Shown here piece after piece: positions 1-64,000 of a DNA stretch of 64,000 nucleotides. The translations under genes and the position numbers were made by a program. The notes below the pieces were generated by a model that was not told the DNA's origin, did no database searches, and saw nothing but the letters and a program-made list of their open reading frames with translations. The DNA is from Prevotella sp. HUN102. GTDB lineage: Bacteria; Bacteroidota; Bacteroidia; Bacteroidales; Bacteroidaceae. Position 1 is the first letter of the stretch, and every line of letters begins with the position of its first letter. The stretch is taken from the NCBI RefSeq assembly GCF_000688375.1, contig NZ_JIAF01000004.1:372001-436000 (forward strand). The letters are read 5' to 3'.

Positions 1-1995
1 CGTAGTTTCAGGTTCTGAATGGCCTGAACGTCCTTCAGGAACGCTTCCTGATTGATACGCCAAGACGCTCCCAGGCTCCAGAATGTACCCCAACGGTGGT
101 CGGGATGGAAGATAGAAGAGCCATCGCGACGCAAAGATGCCGATGCGTAATACTTGTCGAGATAGTCTGCCGTGAGCTGTCCGAAGAAACCTTCCACCTT
201 ATATTCTCTGCCGAAAGAGTTCAAACTTGAGATAGTGGCAGCCGAGATAAACTCTGCCAATGTGGGATCGAGCAGCGATTTCTTCTCGCCGGAGAAGAAA
301 TTGGTCTTTTCCTGATAGTTTTCGTGTCCGAGCATTGCGTGCAGTGTCCAGTCGTTGAAAGTCTTGTCCCAAGTAAGAATCTGATTCCAGTTCAAAGACC
401 AACTCTGATTGGACTCCTTGAAAAGGATACCACCGTAAGCCTGACCGTCGCCAACGAGCGGATTCTTCATATCCGTGTAACGCCACCAGTTGCCGTTGAA
501 TGTAGCCGTTGTGCTGAACTTCAAGTCGAATGGCAGTTTAACGTCGATGCGTGCATTCTGTGTGAGATAGTAGTTCACGTTCTTCTGAACGTTGAGAAGG
601 TTCTGCTTGATGAGGTTCATACCACCGGCATACATACGGCTCTGAGAATCGTCGTACACCATCTCGCCCTTATCGTCGCGAACGATCATTCCATTGTTAT
701 CGTGCTTGTAGATAGGATAGATGGGGGCAATCATACGGCTCCACATAAACGTGTTGCTGAAGTTTCTGCCTTCGTCTGATGCGTTGCGCGCATTGGTCTT
801 TGCCAACTGTGAAGAAGCAGAAATGCGCATCCAGTCTGTGATTTCAGAATCATAAGACAAACGGGTGGTGATACGCTCGAAGCCTGTGTTCATATTGAAA
901 CCACGGTCGTTGAGATAGCCCAGTGAGAAGTAAACCTTGGACTTGTCTGTTCCCTTGGTAATACTGATATTGTATTCTTCGCGGGTCTTAGGCTCATAGA
1001 GCGTTCCCAGCCAGTCGTTGAAGTTGGCTGCATCCTCGTAACGGATGGGGGCATTCGTCAGATTTCCGTTAGGATCCACCACCTGATTGTCAGGAGTATT
1101 ATAAATATTATATCCCAACTTGCCAATCAGGTTTTCACTTGCCCACTGTCCCGGGTTAGCCGCCGGATTTTCGGAATAGGTAACAGCGTGCTTCAAAGAT
1201 TCCCAAGTAAGCTTATAGTACAGTCCCGGGTCTGTAATGATGTCGTATTCGGGCACACCGCGCCTGTTTGTACCTATGCGGGCGTCGAAAGCAACCTGTA
1301 CTCTTCCCTTTTCGCCGCTCTTTGTCGTAATCAATACAACACCGTTGGCACCACGAGCACCATACAGAGCGGCGGAAGCAGCATCCTTGAGCACGTTGAT
1401 ACTCTCAATGTCCTTCGTATTGATGGCATTGATTTCGCCATTATAGGGAGCACCGTCCAGAATGATGAGAGGTGCGCTGGAAGCGTTCAGAGAACCGATA
1501 CCACGGATACGCAACGTTGTTCCCTGACCTGCACGGCCTGACGGACTCGTTACCGACAAACCTGCCACCATACCCTCCAAAGCCTTTGAGGCATCGGCAG
1601 CCTGAACCTTCTCAAGTTTCTTTGAATCAACGTTGGTTGCCGAACCGGTAAACGTGGATTTCTTTGCCGTACCGTAAGCAACGACCATCACTTCGTCCAG
1701 AGCACTGTTTTCCGGATCCAGTTTAACCACCATATTCTTGGTAGCTTTCAAGGTTTTTGCAACCATTCCGACGTAGGAAATAGTAATGCGTCCGTCCTTT
1801 GGAACACTGATAGAGAACTTTCCATCAATGTCGGTTATTGCACCGTCCGTAGTTCCCACTACGATTACGGATGCTCCAATGATAGGCTGCCCGTCGTCTG
1901 ATGATACGACAGTACCACTACACTCTGTCTGTGCAAGCGCAACTCCCAAACTTTAGGAAGAAACACGCAAGAAACATTGTTAGTCTTCTTTTCAT
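1..1995 (-). pseudogene. SusC/RagA TonB-dependent receptor, frameshifted and cut by left edge
   Basis: In the reading frame open from the left edge to about 1950, the product shows a carboxypeptidase-regulatory-like domain (GQPIIGASV), a TonB plug (RIRGIGS, LYGARGANGV) and barrel sequence ending in SSIFHPDHRWGTFWSLG. This is typical of SusC-type nutrient importers in the outer membrane, normally paired with a SusD lipoprotein, which would lie beyond the left edge. The natural start ATG at 1995 opens a signal peptide (MKRRLTMFLACFFL) but runs into TAG at 1918-1920. One extra T on the + strand in the TTT at 1952-1954 shifts the frame; removing it restores a normal continuation into the domain. 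In the downstream frame a TAA lies immediately before the junction, so the break is real in this sequence. It could be a recent inactivating mutation or a base-calling error. Confidence 0.82.
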
Positions 1996-2106
1996 AAGAT
2001 TTAGAATTAGTGAATAAATTGAAAGCCTTCTTCAGTCTCCTGACATTTTGTCAGTTTTATCAAGATATTAAAGTCAACTTTGCTGTATACATAGATTAAC
2101 TAAATG

Positions 2107-2137
2107 CAAACATAGTTAAATAAATTGCAATTTCAAA
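2107..2137 (-). promoter_or_regulatory. promoter of the SusC-like gene
   Basis: On the minus strand TTTG (2134-2137) is followed after 19 bases by TATGTTTG (2107-2114), an exact match to the Bacteroidetes -33/-7 pattern. It predicts a leader of about 105 bases before the ATG at 1995. The promoter looks intact although the gene is frameshifted. Confidence 0.6.
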
Positions 2138-2413
2138 TAAAACACAGTTAATTTTTTAATTTATTAACAACAATCAAACAAAAAACAGGAAATTACCTTA
2201 TATTTTGACATAAAAATTACTGCAAAACATAACAATCTGATTTTGCTTTTAACGGAATGACAGGAAGAGAGAAATAAAAATATTCCATTGATTTACTGAT
2301 TTTATTTATTTTTCTATACATTTTTACATTTCCATACACTTTCCTTTATCTCGTCAGAAATATTCCGCTACCAATCCAGTAAATGATGATCATTTCAGGC
2401 GCATAGATATATG

Positions 2414-2546
2414 ATTTCCAAACGTGCGAAGAATGCAGTGCAATCTTCGCACGTTTGCATTCCATTTTTGCGAAGATTGAACTGCATTCTTCGCAAGATT
2501 GAAAACGGACAAAATTACCACTGATTATCAAACAGTTACAAACCAA
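2414..2546 (+). repeat. intergenic repeat family 1, copy A
   Basis: About 130 bp with alternating inverted words (GCGAAGAATG, CAATCTTCGC, TTGCGAAGATTG, CATTCTTCGC), followed by a conserved flank beginning CCACTGATTATCAAA and ending ACAAACCAA. Closely resembles 15436-15569 in the same orientation. The rest of the 1996-2715 gap is AT-rich with no supported gene. Confidence 0.75.
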
Positions 2547-2674
2547 CCCCAAGCAGGCATCAATATATCCTGATCAAGCTAATGCCATCAATTGAAATGC
2601 GTCGGGCAATCATCAATTATAGGTAATTTTCCAAGTTTAACATTGCTTTAAGAGAGGGTTTCAGATATTTTTCC

Positions 2675-2682
2675 TACATTTG
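2675..2682 (+). promoter_or_regulatory. -7 box of the C69 dipeptidase gene
   Basis: TACATTTG fits TAnnTTTG. It overlaps a possible TTG start at 2680, which argues that translation begins at the downstream ATG at 2716. No convincing -33 TTTG is seen. Confidence 0.45.
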
Positions 2683-2715
2683 CCTTTACTAAACAAACAT
2701 CTAAAATACGGTATT

Positions 2716-4155
2716 ATGAAAGAAACAAAAGAGAAGATGAGCAGTCTGCCATCGGAATGCACTACAATCATTGTGGGAAAAGATATGACCTGCGACGGCT
2801 CTATGCTCGTGGCCCGTTCGGAAGACTGGGACGCAATGGAGGCGAAGAACTACGAGATTTACGAAGATACCAAAAACGGCGCACGCGAATATGTGGCCAA
2901 GGACAGCCCGTTCCGTTGTGAACTTCCTGCCGAAGCATTGGGTTACAGTGCGCTGGCTCCGTTCAATCTGCCTAATCATTGGGGCAGCGCGGGATTCAAT
3001 ACGGCAGGCGTCGGTATGAGTGCAACGGAGAGTATCTTCAGCAGCGACAAGGTACTGGAGTTTGACCCATTGGTTGAGAACGGTGTTGGCGAGAATGCCG
3101 TATTCAATATAGTGCTGCCGTACATCAGGACTGCAAAAGAAGGTGTCGAGAGACTGGGAATGCTCATTGAGAAACACGGCATTGCCGAAGGCTTCGGCAT
3201 CGGATTTGTAGACAACAAGGAGATTTGGTATCTCGAAACAGCGTGCGGCCATCGTTGGCTGGCTTGCCGTATGCCGAGCGACAAGTATTTCGTAACGGGC
3301 AATCAGAGCCGTTTCCGTGAATACAATCCCAACGACAGGGAAAACTTCCTCGCATCTGCCGACTTGCTTGAATTTGCCGAGAAGAACGGTCTGTGGAATC
3401 CGAAGGAGGAGGAATTTGATTTCCACAAGGCTTATATCCGCGACATAAAACTGGATACCACCTACAACTATCCTCGCGTATGGGGATTGCAGCAGATGTT
3501 CTCTCCAAGCATCGAGAACGACGTTACGAAGAATACTTTCCCAGTATTTGCAAAGGCTGAAAAGCCCATCAGCATCACGGATATGCGCCGTGCATTCCGT
3601 TTCCACTACGACAACACAGAGCACGACCCCTATCTCAACAGCAATCCGAAAGAGCCATACCGTCCGGTTTCTATCTTCCGTACAACGCAGACCCACATTC
3701 TTCAGGTGCGTCCGGAGCTTCCGCAGGCCATCGGTTGCTGCAACTACGTAGCGATGGGAATGGCTGATCTGGGGCTGTTCCTCCCTCTCTATCAGGGCAT
3801 CACCTCTTATCCTGAAGCCTACACGAAGGGCAACGACAAGGCGAGCGTGGATTCCGCTTACTGGAAGTTCCGCAAGGTAATGACGTTAGGAATGGTGAAC
3901 TACAACAAATATGCACCTATTATAAAGGAGGCGTATCTGAAGTTTGAGGCGGAAACCGACCAACGTCAGCGCGAAATGGAGGAGGAATATCTGCGCATCT
4001 ACAAGACGCAGCCTCTGCGTGCAAAGGATATGCTTCAGGAGTTTTCCGACCGTATTCTCACAAAAGGTATCGAACTTGCAGACCGTTTGCAGGAAGAACT
4101 CTTCACGGAACTGACGAAGGACATTCAGGCAGAATACCTATTCCACGGAGCATAA
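2716..4155 (+). CDS. C69 family dipeptidase
   Basis: A 479-residue N-terminal-nucleophile peptidase of family C69 (dipeptidase A type), expected to cleave dipeptides. The motif ECTTIIVGKDMTCDGS places the nucleophile at Cys15. Family members are usually matured so that this Cys becomes N-terminal. No signal peptide is present, so a cytoplasmic location is likely. Length matches known dipeptidases (about 470-550 residues). The ATG at 2716 was chosen because the upstream TTG at 2680 lies in the -7 box; ATG 2737 is an alternative. The gene is monocistronic, with a hairpin terminator downstream. Confidence 0.88.
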   Translation: MKETKEKMSSLPSECTTIIVGKDMTCDGSMLVARSEDWDAMEAKNYEIYEDTKNGAREYVAKDSPFRCELPAEALGYSALAPFNLPNHWGSAGFNTAGVGMSATESIFSSDKVLEFDPLVENGVGENAVFNIVLPYIRTAKEGVERLGMLIEKHGIAEGFGIGFVDNKEIWYLETACGHRWLACRMPSDKYFVTGNQSRFREYNPNDRENFLASADLLEFAEKNGLWNPKEEEFDFHKAYIRDIKLDTTYNYPRVWGLQQMFSPSIENDVTKNTFPVFAKAEKPISITDMRRAFRFHYDNTEHDPYLNSNPKEPYRPVSIFRTTQTHILQVRPELPQAIGCCNYVAMGMADLGLFLPLYQGITSYPEAYTKGNDKASVDSAYWKFRKVMTLGMVNYNKYAPIIKEAYLKFEAETDQRQREMEEEYLRIYKTQPLRAKDMLQEFSDRILTKGIELADRLQEELFTELTKDIQAEYLFHGA

Positions 4156-4182
4156 GCGAAGACTGCACACGAAGAGAAACAA

Positions 4183-4215
4183 AAAAGTCCGGCCAAATCG
4201 TTTGGTCGGACTTTT
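4183..4215 (+). terminator. intrinsic terminator after the dipeptidase gene
   Basis: AAAAGTCCGGCCAAA, loop TCG, then TTTGGTCGGACTTTT: a 15-bp stem with one G-T pair and T-rich 3' side. The A-rich 5' side makes it usable from both strands, so it may also end the convergent tdh transcript. Confidence 0.75.
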
Positions 4216-4227
4216 GTTTGTCTATTT

Positions 4228-4362
4228 CAAGGAGACGAGGAGACAAGAGGATGAGGAGACAAATAAATGAATTGACGAGGGAACAAAAGTACAAATGGAC
4301 AAGTAGATTCGCTCATTCGGCGGTAATCCACTTGCCAACCTGTCGCCTTGTTTCCTCGTCAA
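4228..4362. repeat. intergenic repeat family 2 (ACAAGG-type words)
   Basis: A run of degenerate purine-rich words (AGGAGACGAGGAGACAAGAGG) on the + strand to about 4305, then the complementary words (CTTGCC, CGCCTTGTTTCCTCGTC) at about 4328-4362, so the block can fold on itself. Similar words recur at 8096-8212, 10064-10137, 14245-14291 and 16465-16690. Confidence 0.55.
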
Positions 4363-4416
4363 TCAGTATCTATGAGTTCGGGAATTTCCCGAACTCAAGT
4401 TATTGCATTATCAATC

Positions 4417-5373
4417 TTATCCCAACAGCTTCTTGCTCAACTTGTCGAGCATATCCACAGTCATTGCGTTGAGGTCGAACTTAGGATTCCAACCCCATTC
4501 TGCACGTGCGCAAGAGTCGTCGAGACTGTCTGGCCAGCTGTCTGCAATGCCTTGCTTCAATGGATCCACATCGTATTCCATCTCGAAGTTTGGCTTGTGC
4601 TTCTTGATTTCATTGAAAATCTGCTCTGGGTCGAAGCTCATTGCCGTTACGTTGAAACCATTGTGATGAATCAACTTTTCAGGGTCTGCCTCCATCAGGT
4701 TGATACAAGCCTGCATAGCATCAGGCATATACATCATATCCATACGGGTGCCCTTTGCAATAGGACAAACGAACTTCTCGCCCTTTACTGCTGAATAGAA
4801 AATATCCACAGCATAGTCGGTAGTTCCGCCACCCGGAGGTGTAAGGTAAGAAATAAGACCCGGGAAACGAACGGAGCGTGTGTCCACGCCGTACTTCTTC
4901 TGATAGTAGTCGCTCAGAAGCTCTGTCGTAACCTTTGATACGCCATAGATTGTTCCCGGACGCTGAACGGTGTCCTGTGGAGTCATTTCGTGTGGAGTGC
5001 TTGTACCGAAAGAGCCGATAGAACTTGGTGTGAACACTGCGCATTTGTTCTCGCGTGCCACTTCAAGAACGTTCCAAAGACCGTCGATACCGATTTTCCA
5101 AGCGAGCTTCGGCTTGTTTTCCGCAACAACAGAAAGCAATGCTGCAAGGTTGTAGATAGTATCGATGTTGTGCTTCTTCACAACCTCTGCAATCATTTCA
5201 GGATTGGTAACGTCGCATTCCGCCGCCGGACCGCCTTCCTTTAATTCGCCCGTTGGCTCGCAGCCTTTGATATAACCTGCTACTACGTTGTCGCTTCCAC
5301 AATGTTTTCTCAACTCTCTGGTCAGCTCAGAACCGATTTGTCCAGTAGAGCCAATTACTAATACATTTTTCAT
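4417..5373 (-). CDS. tdh: NAD-dependent L-threonine 3-dehydrogenase, SDR/epimerase type
   Basis: A 318-residue extended short-chain dehydrogenase, of the type that oxidises L-threonine to 2-amino-3-ketobutyrate with NAD. The N-terminal Rossmann motif GSTGQIG is at residues 8-14, the catalytic Ser-Tyr-Lys set at Ser117/118, Tyr143 and Lys147 (YGVSK). A proline/glycine-rich loop (YLTPPGGGTTDYAVD) typical of this Tdh class follows. An upstream in-frame codon at 5406 falls inside the -7 box, so the ATG at 5373 is preferred. It is divergent from kbl, which encodes the next enzyme of the pathway. UDP-sugar epimerases are related, but the kbl pairing supports Tdh. Confidence 0.88.
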   Translation of the reverse strand: MKNVLVIGSTGQIGSELTRELRKHCGSDNVVAGYIKGCEPTGELKEGGPAAECDVTNPEMIAEVVKKHNIDTIYNLAALLSVVAENKPKLAWKIGIDGLWNVLEVARENKCAVFTPSSIGSFGTSTPHEMTPQDTVQRPGTIYGVSKVTTELLSDYYQKKYGVDTRSVRFPGLISYLTPPGGGTTDYAVDIFYSAVKGEKFVCPIAKGTRMDMMYMPDAMQACINLMEADPEKLIHHNGFNVTAMSFDPEQIFNEIKKHKPNFEMEYDVDPLKQGIADSWPDSLDDSCARAEWGWNPKFDLNAMTVDMLDKLSKKLLG

Positions 5374-5390
5374 ATTATTATAGATGATTT

Positions 5391-5540
5391 GGATTACTCT
5401 GGACAAAGTTAAATACTTTTTTGTTTAATTTATAAAATAAAAGTATTAATCTTTATAAAAAAAAATGGTTATGGAAAAAATAATCGCATAAGATGTCCAA
5501 TTTCTCAAAAAATATGAGTTACTTTGTCAGAGTAAATTTT
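5391..5540. promoter_or_regulatory. divergent tdh/kbl promoter region with shared motif
   Basis: Toward tdh, TAACTTTG at 5404-5411 (minus) fits the -7 box. Just downstream it reads ACTTTGTCCAGAGTAA. Toward kbl the + strand at 5520-5535 reads TACTTTGTCAGAGTAA, the same sequence minus one C. Both genes therefore carry nearly the same promoter/leader sequence in mirrored positions, which suggests common regulation. Confidence 0.5.
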
Positions 5541-5553
5541 AAAATCTAGTGTT

Positions 5554-6741
5554 ATGTATGGAAAAATGAAACAACATCTCTGCGACACACTCGCAGAAAT
5601 CAAGGAAGCCGGTCTCTACAAAGAGGAAAGAATCATCGAAGGACCTCAGCAGGCTGCCATCAATGTGAAGGGCAAGGAAGTGCTTAACTTCTGCGCAAAC
5701 AACTATCTCGGCCTTTCCAATCATCCTCGCCTCATCGAAGGTGCAAAGAAGATGATGGACACACGTGGCTTCGGTATGTCGTCGGTGCGCTTCATCTGTG
5801 GCACACAGGACAGCCACAAGGAACTGGAAGCAGCTATTTCAGACTATTTCAAGACTGAGGACACAATTCTTTATGCGGCTTGCTTCGATGCAAACGGTGG
5901 TGTTTTCGAACCTTTATTTACTGATCAGGATGCCATTATCTCTGATGCGCTCAACCACGCTTCAATCATCGACGGTGTACGTCTCTGCAAGGCAAAGCGT
6001 TATCGCTATGCAAACGCCGATATGGCCGAATTGGAGAAGTGCCTTCAGGAGGCTCAGGCACAGCGTTTCCGCATCATCGTTACCGATGGCGTGTTCTCTA
6101 TGGACGGCAACGTGGCTCCTATCGACAAGATTTGCGACCTCGCTGAAAAGTATGACGCACTCGTTATGGTGGACGAATCGCACTCTGCCGGCGTAGTCGG
6201 TGCTACCGGACACGGCGTAAGCGAACTCTGCAACACCTACGACCGCGTGGATATCTACACAGGTACGCTCGGAAAGGCGTTCGGCGGTGCTCTCGGAGGA
6301 TTCACCACGGGTAGAAAGGAAATCATCGACCTGCTTCGTCAGCGCAGCCGCCCTTATCTTTTCTCCAATTCTTTGGCTCCAAGCATTATCGGTGCTACGC
6401 TCGAAGTGTTCAAGATGCTGAAGGAAAGCAACGAACTGCACGATAAGCTCGTTGAAAACGTGAACTATTTCCGCGACAAGATGATGGCAGCAGGCTTCGA
6501 CATCAAGCCTACACAGAGTGCTATCTGCGCCGTTATGCTCTACGATGCAAAGCTTTCTCAGGACTATGCAAAGCGTATGCTCGACGAAGGAATCTACGTT
6601 ACGGGATTCTACTATCCGGTAGTTCCGAAGGAACAGGCACGTATTCGTGTTCAGCTTTCAGCCGGTCATAACCGCGAACACCTCGACAAGGCTATCGCAG
6701 CATTCATCAAGGTGGGCAAGGAACTCGGTGTTTTGAAATAA
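5554..6741 (+). CDS. kbl: glycine C-acetyltransferase (2-amino-3-ketobutyrate CoA ligase)
   Basis: A 395-residue PLP-dependent alpha-oxoamine synthase. It cleaves 2-amino-3-ketobutyrate with CoA to glycine and acetyl-CoA, completing threonine breakdown begun by Tdh. PLP-binding features are VMVDESHSAG (about residues 204-213) and the Schiff-base Lys241 in TGTLGKAFGG. Length and ends match Kbl (about 397 residues) rather than the related BioF or serine palmitoyltransferase, and the divergent tdh supports this. The start ATG at 5554 follows the promoter region described at 5391-5540. A strong terminator follows the stop. Confidence 0.93.
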   Translation: MYGKMKQHLCDTLAEIKEAGLYKEERIIEGPQQAAINVKGKEVLNFCANNYLGLSNHPRLIEGAKKMMDTRGFGMSSVRFICGTQDSHKELEAAISDYFKTEDTILYAACFDANGGVFEPLFTDQDAIISDALNHASIIDGVRLCKAKRYRYANADMAELEKCLQEAQAQRFRIIVTDGVFSMDGNVAPIDKICDLAEKYDALVMVDESHSAGVVGATGHGVSELCNTYDRVDIYTGTLGKAFGGALGGFTTGRKEIIDLLRQRSRPYLFSNSLAPSIIGATLEVFKMLKESNELHDKLVENVNYFRDKMMAAGFDIKPTQSAICAVMLYDAKLSQDYAKRMLDEGIYVTGFYYPVVPKEQARIRVQLSAGHNREHLDKAIAAFIKVGKELGVLK

Positions 6742-6785
6742 GCACCACACGATAAGTTTGAACTTATCAGATACACATATAAATA

Positions 6786-6828
6786 AAGAATGGGAACAGC
6801 TTCACGAAAGTTGCTCCCATTCTTTTTT
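6786..6828 (+). terminator. terminator after kbl
   Basis: AAGAATGGGAACAGCTT and the opposing AAGTTGCTCCCATTCTT form a long stem with a few wobble pairs, followed by TTTTTT. Confidence 0.75.
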
Positions 6829-6849
6829 CTGTTCGGTCTGATGCGACCC

Positions 6850-6990
6850 TTTGTAAACACCTGAAATTCAATGGTTATGCTTTCCGTTTCCATTCTTGCG
6901 AAGAATGCGTTCCAATCTTCGCAAGAATGGAAAGCAAATGACCGAAGAATGCAGTGCATTCTTCGGTCATTTGCAAAACGTGTATTCAAC
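6850..6990 (-). repeat. intergenic repeat family 1, copy B (inverted orientation)
   Basis: Contains CATTCTTGCGAAGAATG, CAATCTTCGCAAG and the palindrome-like pair ACCGAAGAATGCAG / TGCATTCTTCGGT. The left flank TTTGTAAACACCTGAAATTC matches the reverse complement of the flank of copies A and C, so this copy is inverted. It lies between the convergent kbl and aldolase genes. Confidence 0.65.
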
Positions 6991-7052
6991 CACTTGAAAC
7001 TATCAGGATTTGGGATAAATCTGAACATAGAAATTTATCTTCCCAACACGGA

Positions 7053-8078
7053 CTACAAGCATTTCTCGAGCGCATCCAAATCCTCTGCACGCGTTGCCCA
7101 ACTGGTAACGAACCGGCAGACGGTCTCGGTGTCGGAATAAGGTTCCCACCGGGAGAAGAGGACGGTATTGCCGAGACGTTCCATCAATGTGTTGTCGAGA
7201 ACCACGAACTGCTGATTGGTGGGTGAGTCGAGAACGAAACGATAACCCTTGTTCCTGAAGATTGTCTTCAGCCGATTCGCCATTTCAATGGCGTGGCGGG
7301 AGATACGGAAATAGAGATTATCGCTGAACAGAGCATCGAACTGCGCACCTATCAGTCTGCCCTTTGCCATCAGTGCGCCGTGCCGTTTCACGATTGTGAA
7401 GAAGTGTTTGGGAGCCTTCCTGTTCGCAAACACTACGGCTTCGCCGCACAATGCCCCGACTTTCGTGCCTCCGATGTAGAACACATCGCAATGGGCTGCC
7501 AGCCACTTGAGGTCGAACCCGCATTCCTCCGACATCAGACCGTAGCCCAGACGCGCACCATCGACGAACAAGGGCAGTTCAAATCGCCGGCACACCTTAT
7601 ATATATAGTCCAGTTCGGCGCGCGAATAGAGCGTGCCAAGCTCTGTGGGGAAAGTGATATACACCATTCCCGGCTGCGCGCAATGGTCTTTGTTCTCGTC
7701 TGCCGTGAAGTTCTCCATAAACTTTTCCAGTTCTTCGGGCGCAATCTTGCCATCGTGCGACGGCAACGCTATCACTTTGTGGCCCGAAGCCTCGACGGCC
7801 GTGGCCTCGTGAACATTGATATGGCCTGTTTCGGCACTTATCACAGCCTCGTAAGACTGCAATACGCCGTCTATGACAGTGGCATTTGTCTGCGTTCCGC
7901 CCGACAGAAAGAAGATGTCGGCATCGGGAAAACCACACGCTTCACGAATCTTTTGGCGTGCGCACTCGCTGAAACGGTCGAATCCGTAGCCGGGTGTTTG
8001 CTCGTCGTTCGTTTCCAAGAGGTATCGGAGCACGTCAGGATGGGCACCATTATTATAATCGCTTTCAAATGATAACAT
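7053..8078 (-). CDS. low-specificity threonine aldolase
   Basis: A 341-residue PLP-dependent fold-type I enzyme of the threonine aldolase/beta-eliminating lyase family, expected to split L-threonine or L-allo-threonine into glycine and acetaldehyde. Visible features: the N-terminal SDYNNGAHP segment, FLSGGTQTN (residues 57-65), VDGARLGYGL (172-181) with the cofactor Asp, and the PLP Lys206 in IGGTKVGAL. With tdh and kbl, the window holds both bacterial routes from threonine to glycine within 4 kb. Transcription converges on kbl. The symbol ltaE is likely but stereospecificity cannot be read from sequence. Confidence 0.87.
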   Translation of the reverse strand: MLSFESDYNNGAHPDVLRYLLETNDEQTPGYGFDRFSECARQKIREACGFPDADIFFLSGGTQTNATVIDGVLQSYEAVISAETGHINVHEATAVEASGHKVIALPSHDGKIAPEELEKFMENFTADENKDHCAQPGMVYITFPTELGTLYSRAELDYIYKVCRRFELPLFVDGARLGYGLMSEECGFDLKWLAAHCDVFYIGGTKVGALCGEAVVFANRKAPKHFFTIVKRHGALMAKGRLIGAQFDALFSDNLYFRISRHAIEMANRLKTIFRNKGYRFVLDSPTNQQFVVLDNTLMERLGNTVLFSRWEPYSDTETVCRFVTSWATRAEDLDALEKCL

Positions 8079-8095
8079 ATATTGAGGAATTTATA

Positions 8096-8212
8096 AGGGA
8101 TAAGGTTACGGGAGAACAAGGAAGGGGAGTTTGCAGGGGATAAGGTTACAAGGGGACGAGTAAACAAGTTTACAAGGATGAATGAGGAAACAAGAGGGCA
8201 AGAGGGATTGAA
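8096..8212. repeat. intergenic repeat family 2 block
   Basis: Degenerate purine-rich words repeat here: GGGATAAGGTTAC occurs twice, and GGGGACGAGTAAACAAG, TTTACAAGGATG and GAGGAAACAAGAGG follow. It fills the gap between the NigD-like gene and the aldolase start. No gene is seen. Confidence 0.55.
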
Positions 8213-8220
8213 TCACAGCG

Positions 8221-8874
8221 TTAAGGCACAGCGAATGACTTTATCACTTCGCCCTCATAGGTGTTCATTCGCAGTTGGAGAATGTCGCCTTGTCGGAATC
8301 CGGCAATGGGAATACTCACATAAAGTTTTGTCGTATAGTATTCGGGAACGCCATTCTGCCGATGGTGCAGACGGAGATAATGGGTTTGCACGCCATTTTC
8401 TGTCTTCACGGAATCGCATACCACACCCAATGACTGCAATTTCGTGTCGCCCTCCACCTTACCGGTCTTCAATCCCAAGCCCAGATTCAGGTATTTCCTG
8501 TTCTTGCTCAGCCAAGCTGCATTGAATTTCACAGGGTCTTCCACCACTTCCACGGCATCGGCAGACTTGATATCCATTACTAAAACCTTGGAAATAGCTA
8601 TGGGCGACACCGTTTCTCCTTTCTTGTTATAATAAAGCAGTGCACGGTACGTGGAATCGGGCGTAGTTGCCCAGTCAGCCGACAATGGAGAAGCGAGCTG
8701 CAAGGCTTCTCCGTCGTCGGTCAGAGCCGAAACAAACCGTGAATCGGCATTCGTATTCGCCTCAACAAAATCCGTTCGGAGATAGGATAAGCCGGAATCG
8801 CCCGATTCGTAAGGATTGTTCTCACAGGCTGCAAGTGCTGCAAGAACGAGATAGAACAACAGTCGTTTAAGCAT
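8221..8874 (-). CDS. NigD-like lipoprotein
   Basis: A 217-residue predicted lipoprotein: a hydrophobic leader followed by the lipobox LAALAAC with Cys17, then an all-beta-looking body ending in a long strand-rich region (THYLRLHHRQNGVPEYY, KLYVSIPI). I recognise it as resembling the NigD-like family of Bacteroidales, named after a putative bacteriocin immunity protein; a role in immunity is not supported here. Its ATG overlaps the end of the upstream acyltransferase gene by 8 bases, so the two are probably translationally coupled and expressed together. Family assignment is moderate. Confidence 0.68.
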   Translation of the reverse strand: MLKRLLFYLVLAALAACENNPYESGDSGLSYLRTDFVEANTNADSRFVSALTDDGEALQLASPLSADWATTPDSTYRALLYYNKKGETVSPIAISKVLVMDIKSADAVEVVEDPVKFNAAWLSKNRKYLNLGLGLKTGKVEGDTKLQSLGVVCDSVKTENGVQTHYLRLHHRQNGVPEYYTTKLYVSIPIAGFRQGDILQLRMNTYEGEVIKSFAVP

Positions 8875-10018
8875 TCGCCTTGATATAGTTTATTGCAGGG
8901 TTGGCATACATCGTCAGCATACGCTCACGCAGGAATGCCTCGTCCTTGTTTTCCAAATCAATCTTCGCCATCTGCCCGTCGAGATACTGCTCAAATCTTG
9001 CCTTTTCTTCTGCCGTATATTTATCAGCAAAGTCGGAAGTTCCTTTCAAGAAATCGAGCGCAACGTAGTTGTTGGCATAGAGATGATAATTCTTATGAAT
9101 CTCTTTGTCGATGTGTTCTGCGATAATCCTGTATATTTCCGTCTTCGGAGTTTCAGAATCGATGCCCGAAAGGAAGTCGTCGATGCAGGGGGCAGCGCAG
9201 TAATGCACGTGTCCCTTGTAGCCCATAATGCCGGTTTGCATACTGATGATGTCGTCCTGTGGACCTTTCCGGAACACTTCCATATCACGACGCTGCTGAT
9301 ATTCCTTTGCCTTGAGGAAATCGCAGGGGTCGTATTCGTAGGAAATAGCCGTAGGAACGATGTGGAGTTTCTGAAGTTTTTCGATAAGTGAGCCTTCGCC
9401 GCCCATTGTCATCATCTTCAGAATAGCCTCGGCAGTACGGTCATTGGAGTCTTTCGCACGTCCTTCGCGCTGCGCTATCCAGATGTTTTCCTTCTTTTCG
9501 CTGATGGCAAAGTGCATATATTCGGACAATGTTTTGCTGGCTTGCAGCATCTGTCGCATCGGCAGGCCGCGAAGCACGATGAAACTCTTGTTCAGACGGA
9601 CAATATCCTTTACCCACGGCAGCTTCAGGAGATTGTCGCCAATGGCTATTTCGCAGGTAGTATTGAATTTGTTGTCTATCAGCAGCACGTCGAGCATAGC
9701 CGAATCGAGCACAATGTCGCGGTGATTGCTCACAAAGGTGTAATTGGAATTTCTGTCCAATGAGGGCGCATCCAACTCGAAACCATTGCCGGATTTCTTC
9801 ATAATGTTATGAACAATGCCATAGAAGAATGTCTTTTGGAAGTCGAGCAGCGTCTTGCAGGAGTACATTTGCTGCTTGAGAGCCTCGAGAGGAGCATCCG
9901 GAAAGACGGCTTTCACCACTTGAAGAAACTGTTGGTCGGCAAGCAGACGCTCATAAACCAAAGGCAATTCCTCTGGAACAAAAGGACGGATTTCGTCGAA
10001 TTTTCCTGGTATAATCAT
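8867..10018 (-). CDS. PlsC/PlsB-like acyltransferase
   Basis: A 383-residue protein with the acyltransferase block SNHRDIVLD near residue 95 and a second block (FIVLRGLPMRQ, then IWIAQREGRAKDSND at about 185-195) that match motifs of glycerolipid acyltransferases. It probably moves an acyl chain onto a glycerophosphate or a related lipid. There is one extra residue between the conserved His and Asp compared with the classic HX4D motif, unless the first Asp is used. No transmembrane helix is evident. First gene of a two-gene unit with the lipoprotein gene. The ATG at 10018 directly follows a 22-bp tandem duplication. Confidence 0.72.
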   Translation of the reverse strand: MIIPGKFDEIRPFVPEELPLVYERLLADQQFLQVVKAVFPDAPLEALKQQMYSCKTLLDFQKTFFYGIVHNIMKKSGNGFELDAPSLDRNSNYTFVSNHRDIVLDSAMLDVLLIDNKFNTTCEIAIGDNLLKLPWVKDIVRLNKSFIVLRGLPMRQMLQASKTLSEYMHFAISEKKENIWIAQREGRAKDSNDRTAEAILKMMTMGGEGSLIEKLQKLHIVPTAISYEYDPCDFLKAKEYQQRRDMEVFRKGPQDDIISMQTGIMGYKGHVHYCAAPCIDDFLSGIDSETPKTEIYRIIAEHIDKEIHKNYHLYANNYVALDFLKGTSDFADKYTAEEKARFEQYLDGQMAKIDLENKDEAFLRERMLTMYANPAINYIKANA

Positions 10019-10019
10019 A

Positions 10020-10063
10020 TCAGTATGTTTTAAAAATCAACTCAGTATGTTTTAAAAGCCAAC
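10020..10063. repeat. 22-bp tandem duplication before the acyltransferase start
   Basis: Two adjacent copies (10020-10041 and 10042-10063) beginning TCAGTATGTTTTAAAA, 20 of 22 positions identical, immediately upstream of the minus-strand start codon at 10018. It may alter the leader or be a slippage product. Confidence 0.8.
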
Positions 10064-10137
10064 AAGGGAACAGGCTAACGAGCTGACAAGGAATCATTTC
10101 CTCGTTCACTTGTCATCTTGTTCCCTTGTCAAACAAA
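10064..10137. repeat. family 2 repeat block forming a hairpin
   Basis: ACAAGGGAACA at 10064-10074 is exactly inverted as TGTTCCCTTGT at 10127-10137, with related words between. It lies between ddl and the acyltransferase gene and could act as a weak terminator or mRNA stabiliser. Confidence 0.55.
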
Positions 10138-10178
10138 TCTATTTCTTAGAACCCGTTCACAACGATTTCTGCCATTCT

Positions 10179-11174
10179 TTAGAACTGATTCTCTACGATT
10201 TCGCTCAAAACCTCCTTGATGTCAAGGCCTGCTGCGCGAACCTGCTGAGGAATGAAGCTCGTTACGGTCATACCCGGCGTGGTATTCACTTCCAGCATAT
10301 TGATAACATCGTTGCCATCCTTATCCTTCGTGATGATATAATCAATTCGGATAATGCCGTTGGCGTGGAGAATATCGTAGATACGACTGGTTTCGGCTGC
10401 CACTTTCTTGGCTGTTTCAGGGTCGATGCGCGCCGGAGTGATTTCCTCAACCTGTCCATTGTACTTCGCATTATAGTCGAAGAACTCGTTGCTCGTTACA
10501 ACTTCCGTTGCAGGGAACACCACAGCCTTTTCCTTTGTCTTGTAAACACCCTGTGAAATTTCCACACCGTCGAGATAACCTTCAATCATCACTTCGTCGC
10601 TCTCCATAAAGGCAACACGCAAAGCCGGTGCTATCTGGTCGGCATTCTTCACTTTTGACACGCCGAAACTACTGCCGTCGGCAGCAGGTTTCACGAAACA
10701 AGGCATTCCCAATCGTGCCTCGATTTCCTTTTCATCGTACGCATCGCCGCGACGGAGCAGTATGCTGTCGGGAACATTCACATTGAAGCTGCGCAGATAA
10801 CGGTTCAGCACGTACTTGTCGAAGGTCAGTGCCTCAACCAATACGCCGCTTGTGGAATACGGAAGATGGATGAGTTCAAAATATCCCTGCATCACGCCGT
10901 TCTCTCCGGGCTGTCCGTGGATAGTGATGTAAGCGTAATCGAACAACACCAACTTGCCATCCTTGCGGAATGAGAAGTCGTTTTTGTCGATAGGCACGGT
11001 GGTTCCGTCTTCAAGATTGACGTTCCAGTCGGTTCCTTTCACATCAACCACATATATATTGTAACGCTCTTTGTCAAAGAAAGACACGAGTCCTTGAGCC
11101 GAACGCAGCGAAACGCCGTGTTCAGAAGAGTCGCCACCACAAACAATGGCGATAGTTCGCTTGTTATTTTCCAT
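10179..11174 (-). CDS. ddl: D-alanine--D-alanine ligase
   Basis: A 331-residue ATP-grasp enzyme that joins two D-alanines for peptidoglycan precursors. The N-terminal region (CGGDSSEHGVSLRSAQ) and the Lys/Ser/Glu-rich ATP-grasp core (CFVKPAADGSSFGVSKV; VMIEGYLDGVEISQGV) are characteristic, and the C-terminal metal-binding segment LEVNTTPGMT is intact. It is the third gene of a leftward cluster PASTA-rluD-ddl, 42 bases after the pseudouridine synthase gene, an order seen widely in Bacteroidetes. Confidence 0.94.
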   Translation of the reverse strand: MENNKRTIAIVCGGDSSEHGVSLRSAQGLVSFFDKERYNIYVVDVKGTDWNVNLEDGTTVPIDKNDFSFRKDGKLVLFDYAYITIHGQPGENGVMQGYFELIHLPYSTSGVLVEALTFDKYVLNRYLRSFNVNVPDSILLRRGDAYDEKEIEARLGMPCFVKPAADGSSFGVSKVKNADQIAPALRVAFMESDEVMIEGYLDGVEISQGVYKTKEKAVVFPATEVVTSNEFFDYNAKYNGQVEEITPARIDPETAKKVAAETSRIYDILHANGIIRIDYIITKDKDGNDVINMLEVNTTPGMTVTSFIPQQVRAAGLDIKEVLSEIVENQF

Positions 11175-11216
11175 CTCTTTATTTTATAACTTTATCTGTT
11201 CTGCGCCCAAGGCTCA

Positions 11217-12302
11217 TTACAGCATATCTTGTTTACCGTTGATATAGTTTCTCCATTTCTCGATTACCGAACCCAAATCTTCGGGCAGTTCGCTCGTGAA
11301 GTCCATCTGCTCCTTCGTAGTGGGATGAACAAAGCCGAGCGTTTTGGCGTGGAGTGCCTGACGATTGCATATCTTCAGACAGTTCTGAATGTATGCCTTG
11401 TAGGTGCTTGAGCGTTGTCCGCGCAGGATTTCCGTTCCACCGTATCGCTCATCGCCGAACAGAGGATGGCCGATGTGCTTCAAATGCGCACGAATCTGAT
11501 GTGTACGGCCAGTCTCGAGAATACATTCTATCAAGGTGGTATAGCCGAACCGCTCCAAAACCTTGTAGTGCGTTACGGCACTCTTGCCGATTCCAGATTC
11601 CGGAGGAAAGACTGCCATACGCAGACGGTCCTTCGGATCGCGCCCGATATTGCCTTCAATCCGTCCTTCATCTTCATTGAAGTTGCCCCATACAAGGGCA
11701 TTGTAGCTGCGATGCGTGGTTTTGTTGAAGAATTGCTTTCCGAGAATGCTCTTTGCTTCGGGCGTTTTTGCAATGAGCAGCAAGCCACTCGTATCTTTGT
11801 CAATGCGATGAACAAGCCCCACTTCTGGGTCGTTTGCATCGAAAGATTCCAAATCTTTCAGGTGCCAAGCAACAGCATTGATGAGCGTACCGTGGAAATT
11901 GCCTGCCCCGGGATGCACAACGAGACCTGCCGGCTTGTTGATAACCATCAGAGCATCGTCTTCATAGACCACGTCCAAGGGAATATCCTCTGCTTCTATC
12001 GTATTGTCGTGCTTCGGACGGTCGAGCATCAGCGTGATGATATCCTCCGGACGCACCTTGTAATTGCTCTTTACGGGCGTGCCGTTCACGTGGATGAATC
12101 CGGCGTCAGCAGCTTTCTGAATGCGGTTGCGACTGGAGTGCTGCATACGCTCGAACAAGAATTTGTCGATACGCACGGAATCCTGTCCTTTATCCACCTC
12201 TACACGAAAATGCTCGTACAGCCCACCTCCATCGGCTGCCTCTTCGGCCAATGGACCATCATCCAATATATCGTCTTCAAAGAGTTCTTCCTCGTCAATC
12301 AT
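11217..12302 (-). CDS. RluA-family 23S rRNA pseudouridine synthase (RluD type)
   Basis: A 361-residue enzyme: an acidic N-terminal tail (residues 1-25), an S4 RNA-binding domain (about 42-95) and the RluA catalytic domain with HRIDKDTSGLL, where Asp168 is the expected nucleophile. Homologues convert uridines in helix 69 of 23S rRNA to pseudouridine. The downstream ddl gene and the upstream PASTA gene (2-base spacing) suggest a joint transcript. RluD and other RluA paralogues cannot be separated with certainty by eye. Confidence 0.87.
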   Translation of the reverse strand: MIDEEELFEDDILDDGPLAEEAADGGGLYEHFRVEVDKGQDSVRIDKFLFERMQHSSRNRIQKAADAGFIHVNGTPVKSNYKVRPEDIITLMLDRPKHDNTIEAEDIPLDVVYEDDALMVINKPAGLVVHPGAGNFHGTLINAVAWHLKDLESFDANDPEVGLVHRIDKDTSGLLLIAKTPEAKSILGKQFFNKTTHRSYNALVWGNFNEDEGRIEGNIGRDPKDRLRMAVFPPESGIGKSAVTHYKVLERFGYTTLIECILETGRTHQIRAHLKHIGHPLFGDERYGGTEILRGQRSSTYKAYIQNCLKICNRQALHAKTLGFVHPTTKEQMDFTSELPEDLGSVIEKWRNYINGKQDML

Positions 12303-12304
12303 AT

Positions 12305-13084
12305 TTATTCTGTGGGTTTAGGTACTGCCGGTGCCGACGGAACCGGTGCTTTAGGCGAAGGAGATGAAGGCGCAGGCTGAGGTTCACGGCCGCTTCCTTG
12401 TGGAATTTCATTGCCAAACTCATCCACCGGAACTTCCACCATTTCGTACTCATATTCGTCTTCCGGCTCTTCCACCTCAATCTCTTCGTATTCAAATTCA
12501 GGATACAACGATGTGGTACCGCTGACATCGCGCGTACCGTCGCCAACCTGCAATACGACGAACGCATCCAACGGAACACGGTCTCCGGCCTGTACGTGGC
12601 GGCCATTCACAAGAAGACCGTAAATCCAGTCTTTCTCTCCCGGAATGTATTCAGCCTCTCCAACCTTGAAACCCATCGAAAGCAACTGCGCCCGGGCTTC
12701 ACGGAGCGAACTGTTATCTATCAAGTCCGGCAATGGCAGCGTAGGAGCACTGGCAGCATTGATGGTTACGTAGATAACACGAGTGGACTTCACACGCTTA
12801 CCTCCGACGGGAGTCTGTTCAAGAATACAGTCAGGAGGAAGTTCCTTTACATAGCCGGTATCGGCAACTTCGATGGTAAGCCCCACCTTTTCCATAATAT
12901 CCAGCGCATCATCATACTGTTTGTGTATGACGTTCGGCACCACAATCGACTCGCCATTGTGCGTGTAATAATCGATTCCGTGCCTTACGCCCAACGACAA
13001 CAATACCACAAGGATAATCATTGCAAGGACATTGCCCCAGAGATAGGTGCTGAAGAAATTATGGAAGAAACTTTTCGACGTCAT
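12305..13084 (-). CDS. membrane-anchored PASTA-domain protein
   Basis: A 259-residue protein with a single transmembrane helix near residues 15-35 and two to three PASTA domains (VVPNVIHKQYDDALDIMEK; LPDLIDNSSLREARAQLLS). PASTA domains bind peptidoglycan or beta-lactam-like ligands. There is no kinase or penicillin-binding domain, so this is the stand-alone PASTA protein found beside rluD and ddl in Bacteroidetes. The last 75 residues are very acidic (EEIEVEEPEDEYEYE) and then proline-rich, probably disordered and periplasmic. Confidence 0.85.
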   Translation of the reverse strand: MTSKSFFHNFFSTYLWGNVLAMIILVVLLSLGVRHGIDYYTHNGESIVVPNVIHKQYDDALDIMEKVGLTIEVADTGYVKELPPDCILEQTPVGGKRVKSTRVIYVTINAASAPTLPLPDLIDNSSLREARAQLLSMGFKVGEAEYIPGEKDWIYGLLVNGRHVQAGDRVPLDAFVVLQVGDGTRDVSGTTSLYPEFEYEEIEVEEPEDEYEYEMVEVPVDEFGNEIPQGSGREPQPAPSSPSPKAPVPSAPAVPKPTE

Positions 13085-13202
13085 CTAACCTTAATAAATG
13101 TAACTTTCATTATTTGGGCAAAGGTAAAGAAAAAAACGGAAAGAAGCAAAGATTATTCTCTACTTCTTTCCGTTTTCAGTTCAATTCTCTGCAAGCGGCG
13201 GA

Positions 13203-13358
13203 TTACTTACCGTGGTGCTCGTCAGATACTGTTAATTTCTTACGACCTTTAGCGCGACGGGCTGCCAATACGCGACGGCCGTCCTTTGTTGCCATTCTTT
13301 CGCGGAAACCGTGCTTGTTCACGCGACGACGGTTGTGAGGCTGAAATGTTCTTTTCAT
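13203..13358 (-). CDS. rpmH: 50S ribosomal protein L34
   Basis: A 51-residue, strongly basic protein starting [18 protein letters not shown] and ending SDEHHGK. The sequence [18 protein letters not shown] is diagnostic of L34. Its C-terminus has a short acidic/His extension common in Bacteroidetes. A good promoter lies about 75 bases upstream and it is divergent from efp. I see no rnpA or oriC-type neighbour, unlike in many other bacteria. Confidence 0.96.
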
Positions 13359-13429
13359 TGTTCTATGCTTATTTTATTGTTATTATGCAATTTAAGAAGC
13401 AACGGAATTTAATTAGCCGTTACGGGCTG

Positions 13430-13461
13430 CAAAATTACTTAATCTTTTTGAAATAACCAAG
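13430..13461 (-). promoter_or_regulatory. rpmH promoter
   Basis: On the minus strand CTTG (13458-13461), 20 bases, then TAATTTTG (13430-13437). Good match to the Bacteroidetes consensus, with C in place of T at the first -33 position. Confidence 0.6.
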
Positions 13462-13510
13462 AAAACATTGATTTTTAGGTAAATAATTTATGTTTTTACT
13501 ATATTTTGCT

Positions 13511-13518
13511 TAACTTTG
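13511..13518 (+). promoter_or_regulatory. -7 box of efp
   Basis: TAACTTTG fits TAnnTTTG and lies 58 bases before the efp ATG. The -33 region is only T-rich (TTTA), so it is the weaker half. Confidence 0.5.
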
Positions 13519-13576
13519 CAGCGCAAAAACAATGCGTTTAGCAATAAATAAATAACAAATTATATATAAGCAAATT

Positions 13577-14143
13577 ATGATTAATTCACAGGAAATCAAA
13601 ATCGGAACTTGTATCCGTCTTGATGGAAAGATTTGGACTTGCATCGACTTCCAGCACAGAAAGCCGGGCAAGGGTAATACTGTAATGATTACCAAGTTGA
13701 AGAATGTATCCGACGGCCGTGTATTGGAGCGTACATTCCAAGTTGGCTTCAAGTTGGAGGATGTCCGCGTTGAGCGTCGCCCATACCAGTACCTCTATCA
13801 GGATGCAACTGGATATATCTTTATGAATCAGGAGACTTTCGAGCAAATTCCTATCCCTGTTCATCAGATTACAGGTGCTGAATATATGAAGGAAAGCGAC
13901 ATCGTGGAAGTTGTTACAGACACATCAGACGGCACTATCCTTTCTGCTGAAATGCCTGTAAAGACCACGCTGACCATCACTCACAGCGAGCCGGGTGTGA
14001 AGGGCAACACCGCAACCAACGCCACAAAGCCTGCTACACTCGAGACCGGTGCCGTGGTGCGCGTTCCATTGTTCATCAATGAAGGCGAAACAATTCAGAT
14101 CGACACACGCGACGGTAGCTACCTCGGGCGTGTGAACGGATAA
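13577..14143 (+). CDS. efp: translation elongation factor P
   Basis: A 188-residue EF-P with its three beta-barrel domains. It binds ribosomes stalled at proline runs and promotes peptide-bond formation. The tip loop of domain I reads HRKPGKGNTV, with Lys32 at the position modified in many species. The signature DTSDGTILSAE-like middle and the end IDTRDGSYLGRVN are conserved. It is monocistronic and followed by a terminator. Confidence 0.96.
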   Translation: MINSQEIKIGTCIRLDGKIWTCIDFQHRKPGKGNTVMITKLKNVSDGRVLERTFQVGFKLEDVRVERRPYQYLYQDATGYIFMNQETFEQIPIPVHQITGAEYMKESDIVEVVTDTSDGTILSAEMPVKTTLTITHSEPGVKGNTATNATKPATLETGAVVRVPLFINEGETIQIDTRDGSYLGRVNG

Positions 14144-14151
14144 TAGAAACG

Positions 14152-14220
14152 AAAAGGTGAAAAGAGCTATGTGAAATGTTTTGGAGCTGCCAAAGCAACA
14201 CATTCTCTCTTCACCTTTTT
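14152..14220 (+). terminator. terminator after efp
   Basis: AAAAGGTGAAAAGAG pairs with CTCTCTTCACCTTTTT across a 37-base loop; the 3' arm ends in a T run. Confidence 0.6.
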
Positions 14221-14239
14221 GCTATTTACAAGCCTTACC

Positions 14240-14405
14240 ACAAATAGTGGACAAGGAAACAAGAAGACGAGGAGACAAGGAAACAAGGAAACCATTTCTC
14301 CCCACCCTCCGTTTTCACGTTTCACATCTTCCATTTCACATCTCACGTTTCCCATTTCACATCCCCCATCCCACGTTTCACATCTCCTATCTCCCATCTC
14401 CCATT
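14240..14405. repeat. family 2 words, then a pyrimidine-rich degenerate tandem repeat
   Basis: 14245-14291 holds ACAAGG-type words (GGAAACAAGAAGACGAGG). 14297-14405 is almost free of G on the + strand and repeats variants of CCCATTTCACATCTC and CACGTTTC about eight times at 10-13-base spacing, ending 9 bases before the glycosyltransferase ATG. It forms that gene's entire leader. Confidence 0.6.
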
Positions 14406-14413
14406 ATTAAAAT

Positions 14414-15430
14414 ATGAAGTACAGCATCATCGTACCGGTTTACAATCGTCCAGACGAAGTGGACGAACTACTGGAAAGCCTTCTGACACAAGAAGAGAAG
14501 GATTTCGAGGTTATCATTGTAGAAGATGGTTCACAGAAGCCCTGCAAGGAAGTCTGCGACAAATATACGGGACGCCTCGACCTTCATTATTTTATGAAGC
14601 CCAATTCGGGTCCGGGACAGAGCCGAAACTATGGTGCTGAACGTGCAAGGGGAGAATACCTGCTCATACTCGACTCGGACGTAGTGCTGCCAAACGACTA
14701 TCTGAAGGCTATTTCCGACGAATTGGAAAGAGAACCCGCCGATGCTTTCGGCGGTCCCGACAGTGCCCACGACTCGTTTACCGACACACAGAAAGCCATT
14801 TCCTACTCTATGACCTCCTTCTTTACCACGGGAGGTATTCGCGGAGGCAAGAAGAAGCTCGACAAGTTCTATCCCCGTTCCTTCAATATGGGCATCCGCC
14901 GCGATGTATATGCAGAGCTGGGAGGATTCTCCAAGATGCGCTTCGGCGAAGACATAGATTTCTCCATCCGTATCTTCAAGGCCGGAAAACGCTGCCGCCT
15001 GTTTCCCGAAGCGTGGGTATGGCACAAACGGCGCACCGACTTCAGAAAATTCTGGCGACAGGTATATAACAGCGGCATCGCGCGCGTGAACCTATATAAG
15101 AAATATCCCGAATCGCTGAAGCTCGTCCATCTGCTCCCTACGGTCTTCACGCTCGGCGTGGCATTCCTCTTGCTCGTCTCGCTCGTCGGCATCATCATTG
15201 GAAACTGCTGGATTATCTTCACGCCGCTCCTATTGCTCTTCGCCTACTACTACCTCAACGTATGTTACAGTTGGTACTATTTCCACAATTTCAAGGCCAA
15301 TCTGCTCTCCGGCATCGCCGCCTATGTGCAGCTCACGGGCTATGGCTGCGGATTCATAGAGGCTTGGTGGAAACGCTGCATAAAGGGACAGGACGAGTTT
15401 ACGGCCTACGAAAAGAATTTCTATAAATAA
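14414..15430 (+). CDS. family 2 glycosyltransferase, membrane-associated
   Basis: A 338-residue GT-A fold transferase: SIIVPVYNRPDEV at the N-terminus, EDGS at 37-40 and the metal/nucleotide-binding DSD at residues 87-89. An FGEDIDFSIRI block (about 179-188) and a tryptophan-rich acceptor region (EAWVWHKRR) follow. One or two hydrophobic helices (about 235-285) tie the C-terminus to the membrane. The acceptor and donor are unknown; there is no polysaccharide cluster around it. Downstream lies repeat copy C, then radC. Confidence 0.86.
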   Translation: MKYSIIVPVYNRPDEVDELLESLLTQEEKDFEVIIVEDGSQKPCKEVCDKYTGRLDLHYFMKPNSGPGQSRNYGAERARGEYLLILDSDVVLPNDYLKAISDELEREPADAFGGPDSAHDSFTDTQKAISYSMTSFFTTGGIRGGKKKLDKFYPRSFNMGIRRDVYAELGGFSKMRFGEDIDFSIRIFKAGKRCRLFPEAWVWHKRRTDFRKFWRQVYNSGIARVNLYKKYPESLKLVHLLPTVFTLGVAFLLLVSLVGIIIGNCWIIFTPLLLLFAYYYLNVCYSWYYFHNFKANLLSGIAAYVQLTGYGCGFIEAWWKRCIKGQDEFTAYEKNFYK

Positions 15431-15435
15431 CACCT

Positions 15436-15569
15436 GTTTTTCAAACGTGCGAAGAATGTATTCCATTCTTCGCACGTTTGCATTGCATTCTTGCGAAGAT
15501 TGCACTGCATTCTTCGCACGTTTGGAATCCAACCTTTTAACCACTGATTTTCAAATAGTTACAAACCAT
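15436..15569 (+). repeat. intergenic repeat family 1, copy C
   Basis: Starts TTTTTCAAACGTGCGAAGAATG, contains CATTCTTCGCACG twice and CATTCTTGCGAAGATTG between, then the flank CCACTGATTTTCAAATAGTT. Matches copy A over about 130 bp in the same orientation. 15570-15743 shows no gene. Confidence 0.75.
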
Positions 15570-15743
15570 ACTTTTTCCTACTTCTGCAATCAAGACACAC
15601 AACAAGAAACATTCTCACGCTGACGCTTTATTTCCACGTAATTGCTTGCAGATATCGAAGATTTTTCGGAACTTTGCAGAGAAACGGATGAATACGGAGA
15701 AACCGTTCTCTTTCATCCGCCAAGAATTACTGAACCTTAAATT

Positions 15744-16427
15744 ATGGCTTTATCTATTACCGACTGGGCAGAAGAAGACCGGCCACGCGAGAAACTCGTG
15801 AGACTCGGGGCTGATGCACTGAGCAACGCAGAACTTTTAGGAATACTTATCGGTTCGGGCTCCACAAAGGAGAGTGCCGTAGACCTGATGAAACGAGTGC
15901 TGAACGATTGCGACAACAACCTCAACACGCTCGGCAAACTTACCATCCACGACCTTGAGCAGTACAACGGACTCGGCCCTGCAAAGGCTATCACGATTCT
16001 TGCTGCCTGCGAACTGGGCAAACGCCGACAAGCTGCCACTGCGATGGAATGCGAGGATTTGGGTTCTGCTACCTCCATCTACAATTTTATGCACCCGAAG
16101 ATGCAGGATCTGGACGTGGAAGAAGCGTGGATACTGCTGATGAACCAGAACTACAAGCTCATCGAAGCGAAAAGAATATCGCACGGAGGCATCACGGAAA
16201 CTGCCGTGGACGTGCGCGTGATTATGAAGGAGGCTTTACTGAAAAACGCCACCGTGCTTGCGCTCTGCCATAATCATCCGAGCAACAACAACCGACCGAG
16301 TGGCGATGACGACCGGCTCACGCAACGCATAAAGAACGCCTGCGAATTTATGCGCATCTTCTTTCTCGACCACATCATCATTACCGACGGCGCATACTAT
16401 TCCTATCGAGAGGAAGGAAAGATATAA
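15744..16427 (+). CDS. radC: RadC-family JAB-domain protein
   Basis: A 227-residue protein with an N-terminal helix-hairpin-helix region (ELLGILIGSGS; NGLGPAKAITI, about 30-90) and a C-terminal JAB/MPN domain. The metalloprotease-like motif is complete: His176, His178, Ser186 and Asp189 in HNHPSNNNRPSGDDD. Despite the historical name, a DNA-repair role is not established for the family; links to mobile DNA and recombination are suggested. Full-length form rather than the short mobile-element version. Confidence 0.9.
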   Translation: MALSITDWAEEDRPREKLVRLGADALSNAELLGILIGSGSTKESAVDLMKRVLNDCDNNLNTLGKLTIHDLEQYNGLGPAKAITILAACELGKRRQAATAMECEDLGSATSIYNFMHPKMQDLDVEEAWILLMNQNYKLIEAKRISHGGITETAVDVRVIMKEALLKNATVLALCHNHPSNNNRPSGDDDRLTQRIKNACEFMRIFFLDHIIITDGAYYSYREEGKI

Positions 16428-16464
16428 AGAACACCTGATGCGTTCGATTCAATCCGAACACATC

Positions 16465-16690
16465 AGATGTAAGGGAACAGGGTTTCGGACGTAAGTGAAC
16501 AAGGGGACAAGTGAACGGGTTTACAAGCAGATTACTTAAGTGGATGCAGGGAAACAAACGGAAAGTGAGGCTTGAAATAACTAGATTTTAAATCGATTTG
16601 CTAATCTCCTTGCTCTCTTGTCTCCCCTCTCCTTATTCCTCATTCCCCTGCTTCCTTGTCCACTCGTCCACTCGTATCCTTGTTTACTTA
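16465..16690. repeat. family 2 repeats, both orientations
   Basis: 16470-16540 has ACAAGG-type words (AAGTGAACAAGGGGACAAG), and 16600-16690 has their complements (CTTGTCTCCCCTCTCC, CTTGTCCACTCGTCCACTCG). The two halves can pair. No gene in 16428-16882. Confidence 0.55.
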
Positions 16691-16768
16691 CAAACCTCAA
16701 ATCCCAAAAATCATTCATCTTTTTCCATCTTCTTTGCATTGATTTCCAATAATATAAAATATAATCAT

Positions 16769-16776
16769 TATCTTTG
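16769..16776 (+). promoter_or_regulatory. -7 box upstream of the SufT-like gene
   Basis: TATCTTTG matches TAnnTTTG, about 105 bases before the ATG at 16883. No clear -33 TTTG at the right distance. Confidence 0.4.
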
Positions 16777-16882
16777 CAATAGAGGAAGCCTCTTTTTGCG
16801 GCAAGCAAGGCACACTATCGGCTGATAACCAATGAGCGCAACTGACGTAAGGGAGGCATAACAACAAAAAAGAACGATAAAA

Positions 16883-17203
16883 ATGACACAAGAAGAAAAA
16901 ACAAAGATAGAAGAAAACATCGTAGACGTGCTGAAAACGGTTTACGACCCTGAGATTCCCGTAAACATCTACGACCTCGGTATGATTTATAAAATCGACC
17001 TTCAGGACGACGGTATGCTCGAAATGGATATGACCTTCACGTCGCCATCCTGCCCTGCTGCCGATTTCATTTTTGAAGACGTGCGCACCAAGGTTGAAAG
17101 CGTTACGGGCGTTACGGGTTCCAACATCAATCTCGTTTTCGAACCGGTTTGGGACCAAAGTATGATGACGGAAGAAGCACGGGTTGAACTCGGATTTGAA
17201 TAA
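16883..17203 (+). CDS. MIP18/DUF59 family protein, SufT-like
   Basis: A 106-residue single-domain protein of the DUF59 (MIP18) family. Members help mature iron-sulfur proteins (SufT, PaaD, eukaryotic Cia2). The signature YDPEIPVNIYDLGMIY is at residues 21-36 and the conserved Cys57 lies in TSPSCPAAD. No other suf genes are nearby. The lpxH gene follows 83 bases downstream, so a joint transcript is possible. Confidence 0.85.
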   Translation: MTQEEKTKIEENIVDVLKTVYDPEIPVNIYDLGMIYKIDLQDDGMLEMDMTFTSPSCPAADFIFEDVRTKVESVTGVTGSNINLVFEPVWDQSMMTEEARVELGFE

Positions 17204-17285
17204 GGAACGCCCGAGTAAGGCAATCCATTCCATACATACTATGAGCGAGCTGCTCGCTCAACATTCACCCCTCAACATTCAAAAT

Positions 17286-18050
17286 ATGAAGAACGTATAT
17301 TTTCTTTCGGATGCGCACCTCGGCTCTCTCGCCATCAAGCACAGGCGAACACAGGAGCGAAGGCTCGTGAGATTCCTCGACAGCATCAAGCACAAGGCTG
17401 CCGCAATCTACCTTCTCGGAGATATGTTCGACTTTTGGAACGAATACCGATACGTAGTTCCAAAGGGATTCACGCGTTTTCTCGGCAAGATTTCCGAACT
17501 GACGGATATGGGCGTCGAGGTTCATTACTTCATCGGCAATCACGACATTTGGACTTACGGCTATCTGGAAGAAGAATGCGGGGTGATTCTGCACCGCAAG
17601 GACATTACCACCGAGATTTACGACAAGGTGTTCTATCTCGCACACGGCGACGGGCTGGGCGACCCCGACCCTATGTTCCGTATGCTCAGAAAGGTGTTCC
17701 ACAACCGGGGGTGCCAAAAACTCCTCAACTTTTTCCATCCTTGGTGGGGAATGCAACTGGGCTTGAACTGGGCAAAGAAGAGCCGAATGAAGCGGGAAGA
17801 CGGAAAAGAGACGCCATTCCTCGGCGAAGACAAGGAATACCTCGTTCTCTACACCAAGGAATATATGAAAACGCATCCTAATGTAGACTACTACATCTAC
17901 GGACATCGCCATATCGCACTCGACCTTACGCTTTCCCGCAAAGCCCGAATGCTCATTCTGGGCGATTGGATTTGGCAGTTTACCTACGTCGTATTCGACG
18001 GAGAGCATCTGTTTATGGAACAATACGTGGAAGGCGAAAGTAAACCATAA
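17286..18050 (+). CDS. lpxH: UDP-2,3-diacylglucosamine diphosphatase (LpxH-type)
   Basis: A 254-residue calcineurin-like phosphoesterase that would release lipid X from UDP-2,3-diacylglucosamine in lipid A synthesis. The metal-binding blocks are all present: SDAHLGS (8-14), GDMFDFW (45-51), GNHD (84-87), HGDG (120-123) and YGHRH near residue 215. The open frame extends upstream to 17184, but that would overlap the preceding gene; ATG 17286 matches family length and the hydrophobic start MKNVYFLSDAH. A CTCAACATTC repeat sits just before this ATG. Confidence 0.85.
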   Translation: MKNVYFLSDAHLGSLAIKHRRTQERRLVRFLDSIKHKAAAIYLLGDMFDFWNEYRYVVPKGFTRFLGKISELTDMGVEVHYFIGNHDIWTYGYLEEECGVILHRKDITTEIYDKVFYLAHGDGLGDPDPMFRMLRKVFHNRGCQKLLNFFHPWWGMQLGLNWAKKSRMKREDGKETPFLGEDKEYLVLYTKEYMKTHPNVDYYIYGHRHIALDLTLSRKARMLILGDWIWQFTYVVFDGEHLFMEQYVEGESKP

Positions 18051-18123
18051 TTGTTAAATAACTATCAAAACGACACGATTTTTACAAAATTAATTGAAGA
18101 AAATCATTTAATTGCAGAAATAA

Positions 18124-18155
18124 TTTGGCAGAAATAATTATAAATTGTATTTTTG
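18124..18155 (+). promoter_or_regulatory. orphan promoter in the lpxH-ackA gap
   Basis: TTTG (18124-18127), exactly 20 bases, then TATTTTTG (18148-18155). A 12-bp direct repeat GCAGAAATAATT (18114-18125 and 18128-18139, 14-bp step) overlaps the -33 box and could be an operator. No protein gene follows. Confidence 0.5.
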
Positions 18156-18161
18156 TATTGT

Positions 18162-18331
18162 AATTAGTATAGTTTAAAGTATTCACGTTTAAATAACGAA
18201 TATTGCGGTATTCAATCTCAATAGAATAGGAAATTAGGACTAAACAGTCAAATTCATCATTTAGAATAAAACTCAGGTTTGTAGATTAAGTTTAATGAAA
18301 AAGGCGATTGTCGAGACGACAATCGCCTTTT
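18162..18331 (+). ncRNA. candidate small RNA
   Basis: A consensus promoter (18124-18155) and a perfect terminator (18299-18331) enclose about 170 bases without a credible reading frame. If the promoter is used, the product would be a small non-coding RNA. Alternatively this is the long 3' untranslated tail of lpxH and the promoter match is chance, since the sequence is very AT-rich. Confidence 0.35.
18299..18331 (+). terminator. strong hairpin terminator
   Basis: AAAAGGCGATTGTCG, loop AGA, CGACAATCGCCTTTT: a perfect 15-bp stem with A and T tracts, usable in both directions. Confidence 0.85.
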
Positions 18332-18456
18332 GATTTTGCAAGTACTGCGCTTTCACTCCTGTTTTTCCTAAAATTGCCTTACACATCAGCAGAAGTTCCG
18401 GCTTATCTATCAATTTTTCTGAAACATATTTGCAAACAAACGCAGTTCCGGACAGC

Positions 18457-18490
18457 AAAAAAGGTTGGCAAGGAAATCTCGCCAACCTTA
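18457..18490 (-). terminator. terminator after ackA
   Basis: On the minus strand AAGGTTGGC, an 11-base loop, GCCAACCTTTTTT: a 9-bp stem followed by a T run, 54 bases after the ackA stop. Confidence 0.75.
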
Positions 18491-18544
18491 TTATATTAAA
18501 TAACCGGACAAGTGACTTTCAATCGCCAGCCATCCATTCAGAGC

Positions 18545-19750
18545 TTACTTCTTAGCTTCCTGAACCAATTCCATTGTGTCGCGGGCAATTACAATCTCCT
18601 CGTCCGTAGGAATAAGAACCACCTTTACCCTTGAATCGTCGGCAGAGATAACCTTCTCTACGCTGCGGCAGTTATTCTTCTCCGCATCCATCTTAATGCC
18701 GAGGAATTCCAAACCAGTGCAGGAATCCATACGAAGACCGGTCTGATTCTCGCCAACACCTGCTGTCCAGATGATCATATCAACGCCACCCATTGCGGCT
18801 GCATAGGCACCAATGTACTTCTTGATGCGATAGGTGTACATCTTTATTGCGAGGATAGCACGCTCATCGCCTGCCGCCTCGGCTGCTTCAATCTCACGCA
18901 TATCAGAGCTGATGCCTGTAATACCGAGCACACCACTCTCCTTGTTCAGATAATCTGCCATTTCCTGTGGAGTCTTACCGAGCTTTTCCATCATAAACGT
19001 TACGGCAGACGCGTCGATATCGCCGCAACGTGAACCCATCATCATACCTGCCAAAGGAGTCAATCCCATTGAAGTATCGATTACTTTACCGTCCTTGATG
19101 GCTGCCATAGAAGCACCGTTACCGATGTGGCAAGTGATAATCTTCTGGCTCTTGTAGTCTACACCCAGAAATTCGCAGGCACGCTTGGAAACATAACGGT
19201 GGCTGGTGCCGTGGAAACCATAGCGGCGCACGTGATACTTCTCGTACATCTCGTAAGGCACAGCGTAGAGATAAGCGTAATCGGGCATTGTGCTGTGGAA
19301 AGCATTGTCGAATACCGTAACCTGCGGAGTGTTTGGCATCAGGGCATCTACGGCCTTCAAGCCACGGAGATGTCCGAGATTGTGAACCGGAGCAAGGTCG
19401 ATCAGGCTCTCAATACCGTCTTCCACTTCCTTAGTTACGATGCAGCTCTTCTCAAACAAGTCGCCACCCTGCACAACACGGTGTCCTACGGCATCGATTT
19501 CGTCGAGACTCTTCAGCGCACCATACTTCGGATCCATCAGGAGTTCGAACACAAACTTAACACCTTCCTTATGGTCGGGCATATCGTGCTTCACAACTTC
19601 CTTGCTTCCGTCAGGCAATGTTACCTTTACGAATGCCTCATCAAGACCAACACGCTCAGCACCACCTTGTGCCAACACGCTTTCGTCGGTCATATCGTAC
19701 AATTTGTACTTAATAGAACTACTACCACAGTTCAATACCAATACTTTCAT
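18545..19750 (-). CDS. ackA: acetate kinase
   Basis: A 401-residue ASKHA-fold kinase converting acetyl phosphate and ADP to acetate and ATP, the energy-yielding end of acetate fermentation. Signatures: LVLNCGSSSIKYKLYD at the N-terminus, FHGTSHRYVS near residue 178 and GNGASMAAIKDGK near 208-220. Length is standard (about 400). It follows pta after 97 bases and shares its promoter. Confidence 0.97.
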   Translation of the reverse strand: MKVLVLNCGSSSIKYKLYDMTDESVLAQGGAERVGLDEAFVKVTLPDGSKEVVKHDMPDHKEGVKFVFELLMDPKYGALKSLDEIDAVGHRVVQGGDLFEKSCIVTKEVEDGIESLIDLAPVHNLGHLRGLKAVDALMPNTPQVTVFDNAFHSTMPDYAYLYAVPYEMYEKYHVRRYGFHGTSHRYVSKRACEFLGVDYKSQKIITCHIGNGASMAAIKDGKVIDTSMGLTPLAGMMMGSRCGDIDASAVTFMMEKLGKTPQEMADYLNKESGVLGITGISSDMREIEAAEAAGDERAILAIKMYTYRIKKYIGAYAAAMGGVDMIIWTAGVGENQTGLRMDSCTGLEFLGIKMDAEKNNCRSVEKVISADDSRVKVVLIPTDEEIVIARDTMELVQEAKK

Positions 19751-19847
19751 ATCTATTCCTTTATTATTTTATTTTTAAATCTGCACACTCTCCCTGCCTC
19801 TCCTCCTTCCCTCCTTTTCAACAGGAAAGGGGAAGAATCGGAGGCTC

Positions 19848-20888
19848 TTATGCCTTTGCGTCCTGTGCCTGACAAGCTGTAATAGCCACCATATAATATA
19901 TATCGTCTACCGAACAACCACGGGAAAGGTCGTTTACCGGACGGGCAATACCCTGAAGAATAGGGCCGATAGCCGTAGCACCACCGAGACGCTGCACCAG
20001 TTTGTAGCCGATATTGCCCACCTCGAGATTAGGAACTACCAACACGTTTGCCTTACCGGCGATGTCAGAACCCGGTGCTTTCTTGGCAGCCGTTGCAGGA
20101 TCGAGCGCAGCATCAGCCTGCAATTCGCCATCAACCTTCAATTCAGGGAATCTCTCCTTGGCAATCTTCGTAGCCTCAACCACCTTGTCGATGATGTAAA
20201 CACTCTTACCCGTTTCCTTATCTATGGCATCCTGAGCCGAACCCTTCGTGGAGAAGCTCAGCATAGCCACGTGAGGATCCTGAAAACCTGCCACACTCTT
20301 GGCCGTTTCCGCCGTGGTGTAGGCTATCTGTGCGAGCTGCTCGGCTGTTGGATTCGGCGTTACGGCTACGTCGCCCATCACTACGATACCATTCTCGCCA
20401 TACTGCTGTTCGTGGGTCAATACCAACATCGCACCGCTCACGCAAGTGATACCCGGAGCACACTTGATAATCTGCAATGCAGGGCGAAGCGTGTCGCCGG
20501 TTGTTGAAAGCGCACCTGAAATCTGACCGTCAGCACCTTCCGTCTTGATGATCATACAACCCAGATAAAGGTTGTTCTTCACCAATTCGCGTGCCTTTTC
20601 AATAGTCATACCTTTCTTCTGACGAAGTTCGGTCAGCTTTTCAGCATACTCCTCACTACGTGGATTGTTTTCAGGATCCACGATAGTAGCTTTTCCAATG
20701 TTCTTTAATCCCCAACCTTCAGCAAGCTTCTTGATGTTGTCCGGATTTCCAATGAGAATTAGTTCTGCAATGTCGTCGGCTAATACTTTGTCAGCGGCTT
20801 TGAGAGTTCTCTCTTCCTCAGCTTCAGGAAGTACGATTCGTTGCCTGTTCGCCTTAGCACGTGCAACTATTTGCTCCAATAAATCCAT
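19848..20888 (-). CDS. pta: phosphate acetyltransferase
   Basis: A 346-residue single-domain Pta making acetyl phosphate from acetyl-CoA and phosphate. It lacks the N-terminal regulatory domain of the long enterobacterial form. Visible blocks: LPEAEEERTLKAADK at the start, GALSTTGDTLRPALQIIK, and NVLVVPNLEVGNIGYKLVQRLGGATAIGP near the C-terminus. First gene of pta-ackA. Confidence 0.96.
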   Translation of the reverse strand: MDLLEQIVARAKANRQRIVLPEAEEERTLKAADKVLADDIAELILIGNPDNIKKLAEGWGLKNIGKATIVDPENNPRSEEYAEKLTELRQKKGMTIEKARELVKNNLYLGCMIIKTEGADGQISGALSTTGDTLRPALQIIKCAPGITCVSGAMLVLTHEQQYGENGIVVMGDVAVTPNPTAEQLAQIAYTTAETAKSVAGFQDPHVAMLSFSTKGSAQDAIDKETGKSVYIIDKVVEATKIAKERFPELKVDGELQADAALDPATAAKKAPGSDIAGKANVLVVPNLEVGNIGYKLVQRLGGATAIGPILQGIARPVNDLSRGCSVDDIYYMVAITACQAQDAKA

Positions 20889-20933
20889 AGTTTTATTTTA
20901 AAGTTTTAATTGTTAGATGTCCATTTTGCGATG

Positions 20934-20965
20934 CAAAGATAGCAAAATAGCATTATAACACCAAA
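20934..20965 (-). promoter_or_regulatory. pta-ackA promoter
   Basis: Minus strand TTTG (20962-20965), 20 bases, TATCTTTG (20934-20941): a textbook Bacteroidetes promoter 45 bases upstream of the pta start. Confidence 0.75.
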
Positions 20966-21073
20966 CTTGCCACAGTTTTTTACACCTAAATTAATAGTAT
21001 ATCAATAATCAAATCGCTGAAATGTAAAATCTTTTTTGGATAAATCCGATATTCAAAAAAGATTTTACGTAAA

Positions 21074-21706
21074 CTAATCTGTATTTTCCTTTAGAATCTT
21101 GTTCAGTTGTTTTCTCCATTCACGCCCATCATACCAGCCACAGCCAACACACGTTCCATTATATTCCTGACCACCTTCATACCAAAAATCAATACCAAAT
21201 AAAGGAGGACGAATATTATCTTTCTTGCAAACAGCACATGCGCGGTCTTTCAAAAGATTATGCTCACGGGTCAGAAGTTGATAGTGTTCCTTGATTTCTT
21301 CATCAGAAAGCGTGTTTGCATCCACGTCTTTATCCAATCTTGTCCACGGCTCTTTGTGGTCAATCTCTGCAACCGACGTTATTCCACCATCCGTAAAGGC
21401 ATCTTTATTTTCGAGCAACTGGAGGATTCTTTCTCTTGTTTTCGGTTTTATGGTAATTCTATCCTTTTGTTGGAATATTGGTTCAGCACTCAACAGCTTA
21501 TAATGGGGCGTAATTTGCCCACATTGCTCGCAGTATTGATTTTTCGCCCACCGTCCTTGTATGGGTTCTTCAAACCTATATCCTTTTTTCTTGCATTCAC
21601 GGAATTGTGCAGCAGGCTGACTTGAGTTTGAGGCTGCACAAGTGGAGCAGCACCATTCGTTCAGATGTTCCTTGAAGTAGGCAAGCATTTCATCGGTTTT
21701 AGTCAT
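21074..21706 (-). CDS. HNH-type restriction endonuclease (putative)
   Basis: A 210-residue protein with an HNH-like nuclease core: Asp116-His117 in AEIDHKEPW and His149-Asn150 in REHNLLKD, bracketed by Cys pairs C59-x2-C62, C157-x2-C160 and C186-x2-C189 that probably hold zinc. It starts 2 bases after the small XRE regulator gene and is divergent from a cytosine-5 methyltransferase gene, the classic control-restriction-modification layout. It is therefore most likely the cognate type II restriction enzyme. Recognition sequence cannot be read. Confidence 0.75.
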   Translation of the reverse strand: MTKTDEMLAYFKEHLNEWCCSTCAASNSSQPAAQFRECKKKGYRFEEPIQGRWAKNQYCEQCGQITPHYKLLSAEPIFQQKDRITIKPKTRERILQLLENKDAFTDGGITSVAEIDHKEPWTRLDKDVDANTLSDEEIKEHYQLLTREHNLLKDRACAVCKKDNIRPPLFGIDFWYEGGQEYNGTCVGCGWYDGREWRKQLNKILKENTD

Positions 21707-21708
21707 CG

Positions 21709-21921
21709 CTATAAATCTTTAAACAGTTCGCTAATATTTATTTTCAATGCAGTTGCAATCTTATCGATATTAGTAATCGTGATATTCTTTTCCCCACGTT
21801 CAATCATACCAATATAAGTTCTGTGAACTCCTACGAGTGCCGCAAACTTTTCTTGCGAAAAACCGGCAGCCTTTCGCAAATCTCTTACACGTTCACCAAA
21901 CGAAATTAATAAACCATTCAT
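21709..21921 (-). CDS. XRE-family control (C) protein of the restriction-modification system
   Basis: A 70-residue helix-turn-helix protein (FGERVRDLRKAAGFSQEKFA, VHRTYIGMIERGEKN), the size and type of restriction-modification control proteins that delay endonuclease expression after entry into a new host. The reading frame extends to 21972, but that region contains the -7 box, so the ATG at 21921 (MNGLLISFGERV) is preferred. It is co-transcribed with the endonuclease gene. An inverted repeat flanks its promoter. Confidence 0.8.
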   Translation of the reverse strand: MNGLLISFGERVRDLRKAAGFSQEKFAALVGVHRTYIGMIERGEKNITITNIDKIATALKINISELFKDL

Positions 21922-21930
21922 TTTATTATT

Positions 21931-21991
21931 GCTTATTATAGTATGCAAAGTTAAATATTTCCCTAACATCAATCAACATACTATAATTAGC
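21931..21991 (-). promoter_or_regulatory. C-protein promoter with flanking inverted-repeat operator
   Basis: GTTG (21974-21977), 20 bases, TAACTTTG (21946-21953) on the minus strand form the promoter. Two 15-bp arms, GCTTATTATAGTATG (21931-21945) and CATACTATAATTAGC (21977-21991), are inverted repeats with one mismatch. One arm abuts the -7 box and the other overlaps the -33 box. This is what an autoregulatory C-protein operator would look like. Confidence 0.6.
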
Positions 21992-22113
21992 ATTTTATTC
22001 CTATTCAGCCATTAAACAATAGAAAAACACACCATATATAAATATCAACAAAGAAAAGAAACAGGAATAACCATAATATCTTTTCTGCTGAAAATTATAT
22101 GAGTATTTTTTTA

Positions 22114-22121
22114 TAACTTTG
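22114..22121 (+). promoter_or_regulatory. -7 box of the methyltransferase gene
   Basis: TAACTTTG fits TAnnTTTG and gives a leader of about 120-170 bases. No clear -33 box. Confidence 0.4.
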
Positions 22122-22295
22122 CAAAAACTCTCCAATCTTGTAGCAAATACAGGCAAAAAGGACTGTTTACGGAGTCTCGGACAGCACATAAGATGCACGG
22201 CTTCTATTCAGATAATCAATAAGTTATCCATATTTCAGGTATGAATGTCGAATCTTCATTGCTCATTCCTGCACAATGGACAACATCAGACACTT

Positions 22296-23603
22296 ATGAG
22301 CAGCATTGCAAAGAAAGAAAATATAGAGGAAAAGAATTTCTATACCATTCTGGAGGTTTCAAAATTACTGAAACTTTCACAGAAATCCATTCGCCGATAC
22401 ATTGCATCGGGCGAACTCGACTCCATTAAAAGCAACACTTCCTACAAGATTCCGAAAGATGCTTTAGATACATTCATCAACCGTGAAAAGGAAAACAAAA
22501 AGGTTACATACAATCTTTTTGGAGAAGCCGAATATGAAGAAAAGAAACCGATAAAGGCTGTTAAACGCACAGACCTTGTAAACTGGCAAGACATCAGTTC
22601 ATCATGGACCGACACAAAATCCTCGGAAATGACCTTCGTGGATTGTTTCTGTGGTGCGGGAGGACTTAGCAAAGGACTCGAAATGGCAGGGTTGCAAGGC
22701 ATTTGTGGTCTCGACTGGTTCAAGGAAGCCAGAATGACTTATCGCCGAAACTTCCATCATCCGTTCGTATTGGGAGATATTACCACAGAGGAAGCGAAAA
22801 ATGAATTTTATTCCACCGTGGAACAACAGCTGAACGGCAGAAAGCTCAGCTTAGTGGCAGGCGGGTTTCCCTGTCAAGGCTTCAGTATGGCTGGCAACAG
22901 AATTGTGGACGACCCGAGAAATTCGCTTTACAGAGAATTGCTGGAAGTAGTGAGGAACCTCAACCCCGACTATGTACTGTGCGAAAATGTGAAGGGGCTG
23001 CGCAGTATGCTCGGAGGAAAGGTGGAAGAGAAAATCCTTTCAGACTTCAAGGAAATCGGTTACGAAATGCACGTAACCACACTATGCGCTGCCGACTACT
23101 ATGTGCCGCAAAAGCGTGAACGTGTTATCTTCATCGGAAACAAGATTGGAAAGAAAATTTATTACCCGAAACCGATACTCACACCCGACAAATACGTTAC
23201 CACCGGACAAGCCATTGAAGACCTTATGACGTTGCCGTCTACACCGGAATTCAATCACGTGCCTACACGACATCGTCCCGACATGGCTGAAAGAATGGCT
23301 GCGCTGCCCGAAGGACAGAGTCTCTACAAGGGTTATTCGGACGCATGGAAGAAATGTCCGTGGAACGAGGCTTCGTGTACCATCAAAGAGAATCACGGTG
23401 GCGTGAACATCCACCCGAAACTGCCGAGAGTTTTGACTGCAAGAGAGATGGCACGATTGCAGTCTTTCCCTGATGATTTCATTTTTGAAGGCACGAAAAA
23501 CAAACAGTTGATACAAATTGGGAATGCCGTACCGCCATTGTTGGCAAAAGCCATTGGCTTGGCTATTCGTTATTCAATGGAAGACGACTCGCTGCATTCG
23601 TGA
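22296..23603 (+). CDS. DNA cytosine-5 methyltransferase with N-terminal excisionase-like HTH
   Basis: A 435-residue protein (an earlier ATG at 22245 would add 17 residues). Residues about 15-65 form a helix-turn-helix of the excisionase/MerR-like type (YTILEVSKLLKLSQKSIRRY, ASGELDSIK). The rest is a cytosine-5 methyltransferase: motif I DCFCGAGGLSKGLEMAG, motif IV with the catalytic Cys in GGFPCQGFS, motif VI ENVKG, motif VIII QKRERV, motif IX REMARLQSFPD and motif X GNAVPPLLAKAIG. It would protect host DNA from the divergent HNH endonuclease. The extra DNA-binding domain may repress its own promoter, as known for some other cytosine methyltransferases. Confidence 0.9.
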   Translation: MSSIAKKENIEEKNFYTILEVSKLLKLSQKSIRRYIASGELDSIKSNTSYKIPKDALDTFINREKENKKVTYNLFGEAEYEEKKPIKAVKRTDLVNWQDISSSWTDTKSSEMTFVDCFCGAGGLSKGLEMAGLQGICGLDWFKEARMTYRRNFHHPFVLGDITTEEAKNEFYSTVEQQLNGRKLSLVAGGFPCQGFSMAGNRIVDDPRNSLYRELLEVVRNLNPDYVLCENVKGLRSMLGGKVEEKILSDFKEIGYEMHVTTLCAADYYVPQKRERVIFIGNKIGKKIYYPKPILTPDKYVTTGQAIEDLMTLPSTPEFNHVPTRHRPDMAERMAALPEGQSLYKGYSDAWKKCPWNEASCTIKENHGGVNIHPKLPRVLTAREMARLQSFPDDFIFEGTKNKQLIQIGNAVPPLLAKAIGLAIRYSMEDDSLHS

Positions 23604-23816
23604 ATTTTATTTACAAAACATGCTCCATAATTCGATTATTTTGGAGAAAAGATTTTTATTTTTCAAATATTGCCGTATTTCGTGTGCAATAATAAGCTGT
23701 TGAAATTCAGAAAAATGTATTTGTTTTATTGATATATGTGCATAAATGTGCGATAGATTTATTCCCAAATAGAAGAATTTATCCGAAATAACAATCAGCT
23801 TTTTATGACTTTTATT

Positions 23817-23930
23817 GCAAATCGGTCTTGCATTCTTGCGAAGTATGTTTTTCATTCTTCGCAGAAACGCACGGCAATCTTCGCACATTTGCATTTCGTT
23901 CTTCGCAGGATTGCTCGGCAATGCTCCAAA
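23817..23930. repeat. intergenic repeat family 1, copy D (diverged)
   Basis: Words CATTCTTGCGAAG, CATTCTTCGCAG, CAATCTTCGCAC and GTTCTTCGCAG occur within 100 bp. A minus-strand reading frame (23607-23921) through it resembles the frames in copies E and F. No conventional gene is supported in 23604-24248. Confidence 0.55.
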
Positions 23931-24147
23931 AAGTGCGTTACGAATGGCTGATTATGCCTTTGTAATTTCTATATTGAAGAAAAATAATGTGCTTTTTTGC
24001 GTAATTATTTATTACAAATGGTGCGATGTATGCCACAGAGAATGTGATGCTTGGGATTATGAAAAGAAAGAGAAATCCTCTGCCATACAACCGGATGAAT
24101 TGATTCTCTTTCTGACAATCGATTCGGTCTTGAACTTGATACAAAAG

Positions 24148-24184
24148 AAGTCGGCTCATCGAAATAACCACGATGAGCCGACTT
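24148..24184 (-). terminator. terminator after the leucine-rich-repeat gene
   Basis: AAGTCGGCTCATCG, 9-base loop, CGATGAGCCGACTT: a perfect 14-bp stem, with CTTTTG on the minus-strand 3' side. Confidence 0.8.
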
Positions 24185-24248
24185 TCCGTATTAAGATGTT
24201 GAGCTATCAACAGATGTAATGACTATCGACAGCCCTTGCTATGAAAAC

Positions 24249-26183
24249 TTATCTCATTATCTTGATGGCAATACTTCCCTGACGCACAATGATAACTTTG
24301 TTTACAGGCAAGGCTATTGCAGCCGAACCATCTGCATCGGCATATCCGTTGTGGAGGAGCTTACCGGAAAGGTCGTATATCTGATAGCTGTCCCCGGCAA
24401 TAAGACCATTCACAACAACGTTTTCACCGTTTCTTACAACGTTTAAAGCCGATGTTTCAACCTTGTCGATGCCACTTGTGCTCACGAACACAGCTGCCAA
24501 AACGCCGTATTGGGCAATCTTGAAAGTGTTGTCTGCCACCTCTGCTCCGTCCAAGAGTATCTTGTCGAGCTTATAGCCGTTAATCGGAGAGGCCTCAACC
24601 TTGACTTTCTTACCTTTCTTTATAGGTGTCCATTCTGCCACGCGGGCACCGTCTACGGTTGTTGATATGCTGCCCGACTCATTCGGTTCGAAGCGCAAGC
24701 GAACAGTTTCGCAACCTGTGCCGTCGCCCGTAAAGTTGGTTGTCCAGTTCTTTCCCTCTATCAATGTGTTGTCGCAAGCAGCAGCACCTTCGTTTTTATC
24801 CATACGGAGGGCTGCATTGTCGTCGGCAGTTCTTTTGGGAAGCGTATATAAAAGGTCGTTGATAGAGCAGGCGTCAAACAGATTCTTGTCCAAATCCACC
24901 GATGCAACGAGTGGATTGTTCGACAAGTCAAGTGCCGAAAGTTTATTGCCCGATAAATCGAGCGTCTTCAGTTGTGGAAGCATAGACACGTCAATGCGCG
25001 AAATTCCTGTATTCTCAAGGTCGAGCCATCTGAGCGATGGGGTTGAAGTAAAGTCGGGCAAAGATGTAAAGGCATTGTCGCTCGCCGTGAGAATGAGGAG
25101 TTTTGGGTTCTGAGTGAGGTCAAGCTCCGTAAGTCCCATAGCCACGCAGGTGAGCACGTCGAGCTTTGGATTCATAGAAGTACGCAATTCGCCCACCTTG
25201 TTATAGCTGCCATAGAACTCCTCAAGTTCGGGAAGATTGCTAATGTCGATAGCGGTAAGACGGTTGTCGGTAAGCCAAAGCTCGCGCAGTTTAGGAAGTT
25301 TGGTCAGGTCTACGGCTATAATCTTATTACGGCTGAGATTCAAAACCTCCAGATGGTCGTTCTTGCCCAAGGCGGCACTGACGAATTGATTGTTTGAAGC
25401 ATTGAGCGTTGAAAGTTCGCCATAGATTTTTACCGTCTCGCCCGGGCTTACATCGAGCGAAACAGCACTTGCAACCTTGTTTCCAAGCGTATATTCCCGT
25501 TTTCCATAACCATCTTCGATGTGGATAACCTGATTTTCCTCAATGCCTTTCAGCTCGAGATTTACAAACAGCTCTTCCTCTTCGCCATCTTCATCTTTCT
25601 CCAAGACGATGTTCGGATCTATTCTGAACGAGAAGTTGGGAGCTTCCTCTACGGTATTCCCGTTGGGTTCGGGGTCGCCGTTCTTCACGCAATGGATCAT
25701 ACCCGACCAACCCGGCTTGTTTGAAAAGCAATAGAAAGCCACGGACACCGCACCGTCGGGAGATTTCGATGTGATGACGACGGGCTTTGTGGTGGGATTA
25801 CCCTTAATCGTTGTGTTGGGAGTTATGTCTTTAGGCCAACCGTATTCGTATTCGCCGTCTTCATTGGGTTCGTTGTTGAGCACGATCAGTCCGTCATACA
25901 CACGAAGTTCATCGTATGGGTCGATGTCAATGTCGTCTATTACAATCGTGATGTGCGAATCAGAGTTCAGAGGCTTCAGCCGGAACATCGTGTAAACCAT
26001 ATTTCCACGCATTCCGTTGTCCGGGCCTCCCGCATCATAGTATTCTTTCGGTCTTCCCTGCTCGATGCTGTATTCATAATACGGTCCATCGCTTCCCGGT
26101 TGATAGATTCTTCCACTACTTTGAGCCTGTACTGTTGCAAATGCACATACAAGAAGTACGAGAGTTAAAATCTTTTTCTTCAT
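24249..26183 (-). CDS. secreted leucine-rich-repeat protein
   Basis: A 644-residue exported protein. Signal peptide (residues 1-20, ending AFATVQAQ), then a CUB-like beta-sandwich (about 25-170: HITIVIDDIDIDPYDELRVYDG). From about residue 275 to 430 come six to seven leucine-rich repeats of 21-22 residues (LRELWLTDNRLTAIDISNLP pattern), then a glycine-rich repeat-type domain and a C-terminal sorting-like segment (YQIYDLSGKLLHNGYAD). The C-terminal segment resembles type IX secretion or surface-attachment domains, so it may sit on the cell surface. Internalin-like recognition of host or glycan ligands is a guess. Confidence 0.8.
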   Translation of the reverse strand: MKKKILTLVLLVCAFATVQAQSSGRIYQPGSDGPYYEYSIEQGRPKEYYDAGGPDNGMRGNMVYTMFRLKPLNSDSHITIVIDDIDIDPYDELRVYDGLIVLNNEPNEDGEYEYGWPKDITPNTTIKGNPTTKPVVITSKSPDGAVSVAFYCFSNKPGWSGMIHCVKNGDPEPNGNTVEEAPNFSFRIDPNIVLEKDEDGEEEELFVNLELKGIEENQVIHIEDGYGKREYTLGNKVASAVSLDVSPGETVKIYGELSTLNASNNQFVSAALGKNDHLEVLNLSRNKIIAVDLTKLPKLRELWLTDNRLTAIDISNLPELEEFYGSYNKVGELRTSMNPKLDVLTCVAMGLTELDLTQNPKLLILTASDNAFTSLPDFTSTPSLRWLDLENTGISRIDVSMLPQLKTLDLSGNKLSALDLSNNPLVASVDLDKNLFDACSINDLLYTLPKRTADDNAALRMDKNEGAAACDNTLIEGKNWTTNFTGDGTGCETVRLRFEPNESGSISTTVDGARVAEWTPIKKGKKVKVEASPINGYKLDKILLDGAEVADNTFKIAQYGVLAAVFVSTSGIDKVETSALNVVRNGENVVVNGLIAGDSYQIYDLSGKLLHNGYADADGSAAIALPVNKVIIVRQGSIAIKIMR

Positions 26184-26271
26184 AGGTCTGATTGTTTATT
26201 AGTTTATAATACAATAAGTGTTCTGTCAGGTATTCGGCAGAAACAATACTGATTTAAAACATACCCAAACG

Positions 26272-26279
26272 CAAATATA
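26272..26279 (-). promoter_or_regulatory. -7 box of the leucine-rich-repeat gene
   Basis: TATATTTG on the minus strand, with a TTTG 18 bases further upstream (one base shorter than usual). Leader of about 85 bases. Confidence 0.45.
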
Positions 26280-26425
26280 CGAATTTATTTACAAAAACAA
26301 AAATAAAACGAACAAATGATAACAAGCAACATATTATAACGGACGCTTTACAACATTGCATTATCTGTACTTTGGCATTACCTTTCTTGCTTGTGTGAAA
26401 CCGAAAACTAAGCAGAAAATTTTAA

Positions 26426-26464
26426 AAAATCGCCTTAAAGCAGTAGCTGCTTTAAGGCGATTTT
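26426..26464 (-). terminator. terminator after folP-cdaA
   Basis: AAAATCGCCTTAAAGCAG, loop TAG, and its exact complement: a perfect 18-bp stem, T run on the minus strand. Confidence 0.85.
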
Positions 26465-26491
26465 CATTTATTTGTCTGTGGAAGGAGTGGC

Positions 26492-27274
26492 TCAACTGCC
26501 TTCGGGCATAATTTCCTTCACAAGAATGCTTTCCAACTGCTCGGCTGAGAGGCGCAGTTGGAACTGTCCCTTGATGGCAACGGCTATGCGTCCGGTTTCT
26601 TCCGAAACCACGATGGCAACGGCATCAGAGTCTTGCGAGATTCCCATTGCGGCACGATGGCGCAGCCCTAATTCCTTGGGAATGTCCTGATTGTGGCTCA
26701 CAGGGAGAATGCAACCCGCTGCACGGATGCGCTGATGGGAGATAATCATAGCACCGTCGTGGAGCGGCGAGTTCTTGAAGAAGATGTTTTCCACCAGTCG
26801 CTGACTGATGTTTGCATCGATTTGCTCGCCCGATTCTATGACATCCTGAAGGCTTACGGCACGCTCCATTACGATAAGGGCACCCACTTTCTGCCGTCCC
26901 ATACTCATACAAGCCATAACGAGGGGCATAATAGACTCCCGGTCTATCTCGTTTTTCTTCTTGTCGCCCAGAAACAGCTTCACAAGGTTCTTCACTTTCT
27001 CGTGTGCTCCAAGATTGTAGAGGAAATGTCGGATTTCCTCTTGAAACAAGACGATGATGCCGATGACACCCACCGAGACGAGCTTATCCATAATACTGCC
27101 CAGCAGACGCATTTCCAACACCTGACTCACGATGAGCCAAATCACTACAAAGACCATAATGCCGACAAAGACATTCAGTGATCTTGATTCCTTCATCACG
27201 CGATACAGATAGTAGAGCATCAGAGCTACGAACACTATATCGATGATATCCTTAATGCCAAATTCAAAAAACAT
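26492..27274 (-). CDS. cdaA: diadenylate cyclase CdaA
   Basis: A 260-residue membrane enzyme that makes cyclic di-AMP from two ATP. Three hydrophobic N-terminal helices (about residues 8-75) are followed by the DAC domain with its two signature motifs: DGA (173-175, in SPLHDGAMIIS) and RHR (205-207, in LGLRHRAAMG). The frame extends upstream to a GTG at 27325, but the ATG at 27274 begins the usual MFFEFGIKDI. It follows folP after 175 bases, an order common in Bacteroidetes. Confidence 0.92.
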   Translation of the reverse strand: MFFEFGIKDIIDIVFVALMLYYLYRVMKESRSLNVFVGIMVFVVIWLIVSQVLEMRLLGSIMDKLVSVGVIGIIVLFQEEIRHFLYNLGAHEKVKNLVKLFLGDKKKNEIDRESIMPLVMACMSMGRQKVGALIVMERAVSLQDVIESGEQIDANISQRLVENIFFKNSPLHDGAMIISHQRIRAAGCILPVSHNQDIPKELGLRHRAAMGISQDSDAVAIVVSEETGRIAVAIKGQFQLRLSAEQLESILVKEIMPEGS

Positions 27275-27449
27275 AAGCAAGCAACCGTTCTCCTGTCTCC
27301 TCTCCACAAGGGAGGGGCGTGGCACATACCTGACTTTTATACAGGAGGCTGGCGATTATTTTATTTTAATTATTAGTTTTTGTCTGTCGCAGAGGACTGT
27401 CCGTGCGCTCATTCCTCGGGATAATGAATGGGGAATTGAGGCTATTCGG

Positions 27450-28283
27450 CTATCGATTGGAGGTCTTCTCATAGATGCTGAGAGCCTCAACTGCCTGCTT
27501 CACATCGTGTACCCGCAGGATGCTTGCCCCTTTCATCAGCGAGATTGTGTTGAGAACGGTGGTGCCGTTGAGGCTCTCCTGCGGAGTGATGCCGAGCAAC
27601 TGGTGTATCATTCGCTTACGGCTGATGCCCACAAGGATTGGAAGTCCGAGCACGTGCAGCTTTTCCATTTCGCTCAGGAGTGCATAATTGCCTTCAATGG
27701 GTTCTTTTCCGAATCCGAAACCGGGGTCGAAGATAATGTCTTTCTGTCCCAATGCGCGCAGTTCCTGTATCTTGCGTGCCGAATTAATCAGCATATCGTG
27801 GAGATTTGCAGCCTTCGACATCAGGATATAGGGCACTCCCAGTTCGGCAACCGTCCGAAACATATCCGGATCGCTTCCCTCTTCCACATCGTTTATGATG
27901 TCTGCCCCGAACTCTTCTACGGTTCTTCGGGCAATGGAGGCACGGAAAGTGTCTATGGAGATGACGGCATCGGGCTGGGCATCACGGATTATGGGCAGTG
28001 CCATTGCCAAGCGTTCCATCTCTTCTGCTTCGCTCGCCACCTCGCCTCCAGGGCGGGTTGAACACGCACCCACGTCGATAATACGCCCTCCTTCGGCAAT
28101 AATCTGATTGGCACGGTTGCGTATAGCCTCCTCGGTCTGCACACGGCTGTCGGCAAAGAAAGAGTCGGGCGTAACGTTGAGAATGCCCATTACGCAAGGT
28201 TTGCTCAGGTTCATAAGTCTTCCCCGCACGTTAATCGTGTAGTTTACGGGTTGTATTTTCTGTGAAAAACTCATATTCTCCAT
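27450..28283 (-). CDS. folP: dihydropteroate synthase
   Basis: A TIM-barrel enzyme of 277 residues joining p-aminobenzoate to the pterin diphosphate in folate synthesis; target of sulfonamides. Motifs MGILNVTPDSFF (residues 32-43), IDVGACSTRPG (69-79) and FDPGFGFGK are intact, and the typical sulfonamide-loop region shows no insertion. The -7 box lies only 7 bases before the ATG at 28283, so either the message is nearly leaderless or translation starts at the fourth codon (28274, MSFSQ). Confidence 0.93.
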   Translation of the reverse strand: MENMSFSQKIQPVNYTINVRGRLMNLSKPCVMGILNVTPDSFFADSRVQTEEAIRNRANQIIAEGGRIIDVGACSTRPGGEVASEAEEMERLAMALPIIRDAQPDAVISIDTFRASIARRTVEEFGADIINDVEEGSDPDMFRTVAELGVPYILMSKAANLHDMLINSARKIQELRALGQKDIIFDPGFGFGKEPIEGNYALLSEMEKLHVLGLPILVGISRKRMIHQLLGITPQESLNGTTVLNTISLMKGASILRVHDVKQAVEALSIYEKTSNR

Positions 28284-28290
28284 ATAGCCA

Positions 28291-28321
28291 CAAAGTTAAT
28301 GTAAATCATTTAGAATACAAA
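28291..28321 (-). promoter_or_regulatory. folP promoter
   Basis: Minus strand TTTG (28318-28321), 19 bases, TAACTTTG (28291-28298). The IS30 element ends about 70 bases upstream and does not disrupt it. Confidence 0.7.
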
Positions 28322-28365
28322 AAAAAGGCTTTCTTTTTCGTTTTTTTTCTGCTTCGGGCGTTGTC

Positions 28366-29347
28366 TTGTAGAGTCAACCAGCAAGTGCAAAATTACAACA
28401 CATGTTTGAAGAACTCGCACTTTGGTGTGGAAAAGTTTAGTTTTTCCCTTGGTCTTTCATTCAATTTCTTCTGTATGGCCATAATCCTCTTGTCCGTATA
28501 GTTCTCAAAGGAATCCTTTTTAGGTATATATTGCCTGATTAACTTGTTTGTATTCTCAATGGCTCCCTTTTGCCATGGACAATATGGATCTGCAAAGTAC
28601 ACAGGCACGCCCAACCATTTCGTGATATCCTTATGTGCGGCAAACTCAGGTCCGTTGTCAGTGGTAATGGTCTTCAGTCTGTCCTTGTATGGCAGCAGCA
28701 GTCTCCTGACTGCTTTTGCCAGAGGCTTCGACTGCTTCCCAAATGGCAGTTTCCGCATAAGCAACATATTGGTGGATTTCTCCACCAGTGTGAGTATGGC
28801 CCTTTGGGCAGGGTCGACGATCAGGTCCATCTCAAAGTCTCCAAATCTCTTCCCGTCCACTTCCTTGCTTCTCTCATGGATGCTCACCCTGTCCTTGACA
28901 GGAAGATGCCCACCCTTGGGGTGATGCCTGTATTTCATCTGATGTCTTGTGTGCCCGGCAAGTTTCCCTGTCGGGTCATCGTGGATGATGTTGTAGATGG
29001 ACTGATGGGACACCCTTATCCCCTCATTCACACGCAGATACCCCGATATTTGTCTTGGAGACCATTGGTCATTAACGATATATTCCTTGATTCTCCAGAC
29101 CAATTCGTCGGAGAGCCTGGAGTTGCTCACCGTTCGCCTCCTGCGCTCCATGGCCATGTCGTGCGCCTTCGTCCAGATATACTTTCCCGAGGGCGTGCTG
29201 TTGCGTTTGATTTCACGTGAGAGTGTTGCCTGACTGATGCCGACGATGGCGGCAATTTCTTTTCTTGCGGTTTTCTTTTGAAGTAAGGCGAAAATTTGCG
29301 ACCTTTGCTCCGAGATTAATTGATGGTACATAAACAATACAAAGTTA
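28366..29347 (-). mobile_element. IS30-family insertion sequence (ends approximate)
   Basis: A single complete transposase gene with short flanks. I could not identify matching terminal inverted repeats or a target duplication with confidence, so the limits are estimates from the gene and its promoter-like TAACTTTG at 29340-29347. It sits between the folP promoter and a region with two strong hairpins. Confidence 0.65.
28393..29331 (-). CDS. IS30-family transposase
   Basis: A 312-residue DDE transposase. N-terminal HTH (ARKEIAAIVGISQATLSREIKRN) recognises the element ends; the catalytic core shows Asp in FGDFEMDLIV, Asp in TTDNGPEFAAH and Glu in KGAIENTNKLIRQY, the IS30 arrangement. No frameshift or stop, so it may be active. 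The frame starts with a TTG at 29337, but the ATG at 29331 (MYHQLISEQ) is the natural start. Confidence 0.93.
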   Translation of the reverse strand: MYHQLISEQRSQIFALLQKKTARKEIAAIVGISQATLSREIKRNSTPSGKYIWTKAHDMAMERRRRTVSNSRLSDELVWRIKEYIVNDQWSPRQISGYLRVNEGIRVSHQSIYNIIHDDPTGKLAGHTRHQMKYRHHPKGGHLPVKDRVSIHERSKEVDGKRFGDFEMDLIVDPAQRAILTLVEKSTNMLLMRKLPFGKQSKPLAKAVRRLLLPYKDRLKTITTDNGPEFAAHKDITKWLGVPVYFADPYCPWQKGAIENTNKLIRQYIPKKDSFENYTDKRIMAIQKKLNERPREKLNFSTPKCEFFKHVL

Positions 29348-29357
29348 GTTAATCTTG

Positions 29358-29381
29358 GGGAGACTTCGGTCTCCCTTTTTT
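29358..29381 (+). terminator. UUCG-tetraloop terminator beside the IS30 element
   Basis: GGGAGAC TTCG GTCTCCC followed by TTTTTT on the + strand. A compact and very stable hairpin. It would stop rightward transcripts leaving the IS element. Confidence 0.8.
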
Positions 29382-29408
29382 AATTTGTATTGCCGGTTGT
29401 TGCTTTTT

Positions 29409-29472
29409 CCTCGGCGAGAGATGCAGACAACCTCTCGCTACGCTTCGAGAACGTCTGCATCTCTCGGCGAGG
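29409..29472. repeat. long inverted repeat (20-bp arms)
   Basis: Arms 29409-29428 and 29453-29472 match at 19 of 20 positions (CCTCGGCGAGAGATGCAGAC type). The 24-base loop contains a smaller hairpin (CTCTCG / CGAGAA). GC-rich compared with its surroundings; followed by CTCTTTTTT. Confidence 0.8.
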
Positions 29473-29667
29473 GCTACTCTTTTTTGCACTTCGATTTGGA
29501 ATCTTCAGTCTGTGGATTTTCCGTGGGATAGAAATATGCAGTTGCGAATATTGCAATCGCCTCTTTAAGGGTCTATTATATATAAGGTATAGGTTTGTTC
29601 CACTCCGTCCTTTTGGAGATTTCCCATCACGAATAGGGAAAATCCTACCACGTTGTAGGAAAAACAC

Positions 29668-29699
29668 TTTCAGCACATCGGAGGTTTGTCGTACTTTTG
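29668..29699 (+). promoter_or_regulatory. promoter of the small secreted protein gene
   Basis: TTTC (29668-29671 region), 20 bases, TACTTTTG (29692-29699). Leader of about 65 bases to the ATG at 29773. Confidence 0.5.
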
Positions 29700-29772
29700 C
29701 ATCAGAAACAACAAGACAGAGCTACACTTACGATAAGACTCGAAAGAATACTAACGAATAAAGGACACGATT

Positions 29773-30249
29773 ATGAAGCGACTGCTAATGACAATGCTTG
29801 TGGCTATAACCGTTGCAATCGGCGCCAAAGCGATAGGATTTGAAGACGCTCGACGGGAAGCGCGATACTTGACAGACAAGATGGCTTATGAATTAGGACT
29901 GTCTCGGAGCGAATACGAAAGGATATATCGCATCAATCTCGACTACCTTACAAGGGTAAACGGATATGACGACCTCTATGCCACGCACTGGAATGCAAGA
30001 AACTCAGCCTTACAGGTGGTGCTGACAGGAAGACGTTGGAATGCGTATATTGGACGAAATTACTTCTATCGACCACTTTCGTGGAGAAATGGAACGTTCG
30101 TTTACAATGTCTACTCACGTTATCCGAGACGCTATGTAGTACGCAGGGCAGCTCCATTACCGCCTCCAAGAATTTACAGATACCGAGGTCCGGGATACGA
30201 AAGGAAAGGACACGGATATCATCGCCACTACGGCCACAGAAGAAGATAA
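29773..30249 (+). CDS. small secreted basic protein of unknown function
   Basis: A 158-residue protein with a cleavable signal peptide (MKRLLMTMLVAITVAIGAKA). The middle resembles a helical EARYLTDKMAYELGLSRSEYERIY segment seen in envelope proteins of Bacteroidales. The last 50 residues are rich in Arg, Tyr, Pro and His (RYRGPGYERKGHGYHRHYGHRRR-like composition), strongly positive, and might bind nucleic acid, heme, metal or surface polymers. No assigned domain. It has its own promoter and no operon partner. Confidence 0.72.
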   Translation: MKRLLMTMLVAITVAIGAKAIGFEDARREARYLTDKMAYELGLSRSEYERIYRINLDYLTRVNGYDDLYATHWNARNSALQVVLTGRRWNAYIGRNYFYRPLSWRNGTFVYNVYSRYPRRYVVRRAAPLPPPRIYRYRGPGYERKGHGYHRHYGHRRR

Positions 30250-30508
30250 TAGGATTTGATTTGAAATAGCCTTTCAAATGATTAAGATTCAAATATAATA
30301 AGGTGCTCAATAGGATTAGTCGAAGGTAAAAAAGATTGCAGGAACAACAGGAAAAGACAACAATGCAGAGAGACAATATTAGGTTATTAAGGCAGAACAA
30401 TAAGGGTTATAATACAGTAAGATTTAGAATTTGAGTATATAGAACTTTGCCACTTAGCCACTTTTAACACTATATATGCGTTTCGGTATTCACATTGCCG
30501 TGAACGAC

Positions 30509-30544
30509 AAGAGGGACAAACCGTCTGAACGGTCTGTCCCTCTT
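30509..30544. terminator. bidirectional terminator between convergent genes
   Basis: AAGAGGGACAAACCGT, loop CTGA, ACGGTCTGTCCCTCTT: a 16-bp stem with one wobble, between the secreted protein gene and the methyltransferase gene. Confidence 0.7.
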
Positions 30545-30549
30545 CTTGT

Positions 30550-31272
30550 TTATTTGCGTGTTATCTTTACCAGATAGTCGTTGTTGTCGCCCTCACGGAG
30601 CATTTCGCACTTGAATCCGTAGGAAGATGCCATTGTGGAAAGGGTATCGAAGTCTACATAGAGCCAGTCGAATCGGTTGCCGAGTACCGAACCATACTGC
30701 ATCTGAAAGTCCACTTCTCCGTAATATCCTTCCACGCCTGTCAGGTCGATGATGCCTTCTTCCTCTTCATAGATATAGCAGAGGTCGCTCGAATCGGCTA
30801 TTACGCAGCCTTCGGGGGCTAACAGTTCCGTCCACCGTTTGAACATTTCGGGCAGATTTGCCACTTTTCCACAGATTCCCAATCCATTCATCAGCATCAG
30901 AATTGTGTCGAAACTACTTCCGAAATCATCTTCAAAGAAGTCTGCCAACAGAGCTTTCGCTACGCCACGCCGCTTTTGTGTGGCCACGCTCAACGGACTA
31001 ATGTCAATAGCCGTAACGTCAATTCCCCGTTTCTGCAACGGCAATGTGTGGCAGCCACTACCTGCTCCCACGTCGAGTACTTTACCTTTGGCAAGTCGCA
31101 GAGCCATTCTTTCCATCTTGTTCATCTGCGCTTCCGTTCTGAACAAGTGAGCGACGGGCATTTCATCATCGTCGAACATCGTCGAGAGAATCGTCAGTTG
31201 CTTTGCTTTTCCGGTTTCATAATAATCTGAAATAGCCTTGCCCATTGGGTCTTTATCAGTCGGAAGTATCAT
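30550..31272 (-). CDS. class I SAM-dependent methyltransferase
   Basis: A 240-residue Rossmann-fold methyltransferase. Motif I VLDVGAGSGCHTLPLQKRG (about residues 65-83) binds SAM, followed by the acidic motif II VTAIDISPLS and a motif IV-like FDTILMLMNGLGICG. The substrate is unknown; similar proteins in Bacteroidetes modify small molecules. Monocistronic by appearance. Confidence 0.82.
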   Translation of the reverse strand: MILPTDKDPMGKAISDYYETGKAKQLTILSTMFDDDEMPVAHLFRTEAQMNKMERMALRLAKGKVLDVGAGSGCHTLPLQKRGIDVTAIDISPLSVATQKRRGVAKALLADFFEDDFGSSFDTILMLMNGLGICGKVANLPEMFKRWTELLAPEGCVIADSSDLCYIYEEEEGIIDLTGVEGYYGEVDFQMQYGSVLGNRFDWLYVDFDTLSTMASSYGFKCEMLREGDNNDYLVKITRK

Positions 31273-31408
31273 ATTGCCATTGGTTTTTCCACAAAGTTAC
31301 GGTATTTTTTCCGTTTAACGATTTCATTCATTCAGTATTTTCTTCGCCGTTGCGTTGCTCACAGCGCATCAATCTGCCAACAGATTTCTCAATATCATCA
31401 CTCATTCG

Positions 31409-32395
31409 TCAGTACGAAACATAGGGTTCAAGACGCTTTATGGCTTCGGGAGGAAAATCTTTGAGCAGGTGTAATTGTTGCAAACTGGTAAGGTTTCCCT
31501 TCAAACGGCGATAATCCATAATGTGTCTTGCCTGATAGAAGTTAATGTAAGGATGCTTTCGTAGCTGTGAAAGCGACAGTTTATTGACATTTATCTTCTG
31601 CGTATGCGCATTCCGTACTTCAAAATAAGGAAGGGCTTCTTCCGGAAAACCTTCGATTTCCTTTAATTGTCCCACTTCCACGTAGCCACCCAAGCGTTGT
31701 CCGTAGTTCACTATGGCTTTCGCCCAACCCGAACCGATGCCCGGAACTTTCTTCAGCATCGTTGTATCGGCTGTTGCCAGATTGATATGCTCGCCCACTT
31801 TAATCTTCAATGGATATCTGATAGTGTCTCTGTCGTATTCCTTATAAGGTTTGTAGGCATCCTCTTTCTTGTATTGTTCGTAGGCTTCGTGCGCTCTTTG
31901 CCGCTCAGCAACCTTCTGTTCGTGATATGCTTGAACGGATGCGAGCGACGACGCAGGCAGAAAATCGTCGCTGATAACGATATAAGGCTCAAGAGCAAGA
32001 TACTGTTTGCGCGTCAGTCCATAGAGTCTTGCAAAATCCTGTGGCGACCGATAGATTCCTCCTTTCGACCGATACTTGTAAATGTTCCGTATCTGCCAAT
32101 ACAACAGTCCCAACCGTTTCAGCTCAATACTGTCTGCCGTGTTGGGATCGAAAGGAAAAAGTTCGGCTTGCCGTCCTGATTCCGTTTCGTAATATTCCAT
32201 TGCAGGCACGTCTCCATCGGGTAGTTTCCCATTATTTGTCGCATTCACGATGCTGTCCTGTCCGTCCATCACACCCGTTCCATTGCTCTTTCCCAAGAAA
32301 TAAACGCCAGTCAGGGCTGCAACGGCAAGAAAAATGATAAACACCACCACTTTTCTGTCTGATTTCTGCAAGTAGAAAAATTCCTGTATTTTCAT
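31409..32395 (-). CDS. helix-hairpin-helix protein, ComEA-like, membrane-anchored
   Basis: A 328-residue protein with one N-terminal membrane helix (VVVFIIFLAVAALTGVYF, about 17-34) and three ComEA-type HHH modules, each opening FDPNTAD-, INLATAD- and INVNKLS-like and including KKVPGIGSGWAKAIVNYGQ. HHH modules bind DNA without sequence preference; ComEA carries DNA into the periplasm during transformation. A DNA-uptake role is possible but not shown. The upstream codon at 32419 is TTG, so ATG 32395 is used. Confidence 0.82.
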   Translation of the reverse strand: MKIQEFFYLQKSDRKVVVFIIFLAVAALTGVYFLGKSNGTGVMDGQDSIVNATNNGKLPDGDVPAMEYYETESGRQAELFPFDPNTADSIELKRLGLLYWQIRNIYKYRSKGGIYRSPQDFARLYGLTRKQYLALEPYIVISDDFLPASSLASVQAYHEQKVAERQRAHEAYEQYKKEDAYKPYKEYDRDTIRYPLKIKVGEHINLATADTTMLKKVPGIGSGWAKAIVNYGQRLGGYVEVGQLKEIEGFPEEALPYFEVRNAHTQKINVNKLSLSQLRKHPYINFYQARHIMDYRRLKGNLTSLQQLHLLKDFPPEAIKRLEPYVSY

Positions 32396-32548
32396 CGTTA
32401 GTACTAAATTAGGCCACAACTATTTCGCTTCAGAATGATAACGAGCGTGCGGAAAGATTATTGCAGACCGTAATCCATTTATACACAGACAAGGGAAATC
32501 AGATAAAAGGAAAATATCTTTCTGACGGATAATTACAAAAATAATGTT

Positions 32549-32556
32549 TATCTTTG
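32549..32556 (+). promoter_or_regulatory. -7 box of the VanZ-like gene
   Basis: TATCTTTG. An ATG at 32544 overlaps this box, which supports the downstream start at 32577, preceded by AAGGA. Confidence 0.5.
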
Positions 32557-32576
32557 CATCAAACCATTACAAGGAT

Positions 32577-32969
32577 ATGCGCTCAATACTCAGTTACTTC
32601 AAAAAATTCCCCATTTCGACCCTTACGGTCGCAGCCATTTGGTACGTCTGCTTTATGAACGTGCCGGAAACACCGTTGCAAAACATCAGCCTGATAGACA
32701 AATGGACACACGTAGCCTTATATTTCGTTCTCGGTATCATCATTACGTTTGAGTATATCCGCGCATACAAAAACACCAGACTCAAAGATCTTGCTCTTTG
32801 GGGCTGGCTTTTGCCGTCGTTGATGGGCGGACTGATAGAGATTCTTCAGGCCAACTGCACGGGAGGAATGCGCAGCGGCGAATGGATGGACTTCATTGCC
32901 GATGCCGTCGGGGCTACGATAGCACTCGTTATCGGTATTCTTCTGGTAAAGTATCGCGCCAAATCCTGA
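32577..32969 (+). CDS. VanZ-like membrane protein
   Basis: A 130-residue integral membrane protein with about four helices (TLTVAAIWYVCFM; HVALYFVLGIIITFEY; LWGWLLPSLMGGLIEILQ; GATIALVIGILLV) and the VanZ-type DKWTHVALYF and GEWMDFIADAVGA motifs. VanZ raises teicoplanin resistance in enterococci; most homologues like this one have no known role. Its last 41 bases overlap the end of the convergent CYTH gene. Confidence 0.8.
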   Translation: MRSILSYFKKFPISTLTVAAIWYVCFMNVPETPLQNISLIDKWTHVALYFVLGIIITFEYIRAYKNTRLKDLALWGWLLPSLMGGLIEILQANCTGGMRSGEWMDFIADAVGATIALVIGILLVKYRAKS

Positions 32970-33429
32970 ACGGATTTCGACGCATCTGCCGATTGTAGAA
33001 ACGGGAATCGCCCGTAACTTCCAGTCCAAGGAATTCCGGTTTCTCGAATTCCTCGTTCTCACTGCCCAATTCCACTTCAGCCATCACGAGTCCTTCGTTC
33101 TCTCCGTAGAACTCATCCACCTCATAAATATGTTTTCCATATTTAATAAGGTAGCGACGCTTGTCGATTACTCCCGGCTCACAGAGCTGTAAAAGATGCT
33201 CCGCCTCATCCAACGATATTTCCTTTTCAAACTCATAGCGCGACAGTCCTCCGTTGCGCGACGGTCCTTTGATGGTAAGATAAGCCTTTTCATCGCACAC
33301 CCGGACGCGAACGGTATTTACCGATGCGAAATATCCCTGCTGAATACGGTTGGAACTGAAAGCCATAGACTTCCAATCCATAGCCTTATGAACGAGAAAC
33401 TTCCGCTCAATTTCAAGACCACTACCCAT
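32929..33429 (-). CDS. CYTH-domain protein (triphosphate-binding)
   Basis: A 166-residue CYTH domain. The N-terminal signature LEIERKFLV supplies the ExExK motif, and alternating charged strands (TVRVRVCDEKAYLTIKG, YEFEKEIS, EVDEFYGENEGLVMAEVEL) build the acidic/basic tunnel that binds triphosphates and divalent metal. Bacterial relatives are inorganic triphosphatases or thiamine triphosphatases rather than cyclases. It starts 4 bases after a 46-codon gene. The start at 33429 is preferred to 33456. Confidence 0.86.
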   Translation of the reverse strand: MGSGLEIERKFLVHKAMDWKSMAFSSNRIQQGYFASVNTVRVRVCDEKAYLTIKGPSRNGGLSRYEFEKEISLDEAEHLLQLCEPGVIDKRRYLIKYGKHIYEVDEFYGENEGLVMAEVELGSENEEFEKPEFLGLEVTGDSRFYNRQMRRNPFRIWRDTLPEEYR

Positions 33430-33433
33430 CAGG

Positions 33434-33574
33434 TTATATCGTTGTGGAGTAAACAATCAGTCCAATGGCCAGAATTGCAAGTACAATTATAATGCCTCTG
33501 ATTACTGCCTTAGCTTGTTTTTCCTGCTTTTCGTCGCGCTGTCTGCGGCTCAATTTTCTTTTATCACTGCTCAT
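33434..33574 (-). CDS. 46-residue small membrane protein
   Basis: Short gene between prfB and the CYTH gene: MSSDKRKLSRRQRDEKQEKQ at the N-terminus, very basic, then one transmembrane helix (GIIIVLAILAIGLIVYS). Its stop is 4 bases before the CYTH start and its ATG 38 bases after prfB, so it belongs to the same leftward unit. Positive-inside orientation is expected. No family recognised. Confidence 0.72.
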   Translation of the reverse strand: MSSDKRKLSRRQRDEKQEKQAKAVIRGIIIVLAILAIGLIVYSTTI

Positions 33575-33612
33575 AGTCTTCTTATATTAAGGAATTATTA
33601 TTTAGAATCATA

Positions 33613-34737
33613 CTATATCGTATCCTCTTCCGTGGGAAATTCCATCAGAAATGCCTTGATGAATCCGTCTATCTTACCGTCCATCACACCGTCCACATCC
33701 GATGTCTGATAGTTCGTGCGGTGGTCTTTCACGCGGCGGTCGTCGAACACATAGCTGCGAATCTGGCTTCCCCACTCTATTTTCTTCTTCGATGCTTCCA
33801 CCTTTGCCTGTGCTTCCATACGCTTTTTCATCGCACGGTCGTAGAGCTGCGACTTCAAAAGCTGCATAGCCTTCGCACGGTTCTTCGGCTGGTCGCGCGT
33901 TTCGGTGTTCTCAATGAGGATTTCTTCCTCCTCGCCTGTATCGGGATCCTGATACATATAGCGCAGGCGCACACCCGATTCCACCTTGTTCACGTTCTGA
34001 CCACCTGCACCTCCCGAACGGAAAGTATCCCAACTGACGCGCGCCGGGTCTACATACACCTCGATGGTATCGTCGATCAGCGGCGAAACAAACACACTGG
34101 CAAAACTCGTCATACGCTTTCCCTGTGCATTGAACGGACTCACACGCACCAGACGATGCACGCCGTTCTCGCTTTTGAGAAATCCATAGCCAAACTCTCC
34201 CCCTTCAAACTTCATCGTTACGCTCTTGATTCCCGCCTCATCGCCGTCCTGAATGTCGGAAATGGTAACGGTGTAGCCGTGCGATTCGCCGTAGCGCATA
34301 TACATACGCATCAGCATCGACGCCCAGTCTTGGCTCTCCGTACCGCCGGCACCCGAATTTATCTTCATCACACACTCCATCGGGTCTTCCTCCTGACGGA
34401 GCATATTCTTCAGCTCAAGGTCTTCTATCGCCGACACAACCTTTGCATAAGCCTCATCCACGTCTTCTTCCGAAACAAGTTCGTCCTTGCAGAACTCCAT
34501 CGCCAGCTCCAATTCATCGGCTTGCGTGCGGACATCGGCATAGCCTTTCAGCCATTTCTCGATGTCCTTCACCTTTTTCATCTGCGTCTGCGCACGTTCG
34601 GCATCCTCCCAAAAGTCAGGTGCCTGCGTCCGGAGCGTTTCTTCCTCGAACTCTATCTTCTTCTTATCTATATTCAGATAATGATTGAGCGCGTCCACAC
34701 GCTCCTTCACATCCTTCAGTTGATCAGCTGTAATCAC
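33613..34737 (-). CDS. prfB: peptide chain release factor 2
   Basis: A 374-residue class I release factor reading UAA and UGA. The stop-recognition tripeptide SPF lies in VRVSPFNAQGKRMTSF and the hydrolytic GGQ in RSGGAGGQNVNKVESG. The frame runs uninterrupted through the region (YLNIDKKKIEFEE) where many bacteria have an in-frame UGA and a programmed +1 frameshift, so that autoregulation is absent here. It starts 18 bases after the acyl-CoA ligase stop. Confidence 0.95.
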   Translation of the reverse strand: MITADQLKDVKERVDALNHYLNIDKKKIEFEEETLRTQAPDFWEDAERAQTQMKKVKDIEKWLKGYADVRTQADELELAMEFCKDELVSEEDVDEAYAKVVSAIEDLELKNMLRQEEDPMECVMKINSGAGGTESQDWASMLMRMYMRYGESHGYTVTISDIQDGDEAGIKSVTMKFEGGEFGYGFLKSENGVHRLVRVSPFNAQGKRMTSFASVFVSPLIDDTIEVYVDPARVSWDTFRSGGAGGQNVNKVESGVRLRYMYQDPDTGEEEEILIENTETRDQPKNRAKAMQLLKSQLYDRAMKKRMEAQAKVEASKKKIEWGSQIRSYVFDDRRVKDHRTNYQTSDVDGVMDGKIDGFIKAFLMEFPTEEDTI

Positions 34738-34755
34738 TTTTTCGTTATTCTTATT

Positions 34756-36564
34756 TTATTCTTCGTACATTCTCTCGATGATGTCCTTGTAGTTCTTGTT
34801 GATAACACGACGCTTGATTTTCAATGTATTGGTCAATTCGCCGCTTTCCATTGAGAAGTGGTGCGCCAAGAGCGTGAACCGTTTGATTTGCTCGTAAGGA
34901 GCCAGACGCTGCTGCAACGTTTCCACGCGCTCCTTCATCATAGCGTTCACACGAGGGTTGCCGCACAGGTCCTCACGACTGCCGAACGGTATGTTGTTTT
35001 CCTTTGCCCAGTCTTCCAGCACACGGAATTCCGGCACGATGAGCGCAGAAACATATTTCCGCTGATCGGCAATCACGGCTGCCTGATCGATGAACTTATC
35101 CACAAGGAGCATCGCTTCCACCATCTGCGGCGCAATGTACTTTCCGTTCGATGTCTTGAACAAGTCCTTGATTCTCTCCTTCAGATAGAGCTCGCCATCC
35201 TTCAGATAGCCGGAATCGCCCGTATGGAAAAATCCGTCGGCATCGAATGCCGTTTCGTTGATATGGTCGCGGCGGAAATAGCCCGGCGTGATGGTAGGAC
35301 CCTTGAGCAGAATCTCGTCGTTCTCGCCAATCTTGATTTCCAATCCTTCGATAGGGCGACCCACGGAGCCCACCGTGAACAGCTTTCCCCTGTGGTCGCA
35401 GCTCACCGTTGCCAGACTCTCGGTCAGTCCGTAGCCCACAAGCATATCCAGACCGATGCTGTGTACAAACTCTTCCACCTCCGGAGAGACATACGCTCCG
35501 GCCGTAGGGAAGAAGTGGGCATTGGTCAGTCCCAACTGCTTTCGCACCAGTCCCAGCACAGTCTTGTTGAGCATCTTGTATTCCAATTCCAAATGGAGTG
35601 GCACTCTCTTGCCGCGTCCGATGTAGCTGACGTTGCGCTTCCTTCCCACTTCCAATGCGTGGAGGAACACCTTGCGCTGAATGGCACTCGAGTTTTCAAT
35701 CTTTTCCTTCACGGCTACGAACACCTTTTCCCAGAAGCGTGGCACGGATGCCATACAGGTAGGGTTCGTCTCGCGCATACTATCCTGAATTTCCTTCGGA
35801 TAGGTGTTCACGATGAGTTCTGCTCCGTGCAGCAATGCCAGATAAGCCCACGCACGCTCAAAGACGTGCGCAAAGGGAAGGAAGTTGATCACTCGGTCCT
35901 TGTCGTTCACGGGCACGCACTTGCTGTTTGCCACCATACAGGCATTATACATTCCGTGCGTCAGGATAACGCCCTTGCTCTCGCCCGTCGTTCCGCTGGT
36001 ATAAAGAATATTGCAAATATCTTCATTGTTGGCCTCGCTCCATCGCTGCTCCACTTCGGTCTGACGAGGGAGCCCTTCGCCGAGTTTCAGGAAGTCTTCA
36101 AAATACAATGCGTGCGGATCGTGCGTACTGATGCGCACACTCGGGTCGAAAATGATGATGCGCTCGAGAGTCGGACAAAGGGCAAAGATTCTGTGTACCT
36201 TGTCGTATTGTTCCTGTTCGCCCACAAAGATGAACCGGATTGCAGCATCGTGAACAATATACTTGATTTGCTCTTCCGAACTCGTTGCATAGAAAGGAAT
36301 CGACGTTACACGCACACCGTATGCCCCAAAGTCGGTGTAGAGGTACTGAATACAGTTTTGCGAGAACACGCCTATCGTCTCCTGTGGTTTCAAACCCAAG
36401 TTGAGCATAGCGTTTGAAACCTGCTTTACGCGCAAGGAGAATTGATTCCAGGAAACAGTCTTCCATTTCAAACTGCCGAAATTTCGGAATGTTATCACCG
36501 GCTTTGCTCCATACTTTTTCGCCTGCTCGTGAATAAGAACTGAATAATGACTGAATTCCTGCAT
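34756..36564 (-). CDS. long-chain fatty acid--CoA ligase
   Basis: A 602-residue AMP-binding enzyme of the FadD/FadD15 type that activates fatty acids to acyl-CoA through an acyl-adenylate. The phosphate loop ILYTSGTTGESKGV, the GYGLTES motif (A5), FHTGDSGYLKDGELYLKERIKD-type A7/A8 region and the closing Lys segment are all visible. Likely first gene of the unit continuing with prfB, the small membrane protein and the CYTH protein. Confidence 0.9.
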   Translation of the reverse strand: MQEFSHYSVLIHEQAKKYGAKPVITFRNFGSLKWKTVSWNQFSLRVKQVSNAMLNLGLKPQETIGVFSQNCIQYLYTDFGAYGVRVTSIPFYATSSEEQIKYIVHDAAIRFIFVGEQEQYDKVHRIFALCPTLERIIIFDPSVRISTHDPHALYFEDFLKLGEGLPRQTEVEQRWSEANNEDICNILYTSGTTGESKGVILTHGMYNACMVANSKCVPVNDKDRVINFLPFAHVFERAWAYLALLHGAELIVNTYPKEIQDSMRETNPTCMASVPRFWEKVFVAVKEKIENSSAIQRKVFLHALEVGRKRNVSYIGRGKRVPLHLELEYKMLNKTVLGLVRKQLGLTNAHFFPTAGAYVSPEVEEFVHSIGLDMLVGYGLTESLATVSCDHRGKLFTVGSVGRPIEGLEIKIGENDEILLKGPTITPGYFRRDHINETAFDADGFFHTGDSGYLKDGELYLKERIKDLFKTSNGKYIAPQMVEAMLLVDKFIDQAAVIADQRKYVSALIVPEFRVLEDWAKENNIPFGSREDLCGNPRVNAMMKERVETLQQRLAPYEQIKRFTLLAHHFSMESGELTNTLKIKRRVINKNYKDIIERMYEE

Positions 36565-36585
36565 ATCGTTTAAATTTTATTATTG

Positions 36586-36593
36586 CAAAAATA
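36586..36593 (-). promoter_or_regulatory. -7 box of the acyl-CoA ligase operon
   Basis: TATTTTTG on the minus strand, 21 bases before the ATG at 36564. The -33 position reads only TTTC-like. Confidence 0.4.
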
Positions 36594-36713
36594 AGCAATT
36601 ATCATCAAAAGAAGAAATTATTTGCGAAATATATTTTCAAGTTAAATAAAACCCAAGTTTGCAGTTGCTCCGAATCCATATACCAATCATCTTCCAAGTC
36701 TCTTCACTTCTAA

Positions 36714-36818
36714 TTCTGTGAATCCGTGTTGTCTGTGAGAGCAATACAATATCATTTCTGATTATGATTTCCCTCTTTTGTCGCTTTAATCTCTCACAGA
36801 GATCACGGATTCACGGAT
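36714..36818. repeat. 28-bp inverted repeat with 49-bp spacer
   Basis: GTGAATCCGTG...TCTGTGAGAG (36714-36741) is inverted as CTCTCACAGA...CACGGATTCAC (36791-36818), with about three mismatches. It is followed by TTTTTT, so it could be a terminator-like cruciform. It lies in the 930-bp gap before the thiol reductase gene, which has no supported gene. Confidence 0.7.
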
Positions 36819-36972
36819 TTTTTCCGATAAAGAGACTAATAAGATACTTGACCCTTATCCCAAATTCAGATTAAAATGTAAATTTCGTTTACCAAAAATC
36901 GCACTTATTTTTTTCGTAATCCAGCATTTGGAAAGCAACATTCCCAAGATTCAAAGCCTATTTTCCGACCCT

Positions 36973-37257
36973 CGTTCTGCAATCTTGCGAAGAATGCAAA
37001 ACGTTCTTCGCACGCTTGTTTTCCATTCTTCGCAAGAATGCCACGCAAGTGTACGAAGACGGCAATGCAAAAACCAGAGAGATTCCGAACGTTTATCGCA
37101 TAATTGCAAGCAAAACTTTGCTTCGCTTTATTGCGAAAATCCTCCATAAACCATTAAAGCATTATATATCAATAATTTATAAAGACGCTCAAAACAGCGC
37201 ATATTTCCAAACGAAAAATATTTTTTTCAAAATATCGCCGTATTTTCAAGCCTTTTG
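36973..37257 (+). repeat. long repeat element, copy E (family 1 core plus ~180-bp tail)
   Basis: The family 1 core words (CTTGCGAAGAATG, GTTCTTCGCACG, CATTCTTCGCAAGAATG) are followed by a conserved tail through GATTCCGAACGTTTATCGCAT and CATATTTCCAAACGAAAAAT to TTCAAAATATCGCC. The whole unit matches the inverted copy at 55706-55983. A 92-codon frame (37016-37294) crosses it. Confidence 0.8.
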
Positions 37258-37452
37258 TCAATATAATTCAGACGAATACTGCATTCTTTTATAAGGATTG
37301 ACAGAGAAAATCCATCGCATTAAAAGTCTGGCAGACTCGGTTTATCACGCATCAGAATCTTAACAAAGATAAAATAATTGCACGCAAAGTCTAAAACAAT
37401 CTAAATAGAAATATTTTCCTAAAGAATATTTTTTAAATTACTTTTAAATGGC

Positions 37453-37460
37453 TAAATTTG
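37453..37460 (+). promoter_or_regulatory. -7 box of the thiol reductase/MarR operon
   Basis: TAAATTTG, 33 bases before ATG 37494. A TTG start at 37458 would overlap it and is rejected. Confidence 0.5.
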
Positions 37461-37493
37461 CCCAAGGAAAATAAAATCAATAAACAACAGACA

Positions 37494-39932
37494 ATGAAAC
37501 ATATCATTATTGGAGGCGTTGCAGGCGGTGCAACAACGGCCGCAAGGATTCGCAGAGCAGACGAGACGGCTGAAATCGTGTTGATGGAAAAGGGAAAGTA
37601 CATTTCCTATGCCAACTGTGGCTTACCTTATTATATAGGTGGCGTGATTGCTGAAAGGGAAAACCTGTTTGTGCAGACACCGGAAAGTTTCGGAAAAAGA
37701 TTCAACATCGACGTGCGCACGGAGAACGAGGTGCTGAGCATAGACACAGAAAAGAAGACCGTGTGTGTGAGAAGAGCTGACGGCACGGAATACGAAGAAA
37801 GCTACGACAAACTTCTGCTTTCGCCGGGTTCAACTCCGGTGCGCCCGCCACTCCCGGGAATCGACCTCGAGGGAATCTACACGCTGAGAAACGTTGAAGA
37901 TACCGACCGGATAAAAGCCTATCTCGAAACGCACAGCGTGAAGCGTGCAGTAGTTGTGGGCGGAGGATTCATCGGACTGGAAATGGCAGAGAATCTTGCA
38001 CACGCCGGTGCAGTGGTTTCCATCGTGGAAATGGGCAATCAGGTAATGGCTCCCATCGACTTCTCTATGGCAGCCCACGTACACCGACACCTCGAGGACA
38101 AGGGCGTGCGCCTCTATCTTGAAAAGGGTGTTTCGGGATTCGAGAAGAAAGGCGATGCTATCAGCGTGCAGCTCAACGACGGCAGCAGCCTTGAGGCAGA
38201 TATGGTGTTGCTCTCTATCGGCGTGCGCCCTTCTACAACGTTGGCAAAATGCGCAGGAATCGAGTTGGGAGAAAAGGGAATCAAGGTGGATAAGTATCTT
38301 CAGACTTCTGCCAAGGATGTTTATGCCGTGGGCGATGCCATCGAATACGAGCATCCTCTGACTGGTCAGCCGTGGCTCAACTATCTTGCCGGCCCTGCCA
38401 ACCGTCAGGGCAGAATCGTTGCCGACAATATGGTGTTCGGCAATAAGACGGAATACGAGGGAGCCATCGGAACGTCGATAGCAAAGGTGTTCGACCTTAC
38501 GGTGGCTTCGACCGGACTGCCGGCAAAGCGTCTGAAGCAATTGAACATCGACTACAAGAGCAGCACCACCGTGTCAGCATCGCACGCAGGCTACTATCCC
38601 GGGGCTTTCCAGATAACCCTCAAGCTCACTTTCCACCCTCAATCGGGACTTATCTATGGTGCGCAGGCTGTGGGCGTGGACGGTGTGGACAAACGCATAG
38701 ACGTACTGGCACAGATGATCAAGAACAAGAAGACGGTCTACGACCTCGTGAAAATGGAACAGGCGTATGCACCTCCCTTCTCGTCGGCAAAGGATCCGGT
38801 GACCATCGCAGGCTATGTGGCAAGCAACATCATTTCGGGTGCGATGAAACCCATCTACTGGCGCGAAGTGAGAGATTTGGATCGCACGAAGTCGATGTTC
38901 ATCGACGTAAGCACGCCTGCTGAATATGAGCTTAGAACGATTGAAGGAGCCGTGAACATTCCACTCGACGACCTGCGCGAGCGCATCAATGAAGTGCCGA
39001 AAAACAAGGAGGTAGTGGTGTTCTGTGCCGTGGGGTTGCGTGGCTATCTGGCACAGCGCATCCTGATGGGACGTGGATATACGAACGTTCGCAACCTATC
39101 GGGTGGTTACAGGCATTACGCTATGGCGACTGCTCCGATAAAAGCAAACGAAGAAGAGCCGAAAATCGAAAGAAACAGGAAGGAAGAAAAAATGGAAGAA
39201 ACAAAACATACGCTGCGCGTTAATGCCTGTGGATTGCAATGCCCGGGGCCGATTATGAAACTGAAGAATACGATGGACGGAATGAACGAAGGCGAACGTG
39301 TGGAAATCAAGGCGACTGATGCAGGTTTCCCGCGTGATGCGCAGGCGTGGTGCAAGACAACCGGAAACAATTTCATTTCAAAGACAGACGAAAATGGTCT
39401 GCACACCGTTATCATAGAAAAGGCTAAGAAGACTGACGCGCCGATGATTTCGGGTACAGCGGAGAAGAACAAGACGCTGATTATGTTCAGCGACGACCTC
39501 GACAAGGCACTTGCCACCTTCGTTTTGGCAAACGGTGCCGCTGCAACAGGACACAAAGTGTCTATCTTCTTCACTTTCTGGGGACTGAACGTCATAAAGA
39601 AAGAACAGAAACCGGCCGTGAGCAAGGATATTTTCGGCAGGATGTTCTCGTGGATGCTGCCTTCAAGTTCCAAGAAGTTGAGTCTTTCCAAGATGAGTAT
39701 GATGGGCATCGGCGACAGTATGATGCGGCACATTATGAAGAAAAGAGGCATCAACCAGTTAGAGGAACTGCGCCAACAGGCGTTGGACAACGGCGTGGAG
39801 TTCATCGCCTGCCAGATGTCTATGGATATGATGGGCGTGGACAGGCGCGAACTGCTCGACAATGTTACCGTCGGGGGCGTTGCCACCTATATGGAACGTG
39901 CCGAAGAAGCGAACGTAAACCTCTTTATATAA
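37494..39932 (+). CDS. CoA-disulfide reductase fused to rhodanese, TusA and DsrE domains
   Basis: An 812-residue multidomain protein. Residues 1-445 form an FAD/NAD(P)H-dependent CoA-disulfide reductase with the single active Cys42 (SYANCGLPYYIGG) and the second nucleotide-binding motif VVVGGGFIGLEMAE. About 450-545 is a rhodanese domain with Cys in FCAVGLRGY. About 575-645 is a TusA domain (NACGLQCPGPIMKL). The remainder is a DsrE-like domain (IMFSDDLDKALATFVLANGA). The combination suggests reduction of disulfides, polysulfides or persulfides with sulfur passed along the attached domains. A MarR regulator gene follows 45 bases downstream. Confidence 0.9.
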   Translation: MKHIIIGGVAGGATTAARIRRADETAEIVLMEKGKYISYANCGLPYYIGGVIAERENLFVQTPESFGKRFNIDVRTENEVLSIDTEKKTVCVRRADGTEYEESYDKLLLSPGSTPVRPPLPGIDLEGIYTLRNVEDTDRIKAYLETHSVKRAVVVGGGFIGLEMAENLAHAGAVVSIVEMGNQVMAPIDFSMAAHVHRHLEDKGVRLYLEKGVSGFEKKGDAISVQLNDGSSLEADMVLLSIGVRPSTTLAKCAGIELGEKGIKVDKYLQTSAKDVYAVGDAIEYEHPLTGQPWLNYLAGPANRQGRIVADNMVFGNKTEYEGAIGTSIAKVFDLTVASTGLPAKRLKQLNIDYKSSTTVSASHAGYYPGAFQITLKLTFHPQSGLIYGAQAVGVDGVDKRIDVLAQMIKNKKTVYDLVKMEQAYAPPFSSAKDPVTIAGYVASNIISGAMKPIYWREVRDLDRTKSMFIDVSTPAEYELRTIEGAVNIPLDDLRERINEVPKNKEVVVFCAVGLRGYLAQRILMGRGYTNVRNLSGGYRHYAMATAPIKANEEEPKIERNRKEEKMEETKHTLRVNACGLQCPGPIMKLKNTMDGMNEGERVEIKATDAGFPRDAQAWCKTTGNNFISKTDENGLHTVIIEKAKKTDAPMISGTAEKNKTLIMFSDDLDKALATFVLANGAAATGHKVSIFFTFWGLNVIKKEQKPAVSKDIFGRMFSWMLPSSSKKLSLSKMSMMGIGDSMMRHIMKKRGINQLEELRQQALDNGVEFIACQMSMDMMGVDRRELLDNVTVGGVATYMERAEEANVNLFI

Positions 39933-39977
39933 TATGTTTCGGAGACGTGGAAAGCCACGTCTCCCAACCTGTGAACT

Positions 39978-40334
39978 ATGGATAAAGGAAAAATATGCAA
40001 GATACGGGACATATCCCGTGCCATTTCAGAACTTGACACCAAGTGTGTGAGCGAGTTTGGTGTGTGTATCAACGAGGCAATGCTGCTCTGTACGCTTTTG
40101 GAAAAGGAACAGATGCCGGCCGGTCAGATTGCCGAAGAACTCGGCATCACGCAATCCAATGCGTCGAAACTCATCAGGGTGGTGGAAGAAAAAGGATTCG
40201 TTGAGCGCACTTTGGGCAAGGACGACCACCGAAAGATGTTTTTCGCACTCACAAACGAAGGCAAAAGCAAGATTGAAGCAATGAAATGCTGCGATATGTC
40301 GCTGCCGTCGGTGCTTGAAAAGGCATTGATGTGA
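39978..40334 (+). CDS. MarR-family transcriptional regulator
   Basis: A 118-residue winged-helix protein: recognition region MPAGQIAEELGITQSNASKLIRV and wing KGFVERTLGKDDHRKMFFAL. Four to five cysteines (CKIRDISR, TKCVSEFGVC, MKCCDM) are many for this size and could sense thiol or sulfur stress, which would suit its position behind the thiol reductase gene. It probably regulates that operon. The terminator at 40431-40465 ends the unit. Confidence 0.82.
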   Translation: MDKGKICKIRDISRAISELDTKCVSEFGVCINEAMLLCTLLEKEQMPAGQIAEELGITQSNASKLIRVVEEKGFVERTLGKDDHRKMFFALTNEGKSKIEAMKCCDMSLPSVLEKALM

Positions 40335-40430
40335 GGGTTTCCCGATGAGAAAAACGATTCGCAGGCGAACGAGGAAGAGCCTTCCAAACGGCTGATCAGG
40401 CACGCTCAAAACACAAGATGCTAAAAATAA

Positions 40431-40465
40431 AAATGCTCCGAATGCACAGTGCATTCGGAGCATTT
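40431..40465. terminator. bidirectional terminator
   Basis: AAATGCTCCGAATGCA, loop CAG, and the exact complement: a perfect 16-bp stem, T-rich on both sides, between the convergent marR and envC-like genes. Confidence 0.85.
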
Positions 40466-40531
40466 CCGTTTTCTTATTGAGACACAAGATAACGAGTGAA
40501 CGAGTTTGCAAGTCAGGAACACTACACTCGC

Positions 40532-42391
40532 CTATCTAATCCAGTGTTCAGGGTTCAACTTGGCAGTTTCCTTGCGCAACTGGAAATGGAGAACGCCTTC
40601 GCCATTCACGGTTCCGATGGTCTGACCGGTACCTACACTCTGTCCCTTTCTTACGTTTACACTACCCAGATTGAAATAGCAAGAGATATACATACCGTGG
40701 CGAACCATAACCACAGTTGTGCCACCACTGGTAAAAATGGCACTCACTTCGCCTTTGAAGACGCTGCGAACGGCTGTACCTCCCGCTGCTTTGATATTGA
40801 TACCATCGCTATTCAACTTCACATTGCTCATACCGCTGACATTGTATGTGCCGAAGTGATTGATGATTTTGCCTGACATCGGCATTGGCAGACGTCCCTT
40901 ATTGTTGGCAAAGCTGCCTGTCATTGCACGGTCGGCCTCGGTCATCAGACTATTGCTTTCGGATGCTTTCTGTGCAGCAGCCTGTTCACGGTTGGCACGC
41001 TCTCTGTCGGCAGCAGCCTTTCGCTCGGCAGCAATACGGTTGGATTCGGCCTCTCGTGCCTGTTGGTCGGCACGTGCCTTTTCAGCAGCAGCTCTTGCTC
41101 TGGCACGTTCTTCCTCTGCCTTGGCGGCAGCGGCACGCTCTTCGGCACGTTTCAACTGGCGTTCCTTTGCGGCAGATGCCTTTTGGGCAGCCTCGGCACG
41201 TGCTTTCTCGGCAGCTCTCCGTGCTTCTTCGGCCTTGGCAGCCGCTGCACGCTGCGCACGTTCGGCTTCTTCGGCCTTCGCTCTGGCCTCAGCCTTGGCT
41301 CTGGCCTCGCGTTCCTTTTCCTCGGCAATGCGTCGGGCGTTCTCTCTTGCAGCACGTTCAGCCTCTGCTTTCTTCTTCGCAAGCTCGGCAGCACGCTGTC
41401 GTGCGGCGGCAGCCCTTGCAGCAGCGTTTGCTTTGGCTTCGGCAGCGGCACGTGCTCGAGCCTTTTCTATTTCTATGGCTATCAGTCGGTCGATTTGCGC
41501 TTCAATAGCCTGCTGCTGCTTCTGTCGTTCGGCAATAACGCTTTGAAGCACCTTTTGGTCGTTCTGCAACGAAGCCACAATTTCCTCCTGTTTGGATTTC
41601 TTGTTTTCCATTTGGGCGTGTTCGCGGCGGTCTTGTGCCAAAAGGTTGCTCTTGTCGGTACGCACCTGTGCCAACTGATTGTGCTTTTGGTCGATCTGCA
41701 TCTGCTTTTCCTTCAGCAGTTCGCCTTGTGCGCGCTGATATGCCGCATATTCACGGACGAAACGCAGACGGCGATACATCTGGGTAAGGCTGTTGGCAGA
41801 GAAAATGAACATAATTTTGTCCTGAATGCTGCGATGGCGAGCCATATAGCGCATTGACTGGATAAAACGGGAGCGACGCTCGCCCAGCTGTTTCTCGAGG
41901 GAAGAAAGCTGACCTTTGAGCACAACCATATTGTTGTCAAGTCCGTCGATTTCCGTTGCAATGATATCGATAGCCATCTGATGCTGTCCGATTTCCGTAT
42001 CGAGCAGCATAATCTTTTCAAGACGACTGTCTACATCTTTCTGCTTTTCCTTTACAGCTTCTTCATTTTCAGAAATTTCCTTCTGAAGCTGCTGGTTCTG
42101 CTTCTGCAAATCCTTGATTTCATTAGTAGAAACCTGTGGTTCCTTCTTCTGTTTTTTCTTACCTCTTACGGTATTCTTGCTTTGCTTCTTGGCGTTCACA
42201 GACTGTTGCCGTGTCGCTTTTTCCTTTTTCTGCGCCGTATTCTTGGACTGCTGCGTTACTTTCCCCTTTTGCTGCGTCGTCTTCTCCTTCTTTTGCGTTG
42301 TTCTTTCCTTTTTCTGCGTAGTTTGCTTCTGTGCGTATGGCGCAAGAAGGCAAGTTGTGAGCAGCAATAGTATAAATAAAATTCGTTTCAT
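40532..42391 (-). CDS. EnvC-like coiled-coil protein with degenerate LytM (M23) domain
   Basis: A 619-residue exported protein. Signal peptide (1-20), then short basic repeats built on TTQKKE/TQQ words (20-65), a coiled coil (about 95-260), an Ala/Glu/Arg-rich helix (about 300-480) and a C-terminal LytM fold (505-619). The zinc ligands of active M23 peptidases are mostly replaced: NSDGINIKA stands where HxGxD is expected and YFNLGSV where YAHL is expected, leaving only LHFQLR. Such inactive forms (EnvC) activate cell-wall amidases in cell division. Last gene of the dut operon. Confidence 0.86.
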   Translation of the reverse strand: MKRILFILLLLTTCLLAPYAQKQTTQKKERTTQKKEKTTQQKGKVTQQSKNTAQKKEKATRQQSVNAKKQSKNTVRGKKKQKKEPQVSTNEIKDLQKQNQQLQKEISENEEAVKEKQKDVDSRLEKIMLLDTEIGQHQMAIDIIATEIDGLDNNMVVLKGQLSSLEKQLGERRSRFIQSMRYMARHRSIQDKIMFIFSANSLTQMYRRLRFVREYAAYQRAQGELLKEKQMQIDQKHNQLAQVRTDKSNLLAQDRREHAQMENKKSKQEEIVASLQNDQKVLQSVIAERQKQQQAIEAQIDRLIAIEIEKARARAAAEAKANAAARAAAARQRAAELAKKKAEAERAARENARRIAEEKEREARAKAEARAKAEEAERAQRAAAAKAEEARRAAEKARAEAAQKASAAKERQLKRAEERAAAAKAEEERARARAAAEKARADQQAREAESNRIAAERKAAADRERANREQAAAQKASESNSLMTEADRAMTGSFANNKGRLPMPMSGKIINHFGTYNVSGMSNVKLNSDGINIKAAGGTAVRSVFKGEVSAIFTSGGTTVVMVRHGMYISCYFNLGSVNVRKGQSVGTGQTIGTVNGEGVLHFQLRKETAKLNPEHWIR

Positions 42392-43294
42392 TTAGAGTTT
42401 CATTAATTTACCGAGAATCTCTTCTACTCCTACTTGTTTATATTTGTCGGAAGGCGTTGTGAAACTTTCCCAGTCAGCTTTGTCGCTGAAACCGTCAAGC
42501 TCGAATGTAGCCTTCAAAGTTTTCTTTGTACCTGCTGCCGGTGTTACAATCACTACTTCGTGTGTGGCAGGGAATTGCTTTGCACCGAACTTCTTGAAAT
42601 CACGGTAATTCCAGTTCAATGTAGACACACCGTGGTTCGCACTGGTGTATTTTGCCTCTGCCATTGATATCAGACCTGTAACAGCTTCTGCCAACCACTT
42701 GTATTCCATCTTCCCATCCTTGAGCGTAAGAGGAACAGGAGTCTTGCCGCCGGTCTGCATTTTTGTGAGGTCTACATCAAATTCTGCCAATCCATTCTCG
42801 CCCACCTTCTGTTTCCCGGGAATGAAGAGCTGATTCCAGAACAATGACTGGAGGGAATAGAAGTTGATGCCGTTGTCCTTCAGGAAAGAAACATCGTTGT
42901 AGCTTGCCTTCACATACTGCTTGTGCATACGGTCGATGAAGAGCACATAATCCTTCGTGAACTCAATGCGGCCTACCTCGCTGCGAAGAAGGGGGATGAG
43001 CAGTTGCAGACGAATGACCTCGTCTTTGCGCAAATGCAGAATGCCCGGCACGGTAATTTCCCGAGAACCAGTATTGACCGTAAACGAAAGGTCGGAAACA
43101 AGGTTCTTCTGATAGAGAGCTTGGTCGGCAACTTTCTGTGCAAACTGAAGTTTCTGCTTTGATGCGGCAGCAGTTCCCACGTTCTCTTTCGTGACTACCG
43201 GCACGGATTTGTTCTGCACCGCTGTTTTATGTGTGCCACAGCTTACCATCAGCAAGGCTGCAACAACTCCTATATATATATTCTTTGTTTTCAT
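42392..43294 (-). CDS. DUF4292-family lipoprotein
   Basis: A 300-residue predicted lipoprotein: leader ending LLMVSCGTHK with lipid-accepting Cys19. The body is beta-rich with hydrophobic grooves (GILHLRKDEVIRLQLLIPLLRSEVGRIEFTKD pattern), as in DUF4292, whose members resemble LolB/LppX-type lipid-binding proteins. An outer-membrane lipoprotein or lipid-handling role is plausible. It overlaps the upstream TPR gene by 4 bases (ATGA) and ends directly at the EnvC-like start, so translation is coupled. Confidence 0.8.
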   Translation of the reverse strand: MKTKNIYIGVVAALLMVSCGTHKTAVQNKSVPVVTKENVGTAAASKQKLQFAQKVADQALYQKNLVSDLSFTVNTGSREITVPGILHLRKDEVIRLQLLIPLLRSEVGRIEFTKDYVLFIDRMHKQYVKASYNDVSFLKDNGINFYSLQSLFWNQLFIPGKQKVGENGLAEFDVDLTKMQTGGKTPVPLTLKDGKMEYKWLAEAVTGLISMAEAKYTSANHGVSTLNWNYRDFKKFGAKQFPATHEVVIVTPAAGTKKTLKATFELDGFSDKADWESFTTPSDKYKQVGVEEILGKLMKL

Positions 43295-45054
43295 TCTTCT
43301 ATGTATTTCTTCAATTCAATCTTTCGCTTCAATGTTGCGCTCGTGTTCCCCTTATCAAGCGATTGCTGCCAAAACTCTATTGCCTTGTCCTGTTCGCCTG
43401 CCTGAAAATAGATGTCGCCGGCGTGTTCCAACACCACATTTCCTACTGTTGAATCGTTTTTCAGTGCTTCGTCGATATAGATTTTAGCCTCCTGATATCG
43501 TTCCTGTAAGAAAAGAATCCAAGCATAAGTATCGAGGAAAGTGCTGTTTGTAGGCTCGGCCTTGACCGTTTTGTAGCTCATCCGCTCGGCCTTGTCGAGT
43601 TGTTCTTTCCTCAAACTCAGGTAATAGGCATAGTTATTGAGTGCTCCTATGTTATCAGGTTTCCATTGCAAACAACTGTCGTAGGCCTCGAATGCGTCGC
43701 TGTCCATTCCCTTTTCGTGGAGAATATCGCCCATAAGGGCATAAAAGTCTGCAACAATATTCGGGTCGCTGCCGGGTTTTATCTGCGCAACGCCCTTTCT
43801 GAAGGTCTGCAAGGCTGCATCATTGTCCTTCTTCATAAACTGGGCGAACCCTTGGAAATAGTAGAATGCCATTTCTTCGGGGTTGTATTCCTGAGCTGGG
43901 CGCGATATTTCGATTACCTTATCGTATTCGCCGGCATCCCAAATGTTCTGAATCAAGGCTATTCGTGCGCGGGAATTATCGGGTTCCACCTCTATTGCTT
44001 CCTCATAAACCTTGTTCACAACCGAATCGGGCGCATTCTGCAAGGACAGATAGGCAGCCTTCATCAGCACAATATCGGCATCTTCCTGTGGCAAGGCAAG
44101 AACACGGTCGAAGAGTTTCATTACTTCTGCATTGTTCCTGTTGCCATTTCCCTGATTCTCCATTATGACCTGACGCAGCAAAGCCATCTTTGTTTCCTTG
44201 TCGGTCTTCTTTGCCTGAAGGATTTTTTCGGTCAGTTCATCAACCGTCTTCTCATCCTTGGCATCTCGGTAATAGTCGAGCAGCGACAACTGTGCATACA
44301 CGTTGTCGGACTCTTCTTTCAAAACTTCCTTATAGATTTTGAAAGCCTCTTTCTTCTTGCCGTTCTGGAAGAGCCAGTTTCCGAGCATTACCTTGTAGTT
44401 CAGTTCCAACGAGTGCTTTTCCACGAGTGAAAGGAGTTCTGCCTGTTCCTTCTTCTTGTCGCCCATCTGCTCATAGAGTTGCATCTTCGAGAGTGAAATC
44501 TGCTCGTTGCTGCCCTCAAGAAGTTCAAGACGGTCGAGCATTTCCACCATTTTCTTGTGATTGTTCTGCGAACCATACAGCTGATAGAGAATCTGAATCA
44601 CGTCTTCCCGTGCCTTGTTGGTCGTGTATAGACGTTCGTATGCGTCCAAAGCCTGCTCGTAATCCGATTGCGTGATGTAGAATTGTCCCATCTTCTCCAG
44701 ATAAGTGGAGTTTTCGGGGTCGAGTTCAGCGGCCTTCTCAAAATGGATTCGAGCTTGTTTGGAGTCCTTCATATCCATATAGAAGCCTGCCAACTGATAG
44801 TAGACTTCCGGTGCTTTCGGGTTAATGTCGCGGGCGTGTCGGAGCAAATCGAAGGCAGCTCCCATATTTCCCACCTCCTGTTGTCGGATGGCTTCAAGGA
44901 AGAAATAGTTGTAACGGCGCAAATCTTCTTTTGGAATTGCGAGCATTGGGGCGGCAAGCATTGTCAGCAGAGTGGCAAGGACCGTCTTCCTGATGATTTT
45001 TTTATATTTGATTTTCAACCTTTTATATTTGTTTCTCTGTCTATGTTCTTCCAA
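43291..45054 (-). CDS. tetratricopeptide-repeat protein
   Basis: A 587-residue protein with a hydrophobic N-terminal segment (VLATLLTMLAAPMLAIP, about 25-41), a signal peptide after a basic stretch, and about a dozen TPR units of 34 residues (ARIHFEKAAELDPENSTYLE; AFEAYDSCLQWKPDNIGALN). TPR scaffolds hold protein complexes; here it is probably periplasmic and works with the two envelope proteins encoded next to it. The order dut-TPR-DUF4292-EnvC is conserved in Bacteroidales. Confidence 0.87.
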   Translation of the reverse strand: MEEHRQRNKYKRLKIKYKKIIRKTVLATLLTMLAAPMLAIPKEDLRRYNYFFLEAIRQQEVGNMGAAFDLLRHARDINPKAPEVYYQLAGFYMDMKDSKQARIHFEKAAELDPENSTYLEKMGQFYITQSDYEQALDAYERLYTTNKAREDVIQILYQLYGSQNNHKKMVEMLDRLELLEGSNEQISLSKMQLYEQMGDKKKEQAELLSLVEKHSLELNYKVMLGNWLFQNGKKKEAFKIYKEVLKEESDNVYAQLSLLDYYRDAKDEKTVDELTEKILQAKKTDKETKMALLRQVIMENQGNGNRNNAEVMKLFDRVLALPQEDADIVLMKAAYLSLQNAPDSVVNKVYEEAIEVEPDNSRARIALIQNIWDAGEYDKVIEISRPAQEYNPEEMAFYYFQGFAQFMKKDNDAALQTFRKGVAQIKPGSDPNIVADFYALMGDILHEKGMDSDAFEAYDSCLQWKPDNIGALNNYAYYLSLRKEQLDKAERMSYKTVKAEPTNSTFLDTYAWILFLQERYQEAKIYIDEALKNDSTVGNVVLEHAGDIYFQAGEQDKAIEFWQQSLDKGNTSATLKRKIELKKYIEE

Positions 45055-45079
45055 ATAACAGGCAGCTTCGTGATGTTTC

Positions 45080-45517
45080 CTACTTTACACCCGTGTGTCC
45101 GTAGCCACCTGCACCTCTTTCCGTCTCATCAAGCACTTCCACTTCTTCAAATTCTGCCTGTTCGTGTCGGGCAATCACAAGCTGTGCAATGCGTTCTCCG
45201 GCGTTGATGACAAAGTCTTCGCTTGAGAAATTAATGAGTAACACCATAATTTCGCCACGATAATCTGCATCGACCGTGCCCGGAGTGTTGAGCACGGTTA
45301 TACCATATTTCAACGCCAGTCCACTTCTTGGGCGCACCTGTGCCTCGAAACCAACTGGTAAAGCTATGTGCAATCCAGTCGGAACAAGCTTTCTTTCCAT
45401 CGGATGGAGGGTTATCGGACTGTCGATATTTGCACGGAGATCCATTCCCGCACTCTGCGATGTGGCGTAGGCAGGCAATGGTTGCCCACCTTTATTTACT
45501 ACTTTTATCTTGATCAT
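45080..45517 (-). CDS. dut: dUTP diphosphatase
   Basis: A 145-residue trimeric dUTPase hydrolysing dUTP to dUMP. The five motifs are visible: SAGMDLRA (I), [12 protein letters not shown] (II), [14 protein letters not shown] (III), AGERIAQLV (IV) and the C-terminal [10 protein letters not shown] (V). An upstream ATG at 45547 overlaps the -7 box TATTTTTG (45535-45542), so 45517 is the start. It heads the envelope operon, 25 bases before the TPR gene. Confidence 0.95.
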
Positions 45518-45638
45518 TTCTATATAATAATGTGCAAAAATAATCATTTATACGCACATAGATGAATTTTCCTATGTAAAAAGCCCTAATTTAGCCAATT
45601 TTAATTACTTTTGCGTAAGATATTTTTTGAGTTTACAA

Positions 45639-46979
45639 ATGATGTATTGGCAAAAACTAATCTCCAACAAACGGCTCGGGCAGGAAGACCGACACGCACT
45701 AAGACACGACGACAGGTCGGAATTCAAGCGGGACAGCGACCGTTTGATTTATTCTGCGCCTTTCCGTAGGCTTCAAAACAAGACACAGGTGTTCCCTTTA
45801 CCGGGTAGTGTCTTCGTTCATAACCGACTGACGCATTCGCTCGAAGTGGCTTCTTTGGGCAAATCGCTGGGCGACGACGTGGCAAGACAGCTCGTAAAGA
45901 AGCATCCTGAACTGTCAGGGACGCTCTTTGAAGAGATAGGAACCATCGTTCAGACGGCCTGCTACGCCCACGATATGGGAAATCCTCCGTTCGGACATAG
46001 TGGAGAAAAAGCCATTCAGGCATTTTTCACGGAAGGCCCGGGACGAGATATTCAGGCGAAAGTAAGTCCGAGGTTTTGGTCTGACATAACACACTTTGAA
46101 GGAAATGCGAATGCTTTCCGACTTCTCACACACAAATTCCTCGGACGGCGGGAAGGAGGTTTCGTAATGACGTATTCCACGTTGGCGAGCATTGTGAAAT
46201 ATCCTTTCTCTTCTGCGCTTGCAGGCAGCCACGGCAAGTTCGGATTCTTTGAAACGGAAGCTGAAACGTACAGGAAGATTGCCGATGAATTGGGCATTAT
46301 CTGCAGAAAAACCTCAGAAAATGGTTTTGAATACATGCGCCATCCACTCGTTTATCTGATGGAAGCTGCCGATGATATCTGCTATGAGATTATGGACATC
46401 GAGGATTCACACAAACTTAAACTGCTTTCATTTGAGGAAACGTCTGAACTGTTGCTTGGATTCTTCGACGAGGAAACGAAGAAGAAAATCAGAGATCGCA
46501 TTGTAGAGGAAGGTGTAACCGACAAGAACGAGCAAATAGTGTATTTCAGAGCCTGCGCCGTAGGCCGACTCGAAGCTGATTGCGTGAATGTCTTTGTTGA
46601 GAATGAGGAAGCCATCCTCAACGGTACGTTTGAAGGTTCACTCATCGACCATATTCCGGAACTTCAAAGAAAAAACTATAAGCATTGCTCAAAGGTTTCT
46701 ATCGAGAAGATCTACCGAAGCAAAACCGTCTTGGACGTGGAATTGTCGGGTTACAAGATTATGGAAACACTGATGGAAGCACTCATCGGTGCTGCCGTAG
46801 AACCTGAAAAGTTCCACAGCAAGCAACTCATTCGCCGCTTTTCGAGCCAATACGACATCCAAAACCCGAATCTTGAAGACAGAATTATGGCAGTTATAGA
46901 CTATATCAGTGGTATGACCGATATCTACGCATTGGACATTTATCAGAAAATAAACGGTATAAGCCTGCCGATTGTCTGA
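45639..46979 (+). CDS. dgt: deoxyguanosinetriphosphate triphosphohydrolase
   Basis: A 446-residue HD-domain enzyme that removes triphosphate from dGTP (and perhaps other dNTPs). Metal-binding residues are in HNRLTHSLEV and the HD pair in CYAHDMGNPPFGHSGE; RDSDRLIYSAPFRRLQNKTQV is typical of the family. Divergent from dut, another dNTP-pool enzyme, with which it shares a 120-base control region; its -7 box is TACTTTTG (45606-45613). ATG 45639 is followed immediately by a second ATG. Confidence 0.93.
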   Translation: MMYWQKLISNKRLGQEDRHALRHDDRSEFKRDSDRLIYSAPFRRLQNKTQVFPLPGSVFVHNRLTHSLEVASLGKSLGDDVARQLVKKHPELSGTLFEEIGTIVQTACYAHDMGNPPFGHSGEKAIQAFFTEGPGRDIQAKVSPRFWSDITHFEGNANAFRLLTHKFLGRREGGFVMTYSTLASIVKYPFSSALAGSHGKFGFFETEAETYRKIADELGIICRKTSENGFEYMRHPLVYLMEAADDICYEIMDIEDSHKLKLLSFEETSELLLGFFDEETKKKIRDRIVEEGVTDKNEQIVYFRACAVGRLEADCVNVFVENEEAILNGTFEGSLIDHIPELQRKNYKHCSKVSIEKIYRSKTVLDVELSGYKIMETLMEALIGAAVEPEKFHSKQLIRRFSSQYDIQNPNLEDRIMAVIDYISGMTDIYALDIYQKINGISLPIV

Positions 46980-47186
46980 CAAGCAGCAACAAGAACGGCA
47001 AGAATGGAAGAGTTTCCGTGCAGCATCGCGTGTGAAAGCACAATAAACACAGCGGACTTCTCTAAAAATCTGTTGCAAGTATCCATCCCTTACTTTTCAA
47101 GCAATTTGCAACAGCTTTGCAAAAGTACATCAAAAAAAGGGCTTATCCAAAAAATCTGAAGAAAAAAAACAGGTATTTTAAAGACA

Positions 47187-48182
47187 ATGGAAAATCAATA
47201 TCAGAAGACGTTTCCCGAACTGATGGCTGGCAAAAAGATTATCTACGTTCACGGATTTATGTCAGCCGGCTCTACTCATACGGCGCAGGTGTTGCGAGAC
47301 TGGATGCCTGAATGCACCGTCATCGCACCCGACCTTCCCATTCATCCCGAGGAGGCAATGGCTTTGCTCAAACAGCTTCAGCAAGAGGAGCATCCCGACC
47401 TCATCATCGGCACTTCAATGGGAGGTATGTACACGGAAATGCTCGATGGAACCGACAGAATTTGCGTCAATCCGGCATTTCAGATGGGTGCAACCATCAC
47501 AGAAAACAATATGATGGGCAAGCAGACGTTCCAAAATCCTCGTCAAGACGGAATACAGGAAATCATTGTAACGAAATCGTTGCAGAAGGAATACAGAGAT
47601 ATGACCGAGAACTGTTTCAAGAAGGTAACACCCGAAGAACAGAAACGCGTGTTCGGGCTTTTCGGCGATAACGATCCTGTGGTGCATACTTTCGATCTTT
47701 TCAAGGAACATTACCCACAAGCGATTCGCTTTCACGGCGAACACAGACTCACGGAAAAGATTATTTTCCACTATCTGATACCTCTGATACGCAAGATTGA
47801 CGACCGACAGGAAGGCCGTGAACGCAAAAGCGTGCTCATAGACTGGAATACCTTGACCGACAACTACGGCAAAGCAAAGTCAAGTCTTCACAAGGCCTAC
47901 GAGTTTCTTTTGGAAAACTACAATGTCTACTTCGTAGCACCGTCTCCAACCAACGACCATAAGTTCATCGACAATGTTCAAAACTGGATTGAAGACGTAT
48001 TCAGCGCGCCTGCTTGGAACCACGTTATCTTCACGAATCAGCCTCAACTGCTCTATGGGGACTATTATATTAATTCCGATGAAATCGACGATTTTATGGG
48101 CACTTCGCTGATTTTTGGAAGCGATGAATTTAAAACGTGGGAGGAAATAATTACTTATTTCGACCGATTAGGAGGACAATAG
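47187..48182 (+). CDS. YqiA-type alpha/beta hydrolase fused to a degenerate HAD 5'-nucleotidase domain
   Basis: A 331-residue two-domain protein. Residues 1-205 match the YqiA/YcfP esterase family: VHGF (21-24), nucleophile Ser77 in GTSMGGMY, Asp in GDNDPVV and His in FHGEHRL. Residues 210-331 resemble the 5'(3')-deoxyribonucleotidase (NT5C) HAD fold: VAPSPTNDHKFID, IFTNQPQLLYGDYYI, LIFGSDEFKTWEEI. The HAD entry motif reads LIDWNT, with Asn at the second catalytic Asp, so phosphatase activity is doubtful. It sits 47 bases before the helicase gene. Confidence 0.78.
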   Translation: MENQYQKTFPELMAGKKIIYVHGFMSAGSTHTAQVLRDWMPECTVIAPDLPIHPEEAMALLKQLQQEEHPDLIIGTSMGGMYTEMLDGTDRICVNPAFQMGATITENNMMGKQTFQNPRQDGIQEIIVTKSLQKEYRDMTENCFKKVTPEEQKRVFGLFGDNDPVVHTFDLFKEHYPQAIRFHGEHRLTEKIIFHYLIPLIRKIDDRQEGRERKSVLIDWNTLTDNYGKAKSSLHKAYEFLLENYNVYFVAPSPTNDHKFIDNVQNWIEDVFSAPAWNHVIFTNQPQLLYGDYYINSDEIDDFMGTSLIFGSDEFKTWEEIITYFDRLGGQ

Positions 48183-48229
48183 ACAGAAGAACATTCTCCT
48201 TTATAATATAACCGAGAGCCGTTTCAGAT

Positions 48230-51200
48230 ATGACTACTTCAGAAGAACTTTTCAATCGTATTCTTGAAATCCTTGAATATCCGGAAAATCAGCCGGAAGT
48301 TCAGAATCGTCTGCTGCACGAAGCATTGGTAATAGCCTGCCACGAAGGACTGAAAAGCACAAAACACGGCTTCGGAAATCTTTCGTCGCAAGTAGACTCT
48401 CTGTGCCATAGACACAAAATTTCACCACAAGACATCGTTGCCATCCATCTGATGCGACGACACAGCAACTCCATTGCCCCCATTCTTCCTGAAGACTTGG
48501 CCTACGACTGCCGTGCCTTGGCTATCTTCGTATCGGCTGTTTTCAACGAAAGCATCCCTTCCCGTCTCACGCTGAAACTCCCACGAATAGGCAGACGCAC
48601 GGCAAACATTCAGATTTCCAACTACCGATATATCCGTTGCACGGTGCGTTCGTGGGACAGCAGTACCATCAATGTAAGCGTGTTGAATCAGGACAGCAGC
48701 GAGGAAGAGCTCGTGGTGGACTACACCGACACGCCCGAATACATCGACCTGACCTACATCCGACCGATTCTCAGGCAGGGAATGCAGCTCAATCTGCTGG
48801 ATTGCAACGTTACCCGCAAACGAGTAGTGCCTCGAATCATCGTAGTCGAGCCTGATTTTCTCCTCGATATTTCTTCCATCGCAAACTGTTTTGAGGATTA
48901 CGGCCACCATCCATTGTCCTTTATGGTAAATCGGATGCAGACCCGCACCAACAGCAGGCATATTCTGCTCGGTAACTTTGCAGGTGCTGCACTCGACGAT
49001 ATAATCAACAACGACGATTACAGCATAGCCGACACTTTCAATGCGAATTTCAGAGACAAAGCATTGGACTTTGCCACCTGTCCCGGCTTCAATGGCGATG
49101 CATTCAAGCAAGATGCCCAACTTCAGGTTAGCAATATCGAAGAGATTGTGGCCGATATTTTCAAGACATACAATAAGGAAAAAGCCATCCTTGAGCCTTC
49201 TTTCGTCTGCGAACAACTCGGAATACAAGGCCGTGTAGACTTGATGACAACCGATTTCAAGCTGCTTGTTGAACAGAAATCAGGAAAGAACTACAACATT
49301 GAGCGAAAATGGCGCAACAGACACGGTTCGCTCCACGTGGAAAAGCACTACGTGCAGGTGCTGCTCTACTTCGGTATTCTGCAATACAATTTCAGACTGA
49401 GCGGAAAGAACACCGACATACGCCTGCTCTACTCGAAATATCCCCTCCCCGACGGTCTTTTAGAAGTAGAACCCTTGCAGAAACTGATGATGGAAGCCAT
49501 AAAATTCCGCAATCAGGTTGTGGCAACGGAATACTGGATAGCCGACAACGATTTCGCACGTCTCATCCCACAGCTCACTCCGAAAACGCTGCAAGTGACG
49601 AAAGACAACGATAAATTCTTCAAGGACTGGATACTTCCAAGACTTACCGAAACGCTCGCACCTCTCCACCGACTGTCGCCTTTGGAGAAGGCTTACTATT
49701 GCAGAATGACGCGTTTCGTCATCAAGGAACAGATTATCTCGAAAGTCGGGGTACAGGAAGGCACCGGCAGCAGTAATGCCGACCTGTGGAATATGCCCTT
49801 GGCAGGGAAGATAGAAACGGGAAACATCTATGTTGGACTTACAATTACCCGAAAAGAACAGAGCAAATCCTTTAACGGCTACGACACCATTACGCTGAAC
49901 GTCCCGGAACAGGGCGACGATTTCCTCCCAAATTTCCGTCGCGGCGATATGGTCTACCTCTATTCATATAAGAAAGGAGAAGAACCCGACGTGCGAAGGA
50001 GCATCCTCTTCAAAGGCTCGCTCGTGGAGATTCGCAGCAGGGAACTGATTGTACACCTCAACGACGGACAGCAGAACCCCGAAATCATCAGCGGCGGCCT
50101 TTTTGCTATCGAGCGGAGCGGCAGCGACATCACGACCTCGTCGGCCATCAACGGTCTGCACGGTTTCATCACAGCCAATGAAGACAGAAAACAACTACTG
50201 CTCGGGCAGCGCATTCCAACGAAAGACGAGACCCGACAACTCAGCCGGGAATACAACGAAACCCACGACAACATCATTCTCAAGGCAAAACAAGCCAATG
50301 ACTACTTTCTCCTCATCGGACCTCCGGGCACAGGAAAGACCTCAATGGCACTACAATATCTCGTGAGAGAACTCATCATCGACCCCTCTTCCTCGTCTTC
50401 CGAACAGGGAGGCGTGGCTCTACTGCTCTCCTACACCAACCGTGCCGTGGACGAAATCTGCGGCATGCTTTCCGACAATAGCATCAACTATATCAGAATG
50501 GGGAACGAATTCAGTTGCGACCAACGGTTCAAAGACCATCTTTTGTCGCACGCAATCGAAGAGAATCCCACCCTCGAGAGCATCAGAAAGACACTCGATG
50601 AAACGAAAATCATCGTCAGCACCACTTCCTATCTGGCAAGTCATCCCTTCATCTTCAACATCAAGCACTTCGATATTGCCATCATCGACGAAGCCAGTCA
50701 GATACTGGAACCAAACATCATCGGTATTCTCTCGGCACATATCAACGGAACGCAATGCATCGACAAGTTTATCCTCATCGGCGATCACAAACAGTTGCCG
50801 GCAGTAGTGCAGCAAGATCAGGAGGAAGCAGCCATCAACGAGCCAATTCTAAAGAATATCCAGCTCGACAGTTGTGCCAACTCCCTCTTTGAACGCCTTA
50901 TCAGAACCGAAAGGGCAGCCGGAAGAACGGATTTCATCGGCACGCTGCGCAAGCAGGGACGTATGCACCCCGACATTGCAGCCTTCCCGAATGAGAAATT
51001 CTACTTCCGCGAACAACTGGAATGTGTTCCCCTGAAGCATCAGACAGAGGAAAATCTTTCCTATAATGCGCCTTCCGAAGACGCAATGGAGGACTTTCTG
51101 AAAGCACACAGAATGATTTTCATTCCTTCAAAATTCTGCAAGAAACCTGCCGTTTCTGAGAAAGTAAATACCGACGAGGCAAAAATAGTAAGCGATATAA

Positions 51201-51622
51201 TTCGCCGTCTCCACCGACAGATGCGGGAATCGTTCAATCCCCAAAAGTCGATTGGCGTCATTGTGCCCTATCGCAACCAAATAGCGATGATAAGAAAAGA
51301 ACTCGAAAAGCTGAACATTCCCGAACTGGAACAAATCAGTATTGACACCGTAGAGCGTTTTCAGGGCAGCCAGCGCGATGTAATCATCTACTCCTTTACC
51401 ATTCAGAACCACTTCCAACTGGAGTTTCTTACCGCCAACACCTTCATCGAGGACGGGAAAGAGATAGACCGTAAGCTCAATGTTGCCATCACGCGTGCCC
51501 GAAAGCAACTCATCCTCACAGGAAACGAACCTACACTTCGGCAAAACGGATTGTTCGCAGAGTTGATAGATTTCATAACAGAGCGGGGCGGAAAGGCGAG
51601 CTACGCCATGCAGTATGTTTAG
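48230..51622 (+). CDS. Dna2-like protein: PD-(D/E)xK nuclease plus superfamily 1 helicase
   Basis: An 1130-residue protein. The middle (about 270-400) contains a Cas4/RecB-type nuclease motif (GRVDLMTTDFKLLVEQKSGK, with D and ExK). The C-terminal half is an SF1 helicase: Walker A IGPPGTGKTS, Walker B IIDEASQ, motif III IGDHKQLPAVV, motif V VERFQGSQRDV and motif VI VAITRARKQL, related to Dna2 and Upf1. Processing of DNA ends or flaps is likely. The N-terminal 250 residues are unassigned. It may be co-transcribed with the gene upstream; a defence role is possible but unproven. Confidence 0.87.
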   Translation: MTTSEELFNRILEILEYPENQPEVQNRLLHEALVIACHEGLKSTKHGFGNLSSQVDSLCHRHKISPQDIVAIHLMRRHSNSIAPILPEDLAYDCRALAIFVSAVFNESIPSRLTLKLPRIGRRTANIQISNYRYIRCTVRSWDSSTINVSVLNQDSSEEELVVDYTDTPEYIDLTYIRPILRQGMQLNLLDCNVTRKRVVPRIIVVEPDFLLDISSIANCFEDYGHHPLSFMVNRMQTRTNSRHILLGNFAGAALDDIINNDDYSIADTFNANFRDKALDFATCPGFNGDAFKQDAQLQVSNIEEIVADIFKTYNKEKAILEPSFVCEQLGIQGRVDLMTTDFKLLVEQKSGKNYNIERKWRNRHGSLHVEKHYVQVLLYFGILQYNFRLSGKNTDIRLLYSKYPLPDGLLEVEPLQKLMMEAIKFRNQVVATEYWIADNDFARLIPQLTPKTLQVTKDNDKFFKDWILPRLTETLAPLHRLSPLEKAYYCRMTRFVIKEQIISKVGVQEGTGSSNADLWNMPLAGKIETGNIYVGLTITRKEQSKSFNGYDTITLNVPEQGDDFLPNFRRGDMVYLYSYKKGEEPDVRRSILFKGSLVEIRSRELIVHLNDGQQNPEIISGGLFAIERSGSDITTSSAINGLHGFITANEDRKQLLLGQRIPTKDETRQLSREYNETHDNIILKAKQANDYFLLIGPPGTGKTSMALQYLVRELIIDPSSSSSEQGGVALLLSYTNRAVDEICGMLSDNSINYIRMGNEFSCDQRFKDHLLSHAIEENPTLESIRKTLDETKIIVSTTSYLASHPFIFNIKHFDIAIIDEASQILEPNIIGILSAHINGTQCIDKFILIGDHKQLPAVVQQDQEEAAINEPILKNIQLDSCANSLFERLIRTERAAGRTDFIGTLRKQGRMHPDIAAFPNEKFYFREQLECVPLKHQTEENLSYNAPSEDAMEDFLKAHRMIFIPSKFCKKPAVSEKVNTDEAKIVSDIIRRLHRQMRESFNPQKSIGVIVPYRNQIAMIRKELEKLNIPELEQISIDTVERFQGSQRDVIIYSFTIQNHFQLEFLTANTFIEDGKEIDRKLNVAITRARKQLILTGNEPTLRQNGLFAELIDFITERGGKASYAMQYV

Positions 51623-51634
51623 AAATGGAAACGG

Positions 51635-51672
51635 ATCAGAATCTGTAAACTCAAAAAAATGATTCTGATTAA
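51635..51672. terminator. weak hairpin terminator between convergent genes
   Basis: ATCAGAATC at about 51638 pairs with GATTCTGAT near 51661-51669 across a 14-base loop; T-rich sequence follows. Confidence 0.4.
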
Positions 51673-51688
51673 GAAACTTTATTTCCTT

Positions 51689-54256
51689 TTAGAATCGCAG
51701 ATTGAAAGAGAGCAACATTTCCATTCCACGCAAAGCAATGTCGTAATAAGTGTAATTGACTCCGTTATAGGCAGACTCAATATAGGTTTTATTGTTCAGC
51801 AGGTTGATAGCAGAAGCCTTTAGCTGTATTTTTCTGCTCAACATATATTTCAGTCCCGCATTCAAGAAACTCACCGTAGCATAATTGCTATGGACGATTT
51901 CACGATAAATCTGTGAGAAGTCCATATACACTTGCAGTTTCTGAATCGGGAAAATATCCATCTTCAGGGTATAGCTGAAATCCTTGAGCAGATTGTGGCT
52001 GTCAGAAAATCTGTCGCACTCTTTCCAATGAATGTTGGTGCCTGCCGTTGCTGAAGTATGAATCCATTGCAGTTTGTTCCATTCCAGCTTTATCGTATTG
52101 GACAAGGCGTGGAATCTGACCTTACCCTCCATACCGTTTTGCGAAATATCCTGTCCATTATCTGCATAACTGACGGAATACTTCAGAGACAGTCCTTCAT
52201 TGCGAAATATCTTTTTAATGTCGTATGCGGCACTAAGCATCGTTGCAACGTTTTCTTTCCACTTGGAGCTTGCCAGTGTCAGGTCTTCCGCATACCGGTA
52301 TTCCATCAGATAATCTCTGTTTTGCCGTACCCATCCCATAAAGAGATTCATAGACAATAGGCGCGATGTATCGAGATAGGACAGACGGCAGTTTGAAATG
52401 AAAGATTTATTGACCGACAAACTGTCCAAACCTGCTGTAAACATACGGTAATTATTGCCCGCCACTCCATTATACATAATATTTGTGGTGCTCGCATCCT
52501 GATTATATCCGATATTAATGTTGGCTGTCAGCGAAGGAGTCAGCTTCCAGTTCAAATCTACTGATGGCGCAATAAGGAACTTGCTTTGCGCCTTTCCCCA
52601 CACATTGTAATTGATGTGTTCCATTGGGAAGGACAATATAAGCTCTGCCCTGTTCAGGTTCATCGTGTAGGAAGGCTCAAAGGTATTGAGCCAATAGTGG
52701 CTTGCGTTATCCTTATTCTGTTCAAAGATGCTCAGTTTGTTTCTCTTATGCTCGGAGATAAAAGCCAAGCTCAGGCTGTTGCCCCACAGGCTAAATGCCG
52801 TTCCTACCCGATTGCGCAAGAAGAAAGAAGTTGTTTTTGTCCGTTGCCGTTCTTCGCCTTCCCCTCCATACAGCACGCCCAATGTTTCTTTTGTGCGATA
52901 GGTACGGGCAATGGAAGACAGGGTAAGCGTCTGACTCCCTATATTGAAATGAGCGTTGAGGACATTTTGCAGAAACATCGGTCGCACCTTTATGCCTTCC
53001 TCAATCCCTGCGATATTGGTATGGTAGCGATTCTCTGTCTTCATCCACGAGCTTTCTCCTGTAAGAATATCCTCAAGATACAGTTTCGGAGCATTCAGTT
53101 CGTATCTGATTTGTCCTTTCAGCACATCCGTCTCTCCATTCAGAGACTGCTTCTGAAAGGTGGTAATGGTGTCGGCTGCCACATATTGGTTGTATAAGCT
53201 GTCTGTTCTCACTTCGTCCTCGTGGTTATAGAGCAGGTTTACACGCATATTGGCGTATTTATTGAAAGCGCGGAGATAGTTTATCCCTGCGAAATACGAC
53301 TTGTTTTTCAAGAAATACAGAGGCGAAATGGGGAGTGCGTTATACGAATTCGCCGACAGGATGGACTCCGGCAAAGGCTCGTTCGTGTACATTCTGTCGT
53401 AGTTGGCCATTTCCCTTGTCAGCGCAGACAGGCTGATTCCACGATTATCCATAGTGCCCGTTACGAGCCATTGATTGTGGGGCGAAACCTCTATTGCCGT
53501 TGCAGAACCTTCCCAGATGTGATGATTGCCCACACCACCCTCCAATTCGCCGAACGGACGAAGCTTATAGCCTTTCTTCAGCTTGATGTTGAGCGTTGCG
53601 TGGTTGTTGTTCACTCTTCCATCCAACACTCTGACGGGCTGATTGTTTTCCATTACCTGAATCTGCGAAACGGCTTCAGCCGGCATATTCTGCGTTGCCT
53701 GATTGTACTTGTCGCCCATCAGGTCCAAGCCTTCTATGTTCAGTTTGTTGATACTCTTCCCCTGATAGGTAATCTCTCCGCTTGTGGCAACCTCTATTCC
53801 CGGCAATCTCCTGATGACATCCTCGATGGAAACATCCTCCTGTTTTCTGAATGCGGCAACATTGTAGTTCAGCGTATCTTTCGACCTGCTGATAGGAGCA
53901 ACCGACACTACTACTTCCTTCAGCTCATTGGCTTTGTCAGCCAATGTAACGTCATACCTGAAGTCGTTGGGGCGCAGTATTACGGTTTGGATTTCATAGG
54001 AAAGATGCGAAATCTCTATCATTTCTCCCTCTCTGCTGAAGGGCAGTTTATATTCTCCCTTGGCATTGGTAAAAGCATAGGAAATAATCGAATCCTTTTC
54101 GTTCTTCAGTTTGCAGACAGCACCCTTTACTGCCTTGCTCGCCTTATCTGCAACGATACCGGTAAACTGCGACAGATGTTCCTGTCCCTGTACCTTTGTA
54201 AGAGCAACAAAAAGTATGACGAAAATGATTATGATATTCCTGTTCTGCATCACCAT
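51689..54256 (-). CDS. outer-membrane beta-barrel protein with carboxypeptidase-like and plug domains
   Basis: An 855-residue outer-membrane protein: signal peptide (about 1-24), a carboxypeptidase-regulatory-like sandwich (30-110: GIVADKASKAVKGAVCKLKN), a TonB-plug-like segment (DVIRRLPGIEVATSGEITYQG; KLNIEGLDLMG) and a long barrel ending LLSFNLRF with terminal Phe. It resembles the barrel family encoded beside GLPGLI proteins. The upstream GLPGLI gene stop (TGA) overlaps its start region: ATG 54256 gives a 7-base overlap, the third codon ATG at 54250 a one-base overlap. Function unknown; import or peptide export are both possible. Confidence 0.86.
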   Translation of the reverse strand: MVMQNRNIIIIFVILFVALTKVQGQEHLSQFTGIVADKASKAVKGAVCKLKNEKDSIISYAFTNAKGEYKLPFSREGEMIEISHLSYEIQTVILRPNDFRYDVTLADKANELKEVVVSVAPISRSKDTLNYNVAAFRKQEDVSIEDVIRRLPGIEVATSGEITYQGKSINKLNIEGLDLMGDKYNQATQNMPAEAVSQIQVMENNQPVRVLDGRVNNNHATLNIKLKKGYKLRPFGELEGGVGNHHIWEGSATAIEVSPHNQWLVTGTMDNRGISLSALTREMANYDRMYTNEPLPESILSANSYNALPISPLYFLKNKSYFAGINYLRAFNKYANMRVNLLYNHEDEVRTDSLYNQYVAADTITTFQKQSLNGETDVLKGQIRYELNAPKLYLEDILTGESSWMKTENRYHTNIAGIEEGIKVRPMFLQNVLNAHFNIGSQTLTLSSIARTYRTKETLGVLYGGEGEERQRTKTTSFFLRNRVGTAFSLWGNSLSLAFISEHKRNKLSIFEQNKDNASHYWLNTFEPSYTMNLNRAELILSFPMEHINYNVWGKAQSKFLIAPSVDLNWKLTPSLTANINIGYNQDASTTNIMYNGVAGNNYRMFTAGLDSLSVNKSFISNCRLSYLDTSRLLSMNLFMGWVRQNRDYLMEYRYAEDLTLASSKWKENVATMLSAAYDIKKIFRNEGLSLKYSVSYADNGQDISQNGMEGKVRFHALSNTIKLEWNKLQWIHTSATAGTNIHWKECDRFSDSHNLLKDFSYTLKMDIFPIQKLQVYMDFSQIYREIVHSNYATVSFLNAGLKYMLSRKIQLKASAINLLNNKTYIESAYNGVNYTYYDIALRGMEMLLSFNLRF

Positions 54257-55137
54257 TCCAATTCTATCAAATTACTTGGTTTGCGGGGATTGTTTGCTTC
54301 GGGAGTAACCCACACGCCATTTCTCAGCTCCTGCACACTACCCATTTCCACCAACAGATTGGAGAAGTTTTCTGTTTCGTTCCGCAATGCTTCCAAAGCC
54401 TTTTCGCGTGTGGTGGTCTTTACACCTCCACTGATAAACCCTTTTTTGTAAAGATACATATCTTTGCAGCCCCTGTTCTTGGAGATGCCGTTGTTCGTGA
54501 ATATCCAGTTGCCCTCAGTGTCTTGTATCTTCATTATCAGTCCGGGCAATCCGTTGAAGATATACGGACCGTATGGCATTGGCATACTCTCGGCATACCA
54601 AGCCGTGTATGCTCTTCCGGCATACCGGCACACAGCCTTCTTGCACGGCAAATCGTTTATTATGGAATCGCCTGTCACCAGATTCCATTCGAGTACTGGT
54701 TGTGGAGAAGAATATTCATAATCTTTCAGCCCCGTAAAAACCTGCGCTCTGATTGTCTGTGCCTGCAAGTCTGTGATCATTTTTGTTCTGAATGCCGTCT
54801 TTACGGCAGCATTATCCCATACATCACTGTTTGCTTGGGTTCTGCTTTTTCGGTTTCGCTTAAATTCTATCTCCAAAGAGTCTGCTATCAACTGGTAGTA
54901 ATCTCCGAAGCACAGATAGTTGTCGGAAATCTGCAACACACATTGCGCCTCGGAGTAATTCCCTCTTTGGGTAGAATCTTTAAGGAAGTCTATTTTATAA
55001 TATGCCGTCAGAGAAGCCTGCCCGTAATCGTCCTTCACTATTTTTCTATACGCAGACATACCACCGTCTGTGCTATGAATCTGTGCAGACAATGTATGTG
55101 CATAAAAGCAAATTATAAAAAGAATAACTTTTTTCAT
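54250..55137 (-). CDS. GLPGLI family protein
   Basis: A 295-residue secreted protein with a signal peptide (1-18, ending THTLSA) and the family-defining motif in FNGLPGLIMKI at about residue 195. GLPGLI proteins are of unknown function and are usually encoded next to an outer-membrane barrel, as here. A strand-rich body precedes it. First gene of the two-gene unit, with a consensus promoter 115 bases upstream. Confidence 0.88.
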   Translation of the reverse strand: MKKVILFIICFYAHTLSAQIHSTDGGMSAYRKIVKDDYGQASLTAYYKIDFLKDSTQRGNYSEAQCVLQISDNYLCFGDYYQLIADSLEIEFKRNRKSRTQANSDVWDNAAVKTAFRTKMITDLQAQTIRAQVFTGLKDYEYSSPQPVLEWNLVTGDSIINDLPCKKAVCRYAGRAYTAWYAESMPMPYGPYIFNGLPGLIMKIQDTEGNWIFTNNGISKNRGCKDMYLYKKGFISGGVKTTTREKALEALRNETENFSNLLVEMGSVQELRNGVWVTPEANNPRKPSNLIELEW

Positions 55138-55251
55138 AGTAAAACGTTTTTCAGTCTTGCTCTTTCAACCAATTCGTCCAATATGACAAAACAGAAAGTG
55201 AGACAATGATTAATTTAGAACTACGCAATCAGCTTGTTCATAGACTGAGTA

Positions 55252-55282
55252 CAAAGATAAAGCATCAAAATGAAATCACAAA
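55252..55282 (-). promoter_or_regulatory. promoter of the GLPGLI-barrel operon
   Basis: Minus strand TTTG (55279-55282), 19 bases, TATCTTTG (55252-55259). Gives a leader of about 110 bases. Confidence 0.65.
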
Positions 55283-55378
55283 AAGAATTGGAGAAAATAT
55301 TTAGAACTATCGCAAAATACCCTTCTAAACGTATATATAAACAGGTTAAGAATATTGTGCTTGTTCACTATTGGACAT

Positions 55379-55403
55379 AAAAAAAGGACTACCGCTGTAG
55401 TCC
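55379..55403 (-). terminator. terminator of the candidate small RNA
   Basis: Minus strand GGACTAC, loop AGCG, GTAGTCC followed by TTTTTTT: compact and strong. Confidence 0.8.
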
Positions 55404-55440
55404 AACCTTTGTTAACCTTAAATCTAATACTATGAAAAAC
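55379..55440 (-). ncRNA. candidate ~62-nt small RNA
   Basis: A perfect promoter (55447-55478) and a strong terminator lie only about 60 bases apart on the minus strand, with no reading frame long enough for a protein. The transcript would include GTATTAGATTTAAGG and GTTAACAAAGG before the hairpin. It lies upstream of the GLPGLI operon, which has its own promoter, so it may be an independent small RNA. An attenuated leader is the main alternative. Confidence 0.5.
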
Positions 55441-55446
55441 ACAATG

Positions 55447-55478
55447 CAAAGTTAAGGGGATTTATTATAAATTGCAAA
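55447..55478 (-). promoter_or_regulatory. orphan promoter driving the candidate small RNA
   Basis: Minus strand TTTG (55475-55478), exactly 20 bases, TAACTTTG (55447-55454): an exact consensus match at both boxes. Confidence 0.65.
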
Positions 55479-55705
55479 TATTCCAACTATTTTTCTGCTA
55501 AATACTACACATTCTTGATTTAAATCAAGTGCAATGCTAATTTTTTTGATGGAAAAGGTGTAATTTAACTACTCTCGTTCGGAATTGTTCTGAACACACA
55601 GGAGCGAGGAAAGAAGCGAATGAGAAGACGAGCAAACTGCCTCGTATGCTCTCCAAAAACAACGGAAAAGCACGATACTAAGGTTGGAAAGATTTTTACA
55701 AAAGG

Positions 55706-55983
55706 GCTGAAAACAAGGCGATATTTTGAAAAAAATATTTTTTGTTTGGAAATATGCGTCGTTTTAAGCATTGTTTTAAATCACTGATATACAACACCTT
55801 ATCCACAACAAACATTTTTTTCACGATAAAGCGAGCGTACCGATTGCCTGCGTTTATGCGACAAACGTTCGGAATTTCTCTGATTTTTGCATTGCCGTCT
55901 TCGCACAAATGCCACGCGTTCTTGCGAAGAATGGAAAACAAGTGTGCGAAGAACGGTTCGCCATCTTCGCAAAAACGCAGAAC
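55706..55983 (-). repeat. long repeat element, copy F
   Basis: Inverted partner of 36973-37257. Shared blocks in the same order on the minus strand: CTTGTTTTCCATTCTTCGC, CGAAGACGGCAATGCAAAAA, TTCCGAACGTTT, CATATTTCCAAAC and TTCAAAATATCGCC. A 97-codon frame (55696-55989) parallels the one in copy E. Confidence 0.8.
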
Positions 55984-56118
55984 AAACACAGAAAGATGGG
56001 CTCACAATCGCAAAATTGAAGTCTCGCAAATGCTGGATTGAGAAAAAATAATGAGCGTTTTCCGGTAAATGTTTTTTACAGAATGGAAAACTCCCTGACC
56101 GAGTTTGGAATCAGAAAA

Positions 56119-56367
56119 CTATTGCTTGCGTTTCTTGTGTTCGTGGAGATGATAGAACAGCACCACAAGATTGAGCGACAAACCGATGAAAATAATAAAA
56201 TACTGTTCCACGGATAAGGACGAAAACAAGCAAGCCTCGTCGCCATTCGCTGCATTCGCCGGTTGGAAAAAATAAAAGAGTGCTGCCAAAAGCACATCGG
56301 CGACAAGGAGTTTCAGCACACTGCTCCTGCATATTTTCTGAAATATATGGGTTGAGTTCACGATCAA
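56119..56367 (-). CDS. small membrane protein (two helices), hypothetical
   Basis: An 82-residue frame with two hydrophobic helices (LKLLVADVLLAALFYFF and YFIIFIGLSLNLVVLFY) separated by a short Cys-containing loop (PANAANGDEACLF), and a basic tail HEHKKRKQ. Amino-acid composition looks coding. There is no in-frame ATG: the start would be TTG 56367 or GTG 56361, which lowers confidence. No family recognised and no promoter seen. Confidence 0.45.
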   Translation of the reverse strand: MIVNSTHIFQKICRSSVLKLLVADVLLAALFYFFQPANAANGDEACLFSSLSVEQYFIIFIGLSLNLVVLFYHLHEHKKRKQ

Positions 56368-56500
56368 TAAAATTAGGTTATGCGTAATAATTTCTGCATT
56401 TTAATGCAATCGACTACAAAAGTATCATTTTTTATGAGAAACGGCAGCCATAAAGCAATTTATTTTCTGAAATTTTAAGCTATGGAAAGCAATTATTCAG

Positions 56501-56508
56501 TATCTTTG
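56501..56508 (+). promoter_or_regulatory. -7 box of the NimA-like gene
   Basis: TATCTTTG, 78 bases before the ATG at 56586. No clear -33 TTTG. Confidence 0.45.
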
Positions 56509-56585
56509 CCAGTAGGAAACGCGCCTTACCTAATTATAATATAGAGGGAAAGGAGCAACGGACAGAATCAAAAACAGAAAAAAGA

Positions 56586-57083
56586 ATGAGACGAAAAGAC
56601 AGGGAAATAACCGAACTGACGGAACTATTGGACGTTATCAGAACATGCGACGTGTGCAGAATTGCGATGAACGACGAGGATGGTGTGCCTTACATCATTC
56701 CGTTGAACTTCGGTATGACGGAACAGAATGGGAAAATAACCCTGCACTTCCACAGTGCGCTCGAGGGCAAGAAACTCAATCTGATCGCAAAGGATTCGAG
56801 AGTGGCTTTTGAAATGGACACGAAACACGAGCTGGAATACTTTCAGGACAAGGGCTATTGCACCTATGCTTACGAGAGCGTGATGGGCAAAGGCAGAATA
56901 AGAGTCCTGTCGGAGGAAGAGAAATTCGACTCCCTGACGCAACTGATGGACCACTATCATCCGGGAGAGAATGCCTATTTCAACCCTGCCGCAATGGCAA
57001 GAACCTGCGTCTACTGTCTGGAAGTGGATCAGATTACGGGGAAGAGGAAACTTCCACACCACGAAAAGCGTAAGAATAGCTGA
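56586..57083 (+). CDS. pyridoxamine 5'-phosphate oxidase-like (NimA-type) flavoprotein
   Basis: A 165-residue split-barrel flavin-binding protein. MRRKDREITELTELLDVIRTCD is the usual N-terminus of the NimA subgroup, and CRIAMNDEDGVPYIIPLNFG and HFHSALEGKKLNLI shape the FMN pocket. NimA relatives can reduce nitroimidazole drugs to amines, but most chromosomal homologues have not been shown to confer resistance. It precedes pdxS by 300 bases, separated by the pdxS promoter, so the B6 link is only positional. Confidence 0.85.
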   Translation: MRRKDREITELTELLDVIRTCDVCRIAMNDEDGVPYIIPLNFGMTEQNGKITLHFHSALEGKKLNLIAKDSRVAFEMDTKHELEYFQDKGYCTYAYESVMGKGRIRVLSEEEKFDSLTQLMDHYHPGENAYFNPAAMARTCVYCLEVDQITGKRKLPHHEKRKNS

Positions 57084-57183
57084 CAAATGCAGCGAAAAAG
57101 AATCACAGGCGTATGATATTCCCACAGAAAAGCACTTGTAATTATCATTTCGTACACAATTTTTACCCAAACGGGAACAAACG

Positions 57184-57215
57184 CTTGGCAAAAGAACGAA
57201 TTGAATATACCTTTG
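57184..57215 (+). promoter_or_regulatory. pdxS promoter
   Basis: CTTG (57184-57187), 20 bases, TACCTTTG (57208-57215). It predicts a long leader of about 160 bases before ATG 57384, room for regulation. Confidence 0.6.
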
Positions 57216-57383
57216 CTGACACGATTCAGAAATCAGACATTAAAATACAGTTGCTGAGAGATTGGGCAGACCTGTTCAGATAAGTCAATTTCAATAGGTT
57301 TACCAACATAGGACAGGTTGCCGGTCTCTCTCATACTTTCTGATGATGAAAGAATTTTAAATACAATAAATAAATACAACACT

Positions 57384-58259
57384 ATGAAAGAGAACAGAAC
57401 AGAATTGAACAGAAACTTGGCGCAGATGCTCAAGGGTGGCGTGATAATGGACGTAACAACTCCCGAACAGGCTCGCATAGCCGAAGCTGCCGGAGCGTGT
57501 GCAGTAATGGCTTTGGAGCGTATCCCGGCAGACATCCGTGCGGCGGGCGGCGTGTCAAGAATGAGCGACCCGAAGATGATTCGCGGCATTCAGGAAGCTG
57601 TCAGCATTCCTGTTATGGCAAAGGTGCGCATCGGTCATTTCGTAGAGGCACAGCTCCTGCAGGCTATCGAGATTGACTATATCGACGAAAGCGAGGTTCT
57701 CTCTCCTGCCGACGACATCTACCACATTGACAAGAATCAGTTCGACGTGCCTTTCGTATGCGGTGCAAAGGACCTCGGCGAAGCATTGCGCCGTATCGCT
57801 GAAGGTGCAACGATGATTCGTACAAAGGGCGAACCGGGCACAGGCGACATCATTCAGGCTGTCCGCCACATGCGTTTGATTCAGTCAGAGATGCGCCGTC
57901 TCACCTCTCTCGGCGAAGACGAACTCTACGAAGCAGCAAAACAGCTCCGTGCGCCTTACGACCTCGTGAAGTATGTTCACGACAACGGAAAGCTCCCGGT
58001 AGTGAACTTCGCAGCCGGCGGCGTTGCCACACCTGCCGATGCAGCGTTGATGATGCAGCTCGGTGCCGAGGGCGTATTCGTAGGTTCGGGTATCTTCAAG
58101 TCAGGCAACCCTGAAAAGCGTGCCCGTGCCATCGTTCAGGCCGTAACAAACTACAAGGATGCCAAGATGATTGCCGAACTGAGCGAAGACCTCGGCGAAG
58201 CAATGGTGGGCATCAATGAAAGCGAAATCGAAGTGTTGATGGCAGAAAGAGGAAAGTAA
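57384..58259 (+). CDS. pdxS: pyridoxal 5'-phosphate synthase, lyase subunit PdxS
   Basis: A 291-residue TIM barrel that builds PLP from ribose 5-phosphate, glyceraldehyde 3-phosphate and ammonia supplied by PdxT. Signatures: [17 protein letters not shown], the active Lys in [32 protein letters not shown] and [14 protein letters not shown]. The frame opens upstream at 57318, but ATG 57384 gives the normal [16 protein letters not shown] start. Two hairpins, the second a clear terminator, separate it from pdxT. Confidence 0.97.
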
Positions 58260-58271
58260 AGAACAGAGAAA

Positions 58272-58316
58272 GTTGGATTAGGAACGGAGATTTGAAGTCT
58301 CTGTTCGTAATCCAAC
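58272..58316 (+). terminator. long hairpin after pdxS
   Basis: 19-bp arms (GTTGGATTAGGAACGGAGA and its near complement) with one mismatch and one wobble, 7-base loop, 12 bases after the pdxS stop. No T run follows, so it may protect the 3' end instead of terminating. Confidence 0.6.
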
Positions 58317-58372
58317 ATTTCCAATTTCGCATTCCCGGTTCATTTTCTTACATTCAATAGTCATCATCTATG

Positions 58373-58393
58373 GTCGGCAAAGCCGACTTTTTT
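58373..58393 (+). terminator. intrinsic terminator between pdxS and pdxT
   Basis: GTCGGC, loop AAA, GCCGAC, then TTTTTT. Suggests that much pdxS transcription ends before pdxT. Confidence 0.75.
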
Positions 58394-58442
58394 CAACATT
58401 TTTAGTTACTTTTTCAACATTCCTAATTACTAATTCAACATT
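58392..58442 (+). repeat. three direct repeats at 21-bp period before pdxT
   Basis: TTCAACATT occurs at 58392-58400, 58413-58421 and 58434-58442. Between them the spacer TTTAGTTACTTT / CCTAATTACTAA is also similar. The 21-bp step equals two helical turns, the usual spacing of AraC-family half sites, and an AraC-type gene is adjacent. The last copy ends 3 bases before the pdxT ATG. Confidence 0.6.
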
Positions 58443-58445
58443 CAA

Positions 58446-59024
58446 ATGAGAATTGCCATCCTTGCACTCCAAGGTGCTTTTGCCGAGCACGCCAAGATTA
58501 TGCAGAAGCTCGGCGTGGAGACATTCGAGATACGACAGGCAGACGACTGGAAAAAGCCAAAAGATGGACTGATAATTCCGGGTGGCGAAAGTACCGTGAT
58601 GCTGAAACTGCTGCACGAGCTGAATCTCTTCGAGCCTATCCGAAACGACATACTCGCAGGCCTGCCCGTACTCGGTACGTGCGCCGGTCTCATCCTGCTG
58701 TCGAAAGAAGTTACAGATGCCAAGAGTGAATACAAAAGACTGGCTGCAATGGATATCCATTCACGCAGAAATGCCTACGGCAGACAGCTCGGAAGTTTCT
58801 TCACGATGGGCAGTATGAAAGGCATCGACCATCCCGTTCCAATGACATTCATCCGTGCTCCCTACATAGAAAGCGTGGGCGAAGGCGTGGAAATACTGGC
58901 AGAGGTGGACGGAAAGATTGTCGCCGCACGGCAGAACAATATGATTGTTACCGCATTCCATCCCGAATTGAACGACGATACGGCCATCCACGAACTGCTC
59001 CTTTCACAGGGAAAGAACACATAA
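58446..59024 (+). CDS. pdxT: pyridoxal 5'-phosphate synthase, glutaminase subunit PdxT
   Basis: A 192-residue class I glutamine amidotransferase that supplies ammonia to PdxS. It shows IPGGEST (residues 39-45), the nucleophile Cys in LGTCAGLILL (about 79) and the His-Glu pair in AFHPEL near residue 175. It lies 186 bases after pdxS with a terminator between, and 20 bases from the end of the convergent kinase-AraC fusion gene. Confidence 0.95.
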   Translation: MRIAILALQGAFAEHAKIMQKLGVETFEIRQADDWKKPKDGLIIPGGESTVMLKLLHELNLFEPIRNDILAGLPVLGTCAGLILLSKEVTDAKSEYKRLAAMDIHSRRNAYGRQLGSFFTMGSMKGIDHPVPMTFIRAPYIESVGEGVEILAEVDGKIVAARQNNMIVTAFHPELNDDTAIHELLLSQGKNT

Positions 59025-59044
59025 CTGGCAATTTCGCCACAAAC

Positions 59045-60229
59045 TTATCCCTCCAAGCCCTCCTCGTTCGGGGAGGAATTGGAGCCGGGTTGCTGCCGAT
59101 ACTTTGTAGGCGCGCATCCCTTCATCTTCTTGAAAAACTTATTGAACTGCACCTGTGAGGTGAATCCAAACTCAAAGGCAATGGTTTGGATATTCTTGTT
59201 TGAACCCATAAGATGTATTTCAACCTCCTTTATAATGTAATCGTCGATGAGCTGCTTCGGTGTACGGCCGGCAACACGCCGTGTAACCTGCGCCAGATAG
59301 CGGGGAGTAACGTTCAGCCGGTCGGCATAGAAGCCCACTTCGCCCGTAGACCGATGATGTGCGGCAATCTCGTCCATCAGAGAATTGTAGAGTTCCAACA
59401 TACGTGGGGAAATCGTTTGCTGGGCAATGCTGCTGCTGTGGTCGAGCAGTTGTCCTCCCGTTCCAAGTTCGGAATCGACCGAACGGAGTATCAGTTGCGA
59501 CATATATTCCTGTGCCCGCTCGATGGATGTCGGAATATCATTGCCCATACACAGGAAAACAGCCAGTGCCGAAGTGAAGGCACCACCGGCACCGTGCGTG
59601 ATTCTGTCCACAAAACCCGGTCTGACATAGAAACGGGCTGCTGAAATATCAGCCGCAACGAGCACATCCGTCAGTGCTTCCGTCGTAATGGCTCCCCCTT
59701 GCAGCATCACGCTTGCACATCCCCAAGCCAACAGTTCGCGCGCCATTTCCTCCAAACCGTCGTTCGTCTTCACGGATTTTCCGTTCAGGATATACGAAGC
59801 ACTGTCCTGTTTGATGGTAACGAGCGAGCACAGGGGGAAAAGATTGCGCACCATAGCCTCAACAACGTCTTTCGGCATCAGCATTCTGCCGCGGCTGCTG
59901 ATGACAACGGCATCGAGAACGACGAACCTCGGCGTGTATTCGCGCAGAATCTGCTCTACGACAGCCACCTGTTCCACCGTCCGGAGCATACCTATTTTCA
60001 CGGCATCGGGGCGCAAGTCGTCCATCACGGAGCGCACCTGCACCTCCAGAATCGTGGCGGGAATGTCGTACAGATGCTGAATCCCCTCCGTGTCCTGCGC
60101 CGTTACGGCCGTAATCGCCGTGGCAACATACGCTCCCAAGGCCGTAACGGTCTTTATATCTGCCTGAATGCCCGATCCTCCGGTGCTGTCAGAACCCGTA
60201 ATCGTGAGTATGGTAACTTTCTTCTTCAT
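59045..60229 (-). CDS. degenerate HMP/pyridoxal kinase domain fused to an AraC DNA-binding domain
   Basis: A 394-residue fusion. Residues 1-265 match ThiD/PdxK kinases (ITGSDSTGGSGIQADIKT at 10-27, VKIGML at 77-82). Two catalytic sites are lost: the TPNxxEA block is TIKQDSA (138-144) and the anion-hole Cys/Asp of THGTGC is Gly216 (THGAGG, 211-216). Residues about 285-385 are an AraC-type double helix-turn-helix (IQTIAFEFGFTSQVQFNKFFKKMKGCAPTKYRQ region). It most likely binds a pyrimidine or B6 vitamer and regulates transcription, not phosphorylates. Convergent with pdxT. The ATG at 60229 matches kinase starts; the frame opens at 60244. A bifunctional active enzyme is the alternative. Confidence 0.85.
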   Translation of the reverse strand: MKKKVTILTITGSDSTGGSGIQADIKTVTALGAYVATAITAVTAQDTEGIQHLYDIPATILEVQVRSVMDDLRPDAVKIGMLRTVEQVAVVEQILREYTPRFVVLDAVVISSRGRMLMPKDVVEAMVRNLFPLCSLVTIKQDSASYILNGKSVKTNDGLEEMARELLAWGCASVMLQGGAITTEALTDVLVAADISAARFYVRPGFVDRITHGAGGAFTSALAVFLCMGNDIPTSIERAQEYMSQLILRSVDSELGTGGQLLDHSSSIAQQTISPRMLELYNSLMDEIAAHHRSTGEVGFYADRLNVTPRYLAQVTRRVAGRTPKQLIDDYIIKEVEIHLMGSNKNIQTIAFEFGFTSQVQFNKFFKKMKGCAPTKYRQQPGSNSSPNEEGLEG

Positions 60230-60389
60230 AGCTTCGTACCACAAAAATAACCATTCTTTTCGTATCAGACAAGCATTTCCACCACATTTTGCCGTTTCCC
60301 CCTCTCACCGCTCCGTATCAGACAACGCATTTCACGCACTATCGATTCAGCAGAGAAGCATCAGCGTTTTCAAACATCCAAACACACGA

Positions 60390-60515
60390 TTTTCAATTCT
60401 CCGAAGAATGGCGTGCAATCTTCGCACGTTTGCCTTGCATTCTTCGCTAAAATGGATTGCAATCTTCGCAAGATTGGAAACCAAGTTTTTATCTATTGAT
60501 TATCAAGCACTTAAG
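60390..60515 (+). repeat. intergenic repeat family 1, copy G
   Basis: Words CCGAAGAATGG, CAATCTTCGCACG, CATTCTTCGC and CAATCTTCGCAAG, then the flank TTTTTATCTATTGATTATC, which resembles the flank of copies A and C, same orientation. The remainder of the 60230-60785 gap is AT-rich without a gene. Confidence 0.7.
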
Positions 60516-60738
60516 AAATGCAAAGCAAGCAACAGACAGGATGGCATTGAATTGCTGTCGGATAAGATATTCAATGGATAAACGAAGTGCAGGAATATGA
60601 AGAACTCGAGAGAGACATTCATTGATGCAGAAGATAAAAACGTGTAAAACAAAAAGCAATCAGCTACACAAATATACATATTTCGCTCATTTTCAAGCAT
60701 TTTAACAAAAGAAGTAAACAGATAGAAGTATTTTTCAC

Positions 60739-60746
60739 TATCTTTG
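60739..60746 (+). promoter_or_regulatory. -7 box of the alpha-amylase gene
   Basis: TATCTTTG, 40 bases before the ATG at 60786. No clear -33 box. Confidence 0.45.
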
Positions 60747-60785
60747 TTCACTTTTTATCACAATTCAAATAATTAAAAATTTTAA

Positions 60786-63032
60786 ATGAAACGACTTTCA
60801 ACCTTTTTCTTTGGGCTTATTGTGCCCTTAATGATGCTTGCCCAAGGGTGGCCAAGCAATTACGGAGGCGTTATGCTTCAAGGTTTTTACTGGGACTCGC
60901 ACGCCGATTCCAAATGGACTGTACTTGAAAGCCAAGCCGACGAACTTTCAAAGTTTTTCGACATCATCTGGGTTCCATTCTCAGGAAACTGTCAGAACGA
61001 CAAGAGTATGGGATACAATCCTGTATGGTGGTTTGACAATACGAGTGGTTTCGGCAACGAAGCCGAACTGCGCTCGATGATTCAGGCCTACAAGAAGCGC
61101 GGAACTGCCATAATGGAGGATGTCGTGCTCAACCATAAGGGTGGTGTTAAAGACTGGTGCGACTTCGCTACCGAGCATTGGAACGGCAACGAAATTTCTT
61201 GGACGCTTGCCGATATTTGTGCAAACGACGACGGTGGCGACACTCGCAATCACGACTTTCTTGTCAGCGGCGCAAATGATGAGGGCGATGACTTCAAAGG
61301 TCTTCGCGACCTCGACCATACAAGTGCCAATGTGCAGAAGAACATAAAGCTCTATCTCGACTATCTGCTCAACGACCTCGGATACGGCGGCTTCCGCTAT
61401 GATATGGTAAAGGGCTATGCAGCCTATTATGTAGGAATGTACAATGCTTCTGCGAAGCCTAAGTTCTCGGTAGGCGAGTATTGGGATGGCAATGCAGATG
61501 CTGTTAAAGGATGGATTACGAGAACAAGTGGTGCACCAAATTCTAACGGAGCAATACAGTCTGCCGCATTCGATTTCCCATTGAAGGACATCATCAACAG
61601 TCATTTCAATAATAATAACTTTACGGGCTTCTACGATAAAGGACTTGCCGGAAGAGAAGATATCAACCGATACAGCGTAACCTTCGTAGACAATCACGAT
61701 ACATACAGAGACGACAACAGGCTTAAAAACAACGTTTTGGCGGCAAACGCCTTTATTTTGGCTCTGCCCGGCACTCCCTGTATCTTCCTTCCTCACTGGC
61801 AGGCACACAAGGAAGAACTGAAAAAGATGATTATGGCACGCAAGGCTGCCGGAATTACCAACCAAAGTAAAGTGTATGACGAGCAGAAAGGCAACGGAAG
61901 CATCATTACCACGCAGGGATTAACAGGCAGCATCAAGATGATTGCAGGCTATGTAACAGATGCAGATCTCACAGGCTACACGCTTATTTCAACAGGCACA
62001 ACTGAAAATCCGAACTACGCTTTCTACCTTAGCAACAATATTGTACCAGTCTACAATACGCTGATGGCTACTCAAGTGAACATTGCCGACGGTGCTTCGG
62101 AAGAAAAACTGCTCACCTACGACGCAAACGAACACACCGTTTACTTTGCGAACAATCAGAAATGGCCTGAAGTCTATGCGTGGGCGTGGGACGGCAACAA
62201 CGAATCTCCCAATTATACTGGCGGCCATTGGCCCGGAACGAAGTGTACCAAGACGGATATGAAGACCAAGGAAGGCTACGAAATCTGGAAATGGACTTAT
62301 ACGGACACTATGAGCGACAATTCAAAAATTTTGTTCAACATAGGAAATGACCAGACTAAGACAAGCGATCAGGACTTTATCAACGGTGGATACTACAACG
62401 CCGGAGGCTTGACAGCAGAGGAAACTACGGCTATCAATTCGCTCATCGACCGCAATTTCACAGCCGGACAGCGCAGCACTATCTGCCTGCCGTTCAACCT
62501 TTCTGCCGAAGAACTCAAGACACTCAACGGAAAGGTGTATGAACTGGAGAGCGAGAACAGCGGCGTGCTCCGCTTCCGTGAGGTGGATGTACTGGAAGCA
62601 TACAAGCCTTACATCTTCGTAGCCAATGCAACAGGCAAGAGTATGCAGCCATTGAAGAACAAGGAATGGCTGAAGGGCAATCCCATTACCGTAACGAAAG
62701 GCAATTTCTCGTTCAAGGGTACAATGGAGAAGATATCAGTGCGCCCCATCGCCTCGACAAACTATTTTGCCTACAATGCCGCTGACGGAAAATTCGTGAA
62801 GGCCGGCAAGGAATACGGCATCAGCGTGAAGCCTACCGTCTGCTATTTCTACAGCAATTCGGATGCACACGCAAAGCAGATGGTGCTCGAAGACAAGGTA
62901 AGCAACGCCATCGCAACCATAGAAGTGGAAACAACGGGCGACAATGCAACCTACAACATTGCCGGACAAAGAGTAGACGCGAACTACAAGGGCATCGTTA
63001 TCCGTAATGGCAAAAAGTTTGTGAACAGATAA
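60786..63032 (+). CDS. secreted alpha-amylase (GH13)
   Basis: A 748-residue exported starch-degrading enzyme. Signal peptide 1-19 (LIVPLMMLAQ), catalytic barrel about 25-345 with the nucleophile Asp206 (GGFRYDMVKGY), acid/base Glu231 (SVGEYWD) and Asp305 (TFVDNHDT). A starch-binding-like module follows (about 450-530: VYFANNQKWPEVYAWAWDG), then a beta-sandwich and a C-terminal sorting-like segment (ATYNIAGQRVDANYKG, IVIRNGKKFV) that resembles type IX-secreted or surface-attached proteins. Not part of a visible sus cluster. It has its own promoter; a 63-codon gene follows. Confidence 0.9.
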   Translation: MKRLSTFFFGLIVPLMMLAQGWPSNYGGVMLQGFYWDSHADSKWTVLESQADELSKFFDIIWVPFSGNCQNDKSMGYNPVWWFDNTSGFGNEAELRSMIQAYKKRGTAIMEDVVLNHKGGVKDWCDFATEHWNGNEISWTLADICANDDGGDTRNHDFLVSGANDEGDDFKGLRDLDHTSANVQKNIKLYLDYLLNDLGYGGFRYDMVKGYAAYYVGMYNASAKPKFSVGEYWDGNADAVKGWITRTSGAPNSNGAIQSAAFDFPLKDIINSHFNNNNFTGFYDKGLAGREDINRYSVTFVDNHDTYRDDNRLKNNVLAANAFILALPGTPCIFLPHWQAHKEELKKMIMARKAAGITNQSKVYDEQKGNGSIITTQGLTGSIKMIAGYVTDADLTGYTLISTGTTENPNYAFYLSNNIVPVYNTLMATQVNIADGASEEKLLTYDANEHTVYFANNQKWPEVYAWAWDGNNESPNYTGGHWPGTKCTKTDMKTKEGYEIWKWTYTDTMSDNSKILFNIGNDQTKTSDQDFINGGYYNAGGLTAEETTAINSLIDRNFTAGQRSTICLPFNLSAEELKTLNGKVYELESENSGVLRFREVDVLEAYKPYIFVANATGKSMQPLKNKEWLKGNPITVTKGNFSFKGTMEKISVRPIASTNYFAYNAADGKFVKAGKEYGISVKPTVCYFYSNSDAHAKQMVLEDKVSNAIATIEVETTGDNATYNIAGQRVDANYKGIVIRNGKKFVNR

Positions 63033-63118
63033 AAAGCTGCTTTCAGGAAGACAGACCAATGTTTTTGGCTTGTCTTCCATAAAGCAGAGCCAATCAAAAA
63101 GACAGAGATTATATTTAG

Positions 63119-63310
63119 ATGAAGATGAAAAATAGAATAAAATATATTCAGCCGCAAATCAAATGCGTGGAACTTGATAACGAAACGATAATGGCAGCTT
63201 CCCCAATAACGCAAGACACGGATGAGGCAACCACACCGTCAGGTCCAATAGAAGCGGGAGGCAAGGAGACCGATATGTCTTTGAAGCCTTGGGAAGCATT
63301 TGAAGACTAA
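63119..63310 (+). CDS. 63-residue small protein, possible peptide precursor
   Basis: A short gene 86 bases after the amylase gene. N-terminus basic (MKMKNRIKYIQPQIKCVELD), then ETIMAASPITQD, and an acidic, Gly/Thr/Ser-rich C-terminal half ending KPWEAFED. I recognise a family resemblance to small Bacteroidales proteins that begin KKYIxPxxxxVEL and have an LLAxS-like step in the middle; their role is unknown. There is no hydrophobic signal peptide. It could be a modified-peptide precursor or a type IX-linked small protein. Composition supports real coding. Confidence 0.6.
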   Translation: MKMKNRIKYIQPQIKCVELDNETIMAASPITQDTDEATTPSGPIEAGGKETDMSLKPWEAFED

Positions 63311-63596
63311 CGTTTAAACAAAAAACAAAAGTCTGAAACAGAAGAATACAAGGAAATCGACAGACAAGTATTCCGTAAAGAACAATACAGGAAAAGCAAG
63401 TTCTTTACAATTTTTCTCGTCTGCTGGTTTCCTTGTTTTTATTTAGTCTATCCTTGAATTAGATTTTATTTCCTTATGCAAGTTCAAGATAGCTCTATCG
63501 TGAAAAGAATCCGAATTGCCTTAATTTTTCAATGGTTGGAAATAACGTCTTTTCCTTGCTCTAAAGGAAGCGATAACGCCAACAAATACCGGGCAT

Positions 63597-63700
63597 AAAT
63601 TTACATACGGTCAGACGAAAATTTATATACGGTCGGAAATTTACGGGGAACCGTATAGAAAAACATTTATATACGGTTGGAAATTTTGGGCTAACCGTAT
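63597..63700. repeat. ATACGGT direct and inverted repeats
   Basis: Three direct copies of AATTTAYATACGGTYRGA (63597, 63619 and 63664 regions). The last two each pair with a downstream ACCGTAT to form neighbouring hairpins with related loops (GGAAATTTACGGGG and GGAAATTTTGGGCT). The second is followed by GCTTTTTC and may terminate transcription. The rest of 63311-63736 holds no gene. Confidence 0.65.
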
Positions 63701-63736
63701 GCTTTTTCAAGCCTTCCGGGCAACTCACTTGTTGGC

Positions 63737-64000
63737 TTATTCCGAACGCTGGCGTAGCTTCAGGCGTTCCTTCAACTGCATCAGTTCGTCGTGTTTTTCC
63801 TCGCCTGCCTTGCGTCCGATGTCAATCATATCTGCAATGGCACTCGGCTTGAAACTCGTAACGCCGTAATCGCCGAGGTCGGGATTGATGTAGATGTCGG
63901 TATTTCTGCAATTCTCGTTGTACTTCCGAATGTCGGGACGCTCTGCCAACCATTGCAAAACGCCTCCCAGATTCTTGAGAAAGGCGAACGGCGACTTGTA
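63737..64000 (-). CDS. patatin-like phospholipase, C-terminal part
   Basis: The last 87 codons of a gene that continues past the right edge. The segment NTDIYINPDLGDYGVTSFKP followed by IADMIDIGRKAGEEK is the C-terminal part of the patatin domain (the conserved DLG with the catalytic Asp, here in NPDLGDYG). The catalytic Ser and the rest are outside the window. Such enzymes hydrolyse phospholipids, and Bacteroidetes forms often carry an outer-membrane barrel that would have followed the patatin; no barrel is present here, so this would be the short form. Confidence 0.75.
   Translation of the reverse strand, partial: YKSPFAFLKNLGGVLQWLAERPDIRKYNENCRNTDIYINPDLGDYGVTSFKPSAIADMIDIGRKAGEEKHDELMQLKERLKLRQRSE

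Follow-up and report, generated by a model that had tools for sequence, protein, structure and literature searches.

The 64-kb window analysed here (by which we mean the whole stretch of DNA, at its full length) codes for a ThiD-type vitamin kinase domain fused to an AraC-type DNA-binding domain, in a gene that adjoins pdxS and pdxT. We propose that its product probably activates pdxST as a one-component regulator and that its pseudokinase domain would sense a B6 vitamer, most plausibly PLP. Comparative sequence evidence gives good support to control of pdxST by the fusion protein, and a role as a pdxST switch is very probable because the fusion travels with the B6 synthesis genes in more than 100 related genomes. 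We infer, on top of this, that the protein binds DNA, that it activates rather than represses, which ligand it holds and in which direction that ligand acts. The features involved are as follows.

59045..60229, minus strand: ThiD pseudokinase-AraC fusion gene, 394 aa, with its ATG at 60229
59471..60229, minus strand: ThiD-type sensor domain, aa 1-253, with a predicted fold that resembles ThiD/PdxK structures
59090..59329, minus strand: AraC-type helix-turn-helix domain, aa 301-380 (Pfam match)
59798..59818, minus strand: TIKQDSA, aa 138-144, where ThiD has TPNxxEA (alignment with ThiD)
59582..59584, minus strand: Gly216, at the position of the catalytic Cys (alignment; Cys in 51/51 ThiDs)
60095..60097, minus strand: Gln45, a vitamer-side residue, retained in 135/141 fused proteins
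57384..58259, plus strand: pdxS, PLP synthase lyase subunit (NF003215, 509 bits)
58446..59024, plus strand: pdxT, PLP synthase glutaminase subunit (TIGR03800, 223 bits)
57142..57179, plus strand: predicted operator upstream of pdxS, two boxes with a 21-bp period (38-nt matrix, score 16.4)
57185..57188, plus strand: TTGG, a possible -33 element proposed from the sequence
57208..57216, plus strand: -7 element TACCTTTGC, 28 nt after the operator

The first-pass annotation had described a degenerate kinase domain joined to a complete AraC helix-turn-helix, and the Pfam scan bears this out. Phos_pyr_kin (PF08543) covers aa 14-253 (E 8.9e-59, model positions 1-238 of 246), so the ThiD homology spans the whole kinase domain, and HTH_18 (PF12833) covers aa 301-380 over its complete model (1-80 of 80, E 2.9e-20), giving the protein the complete AraC-type helix-turn-helix of the AraC/XylS family. 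The NCBI equivalog cutoff for HMP-P kinase (TIGR00097) is narrowly missed (200.4 versus 204.95 bits), and Pfam and NCBIfam scans found neither the GntR domain nor the aminotransferase fold of MocR/PdxR proteins. TIKQDSA at aa 138-144 and Gly216 are both located where that annotation had placed them. The window protein, a long form as defined below, retains the whole fold in a confident structure model, and its nearest structural folds are ThiD enzymes.

Starting from 17 fused proteins, the window's included, found among the best 30 loci of 60 relatives, we enlarged the set by scanning named genome contigs together with 299 genus and 295 order genomes and fetching the flanks. At least 141 distinct fused proteins, again with that of the window, were gathered and aligned with 51 plain ThiDs, one of them from the window's own genome; L303, with an unrecognised start motif, and L287 (G181), whose match carries one TAG, were retained in the counts. 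The catalytic Cys of THGTGC is present in all 51 plain ThiDs and in 0/141 fused proteins, which have Asn (97), Gly (32), Ser (11) or Ala (1) at that position. The family divides into 39 long and 102 short forms. Among the long forms, the TPN Asn, found in 51/51 ThiDs, is retained in 0/39 (Lys in 25, Arg in 13, Pro in one), and the KGG Lys, invariant in the ThiDs, is replaced by Arg (22), Gln (11) or His (6), while the short forms have lost much of the segment aa 141-208, most of the ATP-binding segment. With the Cys, the TPN Asn and the KGG Lys gone, the kinase domain of the fusion is very probably no longer able to phosphorylate. The vitamer side is retained: G12, D14, G20, D24, G80, H212 and G213 are found in 141/141 fused proteins, Q22 and K78 in 140 and Q45 in 135, and the GSD..GG.G.QAD loop is largely retained. 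We take Gln45 to be the counterpart of Gln44 of Salmonella ThiD, a vitamer-side residue, and judging by this residue the fusion has kept a pocket of the HMP-kinase type, which by itself does not point to B6. A short-form model was also confident (pLDDT 91.6, pTM 0.74), with ThiD structures as its best structural matches.

In a quick-method tree built from 92 of the 141 proteins (fused ORFs of <285 aa and those at least 80% alike were omitted), the fused proteins all group together, apart from ThiD (SH-aLRT 100), and the distribution of long and short forms requires two changes. Purifying selection acts on the sensor domain, with a dN/dS of 0.048 between G017 and G107 of the window's clade, all other clade pairs being saturated or almost so at synonymous sites. 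This value and the universal loss of the Cys show that the changes are not due to chance. Two simpler explanations of the gene were rejected: a decaying relic, by the dN/dS value and the intact frames, and a mis-annotated ordinary ThiD, by the loss of the catalytic Cys in every fused protein and by a separate ThiD elsewhere in the genome. That ThiD (C4:357180-357926, 300 bits) is accompanied in the genome by a pyridoxamine kinase, so the fusion would not be needed as an enzyme.

As the earlier annotation had noted, pdxS and pdxT adjoin the fusion gene, which in the window is convergent with pdxT; the commonest layout elsewhere is fusion-pdxS-pdxT on one strand. That annotation had also asked whether the fusion always neighbours pdxST, and the answer is usually. 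Across loci chosen by similarity to the fusion rather than by pdxS, except for 31 chosen mostly at pdxS, 113/141 have pdxS on the fusion's own strand and no more than 500 bp downstream of it, and another 13 have it within 3.5 kb, either 0.5 to 3.5 kb downstream (6) or close by in another orientation (7, the window included). The remaining 15 show no pdxS in the fetched flanks, although in four of these the locus ends early. After redundancy was removed, pdxS was the conserved partner in 74/92 fusion neighbourhoods, and no thiamine gene was recognised by eye, from the first 60 residues, among the eight other clusters found in at least five of the 92. One of these clusters (L189:3622-4095, 12/92 neighbourhoods) is a small protein that by eye resembles a tRNA-synthetase editing domain.

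Several of the unlinked fusions have features of their own. Four of them (L283, L045, L047 and L048) form a short-form subclade with no pdxS within the fetched flanks, that of L047 ending just downstream, and genome G053 has one fusion of this subclade plus a long form beside pdxS. Two unlinked fusions have directly upstream a gene that by eye resembles a FucP-type permease (L215:5545-6912, L223:5524-6891), a candidate B6 transporter, and at L223 a PdxY-like kinase, also recognised by eye, lies nearby. In the window, a pyridoxamine-phosphate-oxidase-like flavoprotein (PF12900, 56586-57083) immediately precedes pdxS and falls far under the nitroimidazole-resistance cutoffs (55.5 versus 270 bits).

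The association extends to whole genomes. The family helix-turn-helix (E up to 1.6e-38, the next match being at 3.1e-36) occurs in 124 and pdxS in 131 of the 299 genus genomes: 123 have both, one has the fusion alone, eight have pdxS alone and 167 have neither (Fisher p 4.8e-73, uncorrected for shared ancestry). The next-best AraC matches under the cut (L332-L335) have the helix-turn-helix without the kinase domain, and we therefore consider them ordinary AraC proteins. In the order sample, pdxS exceeds the cutoff in 13/295 genomes, and all six fused genomes found, the window's own included, are among these; in a phylum sample of 296 genomes the family helix-turn-helix (E up to 1e-34) was found only in the window's own genome. 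A search of the rest of the eight pdxS-only genus genomes turned up no full-length fusion; in one of them (G124, L305:5941-6451) an 83-aa helix-turn-helix frame adjoins a partial pdxS frame of 125 aa, and in another (G291) pdxS sits at a contig edge. As to a MocR that might stand in next to pdxS in the absence of the fusion, none was recognised by eye in the first 55 residues of each ORF at 13 loci. The sole genus genome with a fusion and no pdxS match is G236, whose fusion (L336) is split across two frames at a contig end, either by decay or by assembly error. Genome G027, also without a pdxS match, has a 153-aa frame similar to the N-terminal kinase half (L307:5987-6445), possibly a relic of co-loss.

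An unsupervised motif search of the 250 bp upstream of 72 operons (those of the 92 loci in which pdxS follows on the fusion's strand and 120 bp or more of upstream sequence is present; the clade of the window lay outside this training set) gave a putative operator, TTgTacAAAntGaaGTTTTcTTTGTCAAAAnggGAACa, of two boxes in a 21-bp direct repeat, with an occupancy of 0.83 in the 72 upstreams. When the set was split randomly into halves ten times, 292 of the 360 upstreams held out exceeded the 99th percentile of scores from 450 control stretches, in a test that leaks slightly, as the training sites were placed using the all-data matrix. A site of at least 15 bits occurs in 57/72 upstreams. In 54 of these 57 it is followed, at a distance of precisely 27 or 28 nt, by a -7-like element, T[AT]nn[TA]TTG, against 127/12256 control positions; seven of the 57 have the strict form TAnnTTTG at that phase. 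A wider search rescued six of the 15 siteless operons, all six with the phased -7 element, one site being at -508 (L185) and five, scoring 17 to 37 bits, between the fusion and pdxS (L050, L055, L214, L236 and L273). The predicted operator therefore belongs with the pdxS promoter, whether or not the fusion gene intervenes. Even after the wider search, nine of the 72 operons lack a site of 15 bits or more. In the second long clade, seven operons (L033, L193, L204, L209, L214, L221 and L222) have no convincing upstream operator, even when a clade-specific motif was sought, the L214 site between fusion and pdxS scoring 17.2.

In the window, the operator upstream of pdxS is the top position of the matrix in all 64 kb on both strands, the runner-up scoring 13.8 at 36868. 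Three clade mates (G017, G107 and G186) have the operator at equal position and spacing with low scores (6.6, 10.1 and 7.6). Their pdxS genes are among 11 that are unlinked to the fusion of their own genome, three of which reach 15 (G066, 29.1; G140, 23.2; G301, 24.4); the others are G299, which is cut by a contig end and also scores below 15, and the pdxS of G148, G167, G084 and G295 (0.3, -3.6, -7.8 and -0.6). A second clade has a variant motif, CGGAACAATGTTTTTCC...GGAAC, clearest at the unlinked pdxS of G148, G167 and G084 and weaker in G295. The four fusion genes outside operons that were scored have no operator in front of them (-5.5 to -16.0), and six pdxS genes from genomes without the fusion had best scores of -14.4, -14.5, -3.0, -4.8, -9.1 and 6.1.

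The first-pass annotation had proposed control of PLP synthesis or salvage. Adjacency, co-occurrence and the conserved operator strongly favour synthesis; for salvage, no operator was found in the 3.5 kb surrounding the pyridoxamine kinase (best score 2.2). A further regulon member could not be established with a profile of 85 positions (R1) built from 48 operators: its best matches in 15 genomes (E 2.3e-8 to 9.9e-19) are, judged by their positions, at fusion-pdxST loci, several of them training loci; many low-complexity matches come after these, and the background reaches 1.4e-8 in a genome with neither gene (G015). The pdxS site of the window is not among the R1 matches with E up to 10. No PdxJ was found in the window's genome, nor any GntR protein of MocR size (the only GntR match is a 125-aa frame), and 56000-61000 has no Rfam match to a known regulatory RNA at the gathering threshold.

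The second-best operator score in the window lies at 36868-36905, and R1 lists 36871-36917 as well. The window also has a dispersed, near-palindromic repeat, GCGAAGAWTGCA...TGCATTCT, with 17 matches on both strands versus 0.25 expected, grouped in small clusters at intervals of 44 or 22 bp; one of the clusters listed here is upstream of the fusion gene.

2426-2494, 6898-6966, 15449-15517 and 60405-60469: dispersed repeat clusters

In the mechanism that we propose, the AraC domain would bind the tandem repeat that adjoins the pdxST promoter on its upstream side, and the ligand-free protein would occupy both boxes and recruit RNA polymerase. With B6 in good supply, the pocket would be filled by a vitamer, probably PLP, and activation would end. 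Where the operator precedes the fusion gene there would be autoregulation as well, which would not apply to the clade of the window. In AraC-family practice a promoter-hugging site at a fixed distance is typically that of an activator, and the constant distance between operator and promoter thus suggests activation here. Since PLP is the product of the pathway, the simplest logic is that the empty pocket activates and the PLP-filled pocket releases; PdxR lets go when PLP fills its pocket.

Because the pocket is of the ThiD type, with Gln45 and most of the substrate loop kept and with ThiD enzymes as the closest folds, the protein could regulate pdxST and yet sense the thiamine pyrimidine HMP or HMP-P, and in this way tie B6 synthesis to the supply of B1. 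We think this unlikely, as the conserved partner is pdxS, with no thiamine gene recognised by eye among the eight other clusters, and ThiD-type proteins act on B6 vitamers too, as documented in PMC7093009 and as the available part of the title of structure 4ywr, which names a pyridoxal complex of a ThiD-type protein, indicates. It is equally improbable that the domain has no small-molecule ligand at all and serves as a dimerisation scaffold, control depending on the amount of the protein or on its contacts with PdxS or PdxT. The short forms have shed large parts of the fold with the gene retained, as a scaffold would allow, but the near-invariance of the vitamer-side residues, seven of them without exception, goes beyond what a scaffold needs.

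Enzyme and regulator are combined in one protein in BirA and NadR, and the long forms, that of the window included, keep the whole fold. A bifunctional protein that still slowly phosphorylates a vitamer is nevertheless very hard to credit, given that the catalytic and ATP-motif Cys, Asn and Lys are gone in 39/39 long forms, that the short forms lack most of the ATP segment, and that the genome has its separate ThiD and pyridoxamine kinase. Sensing of a B6 vitamer by a pseudokinase that activates pdxST is the reading we prefer.

Each part of this arrangement has known relatives. MocR-type PdxR, as portrayed in PMC5320631, is a one-component pdxST regulator with an enzyme-fold PLP sensor and specific operators, as we propose for the fusion, and the fusion family has the same conserved pdxST linkage and shared operator; PdxR combines an aminotransferase fold with a GntR head, whereas the fusion combines a ThiD/ribokinase fold with an AraC domain. 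ThiD itself (TIGR00097) has a homologous domain, with the fold and the vitamer-side residues in common, from which the fusion differs by the loss of the catalytic Cys and the ATP motifs, its sub-equivalog score and the attached helix-turn-helix. The ThiD-fold pyridoxal kinases of Bacillus subtilis and Staphylococcus aureus share the fold and, by the titles of structures 2i5b and 4c5j-n, accept B6 vitamers, but unlike the fusion are active kinases. Archaeal regulators of thiamine (a relative of thiamine phosphate synthase) and riboflavin (bifunctional) are, by the titles of papers on them, also vitamin enzyme domains that control their own pathway. Their enzyme folds and DNA-binding domains are unrelated to those of the fusion, and the vitamins are others. 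With the AraC/XylS family the fusion shares the complete HTH_18; members of that family bind direct-repeat operators near -35, and the putative operator described here, also a direct repeat, adjoins the promoter. To our knowledge, its sensor domain is not among the usual AraC types. A full-text search of the open-licence literature found no description of a ThiD-AraC fusion or of pdxST regulation in this lineage, and the word AraC is absent from the main texts of three papers on B6 or micronutrients (PMC9997740, PMC5320631 and PMC6593275). The use of an enzyme fold as sensor of its own pathway is known, and what seems new is the ThiD-AraC pair of folds and its link to pdxST as target.

Taken further, and here we see the balance as even, the fused proteins may be a new family of PLP-sensing transcription factors, known only from Bacteroidales, that arose from an eroding vitamin kinase. 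The catalytic residues would have been lost first and the ATP lobe afterwards, so that what remains is a pocket for the phosphorylated vitamer itself, and the family would do the job of MocR-type PdxR by an independent origin. More than 100 genes with a kinase-family match are hereby flagged as very probably no longer coding for enzymes, and the predicted operator and promoter could be used for a vitamin B6 biosensor in Bacteroidales. The family forms a graded natural series, from a full kinase fold to a half-deleted one, and the path from enzyme to sensor can therefore be tested step by step.
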